Notes under the pieces: model-generated | Told to the model about the DNA's origin: nothing | The model's input: the letters and a program-made list of their open reading frames with translations, nothing else | The model's database searches: none | Translations under genes and position numbers: made by a program | In this document: one piece after another, positions 1 through 64,000 of the stretch | Layout: the number at the start of each line of letters is the position of its first letter | Numbering within the stretch: position 1 is the stretch's first letter | NCBI GenBank assembly: GCA_902805675.1 | Contig: CADCTA010000046.1 | Location: 43,719 to 107,718, forward strand | DNA from: an uncultured Chthoniobacterales bacterium | Lineage (GTDB): Bacteria > Verrucomicrobiota > Verrucomicrobiia > Chthoniobacterales > UBA10450 | Length of the DNA: 64,000 nucleotides | Direction of reading: 5' to 3'

Positions 1-110
1 CCGACTTAAAGAAGCGCGCCACCGATCGCGAAACCGAGCGCGAAGTCTCGCGCTTCAACCGCAAGCACGGCTAGCGCGGCTAGCACCTTGCGCGAGGGCG
101 TTCCCATTGC

Positions 111-285
111 GCAGTCATCCTGAGCCGCGAAGACGGCGAAGGACCTCGCGCCCTCGCTGCAGGTCGTGCCAAACCCAAGATCAGCAGCACACCCCGGGCG
201 CCCCCACCTCTTCCATGGGCGCGCAAAGCTCTCGCTCCGGGCGCGAGGTCCTTCGGCGCGCTCCGCCGCCTCAGGATGACTGCGC
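111..285. repeat. family-1 intergenic inverted-repeat element
   Basis: GTCATCCTGAGCCGCGAAGACGGCGAAGGACCTCGCGC ... GCGCGAGGTCCTTCGGCGCGCTCCGCCGCCTCAGGATGAC. Confidence 0.85.
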
Positions 286-342
286 GAGCAGTGGGACAGC
301 TCATTGCACTTCGCGCTGCTTAATTCACCTTACCCGCTCTCG

Positions 343-1569
343 ATGTCCCGCGCGCGCTCACCACTGCTCGTCCTGTTCCTCACCGTCTTCATCGACATGG
401 TGGGTTTCGGCATCGTCATGCCGGTATTGCCGCTCTACGCAGAACGCTTCCACGCCACGCCGCTCGAGATCGGCTGGCTGACCGGGATCTACTCCGGCAT
501 GCAGATCATCTTCACGCCGCTCCTTGGCAAGCTCTCCGACCGTTTCGGCCGCCGCCCGGTGCTGATGATCAGCCTAGCCGGCACGGCGATCGGCTTCGCG
601 GTCATGGGCATGGCGCATTCGCTCACGCTGCTTTTCGCAGCACGCATCTTCTCCGGTATCACCGGCGGCAACATCTCCATCCCGCAGGCCTATATCGCCG
701 ACGTCACCACGCCGGAAGAGCGCTCCAAGTGGATGGGAATGATCGGCGCCGCCTTCGGGCTCGGCTTCACCTTTGGCCCGATGATCGGTGGCATCATGAG
801 CCAGATCTCGTATGGCGCGCCCTTCTACTTCGCGGCCGGCCTCGCCGCTGTGAACGTCGTGCTGCTCTACTTCATCCTGCCGGAAAGCCTGCCGCTCGAG
901 GCCCGCCTCAAGCCGCACGCGAATGCGCCGGTAGTAGAAGTGTTCCGTCACGGCAGCGGCTGGATGTTTGGAGGAGTGGTCGCCACCTACTTCTTCCTCA
1001 TCATGGGCTTCACGATCATGACAGCGTTCTTTGCGCTCTTCACCGAACGACGGTTCGGCTACGACGCGCACGCCAACGGCTACCTCTTCGGCTTCATCGG
1101 GATCGTCACCGTCGTCGTGCAAGGCGGCCTCATCGGCAGGCTGGTCGTCGCGTTTGGCGAGACAGCTCTCGCCCGCGCCGGGCTGTTGATAACGACCGCA
1201 TCACTCGCTCTGCTTCCGTTCTGCTCGAACCTGACGTTGCTCCTGATTGCGTGCGTCGGCCTCTCGTGCGGAAGCGGTTTCGCCAGTCCGCCGCTGAACG
1301 GCCTTGCCTCGCAGCTGGTGGATCGTAGCTGGCAAGGTCGTGCCCTTGGCGTTGTGCAATCGGCTGGAAGCACGGCGCGTCTCCTCGGCCCGCTGCTTGG
1401 CGGCTGGCTGCTGATGTTCGATCTTGGCAAACCGGTGGCGCGCTATGGCGAAACTGCGTTCTTCGCCGCAGCCGGGCTTTGCTTCATCGGCGCGCTGCTT
1501 GGATTTTGCCTGAAGAAACCCGCGGGCGATCGCATGCCCGAGACCATTCCAGTCGGCTCCAGCGTCTAA
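343..1569 (+). CDS. MFS transporter (TetA/multidrug-like, DHA1)
   Basis: ORF with MFS signature FLTVFIDMVGFGIVMPVLPLYAERF...GKLSDRFGRRPVL; ATG at 343 preferred over upstream 304. Confidence 0.88.
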   Translation: MSRARSPLLVLFLTVFIDMVGFGIVMPVLPLYAERFHATPLEIGWLTGIYSGMQIIFTPLLGKLSDRFGRRPVLMISLAGTAIGFAVMGMAHSLTLLFAARIFSGITGGNISIPQAYIADVTTPEERSKWMGMIGAAFGLGFTFGPMIGGIMSQISYGAPFYFAAGLAAVNVVLLYFILPESLPLEARLKPHANAPVVEVFRHGSGWMFGGVVATYFFLIMGFTIMTAFFALFTERRFGYDAHANGYLFGFIGIVTVVVQGGLIGRLVVAFGETALARAGLLITTASLALLPFCSNLTLLLIACVGLSCGSGFASPPLNGLASQLVDRSWQGRALGVVQSAGSTARLLGPLLGGWLLMFDLGKPVARYGETAFFAAAGLCFIGALLGFCLKKPAGDRMPETIPVGSSV

Positions 1570-1599
1570 CCATGGCGCCCATCCGTGAACAAAAGCACT

Positions 1600-1724
1600 G
1601 TCATCCCGAGCGAAGTGGAGGGATCCCGCGGCGTCACCGAAGACTGTGCAACGGGCTTGTAGGCGTCTACCCCACTACCCGGAAGTCCCGTCTCCGACTG
1701 CGCTTCCCTCTGCTCAGAACGACC
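1600..1724. repeat. family-2 intergenic inverted-repeat element (degenerate)
   Basis: GTCATCCCGAGCGAAGTGGAGGGATCCCGCGG ... CTGCTCAGAACGAC. Confidence 0.65.
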
Positions 1725-1726
1725 AC

Positions 1727-2272
1727 ATGACCGCCAAACGCCTGTTCATCGCCATCGACATGCCGGAACCGGTCACGAGCCTGCTCGTCGATTTGAACCC
1801 GCACCTGCCCGGCGTCCGCTGGCTCAAACCGGAGCAGATTCACCTGACGGTCAGCTTTCTCGGAAACGTCGGCCCGATTGCGGAAGAGACACTGCGCGAA
1901 AAGCTCGGCGCGATTCGCTTCACCGCGTTTTTCATGCCGGTGAGTGGCGTCGGCACGTTCCCCGCAAAAGGCCGGCCGAACGTGATATGGGCCGGCGTGG
2001 GCAGTGGTCATCCGCAGCTGTTCCACGTCTACAAGAAGGTGCAGGAGGCGGCCCTCGGAGCGGGATTACACCCGGAGCTTCGCTCGTGGCATCCGCACAT
2101 CACGTTTGCGCGGTGCCGCGATGTGTCCGCGGAGAAGGTGCGGCCGTTCCTGAAGGAACACGCGGAGCTGGAAGCTGGCATGGTGCGCGTGGAGTCGTTC
2201 TCGCTCTACTCGAGTATCCCCGGGCCGATCGGGTCGGCCTACACGAGGGAGCTGGAAGTCCGCGCAGCGTAA
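1727..2272 (+). CDS. thpR: RNA 2',3'-cyclic phosphodiesterase (2H family)
   Basis: RLFIAIDMPEPV, HLTVSFLG and HPHITFARC: two HxTx-type motifs of the 2H/LigT family. Confidence 0.88.
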   Translation: MTAKRLFIAIDMPEPVTSLLVDLNPHLPGVRWLKPEQIHLTVSFLGNVGPIAEETLREKLGAIRFTAFFMPVSGVGTFPAKGRPNVIWAGVGSGHPQLFHVYKKVQEAALGAGLHPELRSWHPHITFARCRDVSAEKVRPFLKEHAELEAGMVRVESFSLYSSIPGPIGSAYTRELEVRAA

Positions 2273-2618
2273 GGAGACACCCCAGCAAAAGCGCCACAAC
2301 AGTGGCGCAGTCCAAGACGCTGCCGCGCCACTTCAGCCAAGAACGGCGCGATAGCGTCTTGGAGTGCGGCGGTATTCCGCCGCTTTAGCCGAGGCTCGGA
2401 AGCGCGCTCCTTCGCGTCCGATCACGTCACTTCGCCTCTGCTATGTCATTCCGACCGAAGTGGAGGACCGGACCTTCGGGTAGTGGGGCAGAGGGCCACA
2501 ATAGCGACCGTCCTTCTGCTTCTCGGCGGTGCAGCAGAGGAAGAAGCGATGTGTCGACTTCGTTCGCCATGGCAGGGGCTGGAATGTCGGCCGCCTTGCT
2601 GTGGCGACGAAAACCCTG

Positions 2619-3932
2619 CTAAACCTCGCCGATACGCGTCGGCGCGAGAATGGCGTCGCGCATTCCGTGGAGAAGCTTCTTGTCCGCGGGGACGATCGTG
2701 GCGAGCGCACCGCGCATGGTGACGCGGTCCTGCTCGACGAAGTAGTACGGACAGAGGCGAACGCGGCCGCGCATTGTCTGCAGTTCTCCCGTGTCGTTTG
2801 ACCAATACGGCTGGTCGACGAGGCGCGCTTTGTGGAAGCGCTGCATGATGCGCGGCTCGGTTTCGATTTGCGCCAGCCCCTCCTCGATCAGGCGCTGCCA
2901 TTCGGCTTGCGGCAAATCCTGCCCGACCGAGACCCCGCGGCTGCCCCAGCCTAGCGGCGAGAATCCGCTCACTTTGAGCAACAGCTCGCGCTCCTTCTGG
3001 CTGAGCTTGCCGGCTTCGCGCCAGTCGTGAATTTCGAGGCGCGGAATGACGGCGTGCTGCGGCAACGGCGTTGGGTCGAGCAGCCAGGTGTAAGGGATTA
3101 CCTCCTGTAGGGAGCGGAAGTATTTGTCGCCGAGCTCGCGTCGCCAGAAGTCACGCAGTGGTGCGAGCCAGAAGAGCGCGAACCACATCTTCTCTTCGAG
3201 GAAAGGCTTGAACGGCGGCGTCACCTTCACCGAGCCATCTGCCGCGGAGCTCATCAGCTTGCTCACCGCCGGTATGTTCGGCAGATCGAACAGCTCGAAG
3301 AACCGGTAGACGTTTCGGCCCGCGGTCGGCTCATAGCTTTCGGCCGCGAAGACGTTCCAGCGATGCTCCGGATGTCGCGCGTTCAACTGCGCAGCCGCCC
3401 AATTCATCTCCGGCCGGTACGTCGCTGATTCCTCCGAGACGACGATGTCGCCGCCGTTCGGCAGCAAAGACTTGAAGCCTTCGAGCATGCCGCTGTCGCC
3501 GCCGACCACGTCCGCGCCTAACGAGGCATACGTTTGGTTCAGCCATGCCGTGAGTCCGATGCCGCCAGGCACAGAGTCGATCTCGGCGATGATGTAGCCG
3601 GTGTCGGTCAGGACGAGGTCGGGCCGGATGACCATCGGTACGTCATCGCGGAACTGCTTCTGGCGCGCGAACTCGACCAGCCCGGCAGGCTTGCCCGCGT
3701 CGAGGTAACGCGTCACCCACGCCGGCTGTTTCCCTTTGACGCTCTGGTGATAGAGCTGATTGCAAGCGCGCTGAAAGACGAAGAGCTGGTGGCCGAGGCG
3801 CTCCAGTTGTGTAGCGAATTTCGGCTCGATCGCGAAAGGCTCGGGCGAGAGGAGGAAGTCTTTTTCCGCGAAGAGACCCTCAGCCGGGAAAGCGGCGCGG
3901 ATTGCGGCGAGGCTTCGGTCGGTTCCAGCCAT
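2619..3932 (-). CDS. conserved protein of unknown function, possibly ATP-grasp-like (IAEIDSVPGGIG segment)
   Basis: 437-aa uninterrupted ORF with coherent protein-like composition; no family recognised with certainty. Confidence 0.65.
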   Translation of the reverse strand: MAGTDRSLAAIRAAFPAEGLFAEKDFLLSPEPFAIEPKFATQLERLGHQLFVFQRACNQLYHQSVKGKQPAWVTRYLDAGKPAGLVEFARQKQFRDDVPMVIRPDLVLTDTGYIIAEIDSVPGGIGLTAWLNQTYASLGADVVGGDSGMLEGFKSLLPNGGDIVVSEESATYRPEMNWAAAQLNARHPEHRWNVFAAESYEPTAGRNVYRFFELFDLPNIPAVSKLMSSAADGSVKVTPPFKPFLEEKMWFALFWLAPLRDFWRRELGDKYFRSLQEVIPYTWLLDPTPLPQHAVIPRLEIHDWREAGKLSQKERELLLKVSGFSPLGWGSRGVSVGQDLPQAEWQRLIEEGLAQIETEPRIMQRFHKARLVDQPYWSNDTGELQTMRGRVRLCPYYFVEQDRVTMRGALATIVPADKKLLHGMRDAILAPTRIGEV

Positions 3933-3947
3933 CGCGCTATTTCCAGA

Positions 3948-4051
3948 AAACGTCGAACGTCGAACGCCGAACGCTGAACGTCGAACGCGGAAGCGCCCTC
4001 CGTCCGTCTGCAGTTCGGACTTCGACGTTCGACGTTCGACGTTCGACGTTT
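3948..4051. repeat. heptamer (GAACGTC) tandem repeats arranged as an inverted repeat
   Basis: AAACGTCGAACGTCGAACG at 3948-3966 is the perfect reverse complement of CGTTCGACGTTCGACGTTT at 4033-4051. Confidence 0.85.
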
Positions 4052-4058
4052 GCTTCTT

Positions 4059-4673
4059 TCATCGGCCCGCCGCGATTCGTTTCAACGCCAGCTTCACCAG
4101 CTCCTCCGCGCTCTTGATCTCCGGCTGTTTCTCCTGGAGATCGCGCACCGTCTTGTGCGCATCCACCTGTTTGTAGCCCAGCGCAATCAACGCGAGCACC
4201 GCCTCGTTGGCCTGTTCGTCCTCAGCGCTCGGTGCATGCGAGGCGCTGGCCGCTTCCCATGCCGCAGCCACGCCGACCTTGTCCTTTAATTCGAGCACGA
4301 TGCGCTCCGCTGTCTTCTTGCCGAGCCCGCTGATTTTCGAGAGCGAGGCAACGTCACCATTGACGACCGCACCTTTGAAACTGCTCACGCTCATCCCGCT
4401 CAGCACGGCGAGGGCAAGCTTCGGTCCGATGCCGCTGACGTTGTTGACCAGCAGCCGGAAGAGATCGCGCTCGGCGATGCTCATGAAGCCGTACAGAATG
4501 TGGGCGTCTTCGCGCACGTGCAGATGGGTGAGCACTTGCACAGCTTGCCCGATGGCCGGCAGCCGGTCGTAGCTCGACAGCGGGATGAGCACCTCGTAGC
4601 CGACGCCGCTGACGTCGATCACAGCTTGTGTCGGAAGCGCCGCGACGAGCTTTCCTGAGACGAAGGTGATCAT
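4059..4673 (-). CDS. ruvA: Holliday junction branch migration protein RuvA
   Basis: MITFVSGKLVAALPTQAVIDVSGVGYEV, VSGIGPKLALAVLSG and ISGLGKKTAERIVLELKDK (HhH motifs). Confidence 0.93.
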   Translation of the reverse strand: MITFVSGKLVAALPTQAVIDVSGVGYEVLIPLSSYDRLPAIGQAVQVLTHLHVREDAHILYGFMSIAERDLFRLLVNNVSGIGPKLALAVLSGMSVSSFKGAVVNGDVASLSKISGLGKKTAERIVLELKDKVGVAAAWEAASASHAPSAEDEQANEAVLALIALGYKQVDAHKTVRDLQEKQPEIKSAEELVKLALKRIAAGR

Positions 4674-4764
4674 CGTTGCAATGGGTAACAGAGCGGCCGC
4701 AATCCGCAACAAACGGGCGGTCCGCGAGGCGGTTCTGCCCGGAGCGCGCGATGCACGTTTCGCG

Positions 4765-4857
4765 GTCATTCCGAGCGAAGCCGAGGAATCCCGTGGCATG
4801 AGCTTGAAGGTAGCGCCACGGGATTCTTCGACTCCGCTGCGCTGCGCTCAGAATGAC
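4765..4857. repeat. family-2 intergenic inverted-repeat element
   Basis: GTCATTCCGAGCGAAGCCGAGGAATCCCGTGG ... CCACGGGATTCTTCGACTCCGCTGCGCTGCGCTCAGAATGAC. Confidence 0.85.
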
Positions 4858-4907
4858 AGCGTGACGAAGAGGTGCACGACGCGCGAGAAGTCGTCCAGCT
4901 CCTGCAC

Positions 4908-6434
4908 CTACGACGCTGGCTTGATGACCATCGTGATGTCGACGCGCTTGAAGTTCGCCGTGTTGATTCCTTCCGCGCGGTGCGTCTTCCAGCCCGCCGG
5001 AAGCGCCGGATAAAGCTGCGCAGCTAGTCGCGTCGGTAAAACGACGAAGCGGGCGCCCGGCTTCTCCATGAACGGCTGCACTTCGTCGTCGTCGAGATCC
5101 GACATGTAGCCGTCGACGTGTTTGCGCGCATACCAGACGAGACTCGGCTCCTTGTAATCGACGGCGCCGAATTCCATCTCGCGCGTGAGATCGGGCCGCG
5201 CGCTGGCTACCAACTGTTTCGAGGGAAAATACTGCGCCATGATTGGCGTCGCGCAGACAAAGATCAACGCCGCTGCCGCACCCGTGATCGCTGCGCGGCG
5301 CACGAAGCGGCCGCCGTTCTCCGCTTGGGCAAGCGCCTTCGCCAGCAGCAGCGCGAGCAACGGATAAGCGGGCAAGGTGTAGTGCGGCAGCTTCGTCTTC
5401 ACGAACGTGAAAATAACGAAGACGATCGCAATGCCGGCGATCAGGTACCTGTCCAGCGGGTCACGATTGCGCCAAAGCTTCTTCGCCAGCCACGGCAGCT
5501 TCACCGACCAGGGCAGGAAGGTGATGAAGATCGTGACGAAATAGAACGGCAGGGTGCCCAGGTATGTCCACATCGACCTCGCGCCGTGGCCCTCCATCGC
5601 GACGAGCGATCGCGCGACGACATGGCGGCCAATCCCGATGCGCATGAATTCGCCATTCGTGCGCACGAGTGCCGGGATGCCCCAGACCGCGACGATCGAA
5701 AGCGTGACTAAAGCGCCGGTGAAGAAAAGGAAGCGGCGGTTGAGCTGCGCGCCGGGCAGGAAGAAGCCCGTCATTGCCACGGTAAGCAGTGGAAGCCATC
5801 CCAGCGGACCTTTGGCCAGGAACGCGAGCGCGAGCGATAAGTAGAAGATCCACCACCAGCGTCGCTGGATCGTTTGCTGCGGCGTTTCAGGTGTCGCGGT
5901 GGTGCTCAAGCGGTCGCGCAGCAGCTCGTATCCGGCCCAGAACGCCGCCGTCATGAACATCACCAGCCACATGTCCGCGACTGCAGCTTTGGCATGGATG
6001 AACATCTGCACGCAGATCGTGAAGATGATCGCCGCCCACCAGCCGACGCGTTCGTTCGCGATGCGCCTTCCCCACGCGAACAACAACAGTGCCGTGACTG
6101 CCGCTGTGATCACCGACGGCAGCCGCGCGGCAAATTCGTTTTCGCCGAAGAGGCGGTACGTCACCGTGTGCGCCCAGTAGGTCAGCGGCGGCTTGTCGAA
6201 ACGGTATCGATTGTTCAGGTACGGAACGACATAGTCACCGCGCTGGATCATCTCGCGCGAAGCCTCCGCGAAGCGCGGCTCGTCGCGATCGATAAACGGC
6301 ATCGTCCACGTGCCTGCAGCGTGGAAGAGCAGCGCGCCAAAGAAGACGAGCGCGAATTTACGGATTGCAGGTCGCAAGGGCGGATTCAAAGATACAGGCG
6401 GGTGAAACACAAACCGGAATTTCCGTGGTGACAC
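4908..6434 (-). CDS. ArnT-like glycosyltransferase family 39 membrane protein
   Basis: FIDRDEPRFAEASREMIQRGDYVVPYLNNRYRFDKPPLTYW plus multiple TM segments. Confidence 0.85.
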   Translation of the reverse strand: MSPRKFRFVFHPPVSLNPPLRPAIRKFALVFFGALLFHAAGTWTMPFIDRDEPRFAEASREMIQRGDYVVPYLNNRYRFDKPPLTYWAHTVTYRLFGENEFAARLPSVITAAVTALLLFAWGRRIANERVGWWAAIIFTICVQMFIHAKAAVADMWLVMFMTAAFWAGYELLRDRLSTTATPETPQQTIQRRWWWIFYLSLALAFLAKGPLGWLPLLTVAMTGFFLPGAQLNRRFLFFTGALVTLSIVAVWGIPALVRTNGEFMRIGIGRHVVARSLVAMEGHGARSMWTYLGTLPFYFVTIFITFLPWSVKLPWLAKKLWRNRDPLDRYLIAGIAIVFVIFTFVKTKLPHYTLPAYPLLALLLAKALAQAENGGRFVRRAAITGAAAALIFVCATPIMAQYFPSKQLVASARPDLTREMEFGAVDYKEPSLVWYARKHVDGYMSDLDDDEVQPFMEKPGARFVVLPTRLAAQLYPALPAGWKTHRAEGINTANFKRVDITMVIKPAS

Positions 6435-7051
6435 CCCGCCGCCGTCTCGGCTGGTGGCTTCTCGCTGCTCTTGCCGCCGCCTTGTTCATGGCGGTGTCGT
6501 TGATCCTCGATCCGGCGGTCCAGAGCTGGATGACGGCTAATCAATTGCGCGGCGTCCGCTCGTTCATGCGGAACGTCAGCTACGTCGGCGACTGGGTCGG
6601 CCACGCAGTGGCGGCGCTACTGGGGGCATTCATCGCATATCGCGTGAAGAATCCGCGATGGGTCCGGATCTGCATCGCGATGCTCGTAGCCCTCGCAATC
6701 GCTGGCGCAGCGGCGCGCGTGGTGAAAGTCGTAGCAGGACGCTCGCGCCCTTCGGTGCAGGTCGATGTTGGTTTCAATGGGCCGCGTTGGACCGCGAAAT
6801 ATCACGCCTTCCCGTCAGGCCACACTGCCTCCTCGATGGCGTACTTCGGCGTGCTGGCGTTCGCGAATCGTCGCCTCTTCGCTGCGTTGCTGCCGATTCC
6901 GTTGGTCATCGCCTTTTCGCGGATGTACGTCGGCGCGCACCATCTCTCGGACGTGATCGGCGGCGCGCTCATCGGCCTGGCGATCGCGGTGTGGGTGGCG
7001 CACTGGCGGCGCTTCCAAATCGCAAATCGGCCACCGACGATCGCTAGTTGA
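6428..7051 (+). CDS. phosphatase PAP2 family protein
   Basis: AGRSRPS, FPSGHTASS and SRMYVGAHHLSDVIGG PAP2 motifs; GTG 6428 is a plausible start (upstream ATG 6365 overlaps the divergent gene). Confidence 0.85.
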   Translation: MTPRRRLGWWLLAALAAALFMAVSLILDPAVQSWMTANQLRGVRSFMRNVSYVGDWVGHAVAALLGAFIAYRVKNPRWVRICIAMLVALAIAGAAARVVKVVAGRSRPSVQVDVGFNGPRWTAKYHAFPSGHTASSMAYFGVLAFANRRLFAALLPIPLVIAFSRMYVGAHHLSDVIGGALIGLAIAVWVAHWRRFQIANRPPTIAS

Positions 7052-7052
7052 T

Positions 7053-7140
7053 TGGCGGAGGGGGTGGGATTCGAACCCACGGAGGCTTGCGCCTCGCCAG
7101 TTTTCAAGACTGGAGCCATCAACCACTCGACCACCCCTCC
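7053..7140 (-). tRNA. tRNA-Ser (anticodon UGA)
   Basis: minus strand GGAGGGGTGGTCGAGTGG...CCAGTCTTGAAAACTGG...GGGTTCGAATCCCACCCCCTCC; acceptor stem GGAGGGG/CCCCTCC, long variable arm, encoded CCA. Confidence 0.93.
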
Positions 7141-7220
7141 GGTTGCAGCGTGCGTGGAGATTCTGGCATTCGGTTTGCGATGAGCAAGGCGCTACTTGGC
7201 GGGTAACGGCGTAACGTGTG

Positions 7221-7375
7221 GTCATCCTGAGGCGGCGAAGCGCGCCGAAGGACCTCGCGCCGTCGCTCAGCGGTTCGGGAAACGGAACGATGTGCCCGCG
7301 GTTCCACGCTTTCCGGTTTGCAAAGCGCCGACTGGGAGCGTGAGGTCCTTCGCCGTCTGCGCGGCTCAGGATGAC
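7221..7375. repeat. family-1 intergenic inverted-repeat element
   Basis: GTCATCCTGAGGCGGCGAAGCGCGCCGAAGGACCTCGCGC ... GCGTGAGGTCCTTCGCCGTCTGCGCGGCTCAGGATGAC. Confidence 0.85.
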
Positions 7376-7427
7376 TCGCGGGAGGTGCGGAATCTAGCTG
7401 GACGTGCCGAAACGTTCATGTGAACGT

Positions 7428-8555
7428 ATGGCCTTGAAGCCGCACAAACCAGCCGCAGCGCGCCGGGCTCAGCCGCTCTACGAGGGCTACACGACTTCTG
7501 ATGTGCGCGAGCATCATCGCGGTCGCGGCGCGGACGGGAATCCCGCTAATCGCTTCGAAGCTCTGCGCGTCGAACTCGATCCAGTCGAGCCGGACGAGGA
7601 GGAAGACAGGCCCAAGCTCTCAACGCAGTTCTATCGCGACCTCACGAAAACAATCATCTCGCGAAACAACAGCCCCGACGTCGGATTCGAGACGAGCGTG
7701 AATCCATACCGGGGTTGCGAGCACGGCTGCGCCTACTGCTTCGCGCGACCGACGCACGAATATCTCGGCTTCTCCGCCGGCTTGGATTTCGAGAGCAAGA
7801 TCATGGTGAAAGAGAACGCGCCCGAGCTTCTCGAAGCCGAACTCTCCTCGCCAAAGTGGAAACCGCAGACGGTCGTGATGAGCGGCGTGACGGATCCGTA
7901 TCAACCGGTGGAGCGAAAGCTGAAGATCACGCGCCGCTGCCTCGAGGTGCTGGCGAAGTTCCGCAATCCCGTCGGCATGATCACGAAGAACCGGCTCGTC
8001 ACGCGCGACATCGACGTGTTATCCGAGCTCGCTGCGCACAATGCGGTAGCGATCAACATCTCGATCACATCGCTCGACGTGAAACTGCAGCGCATCCTCG
8101 AGCCGCGCACTTCGCCGCCGCAGGCGCGACTCGACGCCGTCGCGCAGCTGCGTGCGGCTGGGGTTCCCGTCGGCGTGATGGTGGCGCCGATCATCCCGGG
8201 AATTACCGACCACGAAGTGCCGGCAATCCTCGCCGCCTGCGGCGAAGCTGGCGCGCAGTTTGCCGGCTATGTCGTGTTGCGATTGCCGTGGGCGGTGGCG
8301 CCGCTCTTCGAGCGCTGGCTCGACGAACATTTCCCCGGGCGCAAAGAGAAGGTCCTCGGCCGCATCCGCAGCATGCGCGGCAACAAGCTCTACGACTACC
8401 GCTGGGGTAAGCGGCAGGAAGGCGAGGGGATCTTCGCGGAGCAGATCGGGGCGATGTTCGAAGTCGGGCGGCGGCGGGCTGGGATCAGCGATCAGCGTCC
8501 CGCGCTTTCGACCGCCGCATTCCGGCGCCCTAACGAACAGCTGACGCTCTTGTAG
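7428..8555 (+). CDS. PA0069/SPL-like family radical SAM protein
   Basis: NPYRGCEHGCAYCFARPTHEYLGFSAGLDFESKI (CxxxCxYC) and MSGVTDPYQPVERKLKITRRCLE. Confidence 0.87.
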   Translation: MALKPHKPAAARRAQPLYEGYTTSDVREHHRGRGADGNPANRFEALRVELDPVEPDEEEDRPKLSTQFYRDLTKTIISRNNSPDVGFETSVNPYRGCEHGCAYCFARPTHEYLGFSAGLDFESKIMVKENAPELLEAELSSPKWKPQTVVMSGVTDPYQPVERKLKITRRCLEVLAKFRNPVGMITKNRLVTRDIDVLSELAAHNAVAINISITSLDVKLQRILEPRTSPPQARLDAVAQLRAAGVPVGVMVAPIIPGITDHEVPAILAACGEAGAQFAGYVVLRLPWAVAPLFERWLDEHFPGRKEKVLGRIRSMRGNKLYDYRWGKRQEGEGIFAEQIGAMFEVGRRRAGISDQRPALSTAAFRRPNEQLTLL

Positions 8556-8576
8556 GCTGTGACGGCGCAACAGGCC

Positions 8577-8786
8577 GTCATCCGGAGCGCAGTCGAGGGT
8601 CAATGGTAGGGACGCCGCGCTGCGGCGTCCGAGGTGCGTGGACTGCGTCGAGCGGGTGCGGTTATCCTGGGCGTTGCCACGCGGTCCGGACGGCGCAGCG
8701 CGCCGTCCCTACCATCTCCCGTGGCATTACTGCTAGGTAGGCCACGGGATTCTTCGACTCCGCTTCGCTCCGCTCAGAATGACGGC
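8577..8786. repeat. composite intergenic inverted-repeat element (family-2 arms with nested hairpin pair 8603-8631 / 8687-8715)
   Basis: ATGGTAGGGACGCCGCGCTGCGGCGTCCG versus reverse complement of CGGACGGCGCAGCGCGCCGTCCCTACCAT; right arm CCACGGGATTCTTCGACTCCGC...CTCAGAATGAC. Confidence 0.75.
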
Positions 8787-8790
8787 GGGC

Positions 8791-10161
8791 TCAGCGTGCA
8801 GCCCCGCGAGCATGCGCCGCGGCCACCATCCGCTTCTGTTTGCGCATCACCGCCAGCATCGCAAAGCCGCCGATCGCGCCGAAACCAGCCATCATCGGAT
8901 ACCACGCGCCCCAGCCGTGGCGATCGATCAGCCAGCCGGTTAACGGCAACGCGATCGCGGTGCCGTAATACTGAAACGAGTCGATCACGCCCGAGGCGAA
9001 GCCAGCCATCTTGCGCCCGCCGATGTCCATCGGTGCGGCCGCACCGACGATGGAATGCGTCGAGTTCGCGGTGAAGGAAATCAGCACAAGGAACATGCAG
9101 CCAATGAAGATGCCCGCGGGCGTCGGGCCCACCGCTCCCGACATGATCACGCCGGCCGCGACCAGGATCACGCACGTCTCAAGAAAGTAGAGCCCCATCG
9201 CGACCGGCGAGCGGCGTCCGTGAAACACCTTGTCCGAGACCACGCCCGCGCCGAACGACGCGAGCACCGCGACGACCGGCATCAGGTTCATCGTCCAGAA
9301 CACCGCGGCGGGCTTCGCGTCCATATTCAGCTTCAGCTGCTCGACGAAGTAGAGGATCGCGAGCTGATCAGAGCTATTCCGCACAGCACCGGTGCACGCG
9401 TATGCGACGGCGTAGAACCAGACGAGCGGATGCGTGAAGATCGTGACGAACGACTCACGCAAACTCACAGTGACATTTTCGTCACCAGGCTCGCCGTCGT
9501 GCTCGACCACGCCGCGGTAGCCTGCCTCCTCCGGTGTCTGCTTGACGAAGATGACGAATAACACCGCCACCACCGCGGTGATCAGCGGCGGAATGCGGAA
9601 GAGCCACCGCCAATCGCCTTGCGCCACAACCCACACGCCGACGGTGAAGCCTGCGAGGATCACGGGTGCGAGATTGTTGATCGCGACCTGGCCGAGTTGG
9701 ATCATGAACCCGAAAATCCCGGCGAACGTGCCGCGCTCCGTGCGGTTGAACCAGGCGGCGTTGATCTTGATCATCCCCGGCGCGCCCCAGGACTGGAGAT
9801 AGCCGTTCATCAGCCAGATCAATGAGAACGTCGCGAACGTGCCGACGAATGACGAAAAGCCGTAGATCAGATTGATCACGATCGTGCCGACGGCGCCGAT
9901 CAGCATCGCCGGCTTGCCACCGATACGGTCTGTGAGCAGGCCGTTCACGAGCTGGCCGGTGCCGTAAGCAAGCGCCCACGCGCTCAGGATTCCTGTGATC
10001 TGGAATTTGCTGAAGCCGAACTCCTCCACCATCCCGGGCGTCGCCCAACGGAAGTTGTAGCGGCACATGTAATACGAGGCGTAGAGCAGGCCGATGATGA
10101 CCCAGTTCAGGCCGCGGCGCGGGCGGAATCCGGGCGGGTATTGCCTGACGACTGAACTCAT
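8791..10161 (-). CDS. MFS transporter, OPA (GlpT/UhpT-like) family
   Basis: YASYYMCRYNFRWATPGMVEEFGFSK, QSWGAPGMIKINAAWF; ATG at 10161. Confidence 0.85.
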   Translation of the reverse strand: MSSVVRQYPPGFRPRRGLNWVIIGLLYASYYMCRYNFRWATPGMVEEFGFSKFQITGILSAWALAYGTGQLVNGLLTDRIGGKPAMLIGAVGTIVINLIYGFSSFVGTFATFSLIWLMNGYLQSWGAPGMIKINAAWFNRTERGTFAGIFGFMIQLGQVAINNLAPVILAGFTVGVWVVAQGDWRWLFRIPPLITAVVAVLFVIFVKQTPEEAGYRGVVEHDGEPGDENVTVSLRESFVTIFTHPLVWFYAVAYACTGAVRNSSDQLAILYFVEQLKLNMDAKPAAVFWTMNLMPVVAVLASFGAGVVSDKVFHGRRSPVAMGLYFLETCVILVAAGVIMSGAVGPTPAGIFIGCMFLVLISFTANSTHSIVGAAAPMDIGGRKMAGFASGVIDSFQYYGTAIALPLTGWLIDRHGWGAWYPMMAGFGAIGGFAMLAVMRKQKRMVAAAHARGAAR

Positions 10162-10264
10162 CGCGGGCAAAGGATGTACACCGCGCGCGGCAAGGTGAAC
10201 AACAAACTGCAGTGGGCATGCAACCGTTTCCCCCGGCGGCTCGTTTAGTTTCTAAGTGCCCGCA

Positions 10265-11221
10265 ATGCGACCAGTTAGAACGATCAAGCTGGTGGCGCGG
10301 CAGACCGGCCTCTCCGTTCACACGATCCGGGTCTGGGAAAAACGCTACGGAGCTGTCCGCCCGGTCCGCGCGACGAACAACCGCAGGCTCTACTCCGATG
10401 AAGATATCGAGCGGCTGAAGCTGCTACGGCAGGCGACGCTCGCCGGCCATAGCATCGGCCAGATCGCCAGAGCCACGCTCCCGGAGCTGCGCCGGTTGTT
10501 GCGCGATGACCTGAGTACACGCAACACCGGTCCAGGCGCGACGGCGCGGCAGGAGCGCGGCGTGGCCGATGATTTGATCGCCGCCGCAATCCGCGCGACC
10601 GAGCGACTCGACCTCGCTGATCTGCGCGACCTGCTGGATCGCGCGGCGGTCGAGTTAGGGCAGCCGGCAATGCTGCACAAGTTTGTCGCGCCTTTCGCGA
10701 TGGAGATCGGCGAACGCTGGCGCAAGGGCGACCTGAACGTCGCGCACGAGCATTTTGCCACGAGCACGCTCACGGTTTTCCTCGCCGGTTTCGCCCGTCC
10801 GTATCCAACTGGCAGCTCGGCGCACCACTTTGTCATCGCCACGCCCTCCGGACAGTTGCACGAGCTCGGCGCGATTATCGCCGCGGCGGCGGTGCAGAGC
10901 CACGGCTGGCGCGCGACCTACCTCGGCTCATCGCTGCCAATCGAAGAGCTCGTCGGCGCCGCGACGCAGCTGAAGGCGCGCGCGATCGGCCTCAGCATCG
11001 TCTTCCCGCCAGACGACGCGTTGTTGACGCAGGATCTATTGAAGCTGCCGAAGCTGCTGCCACCGGATTGCGCGGTCATCGTCGGCGGCCGCTCCGTTCG
11101 GACCTACGCCGACACCCTCAAGCAGATCGGCGCGATTCAGGTGAACTCGCTCGAGGATCTTTATCCGGTGCTCGATTCGCTTCAGCAAACGAAGCGCGCC
11201 TCGACCAAGCGCGCGAAATGA
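10265..11221 (+). CDS. MerR family transcriptional regulator with cobalamin-binding domain (CarH/LitR-like)
   Basis: MerR HTH (TGLSVHTIRVWEKRYGAVRPVRATNNRRLYSDEDIERL), WRKGDLNVAHEH (Wx9EH), QLHELG, SIV, VGGRS B12-domain landmarks. Confidence 0.9.
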   Translation: MRPVRTIKLVARQTGLSVHTIRVWEKRYGAVRPVRATNNRRLYSDEDIERLKLLRQATLAGHSIGQIARATLPELRRLLRDDLSTRNTGPGATARQERGVADDLIAAAIRATERLDLADLRDLLDRAAVELGQPAMLHKFVAPFAMEIGERWRKGDLNVAHEHFATSTLTVFLAGFARPYPTGSSAHHFVIATPSGQLHELGAIIAAAAVQSHGWRATYLGSSLPIEELVGAATQLKARAIGLSIVFPPDDALLTQDLLKLPKLLPPDCAVIVGGRSVRTYADTLKQIGAIQVNSLEDLYPVLDSLQQTKRASTKRAK

Positions 11222-11263
11222 GCCTTGCGCTTCGGCGCGGTTTCCACAGGGTGCACGGCACGT

Positions 11264-11809
11264 ATGGCATTGAGCATCGAGAGCCTGCACATCGGCATGA
11301 AAGTCTTGCACCCGCGGTATGGCGTCGGCGTGGTCCGCTCGCTCACCACGCACACAGCGGATATCAACTTCGATGACGCGCCGCGCACCATCGCGCCGGA
11401 CACCGCCGGGCTCACCTCCGCTGAGCCGACGGCCACACTCACCGAGCTGCAGATTCCGCTCGAGACTCTGATTCGCGATACGGCGCAGAGCGTGGTGGAA
11501 GCGCTCGGCCTCGAGAAGGACGACGCGATCGTAGAAGGCTTGGCGAATCGCTGGCAGCGCGGCGTGCTGGTGATGCAATCAGCCGACACGTCGTTGCAGC
11601 CGAAAGAGGTGCCGATCGAGACGTTCTTTCACAAGATCGTCATGATCCGAAACAACCTGCGCGTGCTCGAGCAGAAGGTGAACGCGAGCGACAAGCTGAG
11701 CGACGCCGACAAGTTCGACATGCAGCAATACATCACGCGCTGCTACGGCTCGCTCACGACGTTCAACGTCCTGTTCAAGAACAAGGACGAGCAGTTCCGG
11801 ACGACCTAG
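11264..11809 (+). CDS. conserved hypothetical protein
   Basis: 182-aa ORF directly downstream of the MerR gene; HPRYGVGVVRS N-terminal segment; no confident family. Confidence 0.6.
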   Translation: MALSIESLHIGMKVLHPRYGVGVVRSLTTHTADINFDDAPRTIAPDTAGLTSAEPTATLTELQIPLETLIRDTAQSVVEALGLEKDDAIVEGLANRWQRGVLVMQSADTSLQPKEVPIETFFHKIVMIRNNLRVLEQKVNASDKLSDADKFDMQQYITRCYGSLTTFNVLFKNKDEQFRTT

Positions 11810-11835
11810 CAGGCGGCGGCATCAGGCGACCACGC

Positions 11836-12085
11836 CCTGGGCGGCGCATCACCATGGGGGGGCGGCGCATCACCCTGGGCGGCGCATCATCCTGCGCGGC
11901 GCATCATCCTGCGCGGCGCATCATCCTGCGCGGCGCATCATCCTGCGCGGCGCATCACCCTGCGCGGCGCATCACCCTGCGCGGCGCATCACCCTGGGCG
12001 GCGCATCACCCTGGGCGGCGCATCACCCTGGGCGGCGCATCACCCTGGGCGGCGCATCACCCTGCGCGGCGCATCACCCTGCGCG
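11836..12085. repeat. 17-bp tandem repeat array, about 14 copies (CCTGSGCGGCGCATCAY)
   Basis: regular 17-bp periodicity from 11874 to 12077, one irregular 21-bp copy near 11853. Confidence 0.95.
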
Positions 12086-12212
12086 GTCATCCTGAGCCGC
12101 GTAGACGGCGAAGGACCTCACGCTCGGCCGCGGGTGATGCACACTGACTGCACCGCAAAGACTGACGGCGTGAGGTCCTTCGGCGCGCTTCGCCAGCCTC
12201 AGGATGACCGCG
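12086..12212. repeat. family-1 intergenic inverted-repeat element
   Basis: GTCATCCTGAGCCGCGTAGACGGCGAAGGACCTCACGC ... GCGTGAGGTCCTTCGGCGCGCTTCGCCAGCCTCAGGATGAC. Confidence 0.85.
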
Positions 12213-12227
12213 TGGTTGGCACGCTCG

Positions 12228-13589
12228 TCAGGCGATCACCACCGTTTTTACATTCACAAACTCGCGGATCCCTTCCGCTCCAAGCTCCCGCCCGAAGCCA
12301 GAGCGCTTCACCCCACCAAACGGAAGCCGCGCATCGGAAGCCACCATACCGTTGATGAACACCATCCCGCTCTCGATCTCGCTCGCGAAAAGCTCCTGCT
12401 CGGCCGGATCGTTCGTCCACGCGCTCGCGCCGAGGCCGAATGGCGTGTCGTTAGCCACCGCCACCGCTTCCGCCGCATCGCGCACGCGGAAGATCGCTGC
12501 CACCGGACCGAAGATCTCCTCGCGCGCAGCAGGCGAGTCTGGCGGCACATCGACGAGCACGGTTGGCTCGTAAAAGAAGCCGGGCCGCGCGACACGCTTG
12601 CCGCCGGTCAATAACTTCGCGCCGGCTTGCACTGACGCCTGCACCTGCGCGTCCACGCCTCGCAAGATCTGCTCATTAGCAAGCGGCCCGATCTCGGTCT
12701 CCGGATCGAGCGGATCACCGATATTGAGCGCGCGCATCCGCATCACAAACTGCGCGACGAACTCATCGTACGTCGCCTCGGTGGTAATGAACCGCTTTGC
12801 TGCGATGCAAGATTGGCCGGTGTTGATGGTTCGGGCTTTGACCGCGGTGGAGATCGCCGCGTCGATGTCCGCGCTCGGCATGACGATGAACGGATCGCTG
12901 CCGCCCAGCTCGAGGACGCACTTCTTGATCTGCCGCGCGGCCGCGCTCGCGACCTCCGCGCCTGCGCGTTCGCTGCCGGTTAACGTCACCGCTTTGACAC
13001 GCGGATCGTCGATGATCTGCCGCGTCTGCTCGGTTTCGATCAACAGCGTCTGAAGAACGGCTTCCGCAAAGCCCGCACGGTGGAACACATCTTCAATCGC
13101 GAGCGCGCACTGCGGCACACTCGCGGCATGCTTCAGCAGGCAGACATTCCCGGCCATCAACGCCGGGGCGGCGAACCGAAACACCTGCCAGAGCGGGAAG
13201 TTCCACGGCATGATGGCGAGGATCACACCGAGCGGCTGATAGCGAATGTAGCTGCGCGTTGCGTTTGATTCGACTGCTTGCCGAGCGAGAAACCGCTCCG
13301 CGTTCTCGGCATAATACCGGCAACCGCCTGCGCACTTTGTCACTTCCTCGACCGCAGCGGGGAACAGTTTGCCCATCTCCAGCGTGACGGTGCGCGCGAG
13401 CGTCTCCTTCTCCTGTTCGAGAATCTCGGCGGCGTGCAACATGCATTGGGCGCGCGCGGCGAAATTGGTACGCCGATGGAGCTGAAATGCGAGTTCCGCC
13501 GCGACCAGCTTCATCTCGATTTCCTCGGTGCTCAGCGCAGGGAAGGTGCGGAGCGTTTCACCCGTAGCCGGGTTCACCGACGCGATCAT
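12228..13589 (-). CDS. NAD(P)-dependent succinate-semialdehyde dehydrogenase-type aldehyde dehydrogenase
   Basis: NPATGETL, MPWNFPLWQVFRFAAPALMAGN, LELGGSDPFIVM, GQSCIAAKRF. Confidence 0.87.
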   Translation of the reverse strand: MIASVNPATGETLRTFPALSTEEIEMKLVAAELAFQLHRRTNFAARAQCMLHAAEILEQEKETLARTVTLEMGKLFPAAVEEVTKCAGGCRYYAENAERFLARQAVESNATRSYIRYQPLGVILAIMPWNFPLWQVFRFAAPALMAGNVCLLKHAASVPQCALAIEDVFHRAGFAEAVLQTLLIETEQTRQIIDDPRVKAVTLTGSERAGAEVASAAARQIKKCVLELGGSDPFIVMPSADIDAAISTAVKARTINTGQSCIAAKRFITTEATYDEFVAQFVMRMRALNIGDPLDPETEIGPLANEQILRGVDAQVQASVQAGAKLLTGGKRVARPGFFYEPTVLVDVPPDSPAAREEIFGPVAAIFRVRDAAEAVAVANDTPFGLGASAWTNDPAEQELFASEIESGMVFINGMVASDARLPFGGVKRSGFGRELGAEGIREFVNVKTVVIA

Positions 13590-13595
13590 GCGCTT

Positions 13596-15065
13596 CTATA
13601 GACGCAGACCTTTGGGAATCAAAAGCCGGTCCAGCAGGTCGAACGTCCACTGCACGAGCAGCGCGAGAACTGCGGCTGGGATCGCGCCCTGCAGGATGGT
13701 GGCGTGATCGTTCAAGTTGAGCCCGCTGATGATCGGCTCGCCCAGGCCGCCGGCGCCGATCAGCGCCGCGAGCGTCGCCGTGCCTATGTTGATCACGGCG
13801 CTCGTTTTCACCCCGGCCAGGATGGTGCGCGAAGCCATCGGAAGGTAGATCTGTCGCAGCCGCGCTCCGGCCGAGAGGCCGAGTGCGATGGCGGATTCGC
13901 GAATTGGCTGCGCGATGTCCTGCAAGCCGGTGGCCGTGTTTCGCACGATCGGGAGCAGACCGTAGAGGAACAACGCCGCGATCGCGGTGCGCGCCGAGAT
14001 TCCGAAGAACGGCACCGGCACGAGCAGCGCAAGCAAGGCGAGCGACGGGACGGTTTGCACCGCGCTCGTCACGGCGAGTATGACGTGACCGATCGCACCT
14101 CCGCGACTCGCCACGATGCCCAGCGGAATTCCGACGAGCACGGCAAGCAGCAGCGAGATGCACGTCAGCTGAAGATGACGCGAGATCCACCGCGTGAGCT
14201 TTGCGGTTAACGACTCCCCCGCGCGAGGCGCGATGCTTTCGCTGCCGCCGCTGAAGTAGAGCTCGGCAGCACGCGCATAGTTCTTCGTCCGCTCCGCCTC
14301 GGCGTTCAGCCGGATCATTCGTGGCTCGTCGATCGTGCCTTGCAGCTTCTCGAGCGCGGCTTTCGCCTGCGGATCAATGGACGCTCGATAGAGAAACACG
14401 GCTTTGTATTGCGGAAAGAAGCCGAGGTCGTCCTCGAGCGTGACGAGATCGTACTCGGCGATCTTTGCATCAGTCGAGTAGGCGTCTTTCACATCGATCT
14501 CGCCGCGCCGCAGCGCCTCGTAGCCGAGCCCATGATCGATCCCGCGAACGTCCGGCGGGGCGAGCTGGTAGCGATCGGCGAGCGGCCGCCACCCGTCGCG
14601 CCGGCTGAGGAACTCGTGCGTAACGCCGAACCGCATTGCGGGATGCGCACGTAGATCGCTGATCGTGCGAATACGCGCCCGCTCCGCTCCTGCGCGTGAC
14701 ATGACGAGCGCATACGTGTTGTTGAATCCGAGCTCGCCCGACACTTGCACGCCGACCTTCGCCAGCTCTGCGCGGATCACATCGAGCGACATCTTCTGCG
14801 GCGATTTCAGGATCTCTTCGGCGATCGTGCCGGTGTATTCCGGGTAAACAGCGATCTGGCCGCTACGCAGCGCTTCCCAAAGGATGATCGTGCCGCCCAT
14901 GCCCTGCCGGTGCTCGGATGCGCTGCCCGCATCGCTGAGCGCGCGCTTCGCGATCTCCGCCAGCACATACGATTCGGTAAACTTCTTCGAGCCGATCAAC
15001 ACCGGCTCGCTCGCCGCGGCAGCGATCCCCGCCGCCAGGATCAACGTGACGAGTGCCGTTTTCAT
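13596..15065 (-). CDS. osmoprotectant/EgtU-type ABC transporter, fused solute-binding (N-term) and permease (C-term) protein
   Basis: signal peptide then IGSKKFTESYVLAEI...GMGGTIILWEALRSGQIAVYPEYTGTIAEEIL; permease ESAIALGLSAGARLRQIYLPMASRTILAGVKTSAVINIGTATLAALIGAGGLGEPI. Confidence 0.9.
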   Translation of the reverse strand: MKTALVTLILAAGIAAAASEPVLIGSKKFTESYVLAEIAKRALSDAGSASEHRQGMGGTIILWEALRSGQIAVYPEYTGTIAEEILKSPQKMSLDVIRAELAKVGVQVSGELGFNNTYALVMSRAGAERARIRTISDLRAHPAMRFGVTHEFLSRRDGWRPLADRYQLAPPDVRGIDHGLGYEALRRGEIDVKDAYSTDAKIAEYDLVTLEDDLGFFPQYKAVFLYRASIDPQAKAALEKLQGTIDEPRMIRLNAEAERTKNYARAAELYFSGGSESIAPRAGESLTAKLTRWISRHLQLTCISLLLAVLVGIPLGIVASRGGAIGHVILAVTSAVQTVPSLALLALLVPVPFFGISARTAIAALFLYGLLPIVRNTATGLQDIAQPIRESAIALGLSAGARLRQIYLPMASRTILAGVKTSAVINIGTATLAALIGAGGLGEPIISGLNLNDHATILQGAIPAAVLALLVQWTFDLLDRLLIPKGLRL

Positions 15066-15805
15066 CTCATCGCGACGCCGCGTTGCGCGTTCAGGAACTC
15101 GGTGACAAAGGCGTTCGCCGGTCTTTCGCGGAGATCCGATAGACCGCCTTCTTGAACGACGCGGCCGTCGTTCATTAGCACGATCTTGTGGCCGAGGAAC
15201 GCAGCCTCCGCGAGATCGTGAGTGACGAGAATTGTCGTCTGCCCGAGGCGCTCGAAGATCTCCTTCAGGTCTCGTTGCAACGCGGCTCTCACCATCGGAT
15301 CGAGCGCGCCAAGCGGCTCGTCTAGCAACAACAACTGCGGCGAGAGTGCGAGCGCGCGCATCAAACTGACGCGCTGACGTTGTCCGCCGGACAACTCACC
15401 GGGATATCGCGAGAGACCTTCGACCGGGAATCGCGTCAGTGCGGCTAACTCTGCCAGCCGCGACTCATTGTCCGTTTCAGGTTGGCGAAGATGCCGCGCC
15501 ATCAGGAGCACGTTGTCGCGGGCGGTGAGGTGAGGGAACAGGCCACCTTCCTGGATGACGTAGCCCATCCGCCGCCGCAGCATGGCGATGTTGTTCTCGC
15601 CGACAGTCTCGCCGTCGATGCTGACGGTGCCGCTGTCGGGTTGCAGCAGTCCCACGATCAGCCGCAACACGGTCGACTTTCCGCAACCGCTCGGCCCGAT
15701 CAGGACGGTGGTCTTGCCGCGTTCGAATGCGAGCTCCGTCGGTGCGAGTGCAACGTTTGAGCCGAAGCGCTTGCTCACGCCGGCGAGTCGCACCAGATCG
15801 TCCAC
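15062..15805 (-). CDS. ABC transporter ATP-binding protein (OpuCA/EgtV-like)
   Basis: Walker A GPSGCGKST, signature LSGGQRQR, Walker B LLLLDEPLGALDP; 4-bp ATGA overlap with 13596-15065; GTG start. Confidence 0.92.
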   Translation of the reverse strand: MDDLVRLAGVSKRFGSNVALAPTELAFERGKTTVLIGPSGCGKSTVLRLIVGLLQPDSGTVSIDGETVGENNIAMLRRRMGYVIQEGGLFPHLTARDNVLLMARHLRQPETDNESRLAELAALTRFPVEGLSRYPGELSGGQRQRVSLMRALALSPQLLLLDEPLGALDPMVRAALQRDLKEIFERLGQTTILVTHDLAEAAFLGHKIVLMNDGRVVQEGGLSDLRERPANAFVTEFLNAQRGVAMR

Positions 15806-15811
15806 GCGCGG

Positions 15812-16759
15812 CTAGTCTGGCACGATGAGGTAGAAAAGGCCAAACAGCTCCTGGCGATCCGTCCAGAGCCGCCGGAACTCGAAGCCCGCACTGCGCGCCA
15901 GCGCGATGAAGCCGTTGCGTGAGTGTTTGTACGAGTACTCGGTGATGATGTTTTCGCCTTCTTCGAACCCGAACTGCTCGGTGCCGAGTCGCACCGTCTG
16001 TCGCGCCGCACTGATCAGGTGCATCTCGATGCGACCCTCGAGCGCGTTGTAGACCGCGCGATGCGCCCAATTAGCGACCTCAAAATCCGCACCGAGCTCG
16101 CGGTTCGCTCTAACGAGCAGATTCAGGTTGAACTCAGCCGTCACGCCCGCGGCGTCGTTATAAGCGCGTTCGATGATCTCGGGTGGCTTCTGCAGATCTA
16201 CTCCGATGAGCAAAGCACCGCCCCGCCCGGCCATCTTCGCGATGCGCTCGAGAAAATGGCACGCGGGCTCTGGCTCCAGATTACCTACCGTCGAGCCCGG
16301 GAAATAGACGACGATGCGGTCGCCCTTCCGGCTCGGCTCCGGCAGCGTGAACTCCTCGAGGAAGTCGGCGCAGATCGGCAGCACTTCGAGCGTCGGCATG
16401 GCAGTCGACAGCTGCGTTGCGGATGTGGCGAGCGATTCCTTGTCCACGTCTACGGGCATGTAGGCGACCGGCTCGGCTAGTTGCGCGAGCAGCGCGCGCG
16501 TCTTGCGTCCGCCACCGGTGCCTAGTCCCACGATCTCGCAGCGCGGCCCGAGCAGCGCGGCGATTTCTTCGCCGTCAGTAGCGAGGATCTCCGTCTCAGC
16601 GCGCGTGATGTAATACTCCGGCACCTCGCAGATCTGGCGGAAGAGCGCGGCGCCGCGCTCATCGTAGAAATACTTGCAGGGCAGCGTGCGCGGTGAGCTC
16701 GAGAGCCCGGCGATCGCGTCCCGCAGGAAGTCGGACGTGGTGGGTTGGAGATCGAGCAC
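15812..16759 (-). CDS. egtD: L-histidine N(alpha)-methyltransferase
   Basis: LPCKYFYDERGAALFRQICEVPEYYITRAETEIL, ELGTGGGRKT-like loop, YFPGSTVGNLEP, YSYKHSRNGF; GTG start at 16759 inferred. Confidence 0.93.
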   Translation of the reverse strand: MLDLQPTTSDFLRDAIAGLSSSPRTLPCKYFYDERGAALFRQICEVPEYYITRAETEILATDGEEIAALLGPRCEIVGLGTGGGRKTRALLAQLAEPVAYMPVDVDKESLATSATQLSTAMPTLEVLPICADFLEEFTLPEPSRKGDRIVVYFPGSTVGNLEPEPACHFLERIAKMAGRGGALLIGVDLQKPPEIIERAYNDAAGVTAEFNLNLLVRANRELGADFEVANWAHRAVYNALEGRIEMHLISAARQTVRLGTEQFGFEEGENIITEYSYKHSRNGFIALARSAGFEFRRLWTDRQELFGLFYLIVPD

Positions 16760-16784
16760 GGTAAACGGCGCGGCTGGAGTCCGC

Positions 16785-18125
16785 TCAGGTAACGTCGCGC
16801 GCGAGCCGGATGCCAGTGAATTGCCACCGTTTCTCCGGCTGGAAAAAATTGCGATAGGTCGGCCGGATGTGATTGCGCGAAGTGGCGCACGAGCCACCGC
16901 GCAGCACCATCTGGTTGCACATAAATTTGCCGTTGTACTCGCCGAGCGCGCCCGGCACTGCGCGATAGCCGGGGTACGGGAGATAGGCGCTACGCGTCCA
17001 TTCCCAGACATCGCCGAACATCTGGAGTAATTGCCCGTCCTTCGCGCTGGCCGATGCGCCGGCGGGATGAAAGCGTTCCGCGTCGACGAAGTTCCCGTCG
17101 ATCGTTTGCCCGGCAGCGGCGCGCTCCCATTCGAATTCGGTCGGGAGGCGTGCGCCGTCCCAGTTCGCATACGCGTCCGCCTCGAAATAGCTGACGTGCG
17201 TGACGGGTTCGGACTCGTTGATCGGCCGGAAGCCTGAGAGTGTGAAGTTCCACCAGCCGTCCTCGCGCTTCACCCAATAGAGCGGCGCGTCCCAGCGTTG
17301 TTCGTTAACGGTGCTCCAGCCGAGCGACAGCCAAAACTCCGGCCGCGTGTAGCCGCCCGCGTCTATGAACGCGAGATACTCGCCGTTCGTTATCGGGCGG
17401 TTCGATAGCGAAAACGCCGGGACGAACGCGCGGTGCTGCGGGCCCTCGTTGTCGTAGGAAAAGGCATCACCTTTGTGGCCGATCGAGACCATCGCTTCGT
17501 CGAATTCCACAAACCGTTGCGGCGCGACCTTGCGGCTTTCGCGTTCCTCGTCGGTCGATTCGAAAACGGGATAAAGGGGGTTCTGCGCGAAGACGTGCTT
17601 GATATCGGTGATCAACAGCTCCTGGTGTTGCTGCTCGTGGTTCAGCCCGAGGACGAGCACCGGCTCGATGTCGTCGAGCAGTGCATCGTTCGCGCCTTCG
17701 AGCAGCTTGATCAGGCACTCGTCGACTGACTGCCGGTAGTGATACGTCTCCGCGACGGTCGGACGCGAGATCAGCCCGCGCAGGTCGCGCCGGTGCATGT
17801 CGCCGGCAGCGTTGTAGTACGAATTAAAGAGATACGCATACTGCGGCACTTCGGTGCGATACCGCTGCATCCATACCTTCAGGACGAAGGTCTCGAAGAA
17901 CCATGTGGTGTGCGCAAGGTGCCACTTCGTCGGACTGACATCGGGGCATGACTGCACCACGAAATCTTCCGGCTGCAGATTCCGGCAAAGGCGCGAGGAG
18001 AGGTCGCGGACCTGGCTGTAGCGCGCGGCGAGCGCCTGTGCTCGACTCGACGCGCGGCGTTCTACTCCGTCCGACCCGGTGACCGCTGGCTGATTATCGA
18101 CGATTGGGGCCTCAGGCGCCTTCAA
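16785..18125 (-). CDS. egtB: ergothioneine biosynthesis protein EgtB (sulfoxide synthase; DinB-like + FGE-like domains)
   Basis: KWHLAHTTWFFETFVL, GLNHEQQHQELLITDIKH, PITNGEYLAFIDAGGY, FGDVWEWTRSAYLPYPGYR, VLRGGSCATSRNHIRPTYRNFF. Confidence 0.95.
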   Translation of the reverse strand: MKAPEAPIVDNQPAVTGSDGVERRASSRAQALAARYSQVRDLSSRLCRNLQPEDFVVQSCPDVSPTKWHLAHTTWFFETFVLKVWMQRYRTEVPQYAYLFNSYYNAAGDMHRRDLRGLISRPTVAETYHYRQSVDECLIKLLEGANDALLDDIEPVLVLGLNHEQQHQELLITDIKHVFAQNPLYPVFESTDEERESRKVAPQRFVEFDEAMVSIGHKGDAFSYDNEGPQHRAFVPAFSLSNRPITNGEYLAFIDAGGYTRPEFWLSLGWSTVNEQRWDAPLYWVKREDGWWNFTLSGFRPINESEPVTHVSYFEADAYANWDGARLPTEFEWERAAAGQTIDGNFVDAERFHPAGASASAKDGQLLQMFGDVWEWTRSAYLPYPGYRAVPGALGEYNGKFMCNQMVLRGGSCATSRNHIRPTYRNFFQPEKRWQFTGIRLARDVT

Positions 18126-18522
18126 TCACTCCGCCTTCCTGGCTTTGCTCGCTTTTGGCAGCCTGCACCATGCTGTCGTGCATGCCTTCTTCGAGCCCGC
18201 CGGCGAAAAGTTGCTCGCCGAGCATTTCGTCATCGTCGACCCCGGCGCGCGGCGCACGCGTGCCTGTGTCGGCTGCGACTTCGCTCCACTCTTCCACAGT
18301 CTCTGCGTTCTCCGGCGTTTCTTCCGGCGCAGCGCCGGTAGACACGCCGAGCAGCTCAGAGCGTGCCTGTTCCCAGTCAGCGTCGGTGAATTCTTCCGGA
18401 TTACGCTCGTCGATCAGCGCGATCTCGCGGGCGCGTTTCTCAACCAGCTCCGGCGTGGGCGCTCCCATGCCATCTCCGTGGACCGAAATCTTGCCGAACC
18501 CTGGCTGCGAATACTCGTTCAT
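18112..18522 (-). CDS. hypothetical acidic protein, overlaps egtB start by 14 bp
   Basis: 136-aa ORF MNEYSQPGFGKISVHGDGMGAPTPELVEKRAREIALIDERNPEEFTDADWEQARSEL; operon position. Confidence 0.55.
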   Translation of the reverse strand: MNEYSQPGFGKISVHGDGMGAPTPELVEKRAREIALIDERNPEEFTDADWEQARSELLGVSTGAAPEETPENAETVEEWSEVAADTGTRAPRAGVDDDEMLGEQLFAGGLEEGMHDSMVQAAKSEQSQEGGVIEGA

Positions 18523-18615
18523 AAGAACTAATACGAAACACGGACGCCAAGTGTGCGCAACCGACCGTCGAATCTGTGGCGCTCACCTCGCTGGCAACGT
18601 TGTGCTTACTGCGCG

Positions 18616-18769
18616 TGTCATCCTGAGCCGCGGAGACGGCGAAGGACCTCGCGCAGGTCCTATCATTGTTGCCTGCGAGTTCGCATCTCCAAGGACCCTG
18701 CGCGAGGTTCCTTCGACAAAGCTCAGGACAGGCTCTTCGGCGCGCTTCGCCAGCCTCAGGATGACCGCG
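18616..18769. repeat. family-1 intergenic inverted-repeat element
   Basis: GTCATCCTGAGCCGCGGAGACGGCGAAGGACCTCGCGC ... TTCGGCGCGCTTCGCCAGCCTCAGGATGACCGCG. Confidence 0.85.
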
Positions 18770-18794
18770 TGGTAATCTTGGCGAGAATACCGAG

Positions 18795-19691
18795 ATGAAT
18801 GTGCGTGGCGCGATCCTCCAGCTCCAGACCGGCGGCCATATCGCGTACGACGAATACGGCGATCCACATGGCACGCCGGTCATCTTCTGCCACGGGTGGC
18901 CGAGCTCGCGCTCGATGGCGCAACTGACCGACACCGCTGCGCGTGAACTAAAGCTGCGAATCATCTCGCCGGATCGGCCGGGAATTCACGGTTCCGCGTT
19001 GCAGCCGGGGCGGACGTTGCTGGATTGGCCGGCCGTCATCGAGGCGTTGGTGAAGCATCTGCATCTGCCCAGCTTTCGATTGCTCGCCGTTTCTGGCGGC
19101 GCGCCCTATGCGCTCGTCACCGCGTGGCGAATGCAAGAGCGTGTGGACGGAATCGCGATTGTCAGCGGCGCGCCTCCCATTGCCGAGCTGGCGGACCACT
19201 CCGGCCTATGGCGCTTGCACCGGTGGATGCTGGCTCTGCACGGCAAACAGCCTGAGCTGATGCGCAGGCTGTTTTGGATTGCGCGCCCGCTTGCGACGAC
19301 AAGGTTGTCGCTGCGCGCCCGGCCGTTCCTGCGCCTCGCGCTGCAAAGGATGGACGCGGAGGCGCTGCGCGACCGCGGGGCTTTCGAAGCATGCTTCGAA
19401 AGCTCCCGGCAGGCCTGGCGAGCATCGCTCGAGGGAGTGATCGCCGACGCCGAGATTTACGCGAAGCCGTGGGGCTTCCGCCTCGAAGAGGTGGAGGCGC
19501 CTGTCGCAGTCTGGCATGGAACCAGAGACCGCACGTTCTCGTTCAAGCTCGCCGAAGAAGTAGCGACACGACTGCCGAACGCGCAGCTTCATCTCGTCGA
19601 CGGCGCGGGACACTACTCGCTGCCGATCCGGCACATGAGGGAGATCCTTGCTGATCTCCGCAGGATGCCTTCATCCGTGGCTCGCACCTAA
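18795..19691 (+). CDS. alpha/beta hydrolase
   Basis: VIFCHGWPSSRSM, AVSGGAPYAL nucleophile-elbow-like motif, GAGHYSLP. Confidence 0.82.
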   Translation: MNVRGAILQLQTGGHIAYDEYGDPHGTPVIFCHGWPSSRSMAQLTDTAARELKLRIISPDRPGIHGSALQPGRTLLDWPAVIEALVKHLHLPSFRLLAVSGGAPYALVTAWRMQERVDGIAIVSGAPPIAELADHSGLWRLHRWMLALHGKQPELMRRLFWIARPLATTRLSLRARPFLRLALQRMDAEALRDRGAFEACFESSRQAWRASLEGVIADAEIYAKPWGFRLEEVEAPVAVWHGTRDRTFSFKLAEEVATRLPNAQLHLVDGAGHYSLPIRHMREILADLRRMPSSVART

Positions 19692-19732
19692 ATTTTTCGT
19701 GCGCGCGCAGCTCGCCGCCGCGAAGCTGCGCC

Positions 19733-20797
19733 GTGGAAGATTTCACGACAGGGATCACGCACGATCAGCCGGTGCGCCGGCAGGCGACGCTGGGTGCGGA
19801 TTGGGATGCGCGCATCCGTCAGCTGGTCGCTGACTTCGGCGCGGAGAAGTCACCTGAACTGGTCGAGGAGATGATCATGACGGCGCTGAAGATGGCGCGC
19901 GACGGGATGGGCACGGCAGACCTGAAGCTCATGAATCGCTCGCTCAAGGAGATGCGCTACGCGGCGAAGGTGTTCGCTGGATATCGGCAGGTCCGGAAAG
20001 TTTGCGTGTTCGGGTCAGCACGAACTCCGGAGACTTCGGCTGACTTCCTGGCCGCGGAAGAGTTCGCGCGCGAGATGGTGGCGAATGACTTCATGGTGAT
20101 CACCGGCGGCGGCGACGGCATTATGGGCGCGGCGCAACGCGGCGCCGGGCGCGAGCGGAGTTTCGGCCTCAACATTCGGCTGCCCTTCGAGCAGCGCGCG
20201 AATGAGACGATCCACGGCGATCCGAAGCTCGTGAACTTTAACTACTTCTTCACCCGCAAGCTCAACTTCGTGAAGGAGACGCATGCGCTGGCGCTTTTCC
20301 CCGGCGGCTTCGGTACGATGGATGAAGGCTTCGAAGTGCTCACGCTCATGCAAACCGGCAAGGCGCGCATCATTCCGCTGGTGCTCGTGGAGCGCGCGGG
20401 CGGCACGTATTGGGAGACGTGGATGAAGTTCCTCACCGACGATCTCTTCAAGTCCGGCTACATCGGTGCGGAGGACTTCAAGCTGTTCAAGATCGTGCAC
20501 ACGCCGGCGGAAGCCGTGGCGGAGATCCTGCAGTTCTACAAGGTGTATCACTCAGCGCGCTGGGTGGGGGATCAGCTCGTCTTGCGCCTGACCCGGCGAT
20601 TGGATGACGCGGCGGTTACTGAATTGAACGAGCAGTTCTCCGACATCGTGCGCAGCGGAAAAATCGGCCAGACGACGGCGCTCCGGCAGGAGAAGAACGA
20701 GCCGGAGATATGGAGCCTGCCGCGCCTGATCCTGCAGCCGCACCGGAAAAGCTTCGGCCGCTTCCGCGAGCTGATTGATGCGGTCAACCTCAGCTGA
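19733..20797 (+). CDS. LOG family protein (lysine-decarboxylase-like Rossmann fold)
   Basis: VCVFGSARTPETS, VITGGGDGIMGAAQRGA, LFPGGFGTMDEGFEVLTLMQTGK. Confidence 0.85.
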   Translation: MEDFTTGITHDQPVRRQATLGADWDARIRQLVADFGAEKSPELVEEMIMTALKMARDGMGTADLKLMNRSLKEMRYAAKVFAGYRQVRKVCVFGSARTPETSADFLAAEEFAREMVANDFMVITGGGDGIMGAAQRGAGRERSFGLNIRLPFEQRANETIHGDPKLVNFNYFFTRKLNFVKETHALALFPGGFGTMDEGFEVLTLMQTGKARIIPLVLVERAGGTYWETWMKFLTDDLFKSGYIGAEDFKLFKIVHTPAEAVAEILQFYKVYHSARWVGDQLVLRLTRRLDDAAVTELNEQFSDIVRSGKIGQTTALRQEKNEPEIWSLPRLILQPHRKSFGRFRELIDAVNLS

Positions 20798-20855
20798 TCA
20801 GCTGCGCCCGAGCGGGGCGGATGCCGGCGGCGGGCGATCTCGCCAGCGTCGTTCC

Positions 20856-20879
20856 TTTAATAAAGCCGCTCTAAGCGGC
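20856..20879 (-). terminator. rho-independent terminator-like hairpin overlapping the acp stop codon
   Basis: minus strand GCCGCT-TAG-AGCGGC followed by TTTATTAAA. Confidence 0.5.
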
Positions 20880-21137
20880 GGTCTGCTTCTCCACGATGTA
20901 ATCGTGGATGGTATTCACGGTGCGGAGCGCAGTGCTGGCGACCTCCGAGTTCGGCACGCCGACGCCGAAGGTCTTCTCCATGCTGACCACGAGCTCGAGG
21001 GCGTCGATCGAATCGAGCCCCAGCCCGCCCGGCCCAAAGAGCGGGAGATCATCCGCGATCTGGTCTGCCGTCGTTTGCAGCATCAGATTCTTGACCAGCA
21101 TCTCTTTGATGCGAGTGCGGAGATCAGGGTCAGCCAT
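20871..21137 (-). CDS. acyl carrier protein
   Basis: FGPGGLGLDSIDALELVVSMEKTFGV (DSI phosphopantetheine site). Confidence 0.88.
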   Translation of the reverse strand: MADPDLRTRIKEMLVKNLMLQTTADQIADDLPLFGPGGLGLDSIDALELVVSMEKTFGVGVPNSEVASTALRTVNTIHDYIVEKQTAA

Positions 21138-21247
21138 GCGGAAGCGCGAAGGTGCGGCAACGATGCGTGAAGTCAACCCGCCGCGCCTTAACGGACGCCG
21201 CATCTCGGACGGGGCCGAAAGTGACCGCGCGTCCGATTCACACCGGT

Positions 21248-21826
21248 ATGGAACTTGAATCACTACGCGACTTGTACGTTCACGAGCTGAAAGACCTTTA
21301 CAGCGCGGAGAAGCAGATGATCCGCAACATGCCGAAGATGGTAAAAGCCGCCACCAACCGGCAGCTGGCCTCCGCGTTCCAGCAGCATCTCGAACAGACG
21401 AAGCGTCAGGCCGAGCGGCTCGAGCAGGTTCTACAGGATAACGGCGAGTCGACGCGCGGGCCGAAGTGCCAGGGTATGGAGGGCGTCTTGCGCGAAGGAG
21501 ACGAGATGGTGTCGGAAGACGCTGAGGACGAGGTGCGTGATGCCGGCCTGATCGCTGCAGCTCAGCGCGCGGAACACTACGAGATCGCGGGCTACGGCTG
21601 TGCACGGACTTACGCGGAACTGCTCGGCGACAAAAAAGGCGCGCGGATTTTGGACGGCATTTTGCGCGAAGAAGCGGCCGCGGACGAGAAGCTCACGAAG
21701 CTCGCGCGATCGGTCATTAACGTGAAAGCGAAAAAAGCGCCCATGGCATCGAAGAAGAAGAGCGCCGGAAAATCGCGCGGCATCGCCGGCGCGGTGAAGC
21801 AGATGGTCGAGAAGGTTACCGGCTAA
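21248..21826 (+). CDS. ferritin-like DUF892 (YciE/YciF-like) protein with Lys-rich C-terminal tail
   Basis: LYVHELKDLYSAEKQMIRNMPKM, AAQRAEHYEIAGYGCARTYAELLGD; tail KAKKAPMASKKKSAGKSRG. Confidence 0.87.
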   Translation: MELESLRDLYVHELKDLYSAEKQMIRNMPKMVKAATNRQLASAFQQHLEQTKRQAERLEQVLQDNGESTRGPKCQGMEGVLREGDEMVSEDAEDEVRDAGLIAAAQRAEHYEIAGYGCARTYAELLGDKKGARILDGILREEAAADEKLTKLARSVINVKAKKAPMASKKKSAGKSRGIAGAVKQMVEKVTG

Positions 21827-21842
21827 ACCAGCCAGTCACTGA

Positions 21843-22286
21843 ATGCCCGGTTCGCGGATCAATTTGAATGGCCGCCTTAGCGTGCTCGCGCTCTTGGCGG
21901 CGGCTCTGCTCCTCGCCCCCACCGCAAACGCCGAGCTCCCGCCGCAGGTTTACCGGCAGCGCCAGGCGGCAGCTCCTGAGGTGCTGGTGATCAGAGTGAA
22001 GTCGGTGAAGACGACTGAAACCGAGCGCGCGGATCACAAGCTCGTCGCTAACGTGGTGGAGGCGGTGGTCGAGCACGTGGCCCGAACGACCAAGGGCTTG
22101 AAGCCCGGCGTGGTGATCACCATCATGTACACGCAGCGCGAGTACACTCAGCCGATAACTGGGCCGAGCGAGGTGCCAACCCTCGGTGAATCTGAAATTC
22201 GACCGGCATACCTCGCGTGGGACAAAGAGCTCAAGGCGTTCTCGCCCGCGGCGGGCGGGTTCAGCTTCACAAAGGTCGGGACCTGA
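21843..22286 (+). CDS. hypothetical secreted protein
   Basis: signal peptide-like LSVLALLAAALLLAPTANA; 147 aa. Confidence 0.55.
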   Translation: MPGSRINLNGRLSVLALLAAALLLAPTANAELPPQVYRQRQAAAPEVLVIRVKSVKTTETERADHKLVANVVEAVVEHVARTTKGLKPGVVITIMYTQREYTQPITGPSEVPTLGESEIRPAYLAWDKELKAFSPAAGGFSFTKVGT

Positions 22287-22289
22287 GCC

Positions 22290-22316
22290 GCCGCGCCAAG
22301 GGGCGCGGCTCTGTTT
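22290..22316 (+). terminator. terminator-like hairpin after 21843-22286
   Basis: GCCGCGCC-AAGG-GGCGCGGC then TCTGTTT. Confidence 0.45.
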
Positions 22317-22448
22317 CGCAAGTAGCGGCCTTGGTCGGGTCTTAATCGCCGCCCCGCGCTGTTTGCACATCTCCCGATACACCGGCGCGCGGTCACCAGC
22401 GCGCCGCGCGGCCTTACGGCATGTGCGGCTCGAGATAGCGACGGCGCG

Positions 22449-23456
22449 CTATGGGGCCGCGGGCCTGGAGGTCTCCCATTCCACGACAGCCCGCGCGACG
22501 TCCGCCATCAGCTGCTCCCGCTCAGCCATCGGACGCCGTGTTCCCCACGTGAACACTGCGACAGCGTAGCTTCGCCCGTTGGGTGCGGTCATCAGGCCAA
22601 CATCGTTCGTTCCATTCGTCGCACCGTCGGTGTCGCCGCCGGTGCCGGTCTTGTGGGCTAACGTCCAGTCTGCCGGCGTTCCGGCCTTGAGGCGATTCGG
22701 TCCAGTCGTCGTCTCGGCCATGATGCTCAGGAGCCGCTCGGTCGAGCGCGGCGAGAGCAACTCGCCCTTCTTCAGCCGCGCAAGCACGTCGACTACGCCT
22801 GCAGGCGTGGCGGTGTTGCGCGGATCGCTGAAGATCCGCTCGAACACGCTCGCTTTCTCCGGAGCCGCTGCTGCGCTGAGAGCGCGTCGACCCTCATCGA
22901 CCATCGCGTGTAATTCACGCTCTCCAGCGTCAATGCGGATGCCGGTAATGCCCATCCGGTTGAGCGCCGCCTGGACTTCGCGTGGCGAGCCTAGCCGCTT
23001 CAGCAGCGCGTCGACCGACGGGTTATCGCTCTGGATCACCGACCACCGGACGAGCTCTTCGACGGTGAAGTCGCGGCCGCTCGGCCCGACTTCTCTCTCG
23101 ATCGGCTGATACGGGAAAATGAGATCAGTGCGCTCGATCCGGACTGGGTCGTCCCAGCGCAGCGAGCCGCGATCGATGGCCTCCAGCGCGACTGCCGCGA
23201 CCCACGTTTTAAACACGCTCTGCTGCTGGAAGGAACGCTCAGCGTTGACCCCGATTTGCCATCGGTCCTCCACTGATTTTACCGCGACGCCGGCGCGGCT
23301 TTCGAATGGCTCCGCCAGCGCAGCGATGCGCTGCTGCAATGACGCAGGCGCTTGCGTCGCGGGAGACGCGGCCTGCTCTACCTTTAGGGCCTGAGGCTTG
23401 GATGTATCCTCGCTCGCAGCGAGCAACGCTAGTGTAACCGCCAGGATCAGATGCAT
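22449..23456 (-). CDS. class A (A2-like) beta-lactamase / serine hydrolase
   Basis: QQSVFKTW (SxxK), QSDNPSVDALL (SDN), LAHKTGTGG (KTG). Confidence 0.88.
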   Translation of the reverse strand: MHLILAVTLALLAASEDTSKPQALKVEQAASPATQAPASLQQRIAALAEPFESRAGVAVKSVEDRWQIGVNAERSFQQQSVFKTWVAAVALEAIDRGSLRWDDPVRIERTDLIFPYQPIEREVGPSGRDFTVEELVRWSVIQSDNPSVDALLKRLGSPREVQAALNRMGITGIRIDAGERELHAMVDEGRRALSAAAAPEKASVFERIFSDPRNTATPAGVVDVLARLKKGELLSPRSTERLLSIMAETTTGPNRLKAGTPADWTLAHKTGTGGDTDGATNGTNDVGLMTAPNGRSYAVAVFTWGTRRPMAEREQLMADVARAVVEWETSRPAAP

Positions 23457-23464
23457 CGCTCAAG

Positions 23465-24379
23465 CTAGCGCGCAGAAACCGATCTGCGTAGGGCTGCGTC
23501 GAGTTCGGGGAGTTCGAATCGATAACCTGCCGCCTCCAGCCGCGTCGGCAGGACGCGCAGACTGCCCAGCACCGTCGCGCCCATCTCGCCGAATGCGAGA
23601 CGCAGCGCGAACGGCGGCACAGGGAGAAGCGTCGGCCGCGACAACACGCGCCCAAGTGTTTCCGTGAACTCTGCGTTCGTGACGGGATGCGGCGCAGTCA
23701 GGTTCATGGCTTCGCGCACCGTTTCATTCTCGAGAGCAAAGCGGATCGCGCCAATCTCATCCGCCAGCGCGATCCAACTCATGAACTGCCGGCCATGGCC
23801 GAGTCTCCCGCCGGCGCCCATCTTGAAGATCGGCAGCATCTTCGTCAGCGCACCGCCTTTCGAACTCAAGACAATGCCGGTGCGCAGCAGAACAACGCGC
23901 GCGCCGAAATCGTCCGCGCGCATTGCTTCCGCTTCCCACTCGCGGCACACCTGCGCGAGGAAGTCGCCACCAGGTGCGCTCGCTTCCGTCAAAGTTTCAG
24001 CGTTCCGATCCGAGCCGTAGAAACCAGTCGCCGATGCAGACAGGAAGATCCTGGGCCGTGCATTCAGACGCGCGAGGGCGTCAACCAGCAGGCGCGTTCC
24101 TTTCACCCGGCTATCGCGGATGCGCCGCTTTCGTTCCGCGGTCCACCGCCCTTCGGCCACACTCTCGCCGGCCAGATGAATGACCGCATCGTGACCTTCG
24201 AGCTGCGATGCGTTCTCGATCTCTCCGCGCTCGACGTCCCAACGCACAACCGTCGCGCCCTGCGTCGGTGACGACTTCACGTTCCGGACGAGACTTGTCA
24301 GCTGGTGTCCGTCGCGCTGGAGCGTTTGCGTTAATTCGGTGCCGATCAGCCCCGTGCCGCCGGTGATGATGATCTTCAT
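23465..24379 (-). CDS. TIGR01777 family (YfcH-like) epimerase
   Basis: MKIIITGGTGLIGTELTQTL, HLAGESVAEGRW, SASATGFYG, NLTAPHPVTNAEFTETLGRVL. Confidence 0.9.
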   Translation of the reverse strand: MKIIITGGTGLIGTELTQTLQRDGHQLTSLVRNVKSSPTQGATVVRWDVERGEIENASQLEGHDAVIHLAGESVAEGRWTAERKRRIRDSRVKGTRLLVDALARLNARPRIFLSASATGFYGSDRNAETLTEASAPGGDFLAQVCREWEAEAMRADDFGARVVLLRTGIVLSSKGGALTKMLPIFKMGAGGRLGHGRQFMSWIALADEIGAIRFALENETVREAMNLTAPHPVTNAEFTETLGRVLSRPTLLPVPPFALRLAFGEMGATVLGSLRVLPTRLEAAGYRFELPELDAALRRSVSAR

Positions 24380-24449
24380 GACGCACCTAACCTACAGCGA
24401 ATCGCGTGGCCCGACGCTGGCGAGTTCGCGCTGCGGGAGCCGGTGGGCG

Positions 24450-25040
24450 CTATTGTCCCGGGACCTTCAATCCGAGCTTTTTCAACTTCGGAATGGCGAC
24501 GCCGACAACATATCCATCCTTTGGATTGTTGCGCACGTACTCCTGGTGGTAATCCTCGGCCAGGAAGAACTTCTCCAAGGAAACGATCTCCGCCGCCACC
24601 GGTTTGCCGAGCTTCGCCGCGAGCGCTGCCTTGCTCTTCTCCGCGACGCCCTTCTGCTCAGGCGAGCGATATAGGATGATCGGACGGTATTGCTTTCCGA
24701 AATCAGGCGCGACGCCACGGCCGTCGGTTGGATCGTGCGTCTTCCAGAAAAACTCCACGAGCTTTTCATATGAGGTCACCGCGGGATCGAACTCCACCTG
24801 CACGACCTCGGCGTGGCTTGTTTTGCCGGCGCTGACCTGCTGGTAGGTTGGATTTGCCTCGCTGCCGCCGGCATATCCGGAGACGACACCCTTCACGCCG
24901 GGGTGCTGTTCATAGAATGCTTCCACGCACCAGAAGCAGCCTGCGCCGAATACGGCGGTCTCGGTTTCCGCAGCGCCGGTGATCCGGGTAAAGAGCAAGA
25001 GGAGGAGCGACGAGGCGACCGCATAAGCTTTCATCTTCAT
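24450..25040 (-). CDS. msrA: peptide-methionine (S)-S-oxide reductase, secreted
   Basis: AVFGAGCFWCVEAFYEQHPGV, VSGYAGGSEANPTY, HDPTDGRGVAPDFGKQYRPIILY; signal peptide. Confidence 0.93.
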   Translation of the reverse strand: MKMKAYAVASSLLLLLFTRITGAAETETAVFGAGCFWCVEAFYEQHPGVKGVVSGYAGGSEANPTYQQVSAGKTSHAEVVQVEFDPAVTSYEKLVEFFWKTHDPTDGRGVAPDFGKQYRPIILYRSPEQKGVAEKSKAALAAKLGKPVAAEIVSLEKFFLAEDYHQEYVRNNPKDGYVVGVAIPKLKKLGLKVPGQ

Positions 25041-25339
25041 GTGTGACTGAAGATGCCCCAATATACCGGGTTTGTAATGTGTCTGCTCTTCCGCTGAATG
25101 GCGGTGACTAACCGATGGCAGCGCGGGGCCTCTTTCGCCGCAGCTGATCTTCTGCATCGCTAGAAATTACGAGGCATGTGTCGCCGGGGGCGTCGTCAGT
25201 TCGGGAACCACCGCCTTTCAAAGACAAGTCGATGCAAAACGCCGCCACTACATCACCGCGTCCCGCGCTGCACCACGAAGAATGGCAAGCATAGCCATCT
25301 TCAGCACCGTTCCGGTCTTCCGACCACGAGGGGGAGGGA

Positions 25340-25411
<72 letters not shown>

Positions 25412-25561
25412 GTTTTGAGCGGCCAGCAATAATGTCCACTGCCTCTCGGCGTGCAAGGGTTTATTGTCAGCTCCGCATCGAGCGACGCGCCACGCGCGGA
25501 ATCGGCCAAATTGTTGAATCTAAACAGCGCTCGCCCCGCATCTCACTGCATAAGGACACAT

Positions 25562-26344
25562 ATGAACACTTCACTACTTGCTTGCATCGGCTCGCTGGCT
25601 CTGGCGCTGAGCGCGATTGCACAGAACCCGACGCCCGCGCTGGAAGCTTCGCCGCCGACCCTGCCGCCTGCGCCTGCGGACGCGACCTCTCCCGCCATCC
25701 CGAATCCGCCGGCCGCTACCGATGACGACGAGGACCTCGAACGCTCGATCGAACGCAAAGTCCGGCGTGGCCTGAATGGCATCAACATCACCTTCGGCGA
25801 TGAGAAGGACAAGAAGCGCGCCGAACGCCGCGCCCGCCGTGAAGGAGCCGCAGACGGCCAGATCGACGAAAACGTCGAGCGCGCGATCGAGCGACGTCTC
25901 GAGCGCGGCTTCGATGAGGGCGCCCTGATGGCGATCCCGATCGTCGGCATCATCTTCGCGACGCTGTTTGGTGCGCCGGTGTTGATCGTCGGCCTGATTA
26001 TGTTCTTCAGCTTCTGGAAAGCACGCTCCCTCCACAAAACCGTGCGCCTGATGGTCGAGAAAGGCCAGCCCGTGCCGGAGTCACTCTTCGCGGCGCCACA
26101 ACGAACAGTTCGCCAGCGCTCGGACCTGCGGCGTGGGATCATCCTGGTGATGGTCGGCATCGGCGTGATGATCCTGTTCGGCGCGCTGGATGACTGGGAC
26201 GGCGGCGCCTGGGCCCTCGGCATCATCCCATTCCTGATCGGTGCGACCTACCTCCTCTTCTGGAGGCTGGACGGCAACAATTTCACCTTCAACAGAACTG
26301 CCAGCGATCACGCTAGTACAGACACCCCGCCGCCGTTGCCCTAA
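25562..26344 (+). CDS. membrane protein, DUF6249-like
   Basis: signal peptide, charged linker, paired TM segments with GIILVMVGIGVMILFG. Confidence 0.6.
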   Translation: MNTSLLACIGSLALALSAIAQNPTPALEASPPTLPPAPADATSPAIPNPPAATDDDEDLERSIERKVRRGLNGINITFGDEKDKKRAERRARREGAADGQIDENVERAIERRLERGFDEGALMAIPIVGIIFATLFGAPVLIVGLIMFFSFWKARSLHKTVRLMVEKGQPVPESLFAAPQRTVRQRSDLRRGIILVMVGIGVMILFGALDDWDGGAWALGIIPFLIGATYLLFWRLDGNNFTFNRTASDHASTDTPPPLP

Positions 26345-26354
26345 CGTCGCCGGC

Positions 26355-26891
26355 GTGTCGTTGACGGATGCAGACCTCGTTGCCCGTGTTCTCCTCGATG
26401 ATGACCATCATGCGTTCTCTGAGCTCGTGCGGCGGCATCAATCGGCGGTCCGTGGTCTGCTCCGAAACCTCACCCGCGCCGACGTGGCGCTCGCTGATGA
26501 CCTCGCCCAGGAGACCTTCCTCAAAGCCTACAAAAATATCCGCAGCTTCCGCGGCGAGGCGAAGTTCTCCACCTGGCTTTACCGCATCGCCTACAACAGC
26601 TACCGCGAAGATGCACGACGTAGGAAAGAGCTCGTCGGAATCGATGAGACGCAGCTCGAAGGCGAGCAGGATCCGCAAACCGTTAACCCCGCCCTAAGAC
26701 AGGATCTCATGTACGCGCTCCGCCTACTTCCGCTGCACGAGCGCACCGCCGTCTTGCTTTGCTGCCAGCATGGCTTAACCCATGAAGAGGCAGCGCGGGT
26801 GCTCGACATCCCGCTCGGCACCGTGAAAACGAACGTGCTGAGAGGCAGAGAGAAGTTGAAGCATTCCCTCGCGGCGTGGCAGAATAACTAG
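26355..26891 (+). CDS. ECF-type RNA polymerase sigma factor
   Basis: DDLAQETFLKAYKNIRSFRGEAKFSTWLYRIAYN (region 2), LTHEEAARVLDIPLGTVKTNVLRGREKLK (region 4). Confidence 0.9.
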   Translation: MSLTDADLVARVLLDDDHHAFSELVRRHQSAVRGLLRNLTRADVALADDLAQETFLKAYKNIRSFRGEAKFSTWLYRIAYNSYREDARRRKELVGIDETQLEGEQDPQTVNPALRQDLMYALRLLPLHERTAVLLCCQHGLTHEEAARVLDIPLGTVKTNVLRGREKLKHSLAAWQNN

Positions 26892-26894
26892 GCG

Positions 26895-27236
26895 ATGGCA
26901 GCACCACTCCAGGACGAAGACTGGCTCGACGCGAAACTGCACGACGAGATGCCGTACATCGATGATGACGGCTTCACGTCGCGTGTCTCGCAGGAGCTGC
27001 CGGTGCGTCGCCGTTCGCCCAAGATGCGGTCGGCATTCCTGCTCAGCGTGGGCGTCGTGGCGGCCGTCATCGCGTACATCGTCGCTGGTGGGGGTTCGTT
27101 CGTCATGGACGTGCTCGGCTGGTTCGCAGTGATGCCGCTGAGTGTGCTCTACATCATCACGATCGGCTGCGGGTTGCTGGTGACGGCGGTAGGCGTGTTC
27201 TTCGCCGTCTCGCGATCGCGGAAGGTGCGATCGTAA
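26895..27236 (+). CDS. small membrane protein downstream of the sigma factor, candidate anti-sigma factor (DUF5056-like)
   Basis: DDDGFTSRVSQELPVRR then two TM segments; adjacent to sigma factor. Confidence 0.55.
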   Translation: MAAPLQDEDWLDAKLHDEMPYIDDDGFTSRVSQELPVRRRSPKMRSAFLLSVGVVAAVIAYIVAGGGSFVMDVLGWFAVMPLSVLYIITIGCGLLVTAVGVFFAVSRSRKVRS

Positions 27237-27261
27237 GCCGACGCCCACACGGGAATTGCGC

Positions 27262-27432
27262 GGTCATCCTGAGCCGCGTAGACGGCGAAGGACCTCACGC
27301 AGGCAGGAATGGTACTGCAGATCGCTTGCGGACCAAGGATCCACCGCCGTCCGCCGCTCGTAACTTTCGGCCGCTCACTAATCAGTGACCCAGCGCGAGG
27401 TCCTTCGTCGTCTACGCGACTCAGGATGACCG
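27262..27432. repeat. family-1 intergenic inverted-repeat element
   Basis: GTCATCCTGAGCCGCGTAGACGGCGAAGGACCTCACGC ... GCGCGAGGTCCTTCGTCGTCTACGCGACTCAGGATGACCG. Confidence 0.85.
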
Positions 27433-27460
27433 ATGACCGCGTGTCGGATGAGCGACACAC

Positions 27461-28384
27461 CTACACCGCTAGCCGCGCCGATTCCACATCTCGCGCGATC
27501 TGCGCCTTCAGATCATCGAGGGATCCGAACTTCTGCTCCGCCCGCAAGTAGCGCAGAAACCGCACCTCCACATCTTCGCCGTAGATGTCGCGGTCCACAT
27601 CGAACAGGTGCAGCTCGAGCAAGCGCTCCGGCTTCGCCTGATCGATCGTCGGTCGGTAGCCAAGATTCACAACGCCGCGCAGCACTGCGCCCTGAAGCCG
27701 CGCCTCTGCCGCATACACACCATTCGGCGGGAACTGCTCGCTATGCGCGCTCAGGTTCGCCGTGGGAAAGCCGAGCGTGCGGCCGAGCTGCGCGCCTTTT
27801 TTCACCGTGCCGAGGATTGTGTATTCCCGCCCGAGCATTTCTGCCGCTCGCGCGAGGTCGCCCTTCTCCACCGCTTCGCGAATCGCCGTGCTGCTCACGA
27901 CGGCGCCATTCACCGCGATGGGTTTGATGCCGACCACGTCGAACTGGCTTTCAGCACCTAGCTTTTGCAGAAGGGCGAGATTGCCCGCGCGTTTTCTGCC
28001 AAACGACCACTCGTGCCCGACGCAGATCTCGCGCAGCGGTTTGGCATGAATCACGAGCTGGCGCACGAACTCCTCGGGCGCTGTCTCCGCAAATGCGCGG
28101 TCAAATTGAACGACGAGCAGATGCTCGACTCCCAGCTCGCGAATGAGCGCGATCTTGTGCTGGGTCGCGGTGAGCAGGTGCGGCGCTTTCTCCGGGCGCA
28201 GCAGTTTCGCCGGATGCGGATCGAAGGTGACGACGACTGGAGTTCCGCCGGCTTCCCGGGCATGCGCCGCTGAAGTGGAGATGACGGCTTGGTGACCGAG
28301 ATGCACACCATCGAAAACGCCGATCGCGGTGAAGATGGGTCCGCGCAGCCGGCTCAGCTCTGGGATCGAGCGCAGGACCTCCAC
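27461..28384 (-). CDS. ribF: bifunctional riboflavin kinase/FAD synthetase
   Basis: AIGVFDGVHLGHQAVI, VTFDPHPAKLL, LGFPTANLS, GVVNLGYRPTI. Confidence 0.95.
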   Translation of the reverse strand: MEVLRSIPELSRLRGPIFTAIGVFDGVHLGHQAVISTSAAHAREAGGTPVVVTFDPHPAKLLRPEKAPHLLTATQHKIALIRELGVEHLLVVQFDRAFAETAPEEFVRQLVIHAKPLREICVGHEWSFGRKRAGNLALLQKLGAESQFDVVGIKPIAVNGAVVSSTAIREAVEKGDLARAAEMLGREYTILGTVKKGAQLGRTLGFPTANLSAHSEQFPPNGVYAAEARLQGAVLRGVVNLGYRPTIDQAKPERLLELHLFDVDRDIYGEDVEVRFLRYLRAEQKFGSLDDLKAQIARDVESARLAV

Positions 28385-28395
28385 GACAGCGTTCG

Positions 28396-29118
28396 TTAGG
28401 CGCCGCGCATCCGCGACACTTCGGGCAGCGTCAGGATCCGGTCGAGAATGTCGACCGGCCGTGAGTTGTGCAGCTCATCGACCGTCACTGCGCCATCGAC
28501 AATGAACCGGCCCGAGCGCGTGCGGCGCAGGTCCTTCAGGTGCGCGCCGCAGGCAAGCGCCTCGCCGATGTCGTGCGCGTAGGTGCGGACGTAGAAGCCC
28601 TTGCTGCACGAGACGCTGAAGTCGACCTCGGGCGCTTCGATGCGCGAGATCTGATAGCTGTAGACATGCACGAGGCGCGGCTCGCGCTCCACCGTTTTGC
28701 CCTGCCGAGCCAGCTTATACAGCGGCACGCCACCCTGCTTGATCGCGGAGACCATGGGCGGCATCTGATAAAAATCACCGCGGAACTTCTCGAACGCTTC
28801 GCGCACGGACGTATCGGTGAGCGGCGGTACCTGCTTTTCTTCCAGGATTTTGCCGGCGCGATCCTGCGTGTCAGTTGTGGCGCCGAGTGTCAGCGTGCCG
28901 GCGTATTCCTTGTCCTCGCTCATGAGCAGGTCCTGGATCTTCGTGCCGCGTCCAAGAGTGAGGAGGAGCAAGCCCGTGGCGATTGGATCGAGCGTGCCGC
29001 AGTGGCCAACCTTCTTGATCTGCAGCTGCCGCCTAACGAGCGCCACGACGTCGTGTGACGTCATGCCAGCCGCTTTATCAACGAGCAGAACGCCGTCAGG
29101 AGTTGCAGTTAACGACAT
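28396..29118 (-). CDS. truB: tRNA pseudouridine(55) synthase
   Basis: VDKAAGMTSHDVVALVRR, GHCGTLDPIATGLLLL, SKGFYVRTYAHDIGEALACGAHL. Confidence 0.95.
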   Translation of the reverse strand: MSLTATPDGVLLVDKAAGMTSHDVVALVRRQLQIKKVGHCGTLDPIATGLLLLTLGRGTKIQDLLMSEDKEYAGTLTLGATTDTQDRAGKILEEKQVPPLTDTSVREAFEKFRGDFYQMPPMVSAIKQGGVPLYKLARQGKTVEREPRLVHVYSYQISRIEAPEVDFSVSCSKGFYVRTYAHDIGEALACGAHLKDLRRTRSGRFIVDGAVTVDELHNSRPVDILDRILTLPEVSRMRGA

Positions 29119-30118
29119 CGCAAATTGCCTCCAGTACCCGCTGTTCTACTTCTGCCAGCGTGCCGCGCACACGTGCGCCGGCTGCAAGCTTGTGTCCGCC
29201 CCCGCCGAAGCGCTGGCAAATCGCCGCCACGTCAGCAGCCTCGCTCTTTGAGCGCATGCTGACGCGGACTTTGCCTTCGAGCAGCTCTTCGAAAAACACC
29301 GCCACGACGACGCCCTGCACCGCGCGCAGGTGATCGATTAGCCCTTCATTATCTTCCGGTAAGACGCCAAGCCTGCTCGCCACCGCGAGGCTGAGGCTGA
29401 AACTCGCGACGCGTCCATCTGCCTGAAAGCGCATGGTGCCGAGCAGCTCGCGCAGCAACTCCACCCGCCGCCGCGGATAGCTTTCGTAAAGCAACTGGCT
29501 GACGCGTCCGACATCGACACCGCACTTCAGCAACTCGGCGCCGATCTCGAATGTGCGGGCGGTCGTGTTTGGATACTGAAACGACCCGGTGTCGGTTGAA
29601 ATTGCGACGAACAGGTTCTCGGCAATGGCAGCATCTATCGGCAACTGCTGATCGTGCAGGAGCTCGAACAGGATCTGCCCGGTCGCGGGCGCGGTTGAGT
29701 CGATGTAGACCAGGTCGCCGTAGCGCGGGTTCGTCGGATGATGATCGATGTTGATCCAGGTATCAGCGCGCACAGCGTCGGCCGCGACGCCGAGGCGGTT
29801 CGGGACTGCCGTATCCAACGCGACTGCCAGGTCGAAAGTCTGAGCTTCGGCGGGTGGAGGAGTCAGCAGCTCGCCGCCGGGCATGAAGCTGTATTTGTCG
29901 AGCAGCCCCTCTTCGCTCCAAACCGTCACGTCTTTGCCGAGGGCGCGAAGCGACAAGGCGAGCGCCAGCTGACTGCCGAATGCATCGCCATCCGGCCGCA
30001 CATGGCTGAGCACGACGACCGTCTGAGCAGAGCGCAAGGCGGCGGCGATTGCCGAGAAGCTCGAATTCGCGGCCACGACCGGCTCTGTCGGCTCGGCGCT
30101 AATCTCGCTCGTCGGCAT
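29096..30118 (-). CDS. DHH/DHHA1 family bifunctional oligoribonuclease/PAP phosphatase (NrnA-like)
   Basis: LSHVRPDGDAFGSQLAL, NIDHHPTN, RFGGGGHKLAAGARV. Confidence 0.92.
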   Translation of the reverse strand: MPTSEISAEPTEPVVAANSSFSAIAAALRSAQTVVVLSHVRPDGDAFGSQLALALSLRALGKDVTVWSEEGLLDKYSFMPGGELLTPPPAEAQTFDLAVALDTAVPNRLGVAADAVRADTWINIDHHPTNPRYGDLVYIDSTAPATGQILFELLHDQQLPIDAAIAENLFVAISTDTGSFQYPNTTARTFEIGAELLKCGVDVGRVSQLLYESYPRRRVELLRELLGTMRFQADGRVASFSLSLAVASRLGVLPEDNEGLIDHLRAVQGVVVAVFFEELLEGKVRVSMRSKSEAADVAAICQRFGGGGHKLAAGARVRGTLAEVEQRVLEAICDVVNCNS

Positions 30119-30458
30119 CAGCTTCTTCAGGCTCGATCTCCCGCAGGATTTTGAAAACGCGGTCGCCACGCTCGATCGAATCGTCGAGATGGAAAGTAAG
30201 ATGCGGCGTGTACTTCAGGACCACGTGCTTCATCAAGGCCGCCTGTAACGCGACGCGATTGCTCTCGAGATCGGCGATCACGCCTTTGTGGCTGCCTTTG
30301 CCCAGCACGCTGACGAAGACGTGCGCATTTCGGAGATCGGGCGTGACGTCTACCTGATTCACCGTCACGAGGACGTTCTCGAATGTCATGTCGCGCGTAA
30401 TGATCGAGCTCAGCTCGCGCCTCACCAGCTCGTTCACGCGGAGTAGTCGATTGGTCAT
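30099..30458 (-). CDS. rbfA: 30S ribosome-binding factor RbfA
   Basis: RVNELVRRELSSIITRDM, VTPDLRNAHVFVSVLG, TPHLTFHLDDSIERGDRV. Confidence 0.92.
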   Translation of the reverse strand: MTNRLLRVNELVRRELSSIITRDMTFENVLVTVNQVDVTPDLRNAHVFVSVLGKGSHKGVIADLESNRVALQAALMKHVVLKYTPHLTFHLDDSIERGDRVFKILREIEPEEADADERD

Positions 30459-30479
30459 AATAGGAGTGCTGAGACGGTG

Positions 30480-30542
30480 GGGCGAGACTCCGTCGAGCCT
30501 GAGACTGGCCACGCTGCACCCAGGCTCGACGGAGTCTCGCCC
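30480..30542. repeat. perfect 22-bp inverted repeat between infB and rbfA
   Basis: GGGCGAGACTCCGTCGAGCCTG (30480-30501) / CAGGCTCGACGGAGTCTCGCCC (30521-30542). Confidence 0.9.
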
Positions 30543-30548
30543 TACGGA

Positions 30549-32909
30549 TTACAGCTTCTGCGCGACCTGCTCGAGGTTGTAGCACTCGATGATATCGCCC
30601 ACTTGGTATTCGTTGAAGTCGCCGAGCTTGATACCGCACTCGAGTCCCACGCGCACTTCCTTCACGTCGTCTTGGAACCGGCGCAGCGTGGAGAGTCCGC
30701 CATCGTAAACCGGCTGGCGGCGGCGCAAGACGCGCGCACGCGAGGTGCGGCCGATGCGGCCGTCGGTGACGAGACAACCCGCCACGATGCCGCGGCTGAG
30801 CTTGAACACCTGCTTGACCTCGGCGTGGCCGATGACGGTCTCGCGATGCTCCGGATCGAGCAGGCCGGCCATCGACTCTTTGATCTGGTCGATGAGCTCG
30901 TAAATGATGCTGTAGAGCTTCACCTGCACGCCTTCGCGCTTGGCGGCGTTCACCGCGTTGGCTTCCACTTTGATGTTGAAGCCAATCACGACGGTGTTCG
31001 ACGCGCTCGCGAGAAGGATGTCGTTCTCGGATATCGGGCCGACGCCGGAGTGGATGATGTCGAGCTCGACTTTTTTGCTGACGATCTGGCTGAGAGCAGT
31101 CTGAAGCGCCTCGAGGGTGCCCTGAGCGTCGCACTTGAGCACGATGCGGAGGTTCTTCTTCCCGTCCGCAGCTGTGAGCAAGGTCTCGAGCGTGGCGCGT
31201 TGCGGCGCGCTCAATTTATCGGCGCGCTTGGCGACCTGACGCTCTTCGCTCAGCACCTTCGCGTCGCGCTCTGATTCCATGACCAGGAATTCATCGCCCG
31301 CTTGCGGCAATCCCATAAAGCCGAGCACCTTCACCGGCGTAGATGGTCCAGCGGACTTGAGCGGCTTACCGCGGTCGTCCATGAGGGACTTCACCTTGCC
31401 GCCGAAGTCGCCGCAGATGAAGGGATCACCGATCTTCAGCGTGCCCATTTGGACGATGACCGTCGCAGTCGGCCCTCGGCCGGCTTCCACCTGCGCTTCG
31501 ATGACTGTGCCGCGCGGCACAGCCGTGGGCGAGGCTTTCAATTCCATCACCTCAGCCTGCAGCGTCATCATCTCGAGCAGATGGTCGATGCCCGTGCCTT
31601 TCGTGGCGGACACCGGGCAGACGATGGTATCACCGCCCCAGTCTTCCGGACTCAGTTCGCGCTCCTGCAGCTGCTTCTTGACGCGGTCGATGTTCGCACC
31701 CGGCAAATCGATCTTGTTGATCGCGACGAGGATCTTCACGTGCGGCGCTGCTTTCGCGTGATTGATCGCTTCGATCGTCTGCGGCATCAGGCCGTCATCA
31801 GCCGCCACCACGAGCACGACGATGTCGGTGACGTGAGCACCGCGCGCACGCATCGCGGTGAAAGCCGCGTGACCAGGTGTGTCGAGGAAAGTGATGCGCT
31901 GGCCTTTGTGGTCAACGGTGTATGCGCCGATGTGCTGCGTGATGCCGCCAGCCTCGCCGGCCGCGACACGGGTCTTGCGGATCGCGTCCATCAACGACGT
32001 TTTGCCGTGATCGACGTGGCCCATGAAAGTGATAATCGGGCCGCGGATCTTGAGCTCTTCCTCCTTCTCGATAACGGGAGGCGGGGGCGCGACGATGACC
32101 TGCTCAACTTTGTGAACGCCGGCGCCTTTTTCACGCCGCTCCATCTCGAAAACGAAGCCGTGCGCTTCACAGATCTTCGCCGCGACGTCGGGCTCGACGG
32201 TCTGGTTCTGGTTCGCGAAGACGTTCAGCTCCATCAGCTGCTTGATGACCTGGAATGGCTTCAAGCCTAGCTCAGCCGCGAGGTGCTTGACGATGATCGG
32301 CGGCTTGATGTGAACGATCTTCTGCGGCTCCGCGTCGGTCGCTTCTTCTGCGGTAGGAGCAGGCGCAGGCGCAACAACGGCTTCCACCGGTGTGGCAGGC
32401 GGAACGGGTGCGGGAGTCGCTGCAGGAGCTGGCGCCGGCGTACGCGGAGCCGGCGCCGAAATCAGGTCGACGACGACTGGCGGCGGCGCCTTGGCTTCAA
32501 CGACGGCGGGCTCTGGCGCAACGGGCTTCGGAGCTGGCGGCGGCGGCGCGGGAGCGACGATGCGCGAAATCGGCGGGAGGATCGACTTCGTCGTCCGCAC
32601 TTCGCCTTCCGGCCGCCTGGCGCGAGGCTTCTTCTCGTCGATCAATGAAACCGTCTCGGCGCGCGGCTTCGGTGGAGCGGGTGGCGGAGTGGCAGCTGCT
32701 GCTGCGGCGGCAGCCTGCGCGGCGGCGCGAGAACGAGCGGCTGGCGTGGTCGCAGTGGGGGTCGGCGCCGCGCCGGTGTCGATCTTGGTGGTTTTTACCG
32801 CCTTGCTTGCGGGAGCCTCAGTCGAAGCGGCAGACTTGACCGGCGGCTTCCGCGCGGCAGGCGCGGACTTGCGGGCTGCGGTCTTCGTCGATGTCGTTCG
32901 GGTGGGCAT
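30549..32909 (-). CDS. infB: translation initiation factor IF-2
   Basis: ITFMGHVDHGKTSLMDAIR, DTPGHAAF, NKIDLP; Ala/Pro-rich N-terminal extension. Confidence 0.96.
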   Translation of the reverse strand: MPTRTTSTKTAARKSAPAARKPPVKSAASTEAPASKAVKTTKIDTGAAPTPTATTPAARSRAAAQAAAAAAAATPPPAPPKPRAETVSLIDEKKPRARRPEGEVRTTKSILPPISRIVAPAPPPPAPKPVAPEPAVVEAKAPPPVVVDLISAPAPRTPAPAPAATPAPVPPATPVEAVVAPAPAPTAEEATDAEPQKIVHIKPPIIVKHLAAELGLKPFQVIKQLMELNVFANQNQTVEPDVAAKICEAHGFVFEMERREKGAGVHKVEQVIVAPPPPVIEKEEELKIRGPIITFMGHVDHGKTSLMDAIRKTRVAAGEAGGITQHIGAYTVDHKGQRITFLDTPGHAAFTAMRARGAHVTDIVVLVVAADDGLMPQTIEAINHAKAAPHVKILVAINKIDLPGANIDRVKKQLQERELSPEDWGGDTIVCPVSATKGTGIDHLLEMMTLQAEVMELKASPTAVPRGTVIEAQVEAGRGPTATVIVQMGTLKIGDPFICGDFGGKVKSLMDDRGKPLKSAGPSTPVKVLGFMGLPQAGDEFLVMESERDAKVLSEERQVAKRADKLSAPQRATLETLLTAADGKKNLRIVLKCDAQGTLEALQTALSQIVSKKVELDIIHSGVGPISENDILLASASNTVVIGFNIKVEANAVNAAKREGVQVKLYSIIYELIDQIKESMAGLLDPEHRETVIGHAEVKQVFKLSRGIVAGCLVTDGRIGRTSRARVLRRRQPVYDGGLSTLRRFQDDVKEVRVGLECGIKLGDFNEYQVGDIIECYNLEQVAQKL

Positions 32910-32945
32910 TTTGGGGAAAGTTTTTCATGGCTCGAGGGCAGCCAC

Positions 32946-34196
32946 TTAAGATGCGGTTGCTTCTCGAGGGACCGCGGCGTGAATCTCTTGCGCCTTGGCT
33001 TCGTCGATGCCGAGAATGTCGACCAGGTCAGACACATCGGCATCGCGCAATCCTTCGAGGTTAGTAAATCCGGATTTCACAAGCGTCATCGCCTGCTCCT
33101 GATCGATCGGCAACGCGCCCGCGAGACTCTGGGCGGCTTGCGCGACCTTATGCTCGACCGCGTTCATGGCCGAGGTGTCCTTGTCGATGTTGATCTCCCA
33201 ACCGGTGAGGCGGGAGGTCAGGCGGGCGTTCTGGCCTTTTTTGCCGATAGCGAGCGAGAGCTGGTCTTCGTCGACCGAGATCTGCACGCTCTTCCGCTCC
33301 GGGTCGAACACGAGGTTCTTCACCTTCGCAGGTTTCAAAGCTTCGAGGACGTAGTCCTTCGGGTCTGAGCTCCAACGGATGATGTCGACCTTCTCGTTGT
33401 TGAGCTCGCGGACGATGTTCTTTACGCGGGAGCCGCGCATCCCGACGCAGGCGCCGACCGGGTCGACTTTGTCGTTCGCGCTCGTGACGGCGATCTTCGT
33501 GCGATAGCCGGCTTCGCGGGCAATGCCGCGGATTTCCACAGTGCCATCGGCAATCTCGCTGACTTCCAGCTCGAAGAGACGCCGCACAAAATTAGGATGG
33601 CTGCGCGAAACAATGATCTCGGGGCCGCGGATGCCGTTTTCAACGGCAACGACGTAGGCGCGAAGGCGATCGCCGACATTGTAGTCTTCAACCACGACAC
33701 GCTCGCGCTGCGGCATGATGGCTTCGAATTTGCCGAGATCGAGAATCACGTCGGAGCGATCGAAGCGGCGCACCGTGCCGCTCACGATTTCGCCCGCGCG
33801 ATCCTTGAACTCCTCGTAAATCATCTCCTTCTCGACCTGGCGGATGCGCTGCATCATCGCCTGCTTGGCGGTCTGGGCGGCGATGCGGCCGAAGTTGCGC
33901 GGCGTCACTTCCACTTCGACGGCGTCGCCGAGCTGCGCGTCGGCTTTGATGTCGCGCGCCTTGTTAATGGAGATTTCGTCAGCCGGATTGGTGACCTTCT
34001 CGACCACGAGCGGATTGGCGAGCGCGCGGATTTCGCCGGTCTTCGGATTGATGTCGATGCGCAGGTCGCGTGACATGCTCACGCTCTTCTTGGAGGCCGA
34101 GAGCAGTGCGTTCGACACCGCCTCGATCAGGATCTCGCGTTTGATTCCGCGCTCCCGCTCGAGGTAATCCAGCATGGCAATAAACTCGGCGTTCAT
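32946..34196 (-). CDS. nusA: transcription termination/antitermination protein NusA
   Basis: S1/KH domains, VGACVGMRGSRVKNIVRELNNEKVDIIRW, SLAIGKKGQNARLTSRLTGW. Confidence 0.95.
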   Translation of the reverse strand: MNAEFIAMLDYLERERGIKREILIEAVSNALLSASKKSVSMSRDLRIDINPKTGEIRALANPLVVEKVTNPADEISINKARDIKADAQLGDAVEVEVTPRNFGRIAAQTAKQAMMQRIRQVEKEMIYEEFKDRAGEIVSGTVRRFDRSDVILDLGKFEAIMPQRERVVVEDYNVGDRLRAYVVAVENGIRGPEIIVSRSHPNFVRRLFELEVSEIADGTVEIRGIAREAGYRTKIAVTSANDKVDPVGACVGMRGSRVKNIVRELNNEKVDIIRWSSDPKDYVLEALKPAKVKNLVFDPERKSVQISVDEDQLSLAIGKKGQNARLTSRLTGWEINIDKDTSAMNAVEHKVAQAAQSLAGALPIDQEQAMTLVKSGFTNLEGLRDADVSDLVDILGIDEAKAQEIHAAVPREATAS

Positions 34197-34418
34197 AAAA
34201 GCATCGAGCCCGCAGACGAAAAAGAGTGGGACACCAGCTCCCACTCCAATCCACCGCGGACTAGGCCGCCAAAGTATGTTCGGGAAGCCGCTCCGTCAAG
34301 TGCGCTGATACGCGCCGCAGTGAAACGTTGGACGCGTAGAACCTTCGCTCACGCGCCGCGGGACGCGAGCTGCAGACTCGGTGTTGGACGTGCCGCGTCT
34401 GACGTTCGACGTTCGCCC

Positions 34419-35840
34419 GTGTCGCGCGTCCCTCCATGGCTCATCGTGCTCGCGGTCTGGGCCGCGATCTATCTGCCCGGCCTCGGCTCGCTCGAAATCA
34501 AAGGCGAGGAAGGGCGCCGCATCCTCCCGGCGGTCACGATGCTCGAAACCGGCAACTACATCGTGCCGTACGTCGGCGGCGAGCCATACCTGCGCAAGCC
34601 GCCGCTGATCAATTGGGTGGTCGCGGGTTCGTTCAAGGTCTTCGGGGCGCGCAACGAATGGGCGGCGCGGTTACCTTCGGTGCTATGCGTGCTCGCGGTG
34701 GCGATGACGTTCCTGTTTATCGCGCGAGGAAGTCTTGGCCCGGACGGTGCATTCTTCGCCGCCCTGATGTGGCTGACAAACTTCGGCATGATCGAGAAGG
34801 GCCGCCTGATCGAGATCGAAGCGCTCTACGTGTCGCTGTTCGGCATCGCGATGATCTGCTGGCTCAGTTTTTGGCAGCAACGCAGGTCACCCTGGCTGAC
34901 GTGGATCGTGCCTTCGATCTTCCTCGGGCTCGGTTTGCTCGCGAAGGGTCCGCTGCACCTTCTGTTCTTCTATGGGATCGTGGTGGCGGTGCTGTTCCGC
35001 GCAGGCGAGCTGCGCAGCGTGCTTCGCCCGGCACACATCGTCGGCGTGCTGGTGATGCTGGGGATCTTCGCAGCCTGGGCATTGCCGTATCTGCAGATGA
35101 CGCAGGGCGAGAACACGGGCGAGGTGTGGAGTCGCCAGTTCACCGGTCGGCTCGCCGGCGACGACTTCAAGCTCGGCAGCTGGCTCATGAACATGCCCCG
35201 CGGCCTTGCCTACGGCCTGCCTTGGGCGGTGCTGTTGCTTTTCGCGCGGAGCGCTTTTGTCGGCGCGCGCGACGGACAGCTCGCACGCGCGATCGCGGTC
35301 AGCAGCGCGGCGCTTTTCGTCGCCGTGAACTTGATTCCCGGCGGGCTGCCGCGCTACGCGATGCCGTTGCTCGTGCCTGCCATCTGGCTCATCGCGAGCA
35401 TCATCAATGCGCCTCGACTGCTTGGGCCTGCTCTCGTCGCGGCGCCGGCTGAGTGGCTGCGACGCCATGTGCCGACAGTCGCCTGCGCGATCGCCGCTGC
35501 GCTCTGTCTGTACGGCTCCGTCATCGTGCCGTTCCTTCGCGGCCGCGAGAAAGTGCGTAACATTGCGCGGCAGATCGACGCGGCCATTCCCGGTGGGCAG
35601 CGGCTCTTTGTCATCGATCCGGAGTATCAGCCATTCCTCTTTTACCTCCGCACGCCGATCACCTACGCCGCTGAAGTAGAGAAGCTGCCCGAAGGCGTGC
35701 GCTACTTCCTCGTGCAACCCAGGGATGAACAGGCCGCACGCAAGACGGCGCGCTGGCCCCAGCCGCCGCGCGAAGTCGCGCGGGTCACTGATTACCGCAA
35801 GAAAACGGTCATCGTCTTCGCGGTCGGCGAGGACGCGTAA
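34419..35840 (+). CDS. ArnT-like glycosyltransferase family 39 membrane protein
   Basis: LEIKGEEGRRILPAVTMLETGNYIVPYVGGEPYLRKPPLINW, multiple TM segments; GTG 34419 probable start. Confidence 0.85.
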   Translation: MSRVPPWLIVLAVWAAIYLPGLGSLEIKGEEGRRILPAVTMLETGNYIVPYVGGEPYLRKPPLINWVVAGSFKVFGARNEWAARLPSVLCVLAVAMTFLFIARGSLGPDGAFFAALMWLTNFGMIEKGRLIEIEALYVSLFGIAMICWLSFWQQRRSPWLTWIVPSIFLGLGLLAKGPLHLLFFYGIVVAVLFRAGELRSVLRPAHIVGVLVMLGIFAAWALPYLQMTQGENTGEVWSRQFTGRLAGDDFKLGSWLMNMPRGLAYGLPWAVLLLFARSAFVGARDGQLARAIAVSSAALFVAVNLIPGGLPRYAMPLLVPAIWLIASIINAPRLLGPALVAAPAEWLRRHVPTVACAIAAALCLYGSVIVPFLRGREKVRNIARQIDAAIPGGQRLFVIDPEYQPFLFYLRTPITYAAEVEKLPEGVRYFLVQPRDEQAARKTARWPQPPREVARVTDYRKKTVIVFAVGEDA

Positions 35841-35845
35841 ACGTT

Positions 35846-35875
35846 ACATCGGGGTGATTGACATCACCCCGATGT
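35846..35875. promoter_or_regulatory. perfect 13-bp inverted repeat (operator or factor-independent terminator)
   Basis: ACATCGGGGTGAT-TGAC-ATCACCCCGATGT, immediately after the GT39 stop codon and upstream of marR. Confidence 0.7.
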
Positions 35876-35882
35876 GAATTAC

Positions 35883-35894
35883 TTAGCGTGCTAA
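35883..35894. promoter_or_regulatory. SlyA/MarR-type palindromic box TTAGC-GT-GCTAA
   Basis: matches the SlyA-type consensus TTAGCAAGCTAA except for the central dinucleotide; ends 15 nt upstream of the MarR-family ATG (35910). Confidence 0.5.
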
Positions 35895-35909
35895 CTATTC
35901 AGCTCTTGC

Positions 35910-36449
35910 ATGCAAAAAGTCGACACACAGAAGATCGGGCTCGTCCTGGTCGAGACCGCGCGCGCGTGGCGCACGAAGCTCGACCAGCGTTTGCGTCCGC
36001 TCGGCTTGAGCCAGGGCAAGTGGACGACCCTCGTGCATCTCGCGTGGGGCGGCGATAAGCTCACCCAGCGGGAATTGGCGAGCCGCATCGGCATCGAAGA
36101 GGCGACGCTCGCCGGGCTCCTCGATCGCCTCCAGACCGACCGCTGGATCGAGCGCAAAACCTCCGAGCACGATCGCCGCTGCAAGACGGTGCATCTACGG
36201 CCGCGCTCCAAGAAGGTGCTCTCAAAGATCTTCGAGGCCGCGCAGGAATTACGGCAGGAACTTATCGCCGATATTCCGGCGGCCGAACTCGAGACCTGTA
36301 TGCAGGTGCTGGCGCGGATTCGCGACAAGGCCGACGCGGCCACGCAAGAGAGAATCATCTCAAAATCGAACGGCGCGCGTAACCAGTTGAACGGCGGCGC
36401 TGTCACTACTGTCGGAGCCAGCACGCGCCGGAAGCGGAAAGAGACATGA
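35910..36449 (+). CDS. MarR/SlyA family transcriptional regulator
   Basis: LTQRELASRIGIEEATLAGLLDRLQTDRWIERKTSEHDRRCKTVHL wHTH. Confidence 0.9.
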   Translation: MQKVDTQKIGLVLVETARAWRTKLDQRLRPLGLSQGKWTTLVHLAWGGDKLTQRELASRIGIEEATLAGLLDRLQTDRWIERKTSEHDRRCKTVHLRPRSKKVLSKIFEAAQELRQELIADIPAAELETCMQVLARIRDKADAATQERIISKSNGARNQLNGGAVTTVGASTRRKRKET

Positions 36450-37594
36450 ACGAAGCACAGCAATCACGCCGGCGATTCGGCTTTGGAGCGAAAGCGACGA
36501 TGGTCGCCTTGCTCGCGCTCGTCGTGGCGTACTTCATCTTCGGGCGCGGCAAAAAGGCCGGCGGACCGCCGGAACGGGCGCCGCGTGCGGTCCTCGTCGC
36601 GAAGGTGACTACCCAGGATGTGCCGCTCTATCTCGATGAGATCGGGACCACGGCGCCTTTCGAGACCGTCGACGTGAAGCCGCAGGTTACCGGGCAGATT
36701 ATTGCGCGGGAGTTTACTGACGGTGCCGAGGTTAAAAAAGGCGATCTGCTCTTCCGCATCGACGCGCGGCCGTATGAGGCAACCCTCGCGGCGGCAAAGG
36801 CGGACGCCGCACTCGCCCAGGCGAACCTCCGCCGCATGACGGAACTCCAGGCGAAGAACGTCACCGCGTCGCAGGAGATGGATACCGCGCGCGCTAATGC
36901 GATGCGCACGGAAGCGGCGGTCGCCTCCGCGCAGGTGAACCTCGACTTCTGCAGCATTCGCGCGCCGATCGACGGTCGTATCGGCCTGCGCAACGTTGAT
37001 GTCGGCAACGTGGTCAGCCCCGGCGGGACGACGCCGCTCGTCACCATTCAAGGTTTGGATCCGATCTACACGGATTTCACGGTTGCAGAACCCGATCTGC
37101 CGCTCGTTCGGTCCTATCTCAAAAACCCGAACCTGAAAGTGATGACGGACGCGGAAGACGACAAGGTGGAGCCGCGCTCCGGCGAGATGTATTTCATCGA
37201 TAACGCGGTGCAGCCCGGCGCCGGCACGGTGAAAGTCCGCGCGGTCACGCCCAATCCTGACCGCGCTCTCTGGCCGTCGCAGTTCGTCCGCGTCCGGCTG
37301 GTCCTCGACAACTTGAAGGATGCCACGCTCGTGCCCGGCGGCGCGGTGCAGATCGGACAGAACGGACCTTACGTCTTCGTCGTGAAACCCGACTCCACGC
37401 TCGACCTGCGGCAGGTGAAGCCGGGGCAGACGCACGGTGACTTGACGGTGATCAACGAAGGCGTGCGCGCGGGCGAGATGGTTGTCGTGAGTGGTCAGCT
37501 ACAGCTTGCGCCTGGTGCGAAGGTGGTGGCGAAAGAAGCGGACGCGGCCGGTGGTGGACAAGGCCCGCCGGAGCGGACTAAAACGATCCAGTAA
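36446..37594 (+). CDS. RND efflux periplasmic adaptor subunit
   Basis: VDVKPQVTGQIIAREFTDGAEVKKGDLLFRIDARPYEA, CSIRAPIDGRIGLRNVDVGNVV. Confidence 0.93.
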   Translation: MNEAQQSRRRFGFGAKATMVALLALVVAYFIFGRGKKAGGPPERAPRAVLVAKVTTQDVPLYLDEIGTTAPFETVDVKPQVTGQIIAREFTDGAEVKKGDLLFRIDARPYEATLAAAKADAALAQANLRRMTELQAKNVTASQEMDTARANAMRTEAAVASAQVNLDFCSIRAPIDGRIGLRNVDVGNVVSPGGTTPLVTIQGLDPIYTDFTVAEPDLPLVRSYLKNPNLKVMTDAEDDKVEPRSGEMYFIDNAVQPGAGTVKVRAVTPNPDRALWPSQFVRVRLVLDNLKDATLVPGGAVQIGQNGPYVFVVKPDSTLDLRQVKPGQTHGDLTVINEGVRAGEMVVVSGQLQLAPGAKVVAKEADAAGGGQGPPERTKTIQ

Positions 37595-37609
37595 TCGGCG
37601 AGAACTCCA

Positions 37610-40600
37610 ATGGCGACTTCCGGAGATAGAGGCAACGAGCGCGACCACCACGACGGGGTGAGCTCAAACGGCCACGGCAATGGTGCGGACGGCGAGCTCG
37701 TGCACGGGCCGCAGGTGAAAGACGTCCGGAACACGCCGGCCGCGAAGCTGGTGCAGTTTTCGTCCGGATTGTCGCAGCCGTTTATCCAGCGACCGGTGAT
37801 GACGATGCTGCTGACGGCGTCGATCATTGTCTTCGGGATGCTCGCGTTCAAGCAGCTCTCCGTGAACGACCTCCCGGCGGTCGATTACCCGGTGATCTCG
37901 GTGAGCGTGAACTATCCCGGCGCGAACCCTGAGACAATGGCGAACACAGTCGCCACACCGCTCGAGAAACAATTCACGCAGATCCCCGGCATCACGCTGA
38001 GCACGAGCTCGAGCACCCAGGGCAGCACGAATATCACCCTCCAGTTCGACCTCTCGAAGAGTGTCGATGCGGCAGCTACCGACGTGCAGGCCGCGATCCA
38101 GCGCGCGATGGGCCAGCTGCCGCCTGATCTGCCGACACCGCCGCGTTTCGAGAAGTCGAACCCGAACGACCAGCCGGTGTTCTTCCTCGCGCTGACGAGC
38201 GACACGCTGACAGATGGCGATCTTTACAAGTACGCCACCTCGCAGGTGCAGCAGCGGATCAACATCCTGCCAGGCGTCTCGCAGGTGCAGATCTTCGGCG
38301 TGAAGGCTGCGATCCGCGTGAAGGCCGATCCGGGCGCGCTCGCCTCCCGCAACATGACGCTGGACGAGCTGTCGGCGGCGATCCGCTCCGGGACCTCGTA
38401 CGCGGGTGCCGGGCAGTTCGACGGGAAGACGAAGTCATTCGTGTTGCGGCCGAATGCGCAGATCGCGGATGCCGAAGGCTACCGCAACCTCATCATCGCG
38501 CGCGGGCAGGACAACACGCCGATTTACCTGCGCGATGTCGCCACCGTGGAAGACAGCGTACAGGACGAGCGGCTTTCCCGGCACTTCTACGCCCGCGGCT
38601 TCAATCCGCCGGCTTCCACGATCGTGATGGCCATCTCGCGTCAGGCGGGCGCGAACGCGGTGGAAGTCGCAACCTCGATCCGCGAGCTGCTCCCGCAGCT
38701 GCGCCTCGAGTTGCCAGGCTCCATCAACCTCATTCCGACTTTCGACCGCGCGAAGACGATCGAGCGCTCCGTGCACGACGTGCAGGAGACGTTGCTCATC
38801 GCGTTCGTGCTCGTCATCATCGTCATCTTCCTCTTCCTCGGCCGCGCGGCGGACACCATGATTCCGGTCGTCGCCCTGCCGCTCTCGCTGTTGATCACGT
38901 TCCTTGCGATGTGGGCGCTCGGGTTCTCGATCAACAACCTCACCCTCATGGCGCTCACGCTGGCGATCGGCTTTCTCGTCGACGACGCGATTGTCTTTCT
39001 CGAGAACGTGGTCCGCCGTGCCGAGACGGGTGAGTCGATCCTGAAAGCGACGCTTAACAGCGCGGGCGAGATTTCGTTCACCATTCTCTCGATGACGCTG
39101 TCGCTGGCGGCGGTGTTCATTCCGCTCGTCTTCATGCCAGGGTTGCTCGGCCGCATCTTCCGTGAGTTCGCGATCACGATCATCGTCGCGATCATCGCGT
39201 CGGGTATCGTCTCGCTTACGCTCACGCCGTTGATGTGCGCGCGCATGCTGCGCGAGCGCGGCCCCGGTCATCCGAAGACCTGGATGGAGCGGCTCACCGA
39301 GAAATTCTTCGATCCCATCCTGCGGTCGTATGGCCGGACGTTGAGCTGGTTCCTCGATCACGGCTGGCTTTCAATCCCGATCCTGGCAGCCTGCGCGCTC
39401 GGCCTGTGGTTTTTCTTCACGACGCTGCCGTTCACGCTGCTTCCCACCGGCGACAGCGGAACGATTCGCGGAAATTTGCTCCTCTCGGAAGGCGCTTCAC
39501 CCGAAGAACAGAAGCAGATCCAGGACAAGCTCGATCCCGTTCTCCAGGCTAATCCGGCGGTAGATAAATACTTCACCGTGGCAGGCAGCGGCCGCGGCGG
39601 CTCCGCTGGTATTTTCACCGTTCTCTTCCTGAAAGACGCGAGCGAGCGCGCACCGATCGAGCAAGTGGCGATGCAGCTCCGCCAGGAGCTCGGCAAGATC
39701 CCAGGCGTCTTCCCGACCTTGAACCCGCAGCCCGTCTTGCAGATCAACATTGGCGGCGCGGGAAGTTCCTTCGGCCGCTACAGCTACGTCATCAGCGGTA
39801 TCAATCCGGACGAGGTCTATGCCGCTGCGGAGGCTCTCGGGAACAAGCTGCGCGGCTATGAAGGATTCGCCGCCCCGCCGCGCTCAAACCTGTTCCGGAA
39901 CACGCCCAACATCGACATCGATATCGATCGTGACCGCGCCAGTCTCTATGGCGTTTCGACGGCGAAGATCCAGAACCTTCTGCGCGCGGCCTACTCGCAG
40001 AATTTCGTCTATCTCATCAAGCAGCCGGATGACCAGTACCAGGTCATTCTCGAGGTGAAGGATGCAGAGCGGTCGAACCCGGAAGACCTTCGCAACCTCT
40101 ATGTGAAACCGGACGGCGGCGACAAGCTCATCCCAGTCCGCACGCTGACGAAGTTCCAGACGAAGCTCGGCCTGCAATCGGTGAACCACCTGAACCAGTT
40201 CACCTCCGTGACATTTGGCTTCGACACCAAGCCTGATGTCGCACTGGGCGATGTCACCGAGTTCATCGAGAAAGCAGCAGCGGAAGTGCTGCCGCCGACC
40301 GTGAAAGGCGAGCTGCAAGGCGAGGGTCTGGTTCTTCAGCAGCTCTTCCAAGCACTGCCATGGCTCATCATCGCCGCGATCTTCGTTATGTACGTCATCC
40401 TCGGCATTCTGTACGAAAGCTACGTGCACCCGATCACGGTGCTCTCGACGCTCTTCCCGGCGGTCGTCGGTGGGTTGCTCACCTTGTGGCTCTTTAACTC
40501 CACCCTGTCGCTGTATTCCGTGATCGGCTTGTTCCTCCTCATGGGCATCGTGAAGAAGAACGGCATCATGATTGTCGACTTCGCTCTGCACCGCATCGAC

Positions 40601-40951
40601 GAAGGCTACGATCGCCGCACAGCGATCCTCGAAGCGAGCGTGGAGCGTTTTCGGCCGATCATCATGACCACGCTTGCCGCTCTAATGGGTGCGGTGCCGC
40701 TCGCGCTTGGCTACGGAGCCGATGGCGCATCGCGGCAGCCGCTGGGCTTGGTCATTGTAGGTGGATTGATCATCTCGCAGTTGATCACGCTCTACATAAC
40801 GCCGGTGATTTACCTCGCGCTCGAGTGGTTCCAGGAGCGCGTGCTCGATCGGGTGCCGTTCCTGCGCAGTGGCCACATGCATCACGAAGGCCCCGATTCG
40901 CCGAAGCCGCGTCACGCGGTCGAGGAGGCGGTGCCGGTTGGCGCGCACTAG
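37610..40951 (+). CDS. RND efflux permease subunit (HAE1/AcrB-like) with hydrophilic N-terminal extension
   Basis: FIQRPVMTMLLTASIIVFG, SVNYPGANPETM, LAIGFLVDDAIVFLENV, IGLFLLMGIVKKNGIMIVDFA. Confidence 0.95.
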   Translation: MATSGDRGNERDHHDGVSSNGHGNGADGELVHGPQVKDVRNTPAAKLVQFSSGLSQPFIQRPVMTMLLTASIIVFGMLAFKQLSVNDLPAVDYPVISVSVNYPGANPETMANTVATPLEKQFTQIPGITLSTSSSTQGSTNITLQFDLSKSVDAAATDVQAAIQRAMGQLPPDLPTPPRFEKSNPNDQPVFFLALTSDTLTDGDLYKYATSQVQQRINILPGVSQVQIFGVKAAIRVKADPGALASRNMTLDELSAAIRSGTSYAGAGQFDGKTKSFVLRPNAQIADAEGYRNLIIARGQDNTPIYLRDVATVEDSVQDERLSRHFYARGFNPPASTIVMAISRQAGANAVEVATSIRELLPQLRLELPGSINLIPTFDRAKTIERSVHDVQETLLIAFVLVIIVIFLFLGRAADTMIPVVALPLSLLITFLAMWALGFSINNLTLMALTLAIGFLVDDAIVFLENVVRRAETGESILKATLNSAGEISFTILSMTLSLAAVFIPLVFMPGLLGRIFREFAITIIVAIIASGIVSLTLTPLMCARMLRERGPGHPKTWMERLTEKFFDPILRSYGRTLSWFLDHGWLSIPILAACALGLWFFFTTLPFTLLPTGDSGTIRGNLLLSEGASPEEQKQIQDKLDPVLQANPAVDKYFTVAGSGRGGSAGIFTVLFLKDASERAPIEQVAMQLRQELGKIPGVFPTLNPQPVLQINIGGAGSSFGRYSYVISGINPDEVYAAAEALGNKLRGYEGFAAPPRSNLFRNTPNIDIDIDRDRASLYGVSTAKIQNLLRAAYSQNFVYLIKQPDDQYQVILEVKDAERSNPEDLRNLYVKPDGGDKLIPVRTLTKFQTKLGLQSVNHLNQFTSVTFGFDTKPDVALGDVTEFIEKAAAEVLPPTVKGELQGEGLVLQQLFQALPWLIIAAIFVMYVILGILYESYVHPITVLSTLFPAVVGGLLTLWLFNSTLSLYSVIGLFLLMGIVKKNGIMIVDFALHRIDEGYDRRTAILEASVERFRPIIMTTLAALMGAVPLALGYGADGASRQPLGLVIVGGLIISQLITLYITPVIYLALEWFQERVLDRVPFLRSGHMHHEGPDSPKPRHAVEEAVPVGAH

Positions 40952-41312
40952 CCTCATCACAGCGACGAGGTAGCGAACACCACGTAAGCGTCACTTCCAA
41001 AGTTAGATCGTCGCATCTTCGTACGCGATCCGTAAGGAATGCTTGCGCGGCGCTCCCGCCCGGCATCTCTCGCCACGACCCACACTGAACTTCCGGTGTG
41101 ATAGGTAGGTCCGGGAAACCAGCCGCTGGAGTGATCGTGAGGCCAGTTCGCAAACCGTTCGTGGGCGCCTCGGCGGCGACCACCATGGGAGCCGCGGTTT
41201 TGTCAGCGTCCACCAGCTTGCGGACGCTCGGCTGGGTGGCTGCTCGCGGTTCGCGATCGCAACACCAGCAGTAAACATTTTTCGAGTTTCGCGGAACTTC
41301 AGGCGACTGGCC

Positions 41313-44300
41313 GTGTTGTTGAAGTGTATGATGATTGTGCCAGGGCAACGGCGGAAGGCATCCATGGGTGGATGCCAACTGAGTGATTCAGCGATCTGCG
41401 AGTTGTTCGAAAAGCATCACGCTCGCATCAATCAACGACACTCCATCATGACTTCATCCCGCACCTTCTCTCCGCTCCGTCGCACCATGTCGTTGGCTCT
41501 CGTAGCCGTCGCCTTGTGTCTCATCGCGATCGTCTTCGCCCCGATCTCTTCATTGGAAGCGACCGCCGCAAACGCCGGCGGCGCGAGTGAAAGCACCGCG
41601 GAGAACTCCAACGTCGCTGAACCGGCGCAACTGGATGCGTTCCGCCAGGCGATCGGTGGCGCGGTCACGCCGTTGATCATCGAGCTCAAGAAAGACCCCG
41701 TCGCCTTGCGCAAGCATGCGGAGGAGCAGGCCGGCGGGCAGATGTCGTTTGAGGATGTGGTCGCTTACACGCGTGAGCTGCTGACGGAGCAGAACGAACT
41801 CGCGAATCAGCTCGCCAGCCGCGGAGTGCGCGCTCTCCTGCGTGAGACCAACGTGAAGCAGATCGATGGCGCCGCGCGCACGATCCATTATCGCTTCACC
41901 TACGTGCTCAACGGCTTTGTCGCCTATGTCGCCGACGCCGACATCGACAAGCTCAAGGCGCTGCCGGAAGTGGCGCACGTGAGCGAGCCGCTCCGCGCCG
42001 ACTTTCATCTTGATCGCGCGATCGATTACAGTCTCGGCACACAGACGAATCCGGCGGATCGCCGCACAGCGGTCTACGGCGCAAATCAGGAGTTCCAGCC
42101 CGCTGGCTCTCCGGGTCACCCCGAGACGCCTTTCAGCACGAAGATCGACGGCTTCGAAGGCCAGAACATGAACATCGCGATCATCGATTCCGGCGTCGAC
42201 TACCGCCACCCGATGTTTGGTGGGATCGGCCAGACCACACCGTTGCCGCGCGTGTCCGGTCGGCCGGAAAGCGCCGATGACAACCGGAAGGTGATCTACT
42301 TCTATGCGTTCTCGGAGCCGGTCGGTGATCCGACCGACGACTTCGGGCACGGCACGCTCGTTGCCTCCAACGCGGCCGGGTTCCTCGTGGATGGCAATAC
42401 GGCACCGCGGGCCGGCTACGGTCTCGGGTTCGATGGCAGAGGTGTGGGACCGACACCCGATGGCCGCCAGTTGTTTGGCACCGCCCCACAAGCCCGTATT
42501 CTCGCCTACAAAGTCTGCGGCCCGGCGCCGCAGTGCGCAGGCGACATCGAGCTTTCGATCGAAGACGCTGCTTCGCCGGTGACGCTCACCGGAGTCGGCG
42601 ATGGCGCATCGGTGCCGACGATGGTGCCGAAGCCGGTCGCGGACATCATCAATCTTTCATTGGGTGACACGTCCGGTAACCCGGCTGGCGCCAGCTCGCG
42701 CGCCGCCAACAACGCCGCGCTCGCCGGCACGCTCGTGGTCGCATCGGCTGGCAACTCCGGCGTCCCCGGCTCCGCCGGCGACGGCACGATCGGCGCTCCA
42801 TCGGCCGCGACACTCGCGATCTCAGTCGCCGCGAGTTTGGATCCCGGCTCGGTTGCTGGATCGGATGTGCTTGCGCCGGGTTCCGTGCCGCTCGAGACCC
42901 GCACGCCTGCAACACCGGGTCCGTCACCTGAGATGGGCGCGACGTCGAATGCGAACGCGCCCCAGCCAGGCGAGCGGCAGGGGATGAGGATATTCCCCGT
43001 CGCTGGTGGTGGAACGCTACCAACCGAACAAAACCCCGGCGAGCCGGCGCTGAACACCGGCTCCCTCTCCGCGCATTACGCGTTTGTCGATTTCGCACGG
43101 AACGCCGCTGTCACCGCCAACGTTCCGTCGACCGTGACCAACCGTATCGCCCTGGTAAAGCGCAACGAAGCAGATCCTGCGCGCCCACCTTTTGCGGCAA
43201 TCACGAATGCGATTGCTCCGCTCAGGCCGGCCGCGATTGTGATCATCACGAGCATCGAGTCCGCGACCGCAGTGGTTGTTGCTGGCGGAATTCCAGCCTT
43301 TACGATCGGGCTGGATGACGGCGAATACCTGATTGATCGGGCGCTCTCCGGCGATCCGGGTGACGGCGATCCGAACATCGATGTGCCGAATGGCACGATC
43401 TCCGAGTTGCCGCTGCGGCTCGCCGACAGCATTTCGCTTCCGGCATTCACCGGGTTCATGGCCGGCTTCAGCTCACGCGGCCCGAACGACCATCCAAACG
43501 CCAACTTCCGCACGATCAAGCCTGACGTGACCGCCCCTGGCGTCGGCATCGTCGGTGCGGCGACAGTGGAAGGCCTGCCGGATGAGACCATCGGTCTCTC
43601 CAGCACGACTGGCTACACGCAGGCAAACGGCACCAGTTTCTCCGGCCCGATCACGGCCGGCGCGGTGACCCTCGTCCGCCAGCGCGTGCGGGAAGAGCTG
43701 GGCCTCGACGCGACCGACGTGAAAGACCCGGACTTTCGAGCGAAACGCTTCAACGCACTGACGGTGGCGCGCGCGCTCCTGCAGAATTCGGCCACCAATC
43801 TGCGCAACGGTCTCGGCCAGCCGCAAGGCAACGGCGCCGCGTCGGTCGCTTCGATCAACGAGATGGGCTCCGGCCACATTAACGTCGCCGAGGCTCTCCG
43901 CGCGGAAGCGATCATGGTCTCGCCGACGGTGCTCTTCCGTAATCCGCCAGAGTTCGGCAATCCGGACCCGGTGTCGGGCGCAAACAGTGGCGACAACATC
44001 ATCGTGGAGATTCCGACGGCGAGCTTTGGCGCGGTGCCGGTCGTCGGCCTGGACGGCAGGATTGAGCGGCGCAAGGAAGTCATCATCCGTGACGTGACGA
44101 ACGGCAAGGGCGGCGGCACCTACGCGCTCACCGGGCAGAACAATCGTCTCGCGACCAGCGATGGTTTCGAGGTCAGCTTTGTGAACGCAAACGGCGTGCC
44201 GATCAACTCCGTGAACGTGCCGCAACGCGGGCAGCGGTCGTTCTTCGTCCGCGTAGTCGCTGATGGAAGGCAGATCACGGAGCCGAACACGGAATTCCAG

Positions 44301-45182
44301 TTCTATGTCACCGCGACTGACGCGACGGGCGACAGAATGCGGATGCCGTTCTACTACCGCGCCGTGGCCGCCGATCCGAACGCGATTCCGGGGACGGCTG
44401 CGCAACTGCGCAACATCTCGACGCGCGTCAGCGTCCAGACCGGCGAGAACGTCGGCATCGCCGGCATCATCATCACGGGCGACGAACCAAAGCGCGTTGC
44501 GCTGCGCGGCATCGGCCCGTCACTCCAGGCGAACGACGCTCCGCTCAACGGCCGCCTCGACGATCCAGTGCTCGAACTCTTCGACGGCAGCGGCGCGTTG
44601 ATCGTCTCGAACGACAACTGGAAAGACACGCAGCAGGATCGAATCGAGGACAGCGGCTTCGCGCCTGGTGACGAGCGTGAGTCCGTCATCCTGCGCACCC
44701 TGGCGCCCGGCAATTACACAGCCGTGCTGCGCGGCAAGGATAATGGCACCGGCATCGGCCTTGTCGAAGCGTACGATCGCGACGAAACGGGCGATGGACG
44801 CTTCGCCAACATCAGCACACGTGGCCGGGTCGAGACAGGCGACAACGTCCTGATCGGCGGCTTCATCGCCGGCCGGCAGGATGGGCCGACGAACATTGTC
44901 GTGCGCGCACTCGGGCCGTCGCTCGTCACACGCGGCGTGCCGCAAGCGCTGCAGGATCCGACCGTGCAGCTGGTAAACCAGAACGGCGACGTCATTAACG
45001 AGAACGACGACTTCGCCCTCTCGCCACAGCGCAGCGAAATCGAATCGCGTGGCCTGGCGCCGCAAGACGCGCGGGAAGCCGCGCTGTTCCAGCCGGTGCA
45101 GCCGGGCAATTACACCGCGGTCGTCCGCGGTAAGCTCGACACCACCGGGGTTGGATTAGTCGAAGTGTATAACGTGCGGTAG
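41313..45182 (+). CDS. S8 family serine peptidase (subtilisin-like) with tandem C-terminal domains
   Basis: catalytic triad contexts NIAIIDSGVDYRHP (D), DDFGHGTLVASNAAG (H), NGTSFSGPITAG (S); start uncertain (41313 or ATG 41449). Confidence 0.92.
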   Translation: MLLKCMMIVPGQRRKASMGGCQLSDSAICELFEKHHARINQRHSIMTSSRTFSPLRRTMSLALVAVALCLIAIVFAPISSLEATAANAGGASESTAENSNVAEPAQLDAFRQAIGGAVTPLIIELKKDPVALRKHAEEQAGGQMSFEDVVAYTRELLTEQNELANQLASRGVRALLRETNVKQIDGAARTIHYRFTYVLNGFVAYVADADIDKLKALPEVAHVSEPLRADFHLDRAIDYSLGTQTNPADRRTAVYGANQEFQPAGSPGHPETPFSTKIDGFEGQNMNIAIIDSGVDYRHPMFGGIGQTTPLPRVSGRPESADDNRKVIYFYAFSEPVGDPTDDFGHGTLVASNAAGFLVDGNTAPRAGYGLGFDGRGVGPTPDGRQLFGTAPQARILAYKVCGPAPQCAGDIELSIEDAASPVTLTGVGDGASVPTMVPKPVADIINLSLGDTSGNPAGASSRAANNAALAGTLVVASAGNSGVPGSAGDGTIGAPSAATLAISVAASLDPGSVAGSDVLAPGSVPLETRTPATPGPSPEMGATSNANAPQPGERQGMRIFPVAGGGTLPTEQNPGEPALNTGSLSAHYAFVDFARNAAVTANVPSTVTNRIALVKRNEADPARPPFAAITNAIAPLRPAAIVIITSIESATAVVVAGGIPAFTIGLDDGEYLIDRALSGDPGDGDPNIDVPNGTISELPLRLADSISLPAFTGFMAGFSSRGPNDHPNANFRTIKPDVTAPGVGIVGAATVEGLPDETIGLSSTTGYTQANGTSFSGPITAGAVTLVRQRVREELGLDATDVKDPDFRAKRFNALTVARALLQNSATNLRNGLGQPQGNGAASVASINEMGSGHINVAEALRAEAIMVSPTVLFRNPPEFGNPDPVSGANSGDNIIVEIPTASFGAVPVVGLDGRIERRKEVIIRDVTNGKGGGTYALTGQNNRLATSDGFEVSFVNANGVPINSVNVPQRGQRSFFVRVVADGRQITEPNTEFQFYVTATDATGDRMRMPFYYRAVAADPNAIPGTAAQLRNISTRVSVQTGENVGIAGIIITGDEPKRVALRGIGPSLQANDAPLNGRLDDPVLELFDGSGALIVSNDNWKDTQQDRIEDSGFAPGDERESVILRTLAPGNYTAVLRGKDNGTGIGLVEAYDRDETGDGRFANISTRGRVETGDNVLIGGFIAGRQDGPTNIVVRALGPSLVTRGVPQALQDPTVQLVNQNGDVINENDDFALSPQRSEIESRGLAPQDAREAALFQPVQPGNYTAVVRGKLDTTGVGLVEVYNVR

Positions 45183-45213
45183 CCGTCCGCCGTTTACAGT
45201 CCAGGAATGTCGG

Positions 45214-45249
45214 AGGGCCGGGCAACAATGCCCGGCCCTTTTCCTTTTA
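45214..45249 (+). terminator. rho-independent terminator
   Basis: AGGGCCGGGC-AACAAT-GCCCGGCCCT followed by TTTCCTTTT. Confidence 0.85.
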
Positions 45250-45403
45250 CGCAAACCTGCCGTCGACCGCCCTGAGCGAAGCAAAGCGCGGCGCGAAGAT
45301 CGAAATGGTGTCGAATTCAGGAATTTTCCGCAGCTACAAACGAATTTGCTAGATTAGCGGAAGATTTGCGCAACCTTCCTGCGCTCGCGGTCGTATAGAT
45401 ACC

Positions 45404-48400
45404 GTGACCAAACGCTCCCGAGAGCTGACAGGCTTCGTCACTCAGGCGACACCTGCTCTCGTCCAAGAGCTCTTCGAAAAACACCAGCAAGTCATCCAGC
45501 GAGAATATCCACTTATGACCTCCTCACGAACTCCCATCTCACTCCGCGGCAAAGTTTCTTTGGCGCTGCTTTTCATCGCCTTTGCGCTGATCGGTATGTT
45601 GCTTATGCCTGTCCGGTCTCGCGCGACCGACTCGAGCCAGAACGGCAAAGGCGGCGCGACCTCAGTCCCTTCCGTCGCCGGTGAGGCGCCGCATGTGGCA
45701 GCATTCCGGCAGGCTCTTGGCGGCGCGATCACGCCCCTGATCATCGAGCTCAAGGCCGAGCCGAGCGTATTGCGCAAAGTGGCTGCGGACCAGCAGGGCA
45801 AGCCGCTCGCGATGGAGGAGCTTGTCTCGTATGCAACCGACTTGGTGGGCGAGCAGAAGGCGTTCTTTGCTCAACTGGGTGAGCGCGGCGTGCGCGCAGT
45901 GATGCATGAGAAAGATGTGACACAGCTCGACGGCTCGATTCGTCACATCGAATATCGATTCACATATCTGCTGAATGGCTTCATCGCTTACGTCGCGACG
46001 GAAGACATTGCGAAACTGAGAGCTCTGCCCGACGTGGCGCATGTCAGCGAGCCGGAGCAGTTCGACTATCAACTGAACCGCGCGGTCGATTACAGCCTCG
46101 GCACCCAGGAGAATCCGGAAGACCGCCGCGCCTCCGTTTATGGCCCGACGCAGGAGTTTCGGCCGATCGATACAGGGTCAAGCCCGGAAACCCCTCGGCC
46201 GAAGATCGACGGGTTCGAAGGCCAAGGCCTCAACATCGCGATCATCGACTCAGGCGTTGACTACCGGCACCCGATGTTCGGCGGGATCGGCCTGAACACG
46301 CGATTGCCGCGAGTGTCGGGTCGGCCTGAGAGCGCAGACGATAACAAGAAAGTGATCTACTTCTACGCGTTCAATGAGCCGGTCGGCGACCCGACGGACG
46401 ACTTCGGCCATGGCACACTTGTTGCCTCTAATGCGGCCGGCTACAGCGTCGACAGTAAGACACCGGCACGGACGGGCTACGGTCTTGGATTCGACGGACG
46501 CGGGGTCGGGCCGACGCCGGACAATGTGCAGCTGTTTGGCACCGCGCCACAGGCGCGGATTATGGCTTACAAAGTGTGCGGGCCGGCGCCAAACTGCGTG
46601 GGCGACATCCCGTTGTCGATCGAGGACGCCGCTTCACCGTTCACTCTCGTTTCCAGCGGCACGACTCAGCCGACGCCAGTCGCCAAGCCGGTGGCAGACG
46701 TAATTAACCTCTCGCTCGGCAGCACGAGCGGCGATGCGGCGAGCGCCACTTCACGCGCGTGCAACAACGCAGCTCTTGCTGGCGTGGTTGTCGTCGCCTC
46801 TGCGGGCAACAGCGGTGCGCCAGGAGCTGTTGGAGATGCCACGATTGGCGCTCCCGCGGCGGCCACGCTGGCGATCGCCGTTGCGGCCAGTCTAGATCCT
46901 GGCTCGGTCGCCGGCTCTGACGTCCTTGCCCCTGATCAGATTCCGCTCGAGACGCGTACGCCGGCTACTCCCGGCCCGTCTCCCGAGACTGGTGCGACCT
47001 CCAATGCGAATTCCCCGAACCCGCAAGAGCGCCAGGGTATTAGGATCTTCCCTGTCGCAGGCGGTGGACCACTTCCTACCGAGAGAACTCCCGGAGATCC
47101 CGCGCTGAACACAGGGTCGCTATCCGCCCATTACGTTTTCGTCAATCGCACCGGAGACGTGCCCGCCCCTGTGCCTGCGTCGGCCACAAACAGAATCGCC
47201 ATCGTCAAAGGTAGCGGAACGTTCGCGTCCATCGCCAACCCGGTGGCTCTGCAAAACCCATCAGCGATCTTAATTGTGACGTCTGTGGAATCGGCTACGG
47301 CTGTCGTCGTGGTGGGTGGAATTCCGACGTTTACAATCAACCCCGCCGATGCGGACTACCTGCTGGACATCCTGGCAGAAGGCGATGATGACAGCAAGGA
47401 TCCGGCGAATGGCGCTATTTCGCGTCTGCCGTTGCGCCTCGCAGAGAGCATCTCGCTGGCCGGGTTTCAGGGTTCAATGGCCGGGTTCAGCTCGCGCGGA
47501 CCGAACGATCACCCAAACGCTGGCTACCGCACGCTTAAGCCGGATGTCAGCGGACCCGGTGTCGGCATCGTAGGTGCGGCAACGGTCGAGGGCATTCCGG
47601 ACGAGACAGTTGGGCTCGCGAGCACGACTGGCTACACCATTGCCAACGGGACCAGCTTCTCGGGCCCGATTACCGCTGGTGGGATGGTTCTCGTGCGGCA
47701 ACGCGTGCGCGAAGAGCTAAACCTCGATACCACGGACTTGAAAGACCCGGACTACCGGACCAAACGATTCGATACGGTGACGGTGGCTCGTGCTCTCATG
47801 CAGAACAATGCTACCAATCTCCGCAATGGACTTGGCGTCCCGCAAGGCGATGGCGCGGCCTCGGTCGCGTCGGTCAATCAGATGGGATCCGGATACATCA
47901 ACGTCGCGGGCGCGCTACAGGCGAAGGCGATCATGGTTTCACCAACGTTGCTGCTCCCGGATGCCAATCCAAATAGCGCCGGCAACCAGGCGGAATTCTC
48001 GCAGCGAGCAGGCAGTCCTTCGCCGACGCCGTTCCCGGTCCTAATTCCGACCGGGAGCTTTGCCCAGGTGCCTGTCATCGGGCTACAAGGCTCGCTTGAG
48101 CGGCGGAAAGAAGTGATCATGCGCGACGTCACAAACGGACAGGGCGCGGGCACCTACAACCTGACCGTTCAGGATAGCCGCCGGGCTAATACGCCAGGGT
48201 TCCAGATCGGATTTGTGGACGTAAACGGCACACCCATCACATCGGTGTCTGTGCCTGCCGGTGGCCAGACCTCGTTCTTCGTTCGCACGGTCGCGGATGG
48301 GACCCAGATAGCAGCAGATCCAGGCTGCGGGTTGCCGCCTCCGCCTGCCACCCCTGTGACGCCGCCGGACCCTCAAATCCCTTGTAGCGAGTTCCAATGG

Positions 48401-49282
48401 TACGTCACGGCAACAGATGCCGCCGGGAAGTCATTGCGGATGCCGTTCTTTTATCGGGCGGTGCAGGCCGATCCGAAGGAGATCCCGCCGCTCGCCGCGC
48501 AGCTGCAAAACATCTCCACGCGCTTAAACGTGCAGACTGGGGACAATGTCGGAATCGGTGGATTCATCATCACCGGGAACGATCCGAAGCGCGTGATCAT
48601 TCGCGGTATCGGTCCATCGCTCAGTGCTGATGGCCAGCCGTTGAATGGCAGGCTCGAAGATCCCGTCGTCGAGTTGTTTGACCAGAACGGCGTGTTGATC
48701 ACTACCAACGACAACTGGAAAGACTCGCCGCAGCGGGCTGACATCGAGGGCAGCGGGCTTGCGCCTCAGGACGATCGCGAATCGGCGATCGCTGCCACTC
48801 TGACGCCAGGGCTGTACACAGCCGTCATGAGCGGCAAAGACAACACCACCGGCGTTGGGCTGGTGGAGGCGTATGACCGCGATCAGACCGGTGCCGGCAA
48901 ACTCGCGAACATCAGTACGCGTGGGTTTGTCCAGACTGGCGATAACGTGCTCATTGGCGGCTTCATCGCCGGGCGGCAGACCGGGCCGACGAACGTGGTG
49001 GTGCGTGCGATCGGGCCGTCCCTCACGAGCAGAGGGGTCCCGCAGGCGATGCAGGATCCGACCATCGAGTTGTTCAATCAAAACGGCGACGCGATTAACC
49101 AGAACGATGACTTCGCGACCTCGCCGCAAAGAAGCGAGATCCAATCGCGGGGTCTCGCTCCTGAGGACGAACGTGAGTCTGCCTTGCTGCAGAACGTAAC
49201 GCCGGGCAACTACACCGCGATCGTGCGTGGCAAAGCCGACACGACAGGTGTCGGATTGGTCGAGGTCTACAACGTCCAGTAA
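45404..49282 (+). CDS. S8 family serine peptidase (subtilisin-like), paralog of 41313-45182
   Basis: same triad contexts, same domain layout, extensive amino-acid identity to the upstream paralog; GTG start. Confidence 0.92.
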   Translation: MTKRSRELTGFVTQATPALVQELFEKHQQVIQREYPLMTSSRTPISLRGKVSLALLFIAFALIGMLLMPVRSRATDSSQNGKGGATSVPSVAGEAPHVAAFRQALGGAITPLIIELKAEPSVLRKVAADQQGKPLAMEELVSYATDLVGEQKAFFAQLGERGVRAVMHEKDVTQLDGSIRHIEYRFTYLLNGFIAYVATEDIAKLRALPDVAHVSEPEQFDYQLNRAVDYSLGTQENPEDRRASVYGPTQEFRPIDTGSSPETPRPKIDGFEGQGLNIAIIDSGVDYRHPMFGGIGLNTRLPRVSGRPESADDNKKVIYFYAFNEPVGDPTDDFGHGTLVASNAAGYSVDSKTPARTGYGLGFDGRGVGPTPDNVQLFGTAPQARIMAYKVCGPAPNCVGDIPLSIEDAASPFTLVSSGTTQPTPVAKPVADVINLSLGSTSGDAASATSRACNNAALAGVVVVASAGNSGAPGAVGDATIGAPAAATLAIAVAASLDPGSVAGSDVLAPDQIPLETRTPATPGPSPETGATSNANSPNPQERQGIRIFPVAGGGPLPTERTPGDPALNTGSLSAHYVFVNRTGDVPAPVPASATNRIAIVKGSGTFASIANPVALQNPSAILIVTSVESATAVVVVGGIPTFTINPADADYLLDILAEGDDDSKDPANGAISRLPLRLAESISLAGFQGSMAGFSSRGPNDHPNAGYRTLKPDVSGPGVGIVGAATVEGIPDETVGLASTTGYTIANGTSFSGPITAGGMVLVRQRVREELNLDTTDLKDPDYRTKRFDTVTVARALMQNNATNLRNGLGVPQGDGAASVASVNQMGSGYINVAGALQAKAIMVSPTLLLPDANPNSAGNQAEFSQRAGSPSPTPFPVLIPTGSFAQVPVIGLQGSLERRKEVIMRDVTNGQGAGTYNLTVQDSRRANTPGFQIGFVDVNGTPITSVSVPAGGQTSFFVRTVADGTQIAADPGCGLPPPPATPVTPPDPQIPCSEFQWYVTATDAAGKSLRMPFFYRAVQADPKEIPPLAAQLQNISTRLNVQTGDNVGIGGFIITGNDPKRVIIRGIGPSLSADGQPLNGRLEDPVVELFDQNGVLITTNDNWKDSPQRADIEGSGLAPQDDRESAIAATLTPGLYTAVMSGKDNTTGVGLVEAYDRDQTGAGKLANISTRGFVQTGDNVLIGGFIAGRQTGPTNVVVRAIGPSLTSRGVPQAMQDPTIELFNQNGDAINQNDDFATSPQRSEIQSRGLAPEDERESALLQNVTPGNYTAIVRGKADTTGVGLVEVYNVQ

Positions 49283-49303
49283 AAGATAACGAAGCAATCA
49301 ACG

Positions 49304-49338
49304 TGGGCAGGCATCGCAAGGTGCCTGCCCATTTTTTT
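49304..49338 (+). terminator. rho-independent terminator
   Basis: TGGGCAGGCA-TCGCAAGG-TGCCTGCCCA followed by TTTTTTT. Confidence 0.88.
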
Positions 49339-49429
49339 GCCCACGAAGCACTGCAGGCCGGCGCCCGGACCAGCAAACGAGAGCTCGAACAATTCGCTTC
49401 GGCTCGCCAGGGCTCCCAGCGGGGCGCCG

Positions 49430-50377
49430 TCAGGCGCTCTGCACGAGCCGCTTGATCAGCTCATCTTCTGTCGTGATACCAATGAGCTTCCGCTGCGCAT
49501 CCACCACAGCAGCGAGACCGAGCCGCGCTGCACGCAGCCGCCGGATGACGCGATAGGCCGGCTCGCGATCACCCGCGTTGACGAGGCGGCGCGTATAATG
49601 GGCGAGCGACTTCGGTTCGCCGCGATCAAACATGATGTCCATGACGTTGACGAGCCCGACGGCCTGGCCCTGTGGTGAGACAACCGGGAAGCAATCGATG
49701 CCCGTCTCCGCGCTGAGCTTGATCACCGACTCAATCGAGGCACCCGGCTGAATCGTCGCGACCTTGGCCAGCGGCATCATCACGTCGCGCACGCGCACGT
49801 GCCGGAAATCGACCACGTTGTGGATCATCGCGCGCTCCGTCGCGGAGAGAGAACCTTCCCGCTCGCTCTGCACGGCAACCTGCTTGAGTTCTTCGCGCGC
49901 GGCGAAGAGGCGCGCGCGGTCGGAGGCGCGCCGCGGAAGGATCGAACGGCCGATCCACTCACCGATCGTGAGCAGCGGCGAAAGCAGGATGGTGGCCGTC
50001 TCAAGGATGCGGCCCAATGCGCCGACAGCGCTGAATGGCATGCGGCGGAAGAGCGACTTGGCGAGCACCCCGAGGATGAAAAGGTAAACCGGAATGGCCG
50101 CTGCAACGGCGATCAGGTAGCCCGCAGTCCCAAGCGAGGAGACGAGCGCGCGAGTCGCCAGCAGGATCGCGAGAATGTCCGCCACCGCCGTGATGAGCAG
50201 CACGGTGACCAGGAGACGCTGCGGCTGCTCGAGCAGCCTTGCCATTCTGCGCGCACCTTGCCGCTGCTTCGCATCGTGCCGCAGGCGCACTGGGTCGGCG
50301 GCGAGCAGCGCAGCTTCCAGCCCGGAGAAGACAAATGACACGCCGCAGAGCGCACCAACAAAGAGCCACGTCATCAT
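49430..50377 (-). CDS. CNNM/CBS-domain (hemolysin C-like) membrane protein
   Basis: SGLEAALLAADPVRLRHDAKQ, VRDVMMPLAKVATI, CBS-like repeats. Confidence 0.85.
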   Translation of the reverse strand: MMTWLFVGALCGVSFVFSGLEAALLAADPVRLRHDAKQRQGARRMARLLEQPQRLLVTVLLITAVADILAILLATRALVSSLGTAGYLIAVAAAIPVYLFILGVLAKSLFRRMPFSAVGALGRILETATILLSPLLTIGEWIGRSILPRRASDRARLFAAREELKQVAVQSEREGSLSATERAMIHNVVDFRHVRVRDVMMPLAKVATIQPGASIESVIKLSAETGIDCFPVVSPQGQAVGLVNVMDIMFDRGEPKSLAHYTRRLVNAGDREPAYRVIRRLRAARLGLAAVVDAQRKLIGITTEDELIKRLVQSA

Positions 50378-51672
50378 GGTTCGTCGGCTCCGTTCGAGTC
50401 CTCTTCGCCTGCGGCGTCGGCGTCGAGGTTGGTGGTCTTCTCGAGCACCATCTCCTCGATACGCTTGCGGCTCGTGCGGCGCACCGTGATGGCCAACCGA
50501 GGCATCTCCACCTCCGCACCGGAAGCCGGCAGATAGCCGAGTCGGTTGAAGACCAGCCCGCCGATTGTGTCGATCCCCTCAGCCTCTAGTTCGAATCCGA
50601 GATGCTCCGTCAGATCATCGAGACGCGCATTGCCGCTGACCAGCAGCCGGCCGTCTTCAAGTGGCTCGATGTACAGGTCCGCCTGCCCGAGCGGCGCGGC
50701 GTCGCTCATGATTTCCTCCACGATATCCGCGAGCGTGATGATGCCTTCCGTTCCGCCGAACTCATCCACCACCACAGCGAGCCCCTGCGGGTGCGAGATG
50801 AAGCCGCGCAAGAGATTGAGCGCGGGCATCGTCTCCGGCACGAACGACGGCGCGACCAGGTTCTCCGTGTAATGCTCCCGTAGATCGAGCAGGAATCTTT
50901 TCACGTCGAGGATGCCGACCACCTGGTCAGGCGTGTCGGCATACACCGGCACGCGGCGGTGCCGCTTCTCCTTCAACTGCGCGATCACCTCTTCATTCGT
51001 CAGATCATCGGGCAGCGCGAACGTGTCGACGCGTGGCGTCATGCAATCCTTCGCCGTCTTGTCGCCGAGCTTGATGATCTCCTGGATCATCTCGCCCTCA
51101 GCTTCGCCGAGCGCGCCTTCCTCTTCGCCAATCTCGACCAGCGTCTCGAGTTCCTCGCCCGTGGGCGCGGCGTCGGTGCGGAGCTGCTTCGGCGTGAAGC
51201 GATTCACCAGTGTTTCGCTCGTGTTCTCCAAAAGCCGCCCAACCCGATCGAGCAGCGGCATCATGGCACGCAGCGTGAAGACTCCGATCGCTGAGAGACG
51301 GTAGGGCGCCGAGATGGCGAGCACCTTCGGGATTAGATCGCAGACGAGCACGAGCAACGCGAAGATCACCGTCGCGGCTGCCCAGAGCGGCACGTGTGTT
51401 CCGAGCCGGGTTTCCCAGAGCAGGAAGAGCGAGAGCACCACGAGCGGCACGTTCACCAGCGCATCGCCCAGTAGGATAACGTTGAGAACGCGGCGCGGAT
51501 TATCGCGGAAAACTTTGATGAAATGCTTCAGCGCCGGATGCTGCTCCTCCAAGCTGCGAAGCTGGTGCGCCTTGAGGGTGAAGAGCGCTGTCTCCAATCC
51601 CGAGAAAAGCGCGGAGCAGAAGACCAACGCGCCACCGAGTGCGAGCAGGAGGATGAGACCGCCGTCTGTCAT
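50374..51672 (-). CDS. CNNM/CBS/CorC_HlyC-domain hemolysin family protein
   Basis: FSGLETALFTLKAHQLRSL, DCMTPRVDTFALPDD, VVDEFGGTEGIITLADIVEEIMSD. Confidence 0.9.
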   Translation of the reverse strand: MTDGGLILLLALGGALVFCSALFSGLETALFTLKAHQLRSLEEQHPALKHFIKVFRDNPRRVLNVILLGDALVNVPLVVLSLFLLWETRLGTHVPLWAAATVIFALLVLVCDLIPKVLAISAPYRLSAIGVFTLRAMMPLLDRVGRLLENTSETLVNRFTPKQLRTDAAPTGEELETLVEIGEEEGALGEAEGEMIQEIIKLGDKTAKDCMTPRVDTFALPDDLTNEEVIAQLKEKRHRRVPVYADTPDQVVGILDVKRFLLDLREHYTENLVAPSFVPETMPALNLLRGFISHPQGLAVVVDEFGGTEGIITLADIVEEIMSDAAPLGQADLYIEPLEDGRLLVSGNARLDDLTEHLGFELEAEGIDTIGGLVFNRLGYLPASGAEVEMPRLAITVRRTSRKRIEEMVLEKTTNLDADAAGEEDSNGADEP

Positions 51673-51761
51673 TCGATCCCGCGGACGCCGCCGCGGGACA
51701 GCTCACGCGCCAGGAAAGTGACGCGTGCCGGTTTGCCCCTCATTTCAGACAGCTCCAAAGT

Positions 51762-52247
51762 ATGGGCAGCATGGATAAAGGCGAGCGGATTTCGCGGTTT
51801 ATCGAGGAACTCGAAGGCGTGGCGCCCGCGAACGCCGCCGGATCGATCGCGCAGCATCCCTGTTACCGCGGCTTTTTCCGCTGCTGGAACGAGGGGCGTT
51901 ACTACGAAGCCCACGATGTGCTCGAGCATCTCTGGCTGGATACCACCTCGGACGAGTCGAATTACTTCAAAGGCCTCATCCAGGCCGCAGGCGGTTTCGT
52001 GCACCTGCAGAAGCAGTTCGAGCACCCGACGCATCCGAAGCATGGGCGAAGGCTGGGCCCGGCGGTGAGACTGTTCGCGCTCGCAGAGGCAAACCTCGAG
52101 CCGTTCGGCGCCTTCCGCCACGGGTTCGACATTGATGGCCTGCGCGCTTTGCTCGCGCGTACGGCTCGCGCCATTGTCGACTCCGAGTTCAAGCTCAACC
52201 CCTGGACGCCGCAGTCGGCGCCGCAGCTGGTGCTCCTGTCCGGCTGA
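51762..52247 (+). CDS. DUF309 domain-containing protein
   Basis: NEGRYYEAHDVLEHLWLDTTSDESNYFKGLIQAAGGFVHLQK. Confidence 0.83.
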   Translation: MGSMDKGERISRFIEELEGVAPANAAGSIAQHPCYRGFFRCWNEGRYYEAHDVLEHLWLDTTSDESNYFKGLIQAAGGFVHLQKQFEHPTHPKHGRRLGPAVRLFALAEANLEPFGAFRHGFDIDGLRALLARTARAIVDSEFKLNPWTPQSAPQLVLLSG

Positions 52248-52266
52248 GCGCGCGCAGGTGGACGCG

Positions 52267-52797
52267 CTAGTAGGTGAGGAACGAAACGACCTGCTCGGAC
52301 TGGAGCTTTTCGCGTCCGTGCAGGAACGCGAGCTCGATGAGGAACTGCGCCTCAACTAGTTCGCCGCCGACTTTCTTGATCAAGGTAACCGCCGACGCCG
52401 AGGTTCCGCCGGTCGCGAGCAGATCGTCGATCAAGACGATGCGCTCGCCTGGAGTGACGCTATCGACGTGCATCTCCATCTCGGCTTCGCCGTACTCCAA
52501 AGTGTAAGCGGCGCGCTCGGTTTTGTAGGGCAATTTGCCGCGCTTCCGGATCGGCACGAGCCCGATGCCGAGCTCATAGGCGACTGCGGAGCCGAACAGA
52601 AAGCCGCGCGCATCGATGCAGACAATCTTGTCGATCTCGAGCCCGCGGCAGCGTTCGCGGAAGAGATCGATCGCCGCGCGGAAGAGAGCGCCGTCTTGCA
52701 GGATGGGCGTGATGTCTTTGAAAATAATCCCGGGCTTCGGAAAGTCGGGGACATCACGCACGGCGGCCCGCAATTGCTCAATGCTGTCGGAAGGCAT
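52267..52797 (-). CDS. apt: adenine phosphoribosyltransferase
   Basis: DVPDFPKPGIIFKDITPILQD, DARGFLFG, VLIDDLLATGGTSAS. Confidence 0.95.
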   Translation of the reverse strand: MPSDSIEQLRAAVRDVPDFPKPGIIFKDITPILQDGALFRAAIDLFRERCRGLEIDKIVCIDARGFLFGSAVAYELGIGLVPIRKRGKLPYKTERAAYTLEYGEAEMEMHVDSVTPGERIVLIDDLLATGGTSASAVTLIKKVGGELVEAQFLIELAFLHGREKLQSEQVVSFLTY

Positions 52798-52949
52798 GGC
52801 CGCGATGCTACCGGCACGTAGTCAAACGTCAACGGCTTGCGGTGTGGATCGGCGCCGGGCGCGAAATATTGCGCAGCGCACGGCGCGCGACGTGCATCCA
52901 CGTTCGCGACACTTGACGAAAGCTGAACAATAGACACACCATTCCAGCC

Positions 52950-54533
52950 GTGAATCGCCGGACCAAAAGCATTTTAAAGAAGAGCGCGCTCGCCGGAGCG
53001 CTCGTGCTCCTCGCCGGCAGCCTCGCCACGCAGCGCGACGCACGCAGCACCCTCCCGCCGGAGTCGCTCGCCCGCGCCATCGATACGCGGAATGCGCAGC
53101 TCCTCGAGCTTTGCTTCGCCGACAAGGTCGATGTGAATGCGCCGGGCGCCGATGGCCGCACGCCTTTGCTGATCGCCACCCAGCAGCAGGATGGCGCGAT
53201 GATTCAAAGGCTCCTCGACGCCGGGGCGAACCCGGACCTCGCGGACGGGGCCGGCACCACGCCTCTTCTCCTCGCGATTGCGCAGAAGGATGGCGCCGCC
53301 GCGCAGCGCCTGCTCGACCGCAAGGCGAATGTGAACATCGCCGACCAAACCGGCACCACGCCGCTGCTCAAAGCCACGGTGCAGCACGACGCGACCATGG
53401 TGCAGCGCCTCCTGGATGCGGGCGCGGACGTTGACGCCGCCGACCGGAACGGCACGACGGCCGTGATGGCTGCGACCGGTTTCGACAACGGCGAGTTGCT
53501 TAAGGCGCTGGTCTCGCGCTCAACCAAAGTCGACGCAGTTGACGCCTCGGCGCGGACTGCGGCGCACTACGCGATCGCGGCGCGGAACCAGGCGGCAGTC
53601 GAGCTTCTCCTGCCGCTGATGCCCGAGGTCCAGCCCGGCGTGGCACCGGCCGGCGACCTCATCGCGCTGGCCTGTGACACGCGAGACGAACGCATCATCG
53701 AGGCGGTTCTGAACCGTGCACCTTCCACACTCGAGTGGACGCCTCCGACCCAGCGCGCGCTCACCGCCGCGCTCAGTTCCAAGAACGGCCAGCTGACAAA
53801 GCTTCTGCTGAGCAGGCACCCAGCGCCGCCGATGAAGGAAGGGACGAACACTCCGCTCCTCGCCTATGCCATGGTCTCGGACGATACCGCGTTGTTCACC
53901 GCCTTGATCACCGCTGGCGCGAATCCAAACACGATGCTTCCGGTGCCGCACGACAAGCAGTTCATCTCGTTGATCAAGCAGCAATACCTCCGCAGCTTTG
54001 CGATCAGCGACGAAGGGCTGACGATGCTGATGATCGCAGCCGGTCTGGGCCGCGAGGATTACGTCCGGGCGCTGCTCGACGCAGGGGCGGAGCGTAATCG
54101 CCACACCGTGAAGCACAACATGCTGGCGCTCTACTTCGCGGCGCGGACCGAGAGCTGGCGCTGCGTGCAGATGTTGCTCGGCAAGGGACCGACGCCGAGC
54201 GAACTGCGCATCGAGATTTCACTCGCCGCGCAACGTGCATCCGTCTTCAAGAATGGGACGCCGATCTACCAAACCGCTGTGTCGACGGGACGGAAGGGGT
54301 TTGCCACGCCGTCAGGCGAGTTCGTCGTGACCGACAAACGGCGCACCCACAAGTCCAGCATCTATCACGTGAACATGCCGTTCTTCATGCGCCTGAACGG
54401 CCTCGACTTCGGCCTCCATCAAGGTGCGGTGCCGAACTATCCCGCCTCGCACGGCTGCATCCGCCTTCCCACGGCAGCGGCTGAAAAGCTGTTTGCCGAG
54501 ATCCCGGTCGGCACGGTCGTGATGATCAACTGA
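52950..54533 (+). CDS. exported ankyrin-repeat protein with C-terminal L,D-transpeptidase (YkuD) domain
   Basis: ankyrin repeats (GRTPLLIATQQQDGAMIQRLLDAGANPD...), then TPSGEFVVTDKRRTH...LHQGAVPNYPASHGCIRLP. Confidence 0.9.
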   Translation: MNRRTKSILKKSALAGALVLLAGSLATQRDARSTLPPESLARAIDTRNAQLLELCFADKVDVNAPGADGRTPLLIATQQQDGAMIQRLLDAGANPDLADGAGTTPLLLAIAQKDGAAAQRLLDRKANVNIADQTGTTPLLKATVQHDATMVQRLLDAGADVDAADRNGTTAVMAATGFDNGELLKALVSRSTKVDAVDASARTAAHYAIAARNQAAVELLLPLMPEVQPGVAPAGDLIALACDTRDERIIEAVLNRAPSTLEWTPPTQRALTAALSSKNGQLTKLLLSRHPAPPMKEGTNTPLLAYAMVSDDTALFTALITAGANPNTMLPVPHDKQFISLIKQQYLRSFAISDEGLTMLMIAAGLGREDYVRALLDAGAERNRHTVKHNMLALYFAARTESWRCVQMLLGKGPTPSELRIEISLAAQRASVFKNGTPIYQTAVSTGRKGFATPSGEFVVTDKRRTHKSSIYHVNMPFFMRLNGLDFGLHQGAVPNYPASHGCIRLPTAAAEKLFAEIPVGTVVMIN

Positions 54534-54604
54534 TCAGCGCCAGGCGCCGCAAGGCCGCCCGCATTAGGCTTGCCGTTTCTACGCGCATCTGATGTAAAGG
54601 CGCG

Positions 54605-55123
54605 ATGAAACGGTTCCTCCTAAGCCTCTTCGTTATCGCCCTCGCGTGTAGTAGTAGCATCGCCGCGCAGGCTCCCAGAAACGTCCGCACCGTCCGTGAT
54701 CTGCCCGGCTTCCCGGTTGAAGTATTGAAGCAGACGGTCAGCCCAAAGTTTTACCGCTCGTTGCTCATCTCACCCGTCACGGGCTGGGTGGTTGTCCGCG
54801 GGCAGCTCGTCAACAGCGGCCGCTTCGCCGGTATGCGTGTCACGCATTCGGAGCTTGGCGGCGCGTACGACAAGCTGGCTCTGCAACTGGCGAGCAACTT
54901 CACCATGAGTGGTGCCGGGCACACGGATCGGCAGATGGCGGCGTCGGCTGCCGCGCTCCATCTCGTCGTCTACAAGATCGCTGACGGAACGATGGTTGTC
55001 GGAGTTCCCGCGTCGGATGAAGCAGGCGACAACCAGATCAGGTATCGCGGCGCCGCCTTTCTCGCAGTAGAAAAAGACGGCAAGTGGTCTGAGATCGAAG
55101 GGCTGGGGCGCCGGCGTAGATAG
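54605..55123 (+). CDS. hypothetical secreted protein
   Basis: signal peptide MKRFLLSLFVIALACSSSIAAQA; 172 aa. Confidence 0.6.
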   Translation: MKRFLLSLFVIALACSSSIAAQAPRNVRTVRDLPGFPVEVLKQTVSPKFYRSLLISPVTGWVVVRGQLVNSGRFAGMRVTHSELGGAYDKLALQLASNFTMSGAGHTDRQMAASAAALHLVVYKIADGTMVVGVPASDEAGDNQIRYRGAAFLAVEKDGKWSEIEGLGRRRR

Positions 55124-55172
55124 CGCCATCCGGTTGCGGCAGCGGAGCGCGTCCGGTAAGCTCCCGCCCTTG

Positions 55173-55964
55173 ATGGATCGGCTCCTTCTGTTCGCCGCGA
55201 CCGGCTGCTTTTTCGTGGCCGTTCTGCGGACATTGCTCGCCATTCGCGCGGGCGTGTTCCGGCCGGGGCGGTTTAACTTCGTTGCAATCGCAGTGGGGTT
55301 CGGTTTTCAAACCGCGTTCCTTTGGATTCGTGGGAATGCGCTCGGCCGCTGCCCGCTCACGAACCTATTCGAGGTTTTCATCTTCATGGCGTGGTCGGTG
55401 ACGCTGATCTACATGGCCGTCGGATCCGCCTATCGGTTGTCCTTGATGGGCGCGTTCACGGCGCCGCTGGTGTTTTTGATTCAGGCTTTGGCGCTGGTTG
55501 CTCCGATCGATCGGCCGCGCCCTCCGAAGATCGAAGTGAATGGTTGGCTCGAGTTCCACGCTTCCATGTCCATCGTGGCGTATGGCGCGTTCGCGCTCGC
55601 CTGCATCGCCGGGCTCATGTACCTGCTGCAGGAGCGACAGCTGAAGCGGCGGCAGCTCCATTCCGCATTCCATCATCTGCCGCCGCTCTCCGAGCTCTAC
55701 TCCGCGATCACGCGGCTGCTGTGGCTCGGTTTCATCCTCTACACGGCGGGGCTGGTGAGCGGCTTCTTCACCGGCGAGCCGCTGCCGGTGGTGAAGATGA
55801 GCTGCGCGATCGCGGTCTGGCTCTTCTACGCCGCGATTTTGCAGGGGCGGCAATTCCTGCGCCTCGGGCCCAAGCAGGTCGCGGTGTTATGCGTGGTGGC
55901 ATTTACCGCCGCGGTCTCGGTGTTGTGGGGCATCACCTTCGTCTCGCAGAAATTGCCCCTGTAA
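55173..55964 (+). CDS. cytochrome c assembly/HemX-like (CcsA) membrane protein
   Basis: GRCPLTNLFEVFIFMAWSVTLIY, multiple TM; directly upstream of hemA. Confidence 0.85.
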   Translation: MDRLLLFAATGCFFVAVLRTLLAIRAGVFRPGRFNFVAIAVGFGFQTAFLWIRGNALGRCPLTNLFEVFIFMAWSVTLIYMAVGSAYRLSLMGAFTAPLVFLIQALALVAPIDRPRPPKIEVNGWLEFHASMSIVAYGAFALACIAGLMYLLQERQLKRRQLHSAFHHLPPLSELYSAITRLLWLGFILYTAGLVSGFFTGEPLPVVKMSCAIAVWLFYAAILQGRQFLRLGPKQVAVLCVVAFTAAVSVLWGITFVSQKLPL

Positions 55965-55970
55965 CGGCCG

Positions 55971-57026
55971 ATGAATCTCTTCTGCGTCGGCATTAGCCAT
56001 CACACCGCGAGCGTCGATGTGCGCGAGCGTTACGTTCGCAACCCGGCGGTCGAGCGTACCGTGCGGGAAGCGGCCGGTTGCGCCGAAGCGCTTGTGCTCG
56101 CGACGTGCAATCGCGTGGAAGTTTACGCGGCCGCGGAGACTCGCGTGGAGAGCGAGGCGATCACGCGGTGTCTGACCGGCGCCCAGCAAGCGTTCGCTGA
56201 TGATGCAGGAGCGTTCTACCGCTTCGATGGCGAAGCCTGCGTGCAGCATCTGTTCCGTGTCGCGTCTGGACTCGACTCGATGGTCGTGGGCGAAACGGAG
56301 GTGCTCGGCCAGGTCAAACAGGCGTACGAAAAGGCGCGCAGCACCGGGGCTGCCGGGCGGTGTTTACATCGGTTGTTTCAGCGCGCATTCCGCGTCGCGA
56401 AACAGGTGCGCACGAATACGGAGATCACCCGCGGCTCGGTCTCAGTCGGCTCAGTCGCGGTGGAGCTGGCGGTGAAGATTTTTGGCGAGCTCAGCACGCG
56501 CAAGGTGCTGGTGCTCGGAGCGGGAGAGACCAGCGAGCGCACCGCGCGCGCCCTTGCTTCGCGCGGTGTTCGCGACCTGCGCGTGACGAATCGCTCAGGC
56601 GATCGTGCGGAGGCGCTCGCGGCATCCGTGGGCGGTCGGGCGGTGCCATTCGCCGGTTGGGAGACGCAGTGCCGCGAAGTCGACATTCTGATTTCATCCA
56701 CCGCCGCCGAAGAACCGCTCCTCACACGCGACAAGCTCGCGCCGATCCTCGATCTGCGCTGGGATCGCCCGCTCTTCATCATCGACATCGCGGTGCCCCG
56801 CGACGTCGCGCCGGACGTGAACGAGATGGAAGGCGTGTTCCTTTACGATATCGACTCGTTGCAGAGCATCGCCGACCAATCGCTGGCGCAGCGGCGTCAG
56901 CAGATCGCGGCGGGCGAAGAAATCATCGCAGGGCACGTCGCAGAGTTCGATAGCTGGCTGCGCCGGGGCGCAGGTGCTTCGCGGCCGCCGAGCGCCATCC
57001 CACATCCCGCCACAGCCGAGTCGTGA
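55971..57026 (+). CDS. hemA: glutamyl-tRNA reductase
   Basis: VGISHHTASVDVRERY, VLATCNRVEVY, SGLDSMVVGETEVLGQVK, LGAGETSERTARAL. Confidence 0.95.
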   Translation: MNLFCVGISHHTASVDVRERYVRNPAVERTVREAAGCAEALVLATCNRVEVYAAAETRVESEAITRCLTGAQQAFADDAGAFYRFDGEACVQHLFRVASGLDSMVVGETEVLGQVKQAYEKARSTGAAGRCLHRLFQRAFRVAKQVRTNTEITRGSVSVGSVAVELAVKIFGELSTRKVLVLGAGETSERTARALASRGVRDLRVTNRSGDRAEALAASVGGRAVPFAGWETQCREVDILISSTAAEEPLLTRDKLAPILDLRWDRPLFIIDIAVPRDVAPDVNEMEGVFLYDIDSLQSIADQSLAQRRQQIAAGEEIIAGHVAEFDSWLRRGAGASRPPSAIPHPATAES

Positions 57027-57049
57027 CGGCGGCGCGTCGTCACTGATCA

Positions 57050-58000
57050 ATGGACGCTTCCAGGCGTATCGTGCTCGGCACGCGCGGCAGTGATCTTGCC
57101 CGTACTCAGACGGCGATGGTGGAGGAAGCGCTCCGCGCGCACTCTCCGGACGTCGAGATCGCGATCGAAATCATCACAACGCGCGGCGACGAAAATAGCC
57201 GACATGCCGCGGAACCGATCGACCGCAAAGCGGGACGGAAGGGACTTTTCACCGGCGAGATCGAGCGTGCGTTGCTCGCGGGCGACATCGATGTGGCGAT
57301 TCACAGCGCAAAGGATATGCCGAGCGATCCGACGCCCGGGCTGGAGATCTGCGCGGTGCTGCCGCGGGCTTCGGTCGAGGATGTGCTGATCACGAAAAGC
57401 GCGGCAACGCTTTGGAACCTGCCGAACGGCGCAACCGTTGGAACCGGTAGCGTGCGCCGGCAACGTCAGCTGCAATGGGCCCGACGCGATCTCAACGTGG
57501 TGGAGGTGCGCGGCAACGTTCCCACTCGACTGCGTAAACTGATGGAGAATCCGTGGGACGCGATCGTCCTTGCGCGGGCGGGGCTGGAGCGACTCGGCTT
57601 TGATCTTTCGCACAATGAACTGGTATTTAACGGCGAGCGCCTGCGCGTTTACATGCTCCCGCGCGATCGATTTTTACCAGCCGGCGGCCAGGGCGTGATT
57701 GCGCTCCAGGTTCGCTCAGGTGACGAACGCGTCGCCTCAGCGGTGGCGCGGTTGAACGACGCGGAGACGTTGTTGTGTCTGCGTGCGGAGCGGGATTTTT
57801 TGCGACGGCTGCAGGGTGACTGCGACTCGCCGGTCGGCGTATTCGCCACGATCGAGGACGGGCAGTTCACGCTACAGTCACAGGTGTTCGTGGACGGCGA
57901 GGCCGCGCCAAAAACAGGCAAGACGCTCGCCCCGCTCGACCGGCAACCGGAGCTGCTGGCGGCAGCGTTGTTTCAGTGGATGTATGGACAAAAAAACTAG
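57050..58000 (+). CDS. hemC: hydroxymethylbilane synthase
   Basis: LGTRGSDLARTQT, AIHSAKDMPSDPTPGL, GTGSVRRQRQLQWARRDLNVVEVRGNVPTRL. Confidence 0.96.
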   Translation: MDASRRIVLGTRGSDLARTQTAMVEEALRAHSPDVEIAIEIITTRGDENSRHAAEPIDRKAGRKGLFTGEIERALLAGDIDVAIHSAKDMPSDPTPGLEICAVLPRASVEDVLITKSAATLWNLPNGATVGTGSVRRQRQLQWARRDLNVVEVRGNVPTRLRKLMENPWDAIVLARAGLERLGFDLSHNELVFNGERLRVYMLPRDRFLPAGGQGVIALQVRSGDERVASAVARLNDAETLLCLRAERDFLRRLQGDCDSPVGVFATIEDGQFTLQSQVFVDGEAAPKTGKTLAPLDRQPELLAAALFQWMYGQKN

Positions 58001-59501
58001 CGCAGGGAGATGCTGGCTCGTTGGCGCAGGCCCGGGCGATTTGGGTCTGGTGACTCTGCGCGCAAAGGAGTGCATCGAGCAGGCCGAGGTGCTGGTCTAC
58101 GACTACCTCTGCAATCCGGAGATGTTGAAGTGGGCGCCAGACGGTGCTGAGAAGATCTACGCGGGGAAGAAGGCTGGCGAGCACACGCTCTCTCAGGAGG
58201 AGATCAATGCGCTCCTCGTCGAGCGGGGGAAAGCCGGCAAGCGCGTCGTGCGGCTGAAAGGTGGGGACCCGTTCGTCTTCGGCAGAGGAGGGGAGGAGGC
58301 GCAGGCGCTTGCGGCCGCGGGAGTGCCGTTCGACATCGTGCCGGGCGTCACGTCGGCGATCGCGGGGCCGGCCTACGCCGGCATCCCGATCACGCACCGC
58401 GGCAGCAACTCGCACGTGACGTTCTTCACGGGACACGAGGACCCGACGAAGACGGAAAGCTCCATCGACTTCGCCGCGCTCGCGAAGCTGGGCGGCACAC
58501 AGGTGATGCTGATGGGCGTGGAGCGCATCGGCGCGATCTCGCAGCAGATGCTCGCGAACGGAATGCGCGCGGACCTTCCGGTGGCGCTGATTCGGTGGGC
58601 GACGACCGGCCGGCAGGAGACACTCACCGGCACGTTGCAAAACATCGCGCAACGCGTCGCAGATGCCGGATTTGAAGCTCCGGCGGTTGCCGTATTCGGA
58701 GACGTCGTGTCGCTGCGGAACGAATTGAATTGGTTCGAGCGCCGCCCGCTGTCTGGGAAACGCATCGTCGTCACGCGGACGCGGTCGCAGGCTGGCGTGC
58801 TGACCGCGCAGCTGGCTGCGCTCGGCGCGGACGTGTTGGAGTTGCCGACCATCCGGATCGAACCGCCCACGGATGTCCGCGGCTTCGCCGAGCTGGTGCA
58901 GGACGCGCACGCCTACGACTGGATCGTGTTCACCAGCCCGAACGGCGTGAACGCGTTCTTCGAGCTGTTCTACAAGTTGTATAACGACGCGCGGGAGATC
59001 GGTGGCGCGAAGATCGCGGCGATCGGGCCCGCCACAGCGCAGCGGGTAAAAGATTTCCGCCTCCACGTTGACCTGCAGCCGGAGGAGTTCGTGGCAGAGG
59101 CCGTCGTCCGCGAGTTCAAGAAGCAGGGCGGCGTCGAAAATCTGCGGATTCTCCTCGCTCGTGCGGAAAAGGCGCGGGACGTGCTACCGAAAGAGCTCTC
59201 TGCCATGGGAGGAATTGTCGATGAGGGGTTTGCCTACCGCACCGTGCCTGAAACGCGCGACGACAACGGCGCCCGTCGCCGGCTTTTGGAGGAAGGCGCA
59301 GACCTGATCACGTTTACAAGCTCATCCACAGTGGAAAATTTCATGGCTCTGGATCTGCCGTGGCCAGCAGGCATGCAGGTGGCGAGCATCGGTCCAGTGA
59401 CGTCGAAGACGGCGCGCGACCTGGGGCTGACTGTCGATGTCGAGGCGCGGCGCCACGATGTGCCCGGCCTCGTCGGCGCGATCCGAAAATTTTACGAATA
59501 G
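57984..59501 (+). CDS. uroporphyrinogen-III C-methyltransferase fused to uroporphyrinogen-III synthase (CobA-HemD)
   Basis: [48 protein letters not shown], then [30 protein letters not shown]; overlaps hemC end. Confidence 0.93.
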
Positions 59502-59513
59502 AACACGCGTCTG

Positions 59514-60242
59514 ATGTCCAAAGGGAAGATAGAATTACCGAGCGAGTTCGCGTCCGCGATGCAGCAGTTGAGTGCTGAAGCGGCCAAGGCGATTGCGCCA
59601 GACCTGCGGAACGGCCCCGACGACGAGACGCTGCCCGCGGAGGAGATTCGGCAGGAGTTCGTGGCGCTGAATGAGCGGATGGCCGGCATGGAAAAGTTGC
59701 TCGCCGACGGGCTCGCGAAGCTTGCCTCTGCGGGCTCACAAAACGGAGTGGCGGAACTTCCCGCTCAGATGCGGAAAATGGATGAGCATCTGGCCGCGTT
59801 GCGAAACACCGAGAGCGTCAATCACCGCCTCTTCAACACGCTGCACCAGGAGCTAAAAAGCTACCGCGACAATTTTCTCCGCGACACTCTGCAGAAGCCG
59901 TTTATCCGCGACTTAATCGTGCTGTTCGACGACCTGACCACTTTGCAGGGGCAGATGCGCTCCGCCGCTTCGTCACCCGAAGCGCGCCAGAGCGTGGTGG
60001 GGCAATGGTCGGACAACCTCGACAATGCGATTCACGCCCTGCTCGAGGTGATGCACCGCATGGAAGTCACCGAAGTCGAGTCGCGCGACACAGTGGATCG
60101 CACGCTGCACAAAGTGGTCAGCTACGAGCCGTCGGATTTCGCGGAAGACGACGGCCGTATCGTGATGCGCGTGCGTCGCGGATTCGTCTGGCGCGATCAG
60201 GTCCTGCGACCGGAAGAAGTGGTGGCACGGCGCTTCAGCTAG
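59514..60242 (+). CDS. GrpE-like nucleotide exchange factor
   Basis: coiled N-terminal region and C-terminal VVSYEPSDFAEDDGRIVMRVRRGFVWRDQVLRPEEVVARRF. Confidence 0.8.
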   Translation: MSKGKIELPSEFASAMQQLSAEAAKAIAPDLRNGPDDETLPAEEIRQEFVALNERMAGMEKLLADGLAKLASAGSQNGVAELPAQMRKMDEHLAALRNTESVNHRLFNTLHQELKSYRDNFLRDTLQKPFIRDLIVLFDDLTTLQGQMRSAASSPEARQSVVGQWSDNLDNAIHALLEVMHRMEVTEVESRDTVDRTLHKVVSYEPSDFAEDDGRIVMRVRRGFVWRDQVLRPEEVVARRFS

Positions 60243-60246
60243 GCCT

Positions 60247-60346
60247 GTCATGCGGAGCGGAGCGCAGCGGAGTCGCGCAATCCCGCGGCGCGACCGGCGA
60301 CGATGCACGGGCTCTCTCCACTTCTCTTCGCTCCGCTCGAGATGAC
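60247..60346. repeat. degenerate family-2 intergenic inverted-repeat element
   Basis: GTCATGCGGAGCGGAGCGCAGCGGAG ... CTTCGCTCCGCTCGAGATGAC between grpE-like and hsp70 genes. Confidence 0.6.
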
Positions 60347-60444
60347 TGGCCGGTGCCTGATTTCCTTCCGCTTTCGGCATGGAAACTGCACCTATGGGAA
60401 AGACGGGTTGGCCTCTGGTCTGCCCATAGCCCAAACACACGCAA

Positions 60445-62007
60445 ATGTCTCAACGTAAAGCAATCGGCATCGATCTTGGCACCACGTTCTCAGCGATGGC
60501 GCACATCGACCAATACGGTAAGCCGCAGATCATCCCGAACTCGGAGAGCGAGCGCATCACGCCCTCGGTGATTTTGTTTGAGGACGAGAACGTGATCGTC
60601 GGCACGCTGGCGAAGAACAACTCCGTCGCGGAGCCGGAACGCATCGTCGATTTCGTGAAGCGCGAGATGGGTAAGCCGAAAGACCAGTTTCACCGCGAAT
60701 TCGGCGGCAAAGTTTTCTCAGCCGAAGAACTCTCCGCCCTGATTATCCGCAAGCTCAAGTCCGACGCGGAAAAGTATCTCAAGGAAAAGGTCACGGATGC
60801 GGTGATCACGGTGCCTGCGTATTTCAGTGACGCAGAACGGACGGCGACGATCACGGCTGGCCAGCTCGCCGGGCTCAATGTTCTCCAGATCATCAACGAG
60901 CCGACTGCCGCGGCGGTGGCTTACGGTCTCGATAAACTCGGCGAAGACCAGACGGTGTTCGTATTCGATCTCGGCGGCGGCACGTTCGACGTCACCATCA
61001 TGCGCATCGAAGGCCACAAGATCGAGATGCTCGCGACCAACGGCGATCACCGGCTCGGCGGTAAGGATTGGGACGACGTGATCGTGAATCTCGTGGCCGA
61101 AGAATTCGATCGCGAGCACGGCGAAAATCCACTGCTCGACCTGCAGAGCTACCAGGATCTGCAAAGCCGCGCCCTGGCCGCGAAGATCCAGCTCTCCAGC
61201 CGGCCACGTACGGCAATCATCCACAGCTACAACGGCAAGAGCGTGAAGGTGGAGCTGACGCGCGAAGATTTCGAGGAGCGCACCCGTCACCTGGTCGAGC
61301 GTTGCAAGACGATCTGCGAGATCGTGATGCAGGAAGCGAAGCTCGAGTGGGCGGACCTGGGCAAGGTGCTGCTCGTCGGTGGTATGACGCGCATGCCGAT
61401 GGTGCGCGACCTGATCGTACAGCTCTCACCGATGCCGCTGGTAGACGACGTGAATCCGGATGAAGCGGTCGCAATCGGCGCCGCCATCCAGGCGATTCTC
61501 GTCATGCTCGACGAAGAGCAGGCTTCGGGCGAGCAGGTGCTGCCGGACGACACGCGGCAGCAATTTTCCTCACGCGAAGGCGCGCTGATTCAGGTGACGA
61601 ACATCACCTCTCACACGCTCGGCGTGGTGCTCTGGGATGAAGGACAGCTCGAGGAGTACGTCTACCCGATGATCTCTAAAATGAGTGCGATCCCTGCCAC
61701 GGCGAAGAACTTCTTCGGCACCGCGAGCGCGAACATGCCGAAGGCGGTCGTGCGCATCGTGGAAGGCGAGAGCACGCTGCCGGCCGAGTGCACTCCGCTC
61801 GGAGTTTGCGACGTCGAGTTGCCGCCCTTCCTCCCTAAAGGCTCTCCGGTCGAGTTGGTCTACGAGTACAATGCGAACCAGGTGCTCGAGGTTGCCGTCC
61901 ACGCGGCGGGCAACCAGACCAAAGTCTCGATCGAGAGAAACACGGGCCTCGCACCGCAGGAGATTGCCGCCGCCGCTGCGGGCATCGCCGAGCTGAGCGT
62001 GTCCTGA
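60445..62007 (+). CDS. Hsp70 family chaperone (DnaK-like, short C-terminus)
   Basis: IGIDLGTTFSAMAHI, VPAYFSDAERTATITAGQLAGLNVLQIINEPTAAAVAYG, FVFDLGGGTFDVTIM, LLVGGMTRMPMVRDLI. Confidence 0.95.
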   Translation: MSQRKAIGIDLGTTFSAMAHIDQYGKPQIIPNSESERITPSVILFEDENVIVGTLAKNNSVAEPERIVDFVKREMGKPKDQFHREFGGKVFSAEELSALIIRKLKSDAEKYLKEKVTDAVITVPAYFSDAERTATITAGQLAGLNVLQIINEPTAAAVAYGLDKLGEDQTVFVFDLGGGTFDVTIMRIEGHKIEMLATNGDHRLGGKDWDDVIVNLVAEEFDREHGENPLLDLQSYQDLQSRALAAKIQLSSRPRTAIIHSYNGKSVKVELTREDFEERTRHLVERCKTICEIVMQEAKLEWADLGKVLLVGGMTRMPMVRDLIVQLSPMPLVDDVNPDEAVAIGAAIQAILVMLDEEQASGEQVLPDDTRQQFSSREGALIQVTNITSHTLGVVLWDEGQLEEYVYPMISKMSAIPATAKNFFGTASANMPKAVVRIVEGESTLPAECTPLGVCDVELPPFLPKGSPVELVYEYNANQVLEVAVHAAGNQTKVSIERNTGLAPQEIAAAAAGIAELSVS

Positions 62008-62008
62008 G

Positions 62009-63634
62009 ATGCTCGACGTGAACGTCAATTTCCCTGTCCCACTCCCGGACGACCCGAAGAAGTGGGACGGCTGGAGCAAATACAAGTCCTCGAACTTGTA
62101 CGAGCGCCTGTGCCTGAATCCGCGCGAGAACCCAAGCAACGAGGTGATCGAAACGCATTGCCGCGAGCTGCTGCGCTGGTGGCAGAAGAAGCTCCCGCTG
62201 AAGAACCAGCCCAGCAACCCGATGTCGCAGTTGCTGCGTCCGGGCCTGGATGAGTCATCGCGTTATCTGACGCAGGCGCGCGTGGAATTGCTCGATCCCG
62301 CGCGGCGGCGGCAGATGGACGACGAGCTTGCCGCGCAGGCGCAGGATCAGGCAGTCGGTGAGTTTCACAAGTATCTCACCTTCGCGCTGGCTGACGGAAT
62401 CTTGACTCCTGACGAGGAGAAGAATCTGGTGCGTTTCGGCATCGAGCACGGTCTCACGCAGGAACAGATGGCCGGCTACATCGAGGCCGAGCTGCGCGAC
62501 GCGGGAGCACAGCGTGCTTTGCCGGCGCCGATCGCTCCGGCCGCTGAGGCGCCTGCCGTAGCGCGAGCGCCGCGACCTCGTCGCCAGGCTCTGCCTCCTC
62601 CGGAAGAATTTCTCCGCATGCTGCGCCTCACCGGCCTCGACAGCGACGGAATGAGCGACGACACACGCGACGCGTTCGTGAGCATGGCTGGGAACCTCGG
62701 GCTCGAGGTCGACGAAGCCGAAGGGCTGGTCGACCAGTATTTGGACGAAGCCGATGCCGCAGCGAACCCAGCGCCGGCCGCGCCCGCGCCGCGCGTTCAG
62801 GTTATCACCCAGGCTGCTCCGCAGCCGCAGCGCGCCGCAGCTCCTGCGCCGCAGCCCCAGGCTGTGCCAGCGGAGCAGGGAGATGAGCGCGCGCGCTTCC
62901 CAAATTTTGTCACCGCTGGCGGTGCCGAGATGGTGTTCGTGCGCTCCGGCGAGTTCGTCATGGGCAGCGACGCCTTCGATGCGCCGCCGAATGAGAAACC
63001 GCTCACGCGCGTGACGCTAAGCCGATTTTACATGTCCCGGCACCTCGTCACGAACGCGGAGTATGAGCAATTCGATCCCTCCCATGCGCGGAAACGCGCT
63101 GCCGGCGCCGGCGATCGACATCCGGTCATTTACGTGAGCAGCCTGGAGGCGATGAAGTATTGCCAATGGCTGACGACGCGGGAGCGGAGGAAGTTTCGTC
63201 TGCCGACCGAAGCTGAATGGGAGTACGCCGCGAAGGGCACCGACGGGCGCAAATACCCCTGGGGTAGCGAAGACCGGCGTGGCGACCTCGCGAACTTCGC
63301 GGACCGAAACACGGTGTTCGCATGGAGTGATCGCGACATCAGCGACGGCTATCCCGAAAGTTCGCCAGTGGGCGCTTTCCCGAGTGGCGTGAGTCCCTTC
63401 GGCATGCATGATATGGCGGGCAACGTCTGGGAATGGTGTCTCGATTACTTCGAAGCGTATCGCGGCACGCCGAAGGTGAATCCGAAAGGCGCAACCTCGG
63501 GAGCGAAGCGCTCCTATCGCGGCGGCAGCTGGAAGTCTCGATTCAATAGCCTGCGGACGACGACGCGCGGCTCAAACGTGCCGAGTTACTCGTGCAACGA
63601 TCTGGGGTTCCGGATCGTCTGCGAGTGCGAGTAA
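62009..63634 (+). CDS. multidomain protein: J-like N-terminus + TerB-like segments + C-terminal formylglycine-generating-enzyme (SUMF1) fold
   Basis: LYERLCLNPRENPSNEVIETHCRELLRWW...LTQARVELLDPARRRQMDDEL; KYLTFALADGILTPDEEKNLVRFGIEHGLT; FRLPTEAEWEYAAKGTDGRKYPWGSE...MAGNVWEWCLDYF...YRGGSW...DLGFRIV. Confidence 0.85.
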   Translation: MLDVNVNFPVPLPDDPKKWDGWSKYKSSNLYERLCLNPRENPSNEVIETHCRELLRWWQKKLPLKNQPSNPMSQLLRPGLDESSRYLTQARVELLDPARRRQMDDELAAQAQDQAVGEFHKYLTFALADGILTPDEEKNLVRFGIEHGLTQEQMAGYIEAELRDAGAQRALPAPIAPAAEAPAVARAPRPRRQALPPPEEFLRMLRLTGLDSDGMSDDTRDAFVSMAGNLGLEVDEAEGLVDQYLDEADAAANPAPAAPAPRVQVITQAAPQPQRAAAPAPQPQAVPAEQGDERARFPNFVTAGGAEMVFVRSGEFVMGSDAFDAPPNEKPLTRVTLSRFYMSRHLVTNAEYEQFDPSHARKRAAGAGDRHPVIYVSSLEAMKYCQWLTTRERRKFRLPTEAEWEYAAKGTDGRKYPWGSEDRRGDLANFADRNTVFAWSDRDISDGYPESSPVGAFPSGVSPFGMHDMAGNVWEWCLDYFEAYRGTPKVNPKGATSGAKRSYRGGSWKSRFNSLRTTTRGSNVPSYSCNDLGFRIVCECE

Positions 63635-63654
63635 CGCGGGCCCGTCGCCAGCCG

Positions 63655-63746
63655 GTTATTCCGACCGAAGTGGAGGAATCCCGTAGCCTGGCTGATCGGT
63701 GGCGCAGCGGGGTTCTTCGACTCCGCTTCGCTGCGCTCAGAATGAC
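63655..63746. repeat. family-2 intergenic inverted-repeat element
   Basis: GTTATTCCGACCGAAGTGGAGGAATCCCGTAGC ... GGGGTTCTTCGACTCCGCTTCGCTGCGCTCAGAATGAC. Confidence 0.85.
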
Positions 63747-63890
63747 AGCGTCGCTGTACACAGAAACGGCGCTCACCCGAGCGGCATCGTAGGCGTTGAG
63801 ATCGTTGAGCGGTGTCGCGCTTACGAACGATTGAAGCGGAACTTCGTTCGCCCGCGCTTGGGGTTCCAGTTGCCCCTTGCGGCGGGTCTA

Positions 63891-64000
63891 CGTGTCGAGC
63901 GACTCGTGCAACGATCCGTGATTTCGGATCGTCTGCGAGTGCGAGTATGCGGGACCGTCGCCAGCTGGTTATTCCAACCGAAGTGGAGGAATCCCGTTGC
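63891..64000 (+). pseudogene. partial duplicate of the 3' end of 62009-63634 plus the following repeat arm; in-frame stop
   Basis: 63891-64000 aligns with 63577-63687 (about a dozen substitutions and one 1-bp indel by eye); reading SDSCNDP*FRIVCECE versus SYSCNDLGFRIVCECE*; runs off the window edge. Confidence 0.75.

Follow-up and report, generated by a model that had tools for sequence, protein, structure and literature searches.

The gene at 10265-11221 of the window, by which we mean the whole 64,000-nucleotide stretch of DNA that was analysed, raises the question of whether it encodes a B12-based photoreceptor of the CarH type, as an earlier note had proposed, and which genes such a regulator would control. 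The nearest named contigs to the window are Chthoniobacterales MAGs (81%). The open reading frame gives a 318-residue translation with zero internal stops, and its dN/dS against the nearest relative (G001; the window genome is G000) is 0.148/1.37, about 0.11; the gene is therefore under purifying selection. The gene, the domains and motifs of its product and its immediate neighbours are as follows.

10265 to 11221, forward strand: carH-type gene, 318 amino acids, with MerR, B12-binding_2 and B12-binding domains
Residues 6-69, 108-170 and 188-290 of its product: MerR DNA-binding domain, four-helix B12-binding_2 domain and Rossmann B12-binding domain
10718 to 10753, forward strand: Wx9EH motif WRKGDLNVAHEH, W152 to H163, seen in the sequence and conserved in homologue alignments
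10850 to 10870, forward strand: axial-histidine loop GQLHELG, G196 to G202, with Q at the E/D position
8791 to 10170, reverse strand: OPA-type MFS transporter gene, divergent neighbour of carH
11264 to 11809, forward strand: gene of 181 amino acids, 3' of carH after a 42-bp gap

The earlier description of a MerR helix-turn-helix followed by a cobalamin module was borne out, as MerR_1, B12-binding_2 and B12-binding each exceeded their Pfam gathering scores. The domain order of class I CarH/LitR regulators (MerR, four-helix, Rossmann) was found by Pfam, in an AlphaFold2 model (mean pLDDT 90.6) and with Foldseek. By sequence the closest solved relative was Thermus thermophilus CarH (TtCarH; E 1e-25), with which window CarH is colinear at 31% identity over 304 residues, and full-length TtCarH also topped the Foldseek list obtained with the model (E 2e-16), with the cobalamin domain of CtMerR (8jbs) lower. 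The full-length TM-score of about 0.5 is modest because the single-chain model arranges the domains differently; when the cobalamin domain is aligned by itself, the fit is 3.0-3.7 Å. Against the CarH equivalog NCBIfam NF052513, window CarH scored 122.6 bits, below the curated cut-off of 400 of a narrow model that gives TtCarH 509.9 bits and a Bacillaceae homologue 142. The Bacillaceae homologues are 22-26% identical to window CarH and carry the loop GE[WM]HE[LI]G.

The cobalamin motifs previously pointed out were all recovered from the translation: Wx9EH exactly, as W152-x9-E162-H163; the axial-ligand-type histidine of QLHELG, as H199 within G196-G202; and the SxV and GG landmarks at published CarH spacing, as S244-I-V246, 41 residues after G202, and GG at 274-275. 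Against the published motif D/ExHx2G-x41-SxT/V-x22-27-GG (PMC9304148) everything matches except Q197 at the D/E position, and in alignments of 26 and of 35 homologues the conservation of W152, E162, H163 and H199 is 90% or more. The glutamine, already remarked upon as a departure from the usual E/D, is nearly fixed across the clade: relatives of at least 37% identity carry GQxHE[LI]G, the exceptions being one GELHELG and one Gemmatirosa protein without the histidine, and Q also stands at this position in two Bacteroidota proteins. Since several of the clade's Q proteins are encoded beside carotenoid genes, Q197 looks, from these alignments, like a clade trait and not like decay or a defect. 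The SignatureFinder light-responsive cobalamin signature (GxxW, EH, GxxH, GxxxP) does not require the glutamate before the histidine (PMC11796333), and it is complete in window CarH as GERW149-152, EH162-163, GQLH196-199 and GSSLP221-225.

Domain order, Wx9EH, axial histidine and GxxxP are thus shared with TtCarH (PDB 5c8d, 5c8e, 5c8f; L141). In contrast to TtCarH, window CarH has Q for E before the axial histidine, L and S at the positions of R176 and D201, and Arg153 at the position of His132, the second ligand of the TtCarH light state (PMC10442372). A bis-His light state is therefore not expected in window CarH. The His132-type upper ligand that it lacks is a non-universal, non-defining feature with documented variation. 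CtMerR of Chloracidobacterium thermophilum (PDB 8jbs, 8jbt; PMC11796333), which matches window CarH by both sequence and fold and shares its full signature, has Arg at the same position, yet passes from tetramer to monomer in the light (PMC11796333); the CtMerR DNA-binding domain differs, being 25% identical to that of TtCarH (PMC11796333). By analogy, the light switch of window CarH may still work without the bis-His state. The TtCarH H132A variant, which in one study mostly gave no light-driven dissociation, counts against light switching here.

The two substitutions, Q for E/D and Arg for His132, would also fit a derivative of the CarA-like or class II-like kind, no longer dependent on AdoCbl and controlled by a partner protein, and in the Gemmatirosa relative (L140) the loss of the W, of the EH context and of the axial histidine is clear. 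We nevertheless consider such a derivative very unlikely here: all four residues (W, E, H and the axial histidine) are present in window CarH and strongly conserved in its clade, whereas CarA is without the Trp (PMC9304148) and class II LitR without the second B12 domain (PMC9758184). The L140 protein itself, a clade member encoded at 7968-8930 of Gemmatirosa kalamazoonensis plasmid 2 with the motif remnants HDGSLRAPHRH and GQFEELG, is by its sequence probably a B12-independent descendant.

It could also be envisaged that window CarH binds AdoCbl as a sensor of B12 supply, light being irrelevant in nature, since any AdoCbl-requiring repressor also reports B12 supply and light sensing by window CarH is a prediction. 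This is unlikely in view of the conservation of the adenosyl-contacting Wx9EH together with the complete light signature, and of the linkage of relatives to carotenoid and photolyase genes. Moreover, B12 uptake or synthesis genes are absent from the carH locus, and Rfam found no cobalamin riboswitch in the window. The same Rfam search placed two tRNA genes on the reverse strand, at 7056-7140 and 25340-25411. As sequence, predicted fold, signature residues, clade and operator type (see below) all fit, window CarH is predicted to be a class I, AdoCbl-binding CarH/LitR regulator, a supported and convincing new member of the family, and the CarH-type identity first proposed for it is upheld.

Among 58 relatives, the CarH protein was found in all seven members of the genus and in three others; a literature search on CarH with Verrucomicrobia returned no relevant paper. 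In the tree, the six unlinked ('orphan') CarH proteins of the genus form one clade (99/100), separate from the crt-linked G005 and G024 proteins, within a larger clade (99/98) that extends to Akkermansiaceae, Ignavibacteriota and Gemmatimonadota. A carH gene stands divergent to a crtI/ALDH/crtI triplet in G005, which belongs to the same genus, in G024, in G056 and in one Ignavibacteriota MAG; other carH neighbours in the clade are sigma, photolyase, DUF1295, SRPBCC and fasciclin genes. In a Gemmatimonadota MAG (L020), adjacent MerR-B12 proteins (5986-6957 and 7897-8826) flank a fasciclin gene, and fasciclin genes also lie beside the regulator in L017 and L021.

The surroundings of carH in the window are as the earlier note had them: the gene is divergent to an OPA-type MFS gene, the best NCBIfam matches of which (PgtP/UhpC/GlpT-like) are below cut-off, and upstream of an uncharacterised gene, with zero Pfam or NCBIfam matches. 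Both the divergent layout and the 42-bp gap would suit a local regulator of the transporter, of the 181-aa gene or of both. Such a role is nevertheless very unlikely: the window carH orthologues adjoin the 181-aa gene, but only in some genomes also the transporter; the 181-aa gene is conserved in family members without CarH; and the local repeats have decayed in the window while those at a distant sigma gene persist (see below). Because it is found in these CarH-less members, the 181-aa gene was rejected as a CarH partner and is probably a mere neighbour of carH; the transporter is probably likewise a neighbour outside the CarH system.

Between the 181-aa gene and an SSADH-like gene, a 17-bp unit (GCGGCGCATCACCCTGC) is repeated in tandem in about 13 copies with 97% match (11862-12086). 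A gene row on the reverse strand (12228-18125) comprises the SSADH-like ALDH, an OpuAC-permease fusion and its ABC ATPase, an EgtD-like protein (histidine-specific methyltransferase) and an EgtB-like one (DinB/FGE), possibly representing ergothioneine synthesis beside a transporter that may take ergothioneine or betaine. The ALDH (12228-13589) was rejected as a member of a crt triplet, as it is succinate-semialdehyde-dehydrogenase-like, unlike the crt-linked ALDHs.

The carH promoters of the genus point to a possible operator. Those of G001, G003 and G006 carry two tandem 11-bp units near the start codon, TGTCTA-N5-TGTCTA, and that of G004 a tandem 11-bp pair with one mismatch. TAGACA, the reverse complement of TGTCTA, fits the published CarH 11-bp direct repeat nnnnTnnACAn with its half-site TnnACA (PMC9304148), and the TtCarH operator is alike in having 11-bp direct repeats with TnnACA (PMC9304148); our repeat test, applied to the T. 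thermophilus carH promoter, gave a shuffle p of 0.003. Genome-wide motif scans were pattern searches, and the tandem pattern was scanned in 14 whole genomes. It gave ten matches in the seven genus genomes, each of them at either carH or a single orthologous gene, which encodes an ECF sigma factor and lies between hemL and a glycosyltransferase-type gene. In the window genome its position is:

G000:C1, about 69090 to 69733: ECF sigma gene, on another contig than carH

The sigma promoters hold four in-register units, some of them degenerate: TGTCTAGTATA, CGTCTAATATA, CGACTAATATA and TGTCTATCCAA in G001, and TGTCTAGGTTT, CGTCTATTAAA, TGATTATATGA and TGTCCACCCAC, an intact operator, in G000, where the repeats span the spacer and -10 region of the putative promoter. 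The fourth unit, overlapping the start codon, may belong to the coding sequence. A tandem pair with at most one mismatch was present in 5/5 sigma promoters of CarH genomes and in 0/11 of CarH-less relatives, ten of these orthologues having 4-5 mismatches and one having 3. The sigma homologue of G050, divergent to a carH, has a tandem pair with one mismatch; the sigma gene was not found in G006, a genome 76% complete. On this sequence evidence, the tandem 11-bp TnnACA repeats are putative CarH operators at the sigma gene and at the carH genes of the genus, and the ECF sigma gene, a well-supported candidate, is the most likely CarH target, in trans. The regulon, which the earlier note had called unclear, thus gains a candidate, although not a local one. 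The arrangement resembles, going by the published description, that of the Bacillus (Priestia) megaterium CarH/LitR operators, with four repeats, or three and a pseudorepeat, overlapping the -35 or -10 (PMC9304148).

At carH of the window itself, two elements were recognised.

10219 to 10248, forward strand: putative ECF-type carH promoter TGCAACC-N16-CGTTTAG, in a layout shared with relatives
10241 to 10254, forward strand: decayed tandem repeat TCGTTTA GTTTCTA, seen by alignment with G001, G003, G004 and G006

The TGCAACC-N16-CGTTTAG layout recurs at carH of G001, G002 and G004 and at the sigma promoters of G000 and G002, and is suggestive of an ECF-type promoter of carH at 10219-10248, a stretch that was not significant alone in the PWM test. 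The carH operator of the relatives reads TTGTCTA ACGT TTGTCTA; in the window 4 bp are lost between the units, and the best in-register repeat pair has 6 mismatches. The CarH repeats at window carH have decayed, barring an assembly error there. Because of this decay, the region 10162-10264 may, as far as its sequence goes, bind little CarH in the window species. A TGTACA in the window intergenic region was rejected as an operator, as it is not conserved among relatives.

Carotenoid and photolyase genes had been reported as missing near carH. The former do occur elsewhere in the genome; a search of it for FAD_binding_7 photolyases gave none.

G000:C66:1772-6104: crtI/ALDH/crtI cluster, unlinked to carH, its crtI-family matches scoring 540 and 408 bits

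PF03441 was unmatched in the genus genomes, and photolyase was rejected as a CarH target on that ground; an operator of CarH repeats at the crtN promoters of unlinked clusters was likewise rejected, none being present. Instead, the crtN promoters of G000, G002, G003, G004 and G006 have TGAATCC-N16-CGAA just 5' of the start; the spacer between has diverged, and the whole has the apparent layout of an ECF promoter. At the carH-linked crt loci CarH repeats are present and the ECF-like promoter is absent, so that crt loci have one or the other, never both.

The sigma promoters and several carH promoters read GCATCC/GCAACC-N16-CGT, with a -35/-10 layout and 16-nt spacer like those of crtN. This likeness in layout suggests, by analogy with LitS, which reads crt, that one sigma factor reads its own promoter, carH and crt. 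CarH and a close crtN, found in 10 and 9 of the 58 genomes, occur together in 8 (hypergeometric p 2e-7, uncorrected for kinship). Six exact matches to the ECF-like promoter in G000 were discarded as support because the argument is circular, the pattern having been built from three of them (the sigma, carH and crtN promoters); of the other matches, one is conserved coding sequence, and the remainder fall within ORFs or at their edges. The PWM link between crtN and the sigma and carH promoters is weak (p 0.014 for sigma of G000, most others not significant). In G001, carH and the sigma operator are present and a crt cluster was not found. Conversely, G030 is without CarH or a close sigma orthologue, yet its crtN promoter, TGAATCC-N16-CGGA, is nearly identical, and another ECF sigma factor may therefore read crtN. 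This promoter type is borne by the crtI/ALDH/crtI cluster of G030:C61 (L247).

These last three points would be expected if CarH controls the sigma gene and the sigma factor drives a non-carotenoid light-stress regulon, with crt under another ECF sigma factor. The co-occurrence of carH with close crtN and the similar -35/-10 layout and 16-nt spacer of the sigma, carH and crtN promoters speak against it, and we give this alternative a substantial but less than even chance. That the sigma factor of G000 itself transcribes crt stands at about even odds.

We consider it likely that window CarH is a light-released AdoCbl repressor with the sigma gene as its main target and, possibly, crt under the sigma factor. 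The domains, the motifs, the repeats confined to two promoters and the crt cluster with its conserved promoter can all be read from the DNA; AdoCbl binding, the light response and repression are the predicted steps. In the dark, AdoCbl, of which a PduO-type adenosyltransferase encoded in the window genome is a source, would be sandwiched by the four-helix bundle, with W152, E162 and H163, and the Rossmann domain, whose H199 would ligate the cobalt. AdoCbl-CarH would then oligomerise and bind the tandem 11-bp repeats (TGTCTA and TAGACA on opposite strands), in the window organism mainly at the sigma promoter on G000:C1. In most relatives CarH would also repress carH, through the operator that is decayed in the window genome. 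Light would break the Co-C bond, CarH would leave the DNA and the sigma factor would be made; it may then act on the crtI/ALDH/crtI cluster through the TGAATCC-N16-CGAA promoter, the least sure of these steps.

Such wiring is probably LitR/LitS-like. In Streptomyces coelicolor, as described in PMC12705666, which cites Takano 2005, a B12-based MerR light regulator likewise controls an ECF sigma factor, LitS, which transcribes crt (PMC12705666). The likeness is one of wiring, by description, and its sigma-to-crt step is here only proposed. In contrast to the light-released repression envisaged for CarH, S. coelicolor LitR is said to promote the transcription of litS when illuminated (PMC12705666), and whereas litR/litS are used as one unit (PMC12705666), carH, sigma and crt here lie on three contigs. 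Thermus differs further: its carH adjoins crtB and phr, while window carH is unlinked to such genes, and it lacks the sigma relay proposed here.

Within the genus, CarH may have been rewired, with direct repression of an adjacent crt locus in one species (G005) and control through a distant ECF sigma gene bearing CarH repeats in others (G000-G004), autorepression having been lost in the window genome and sigma left as the sole detectable target; we offer this tentatively, as an idea with slightly less than an even chance. With the Chthoniobacterales MAG relatives, an uncultured soil lineage joins the bacteria with predicted B12-based light sensing, and window CarH gains a concrete candidate operator and target. 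As the clade-wide glutamine shows, a search for such proteins by the textbook E/DxHxxG motif is too strict. Regulators of the CarH/LitR kind are already known, and the interesting part is how differently they are wired in close relatives: two wirings of one photoreceptor family would be a naturally occurring example of rewired regulation.
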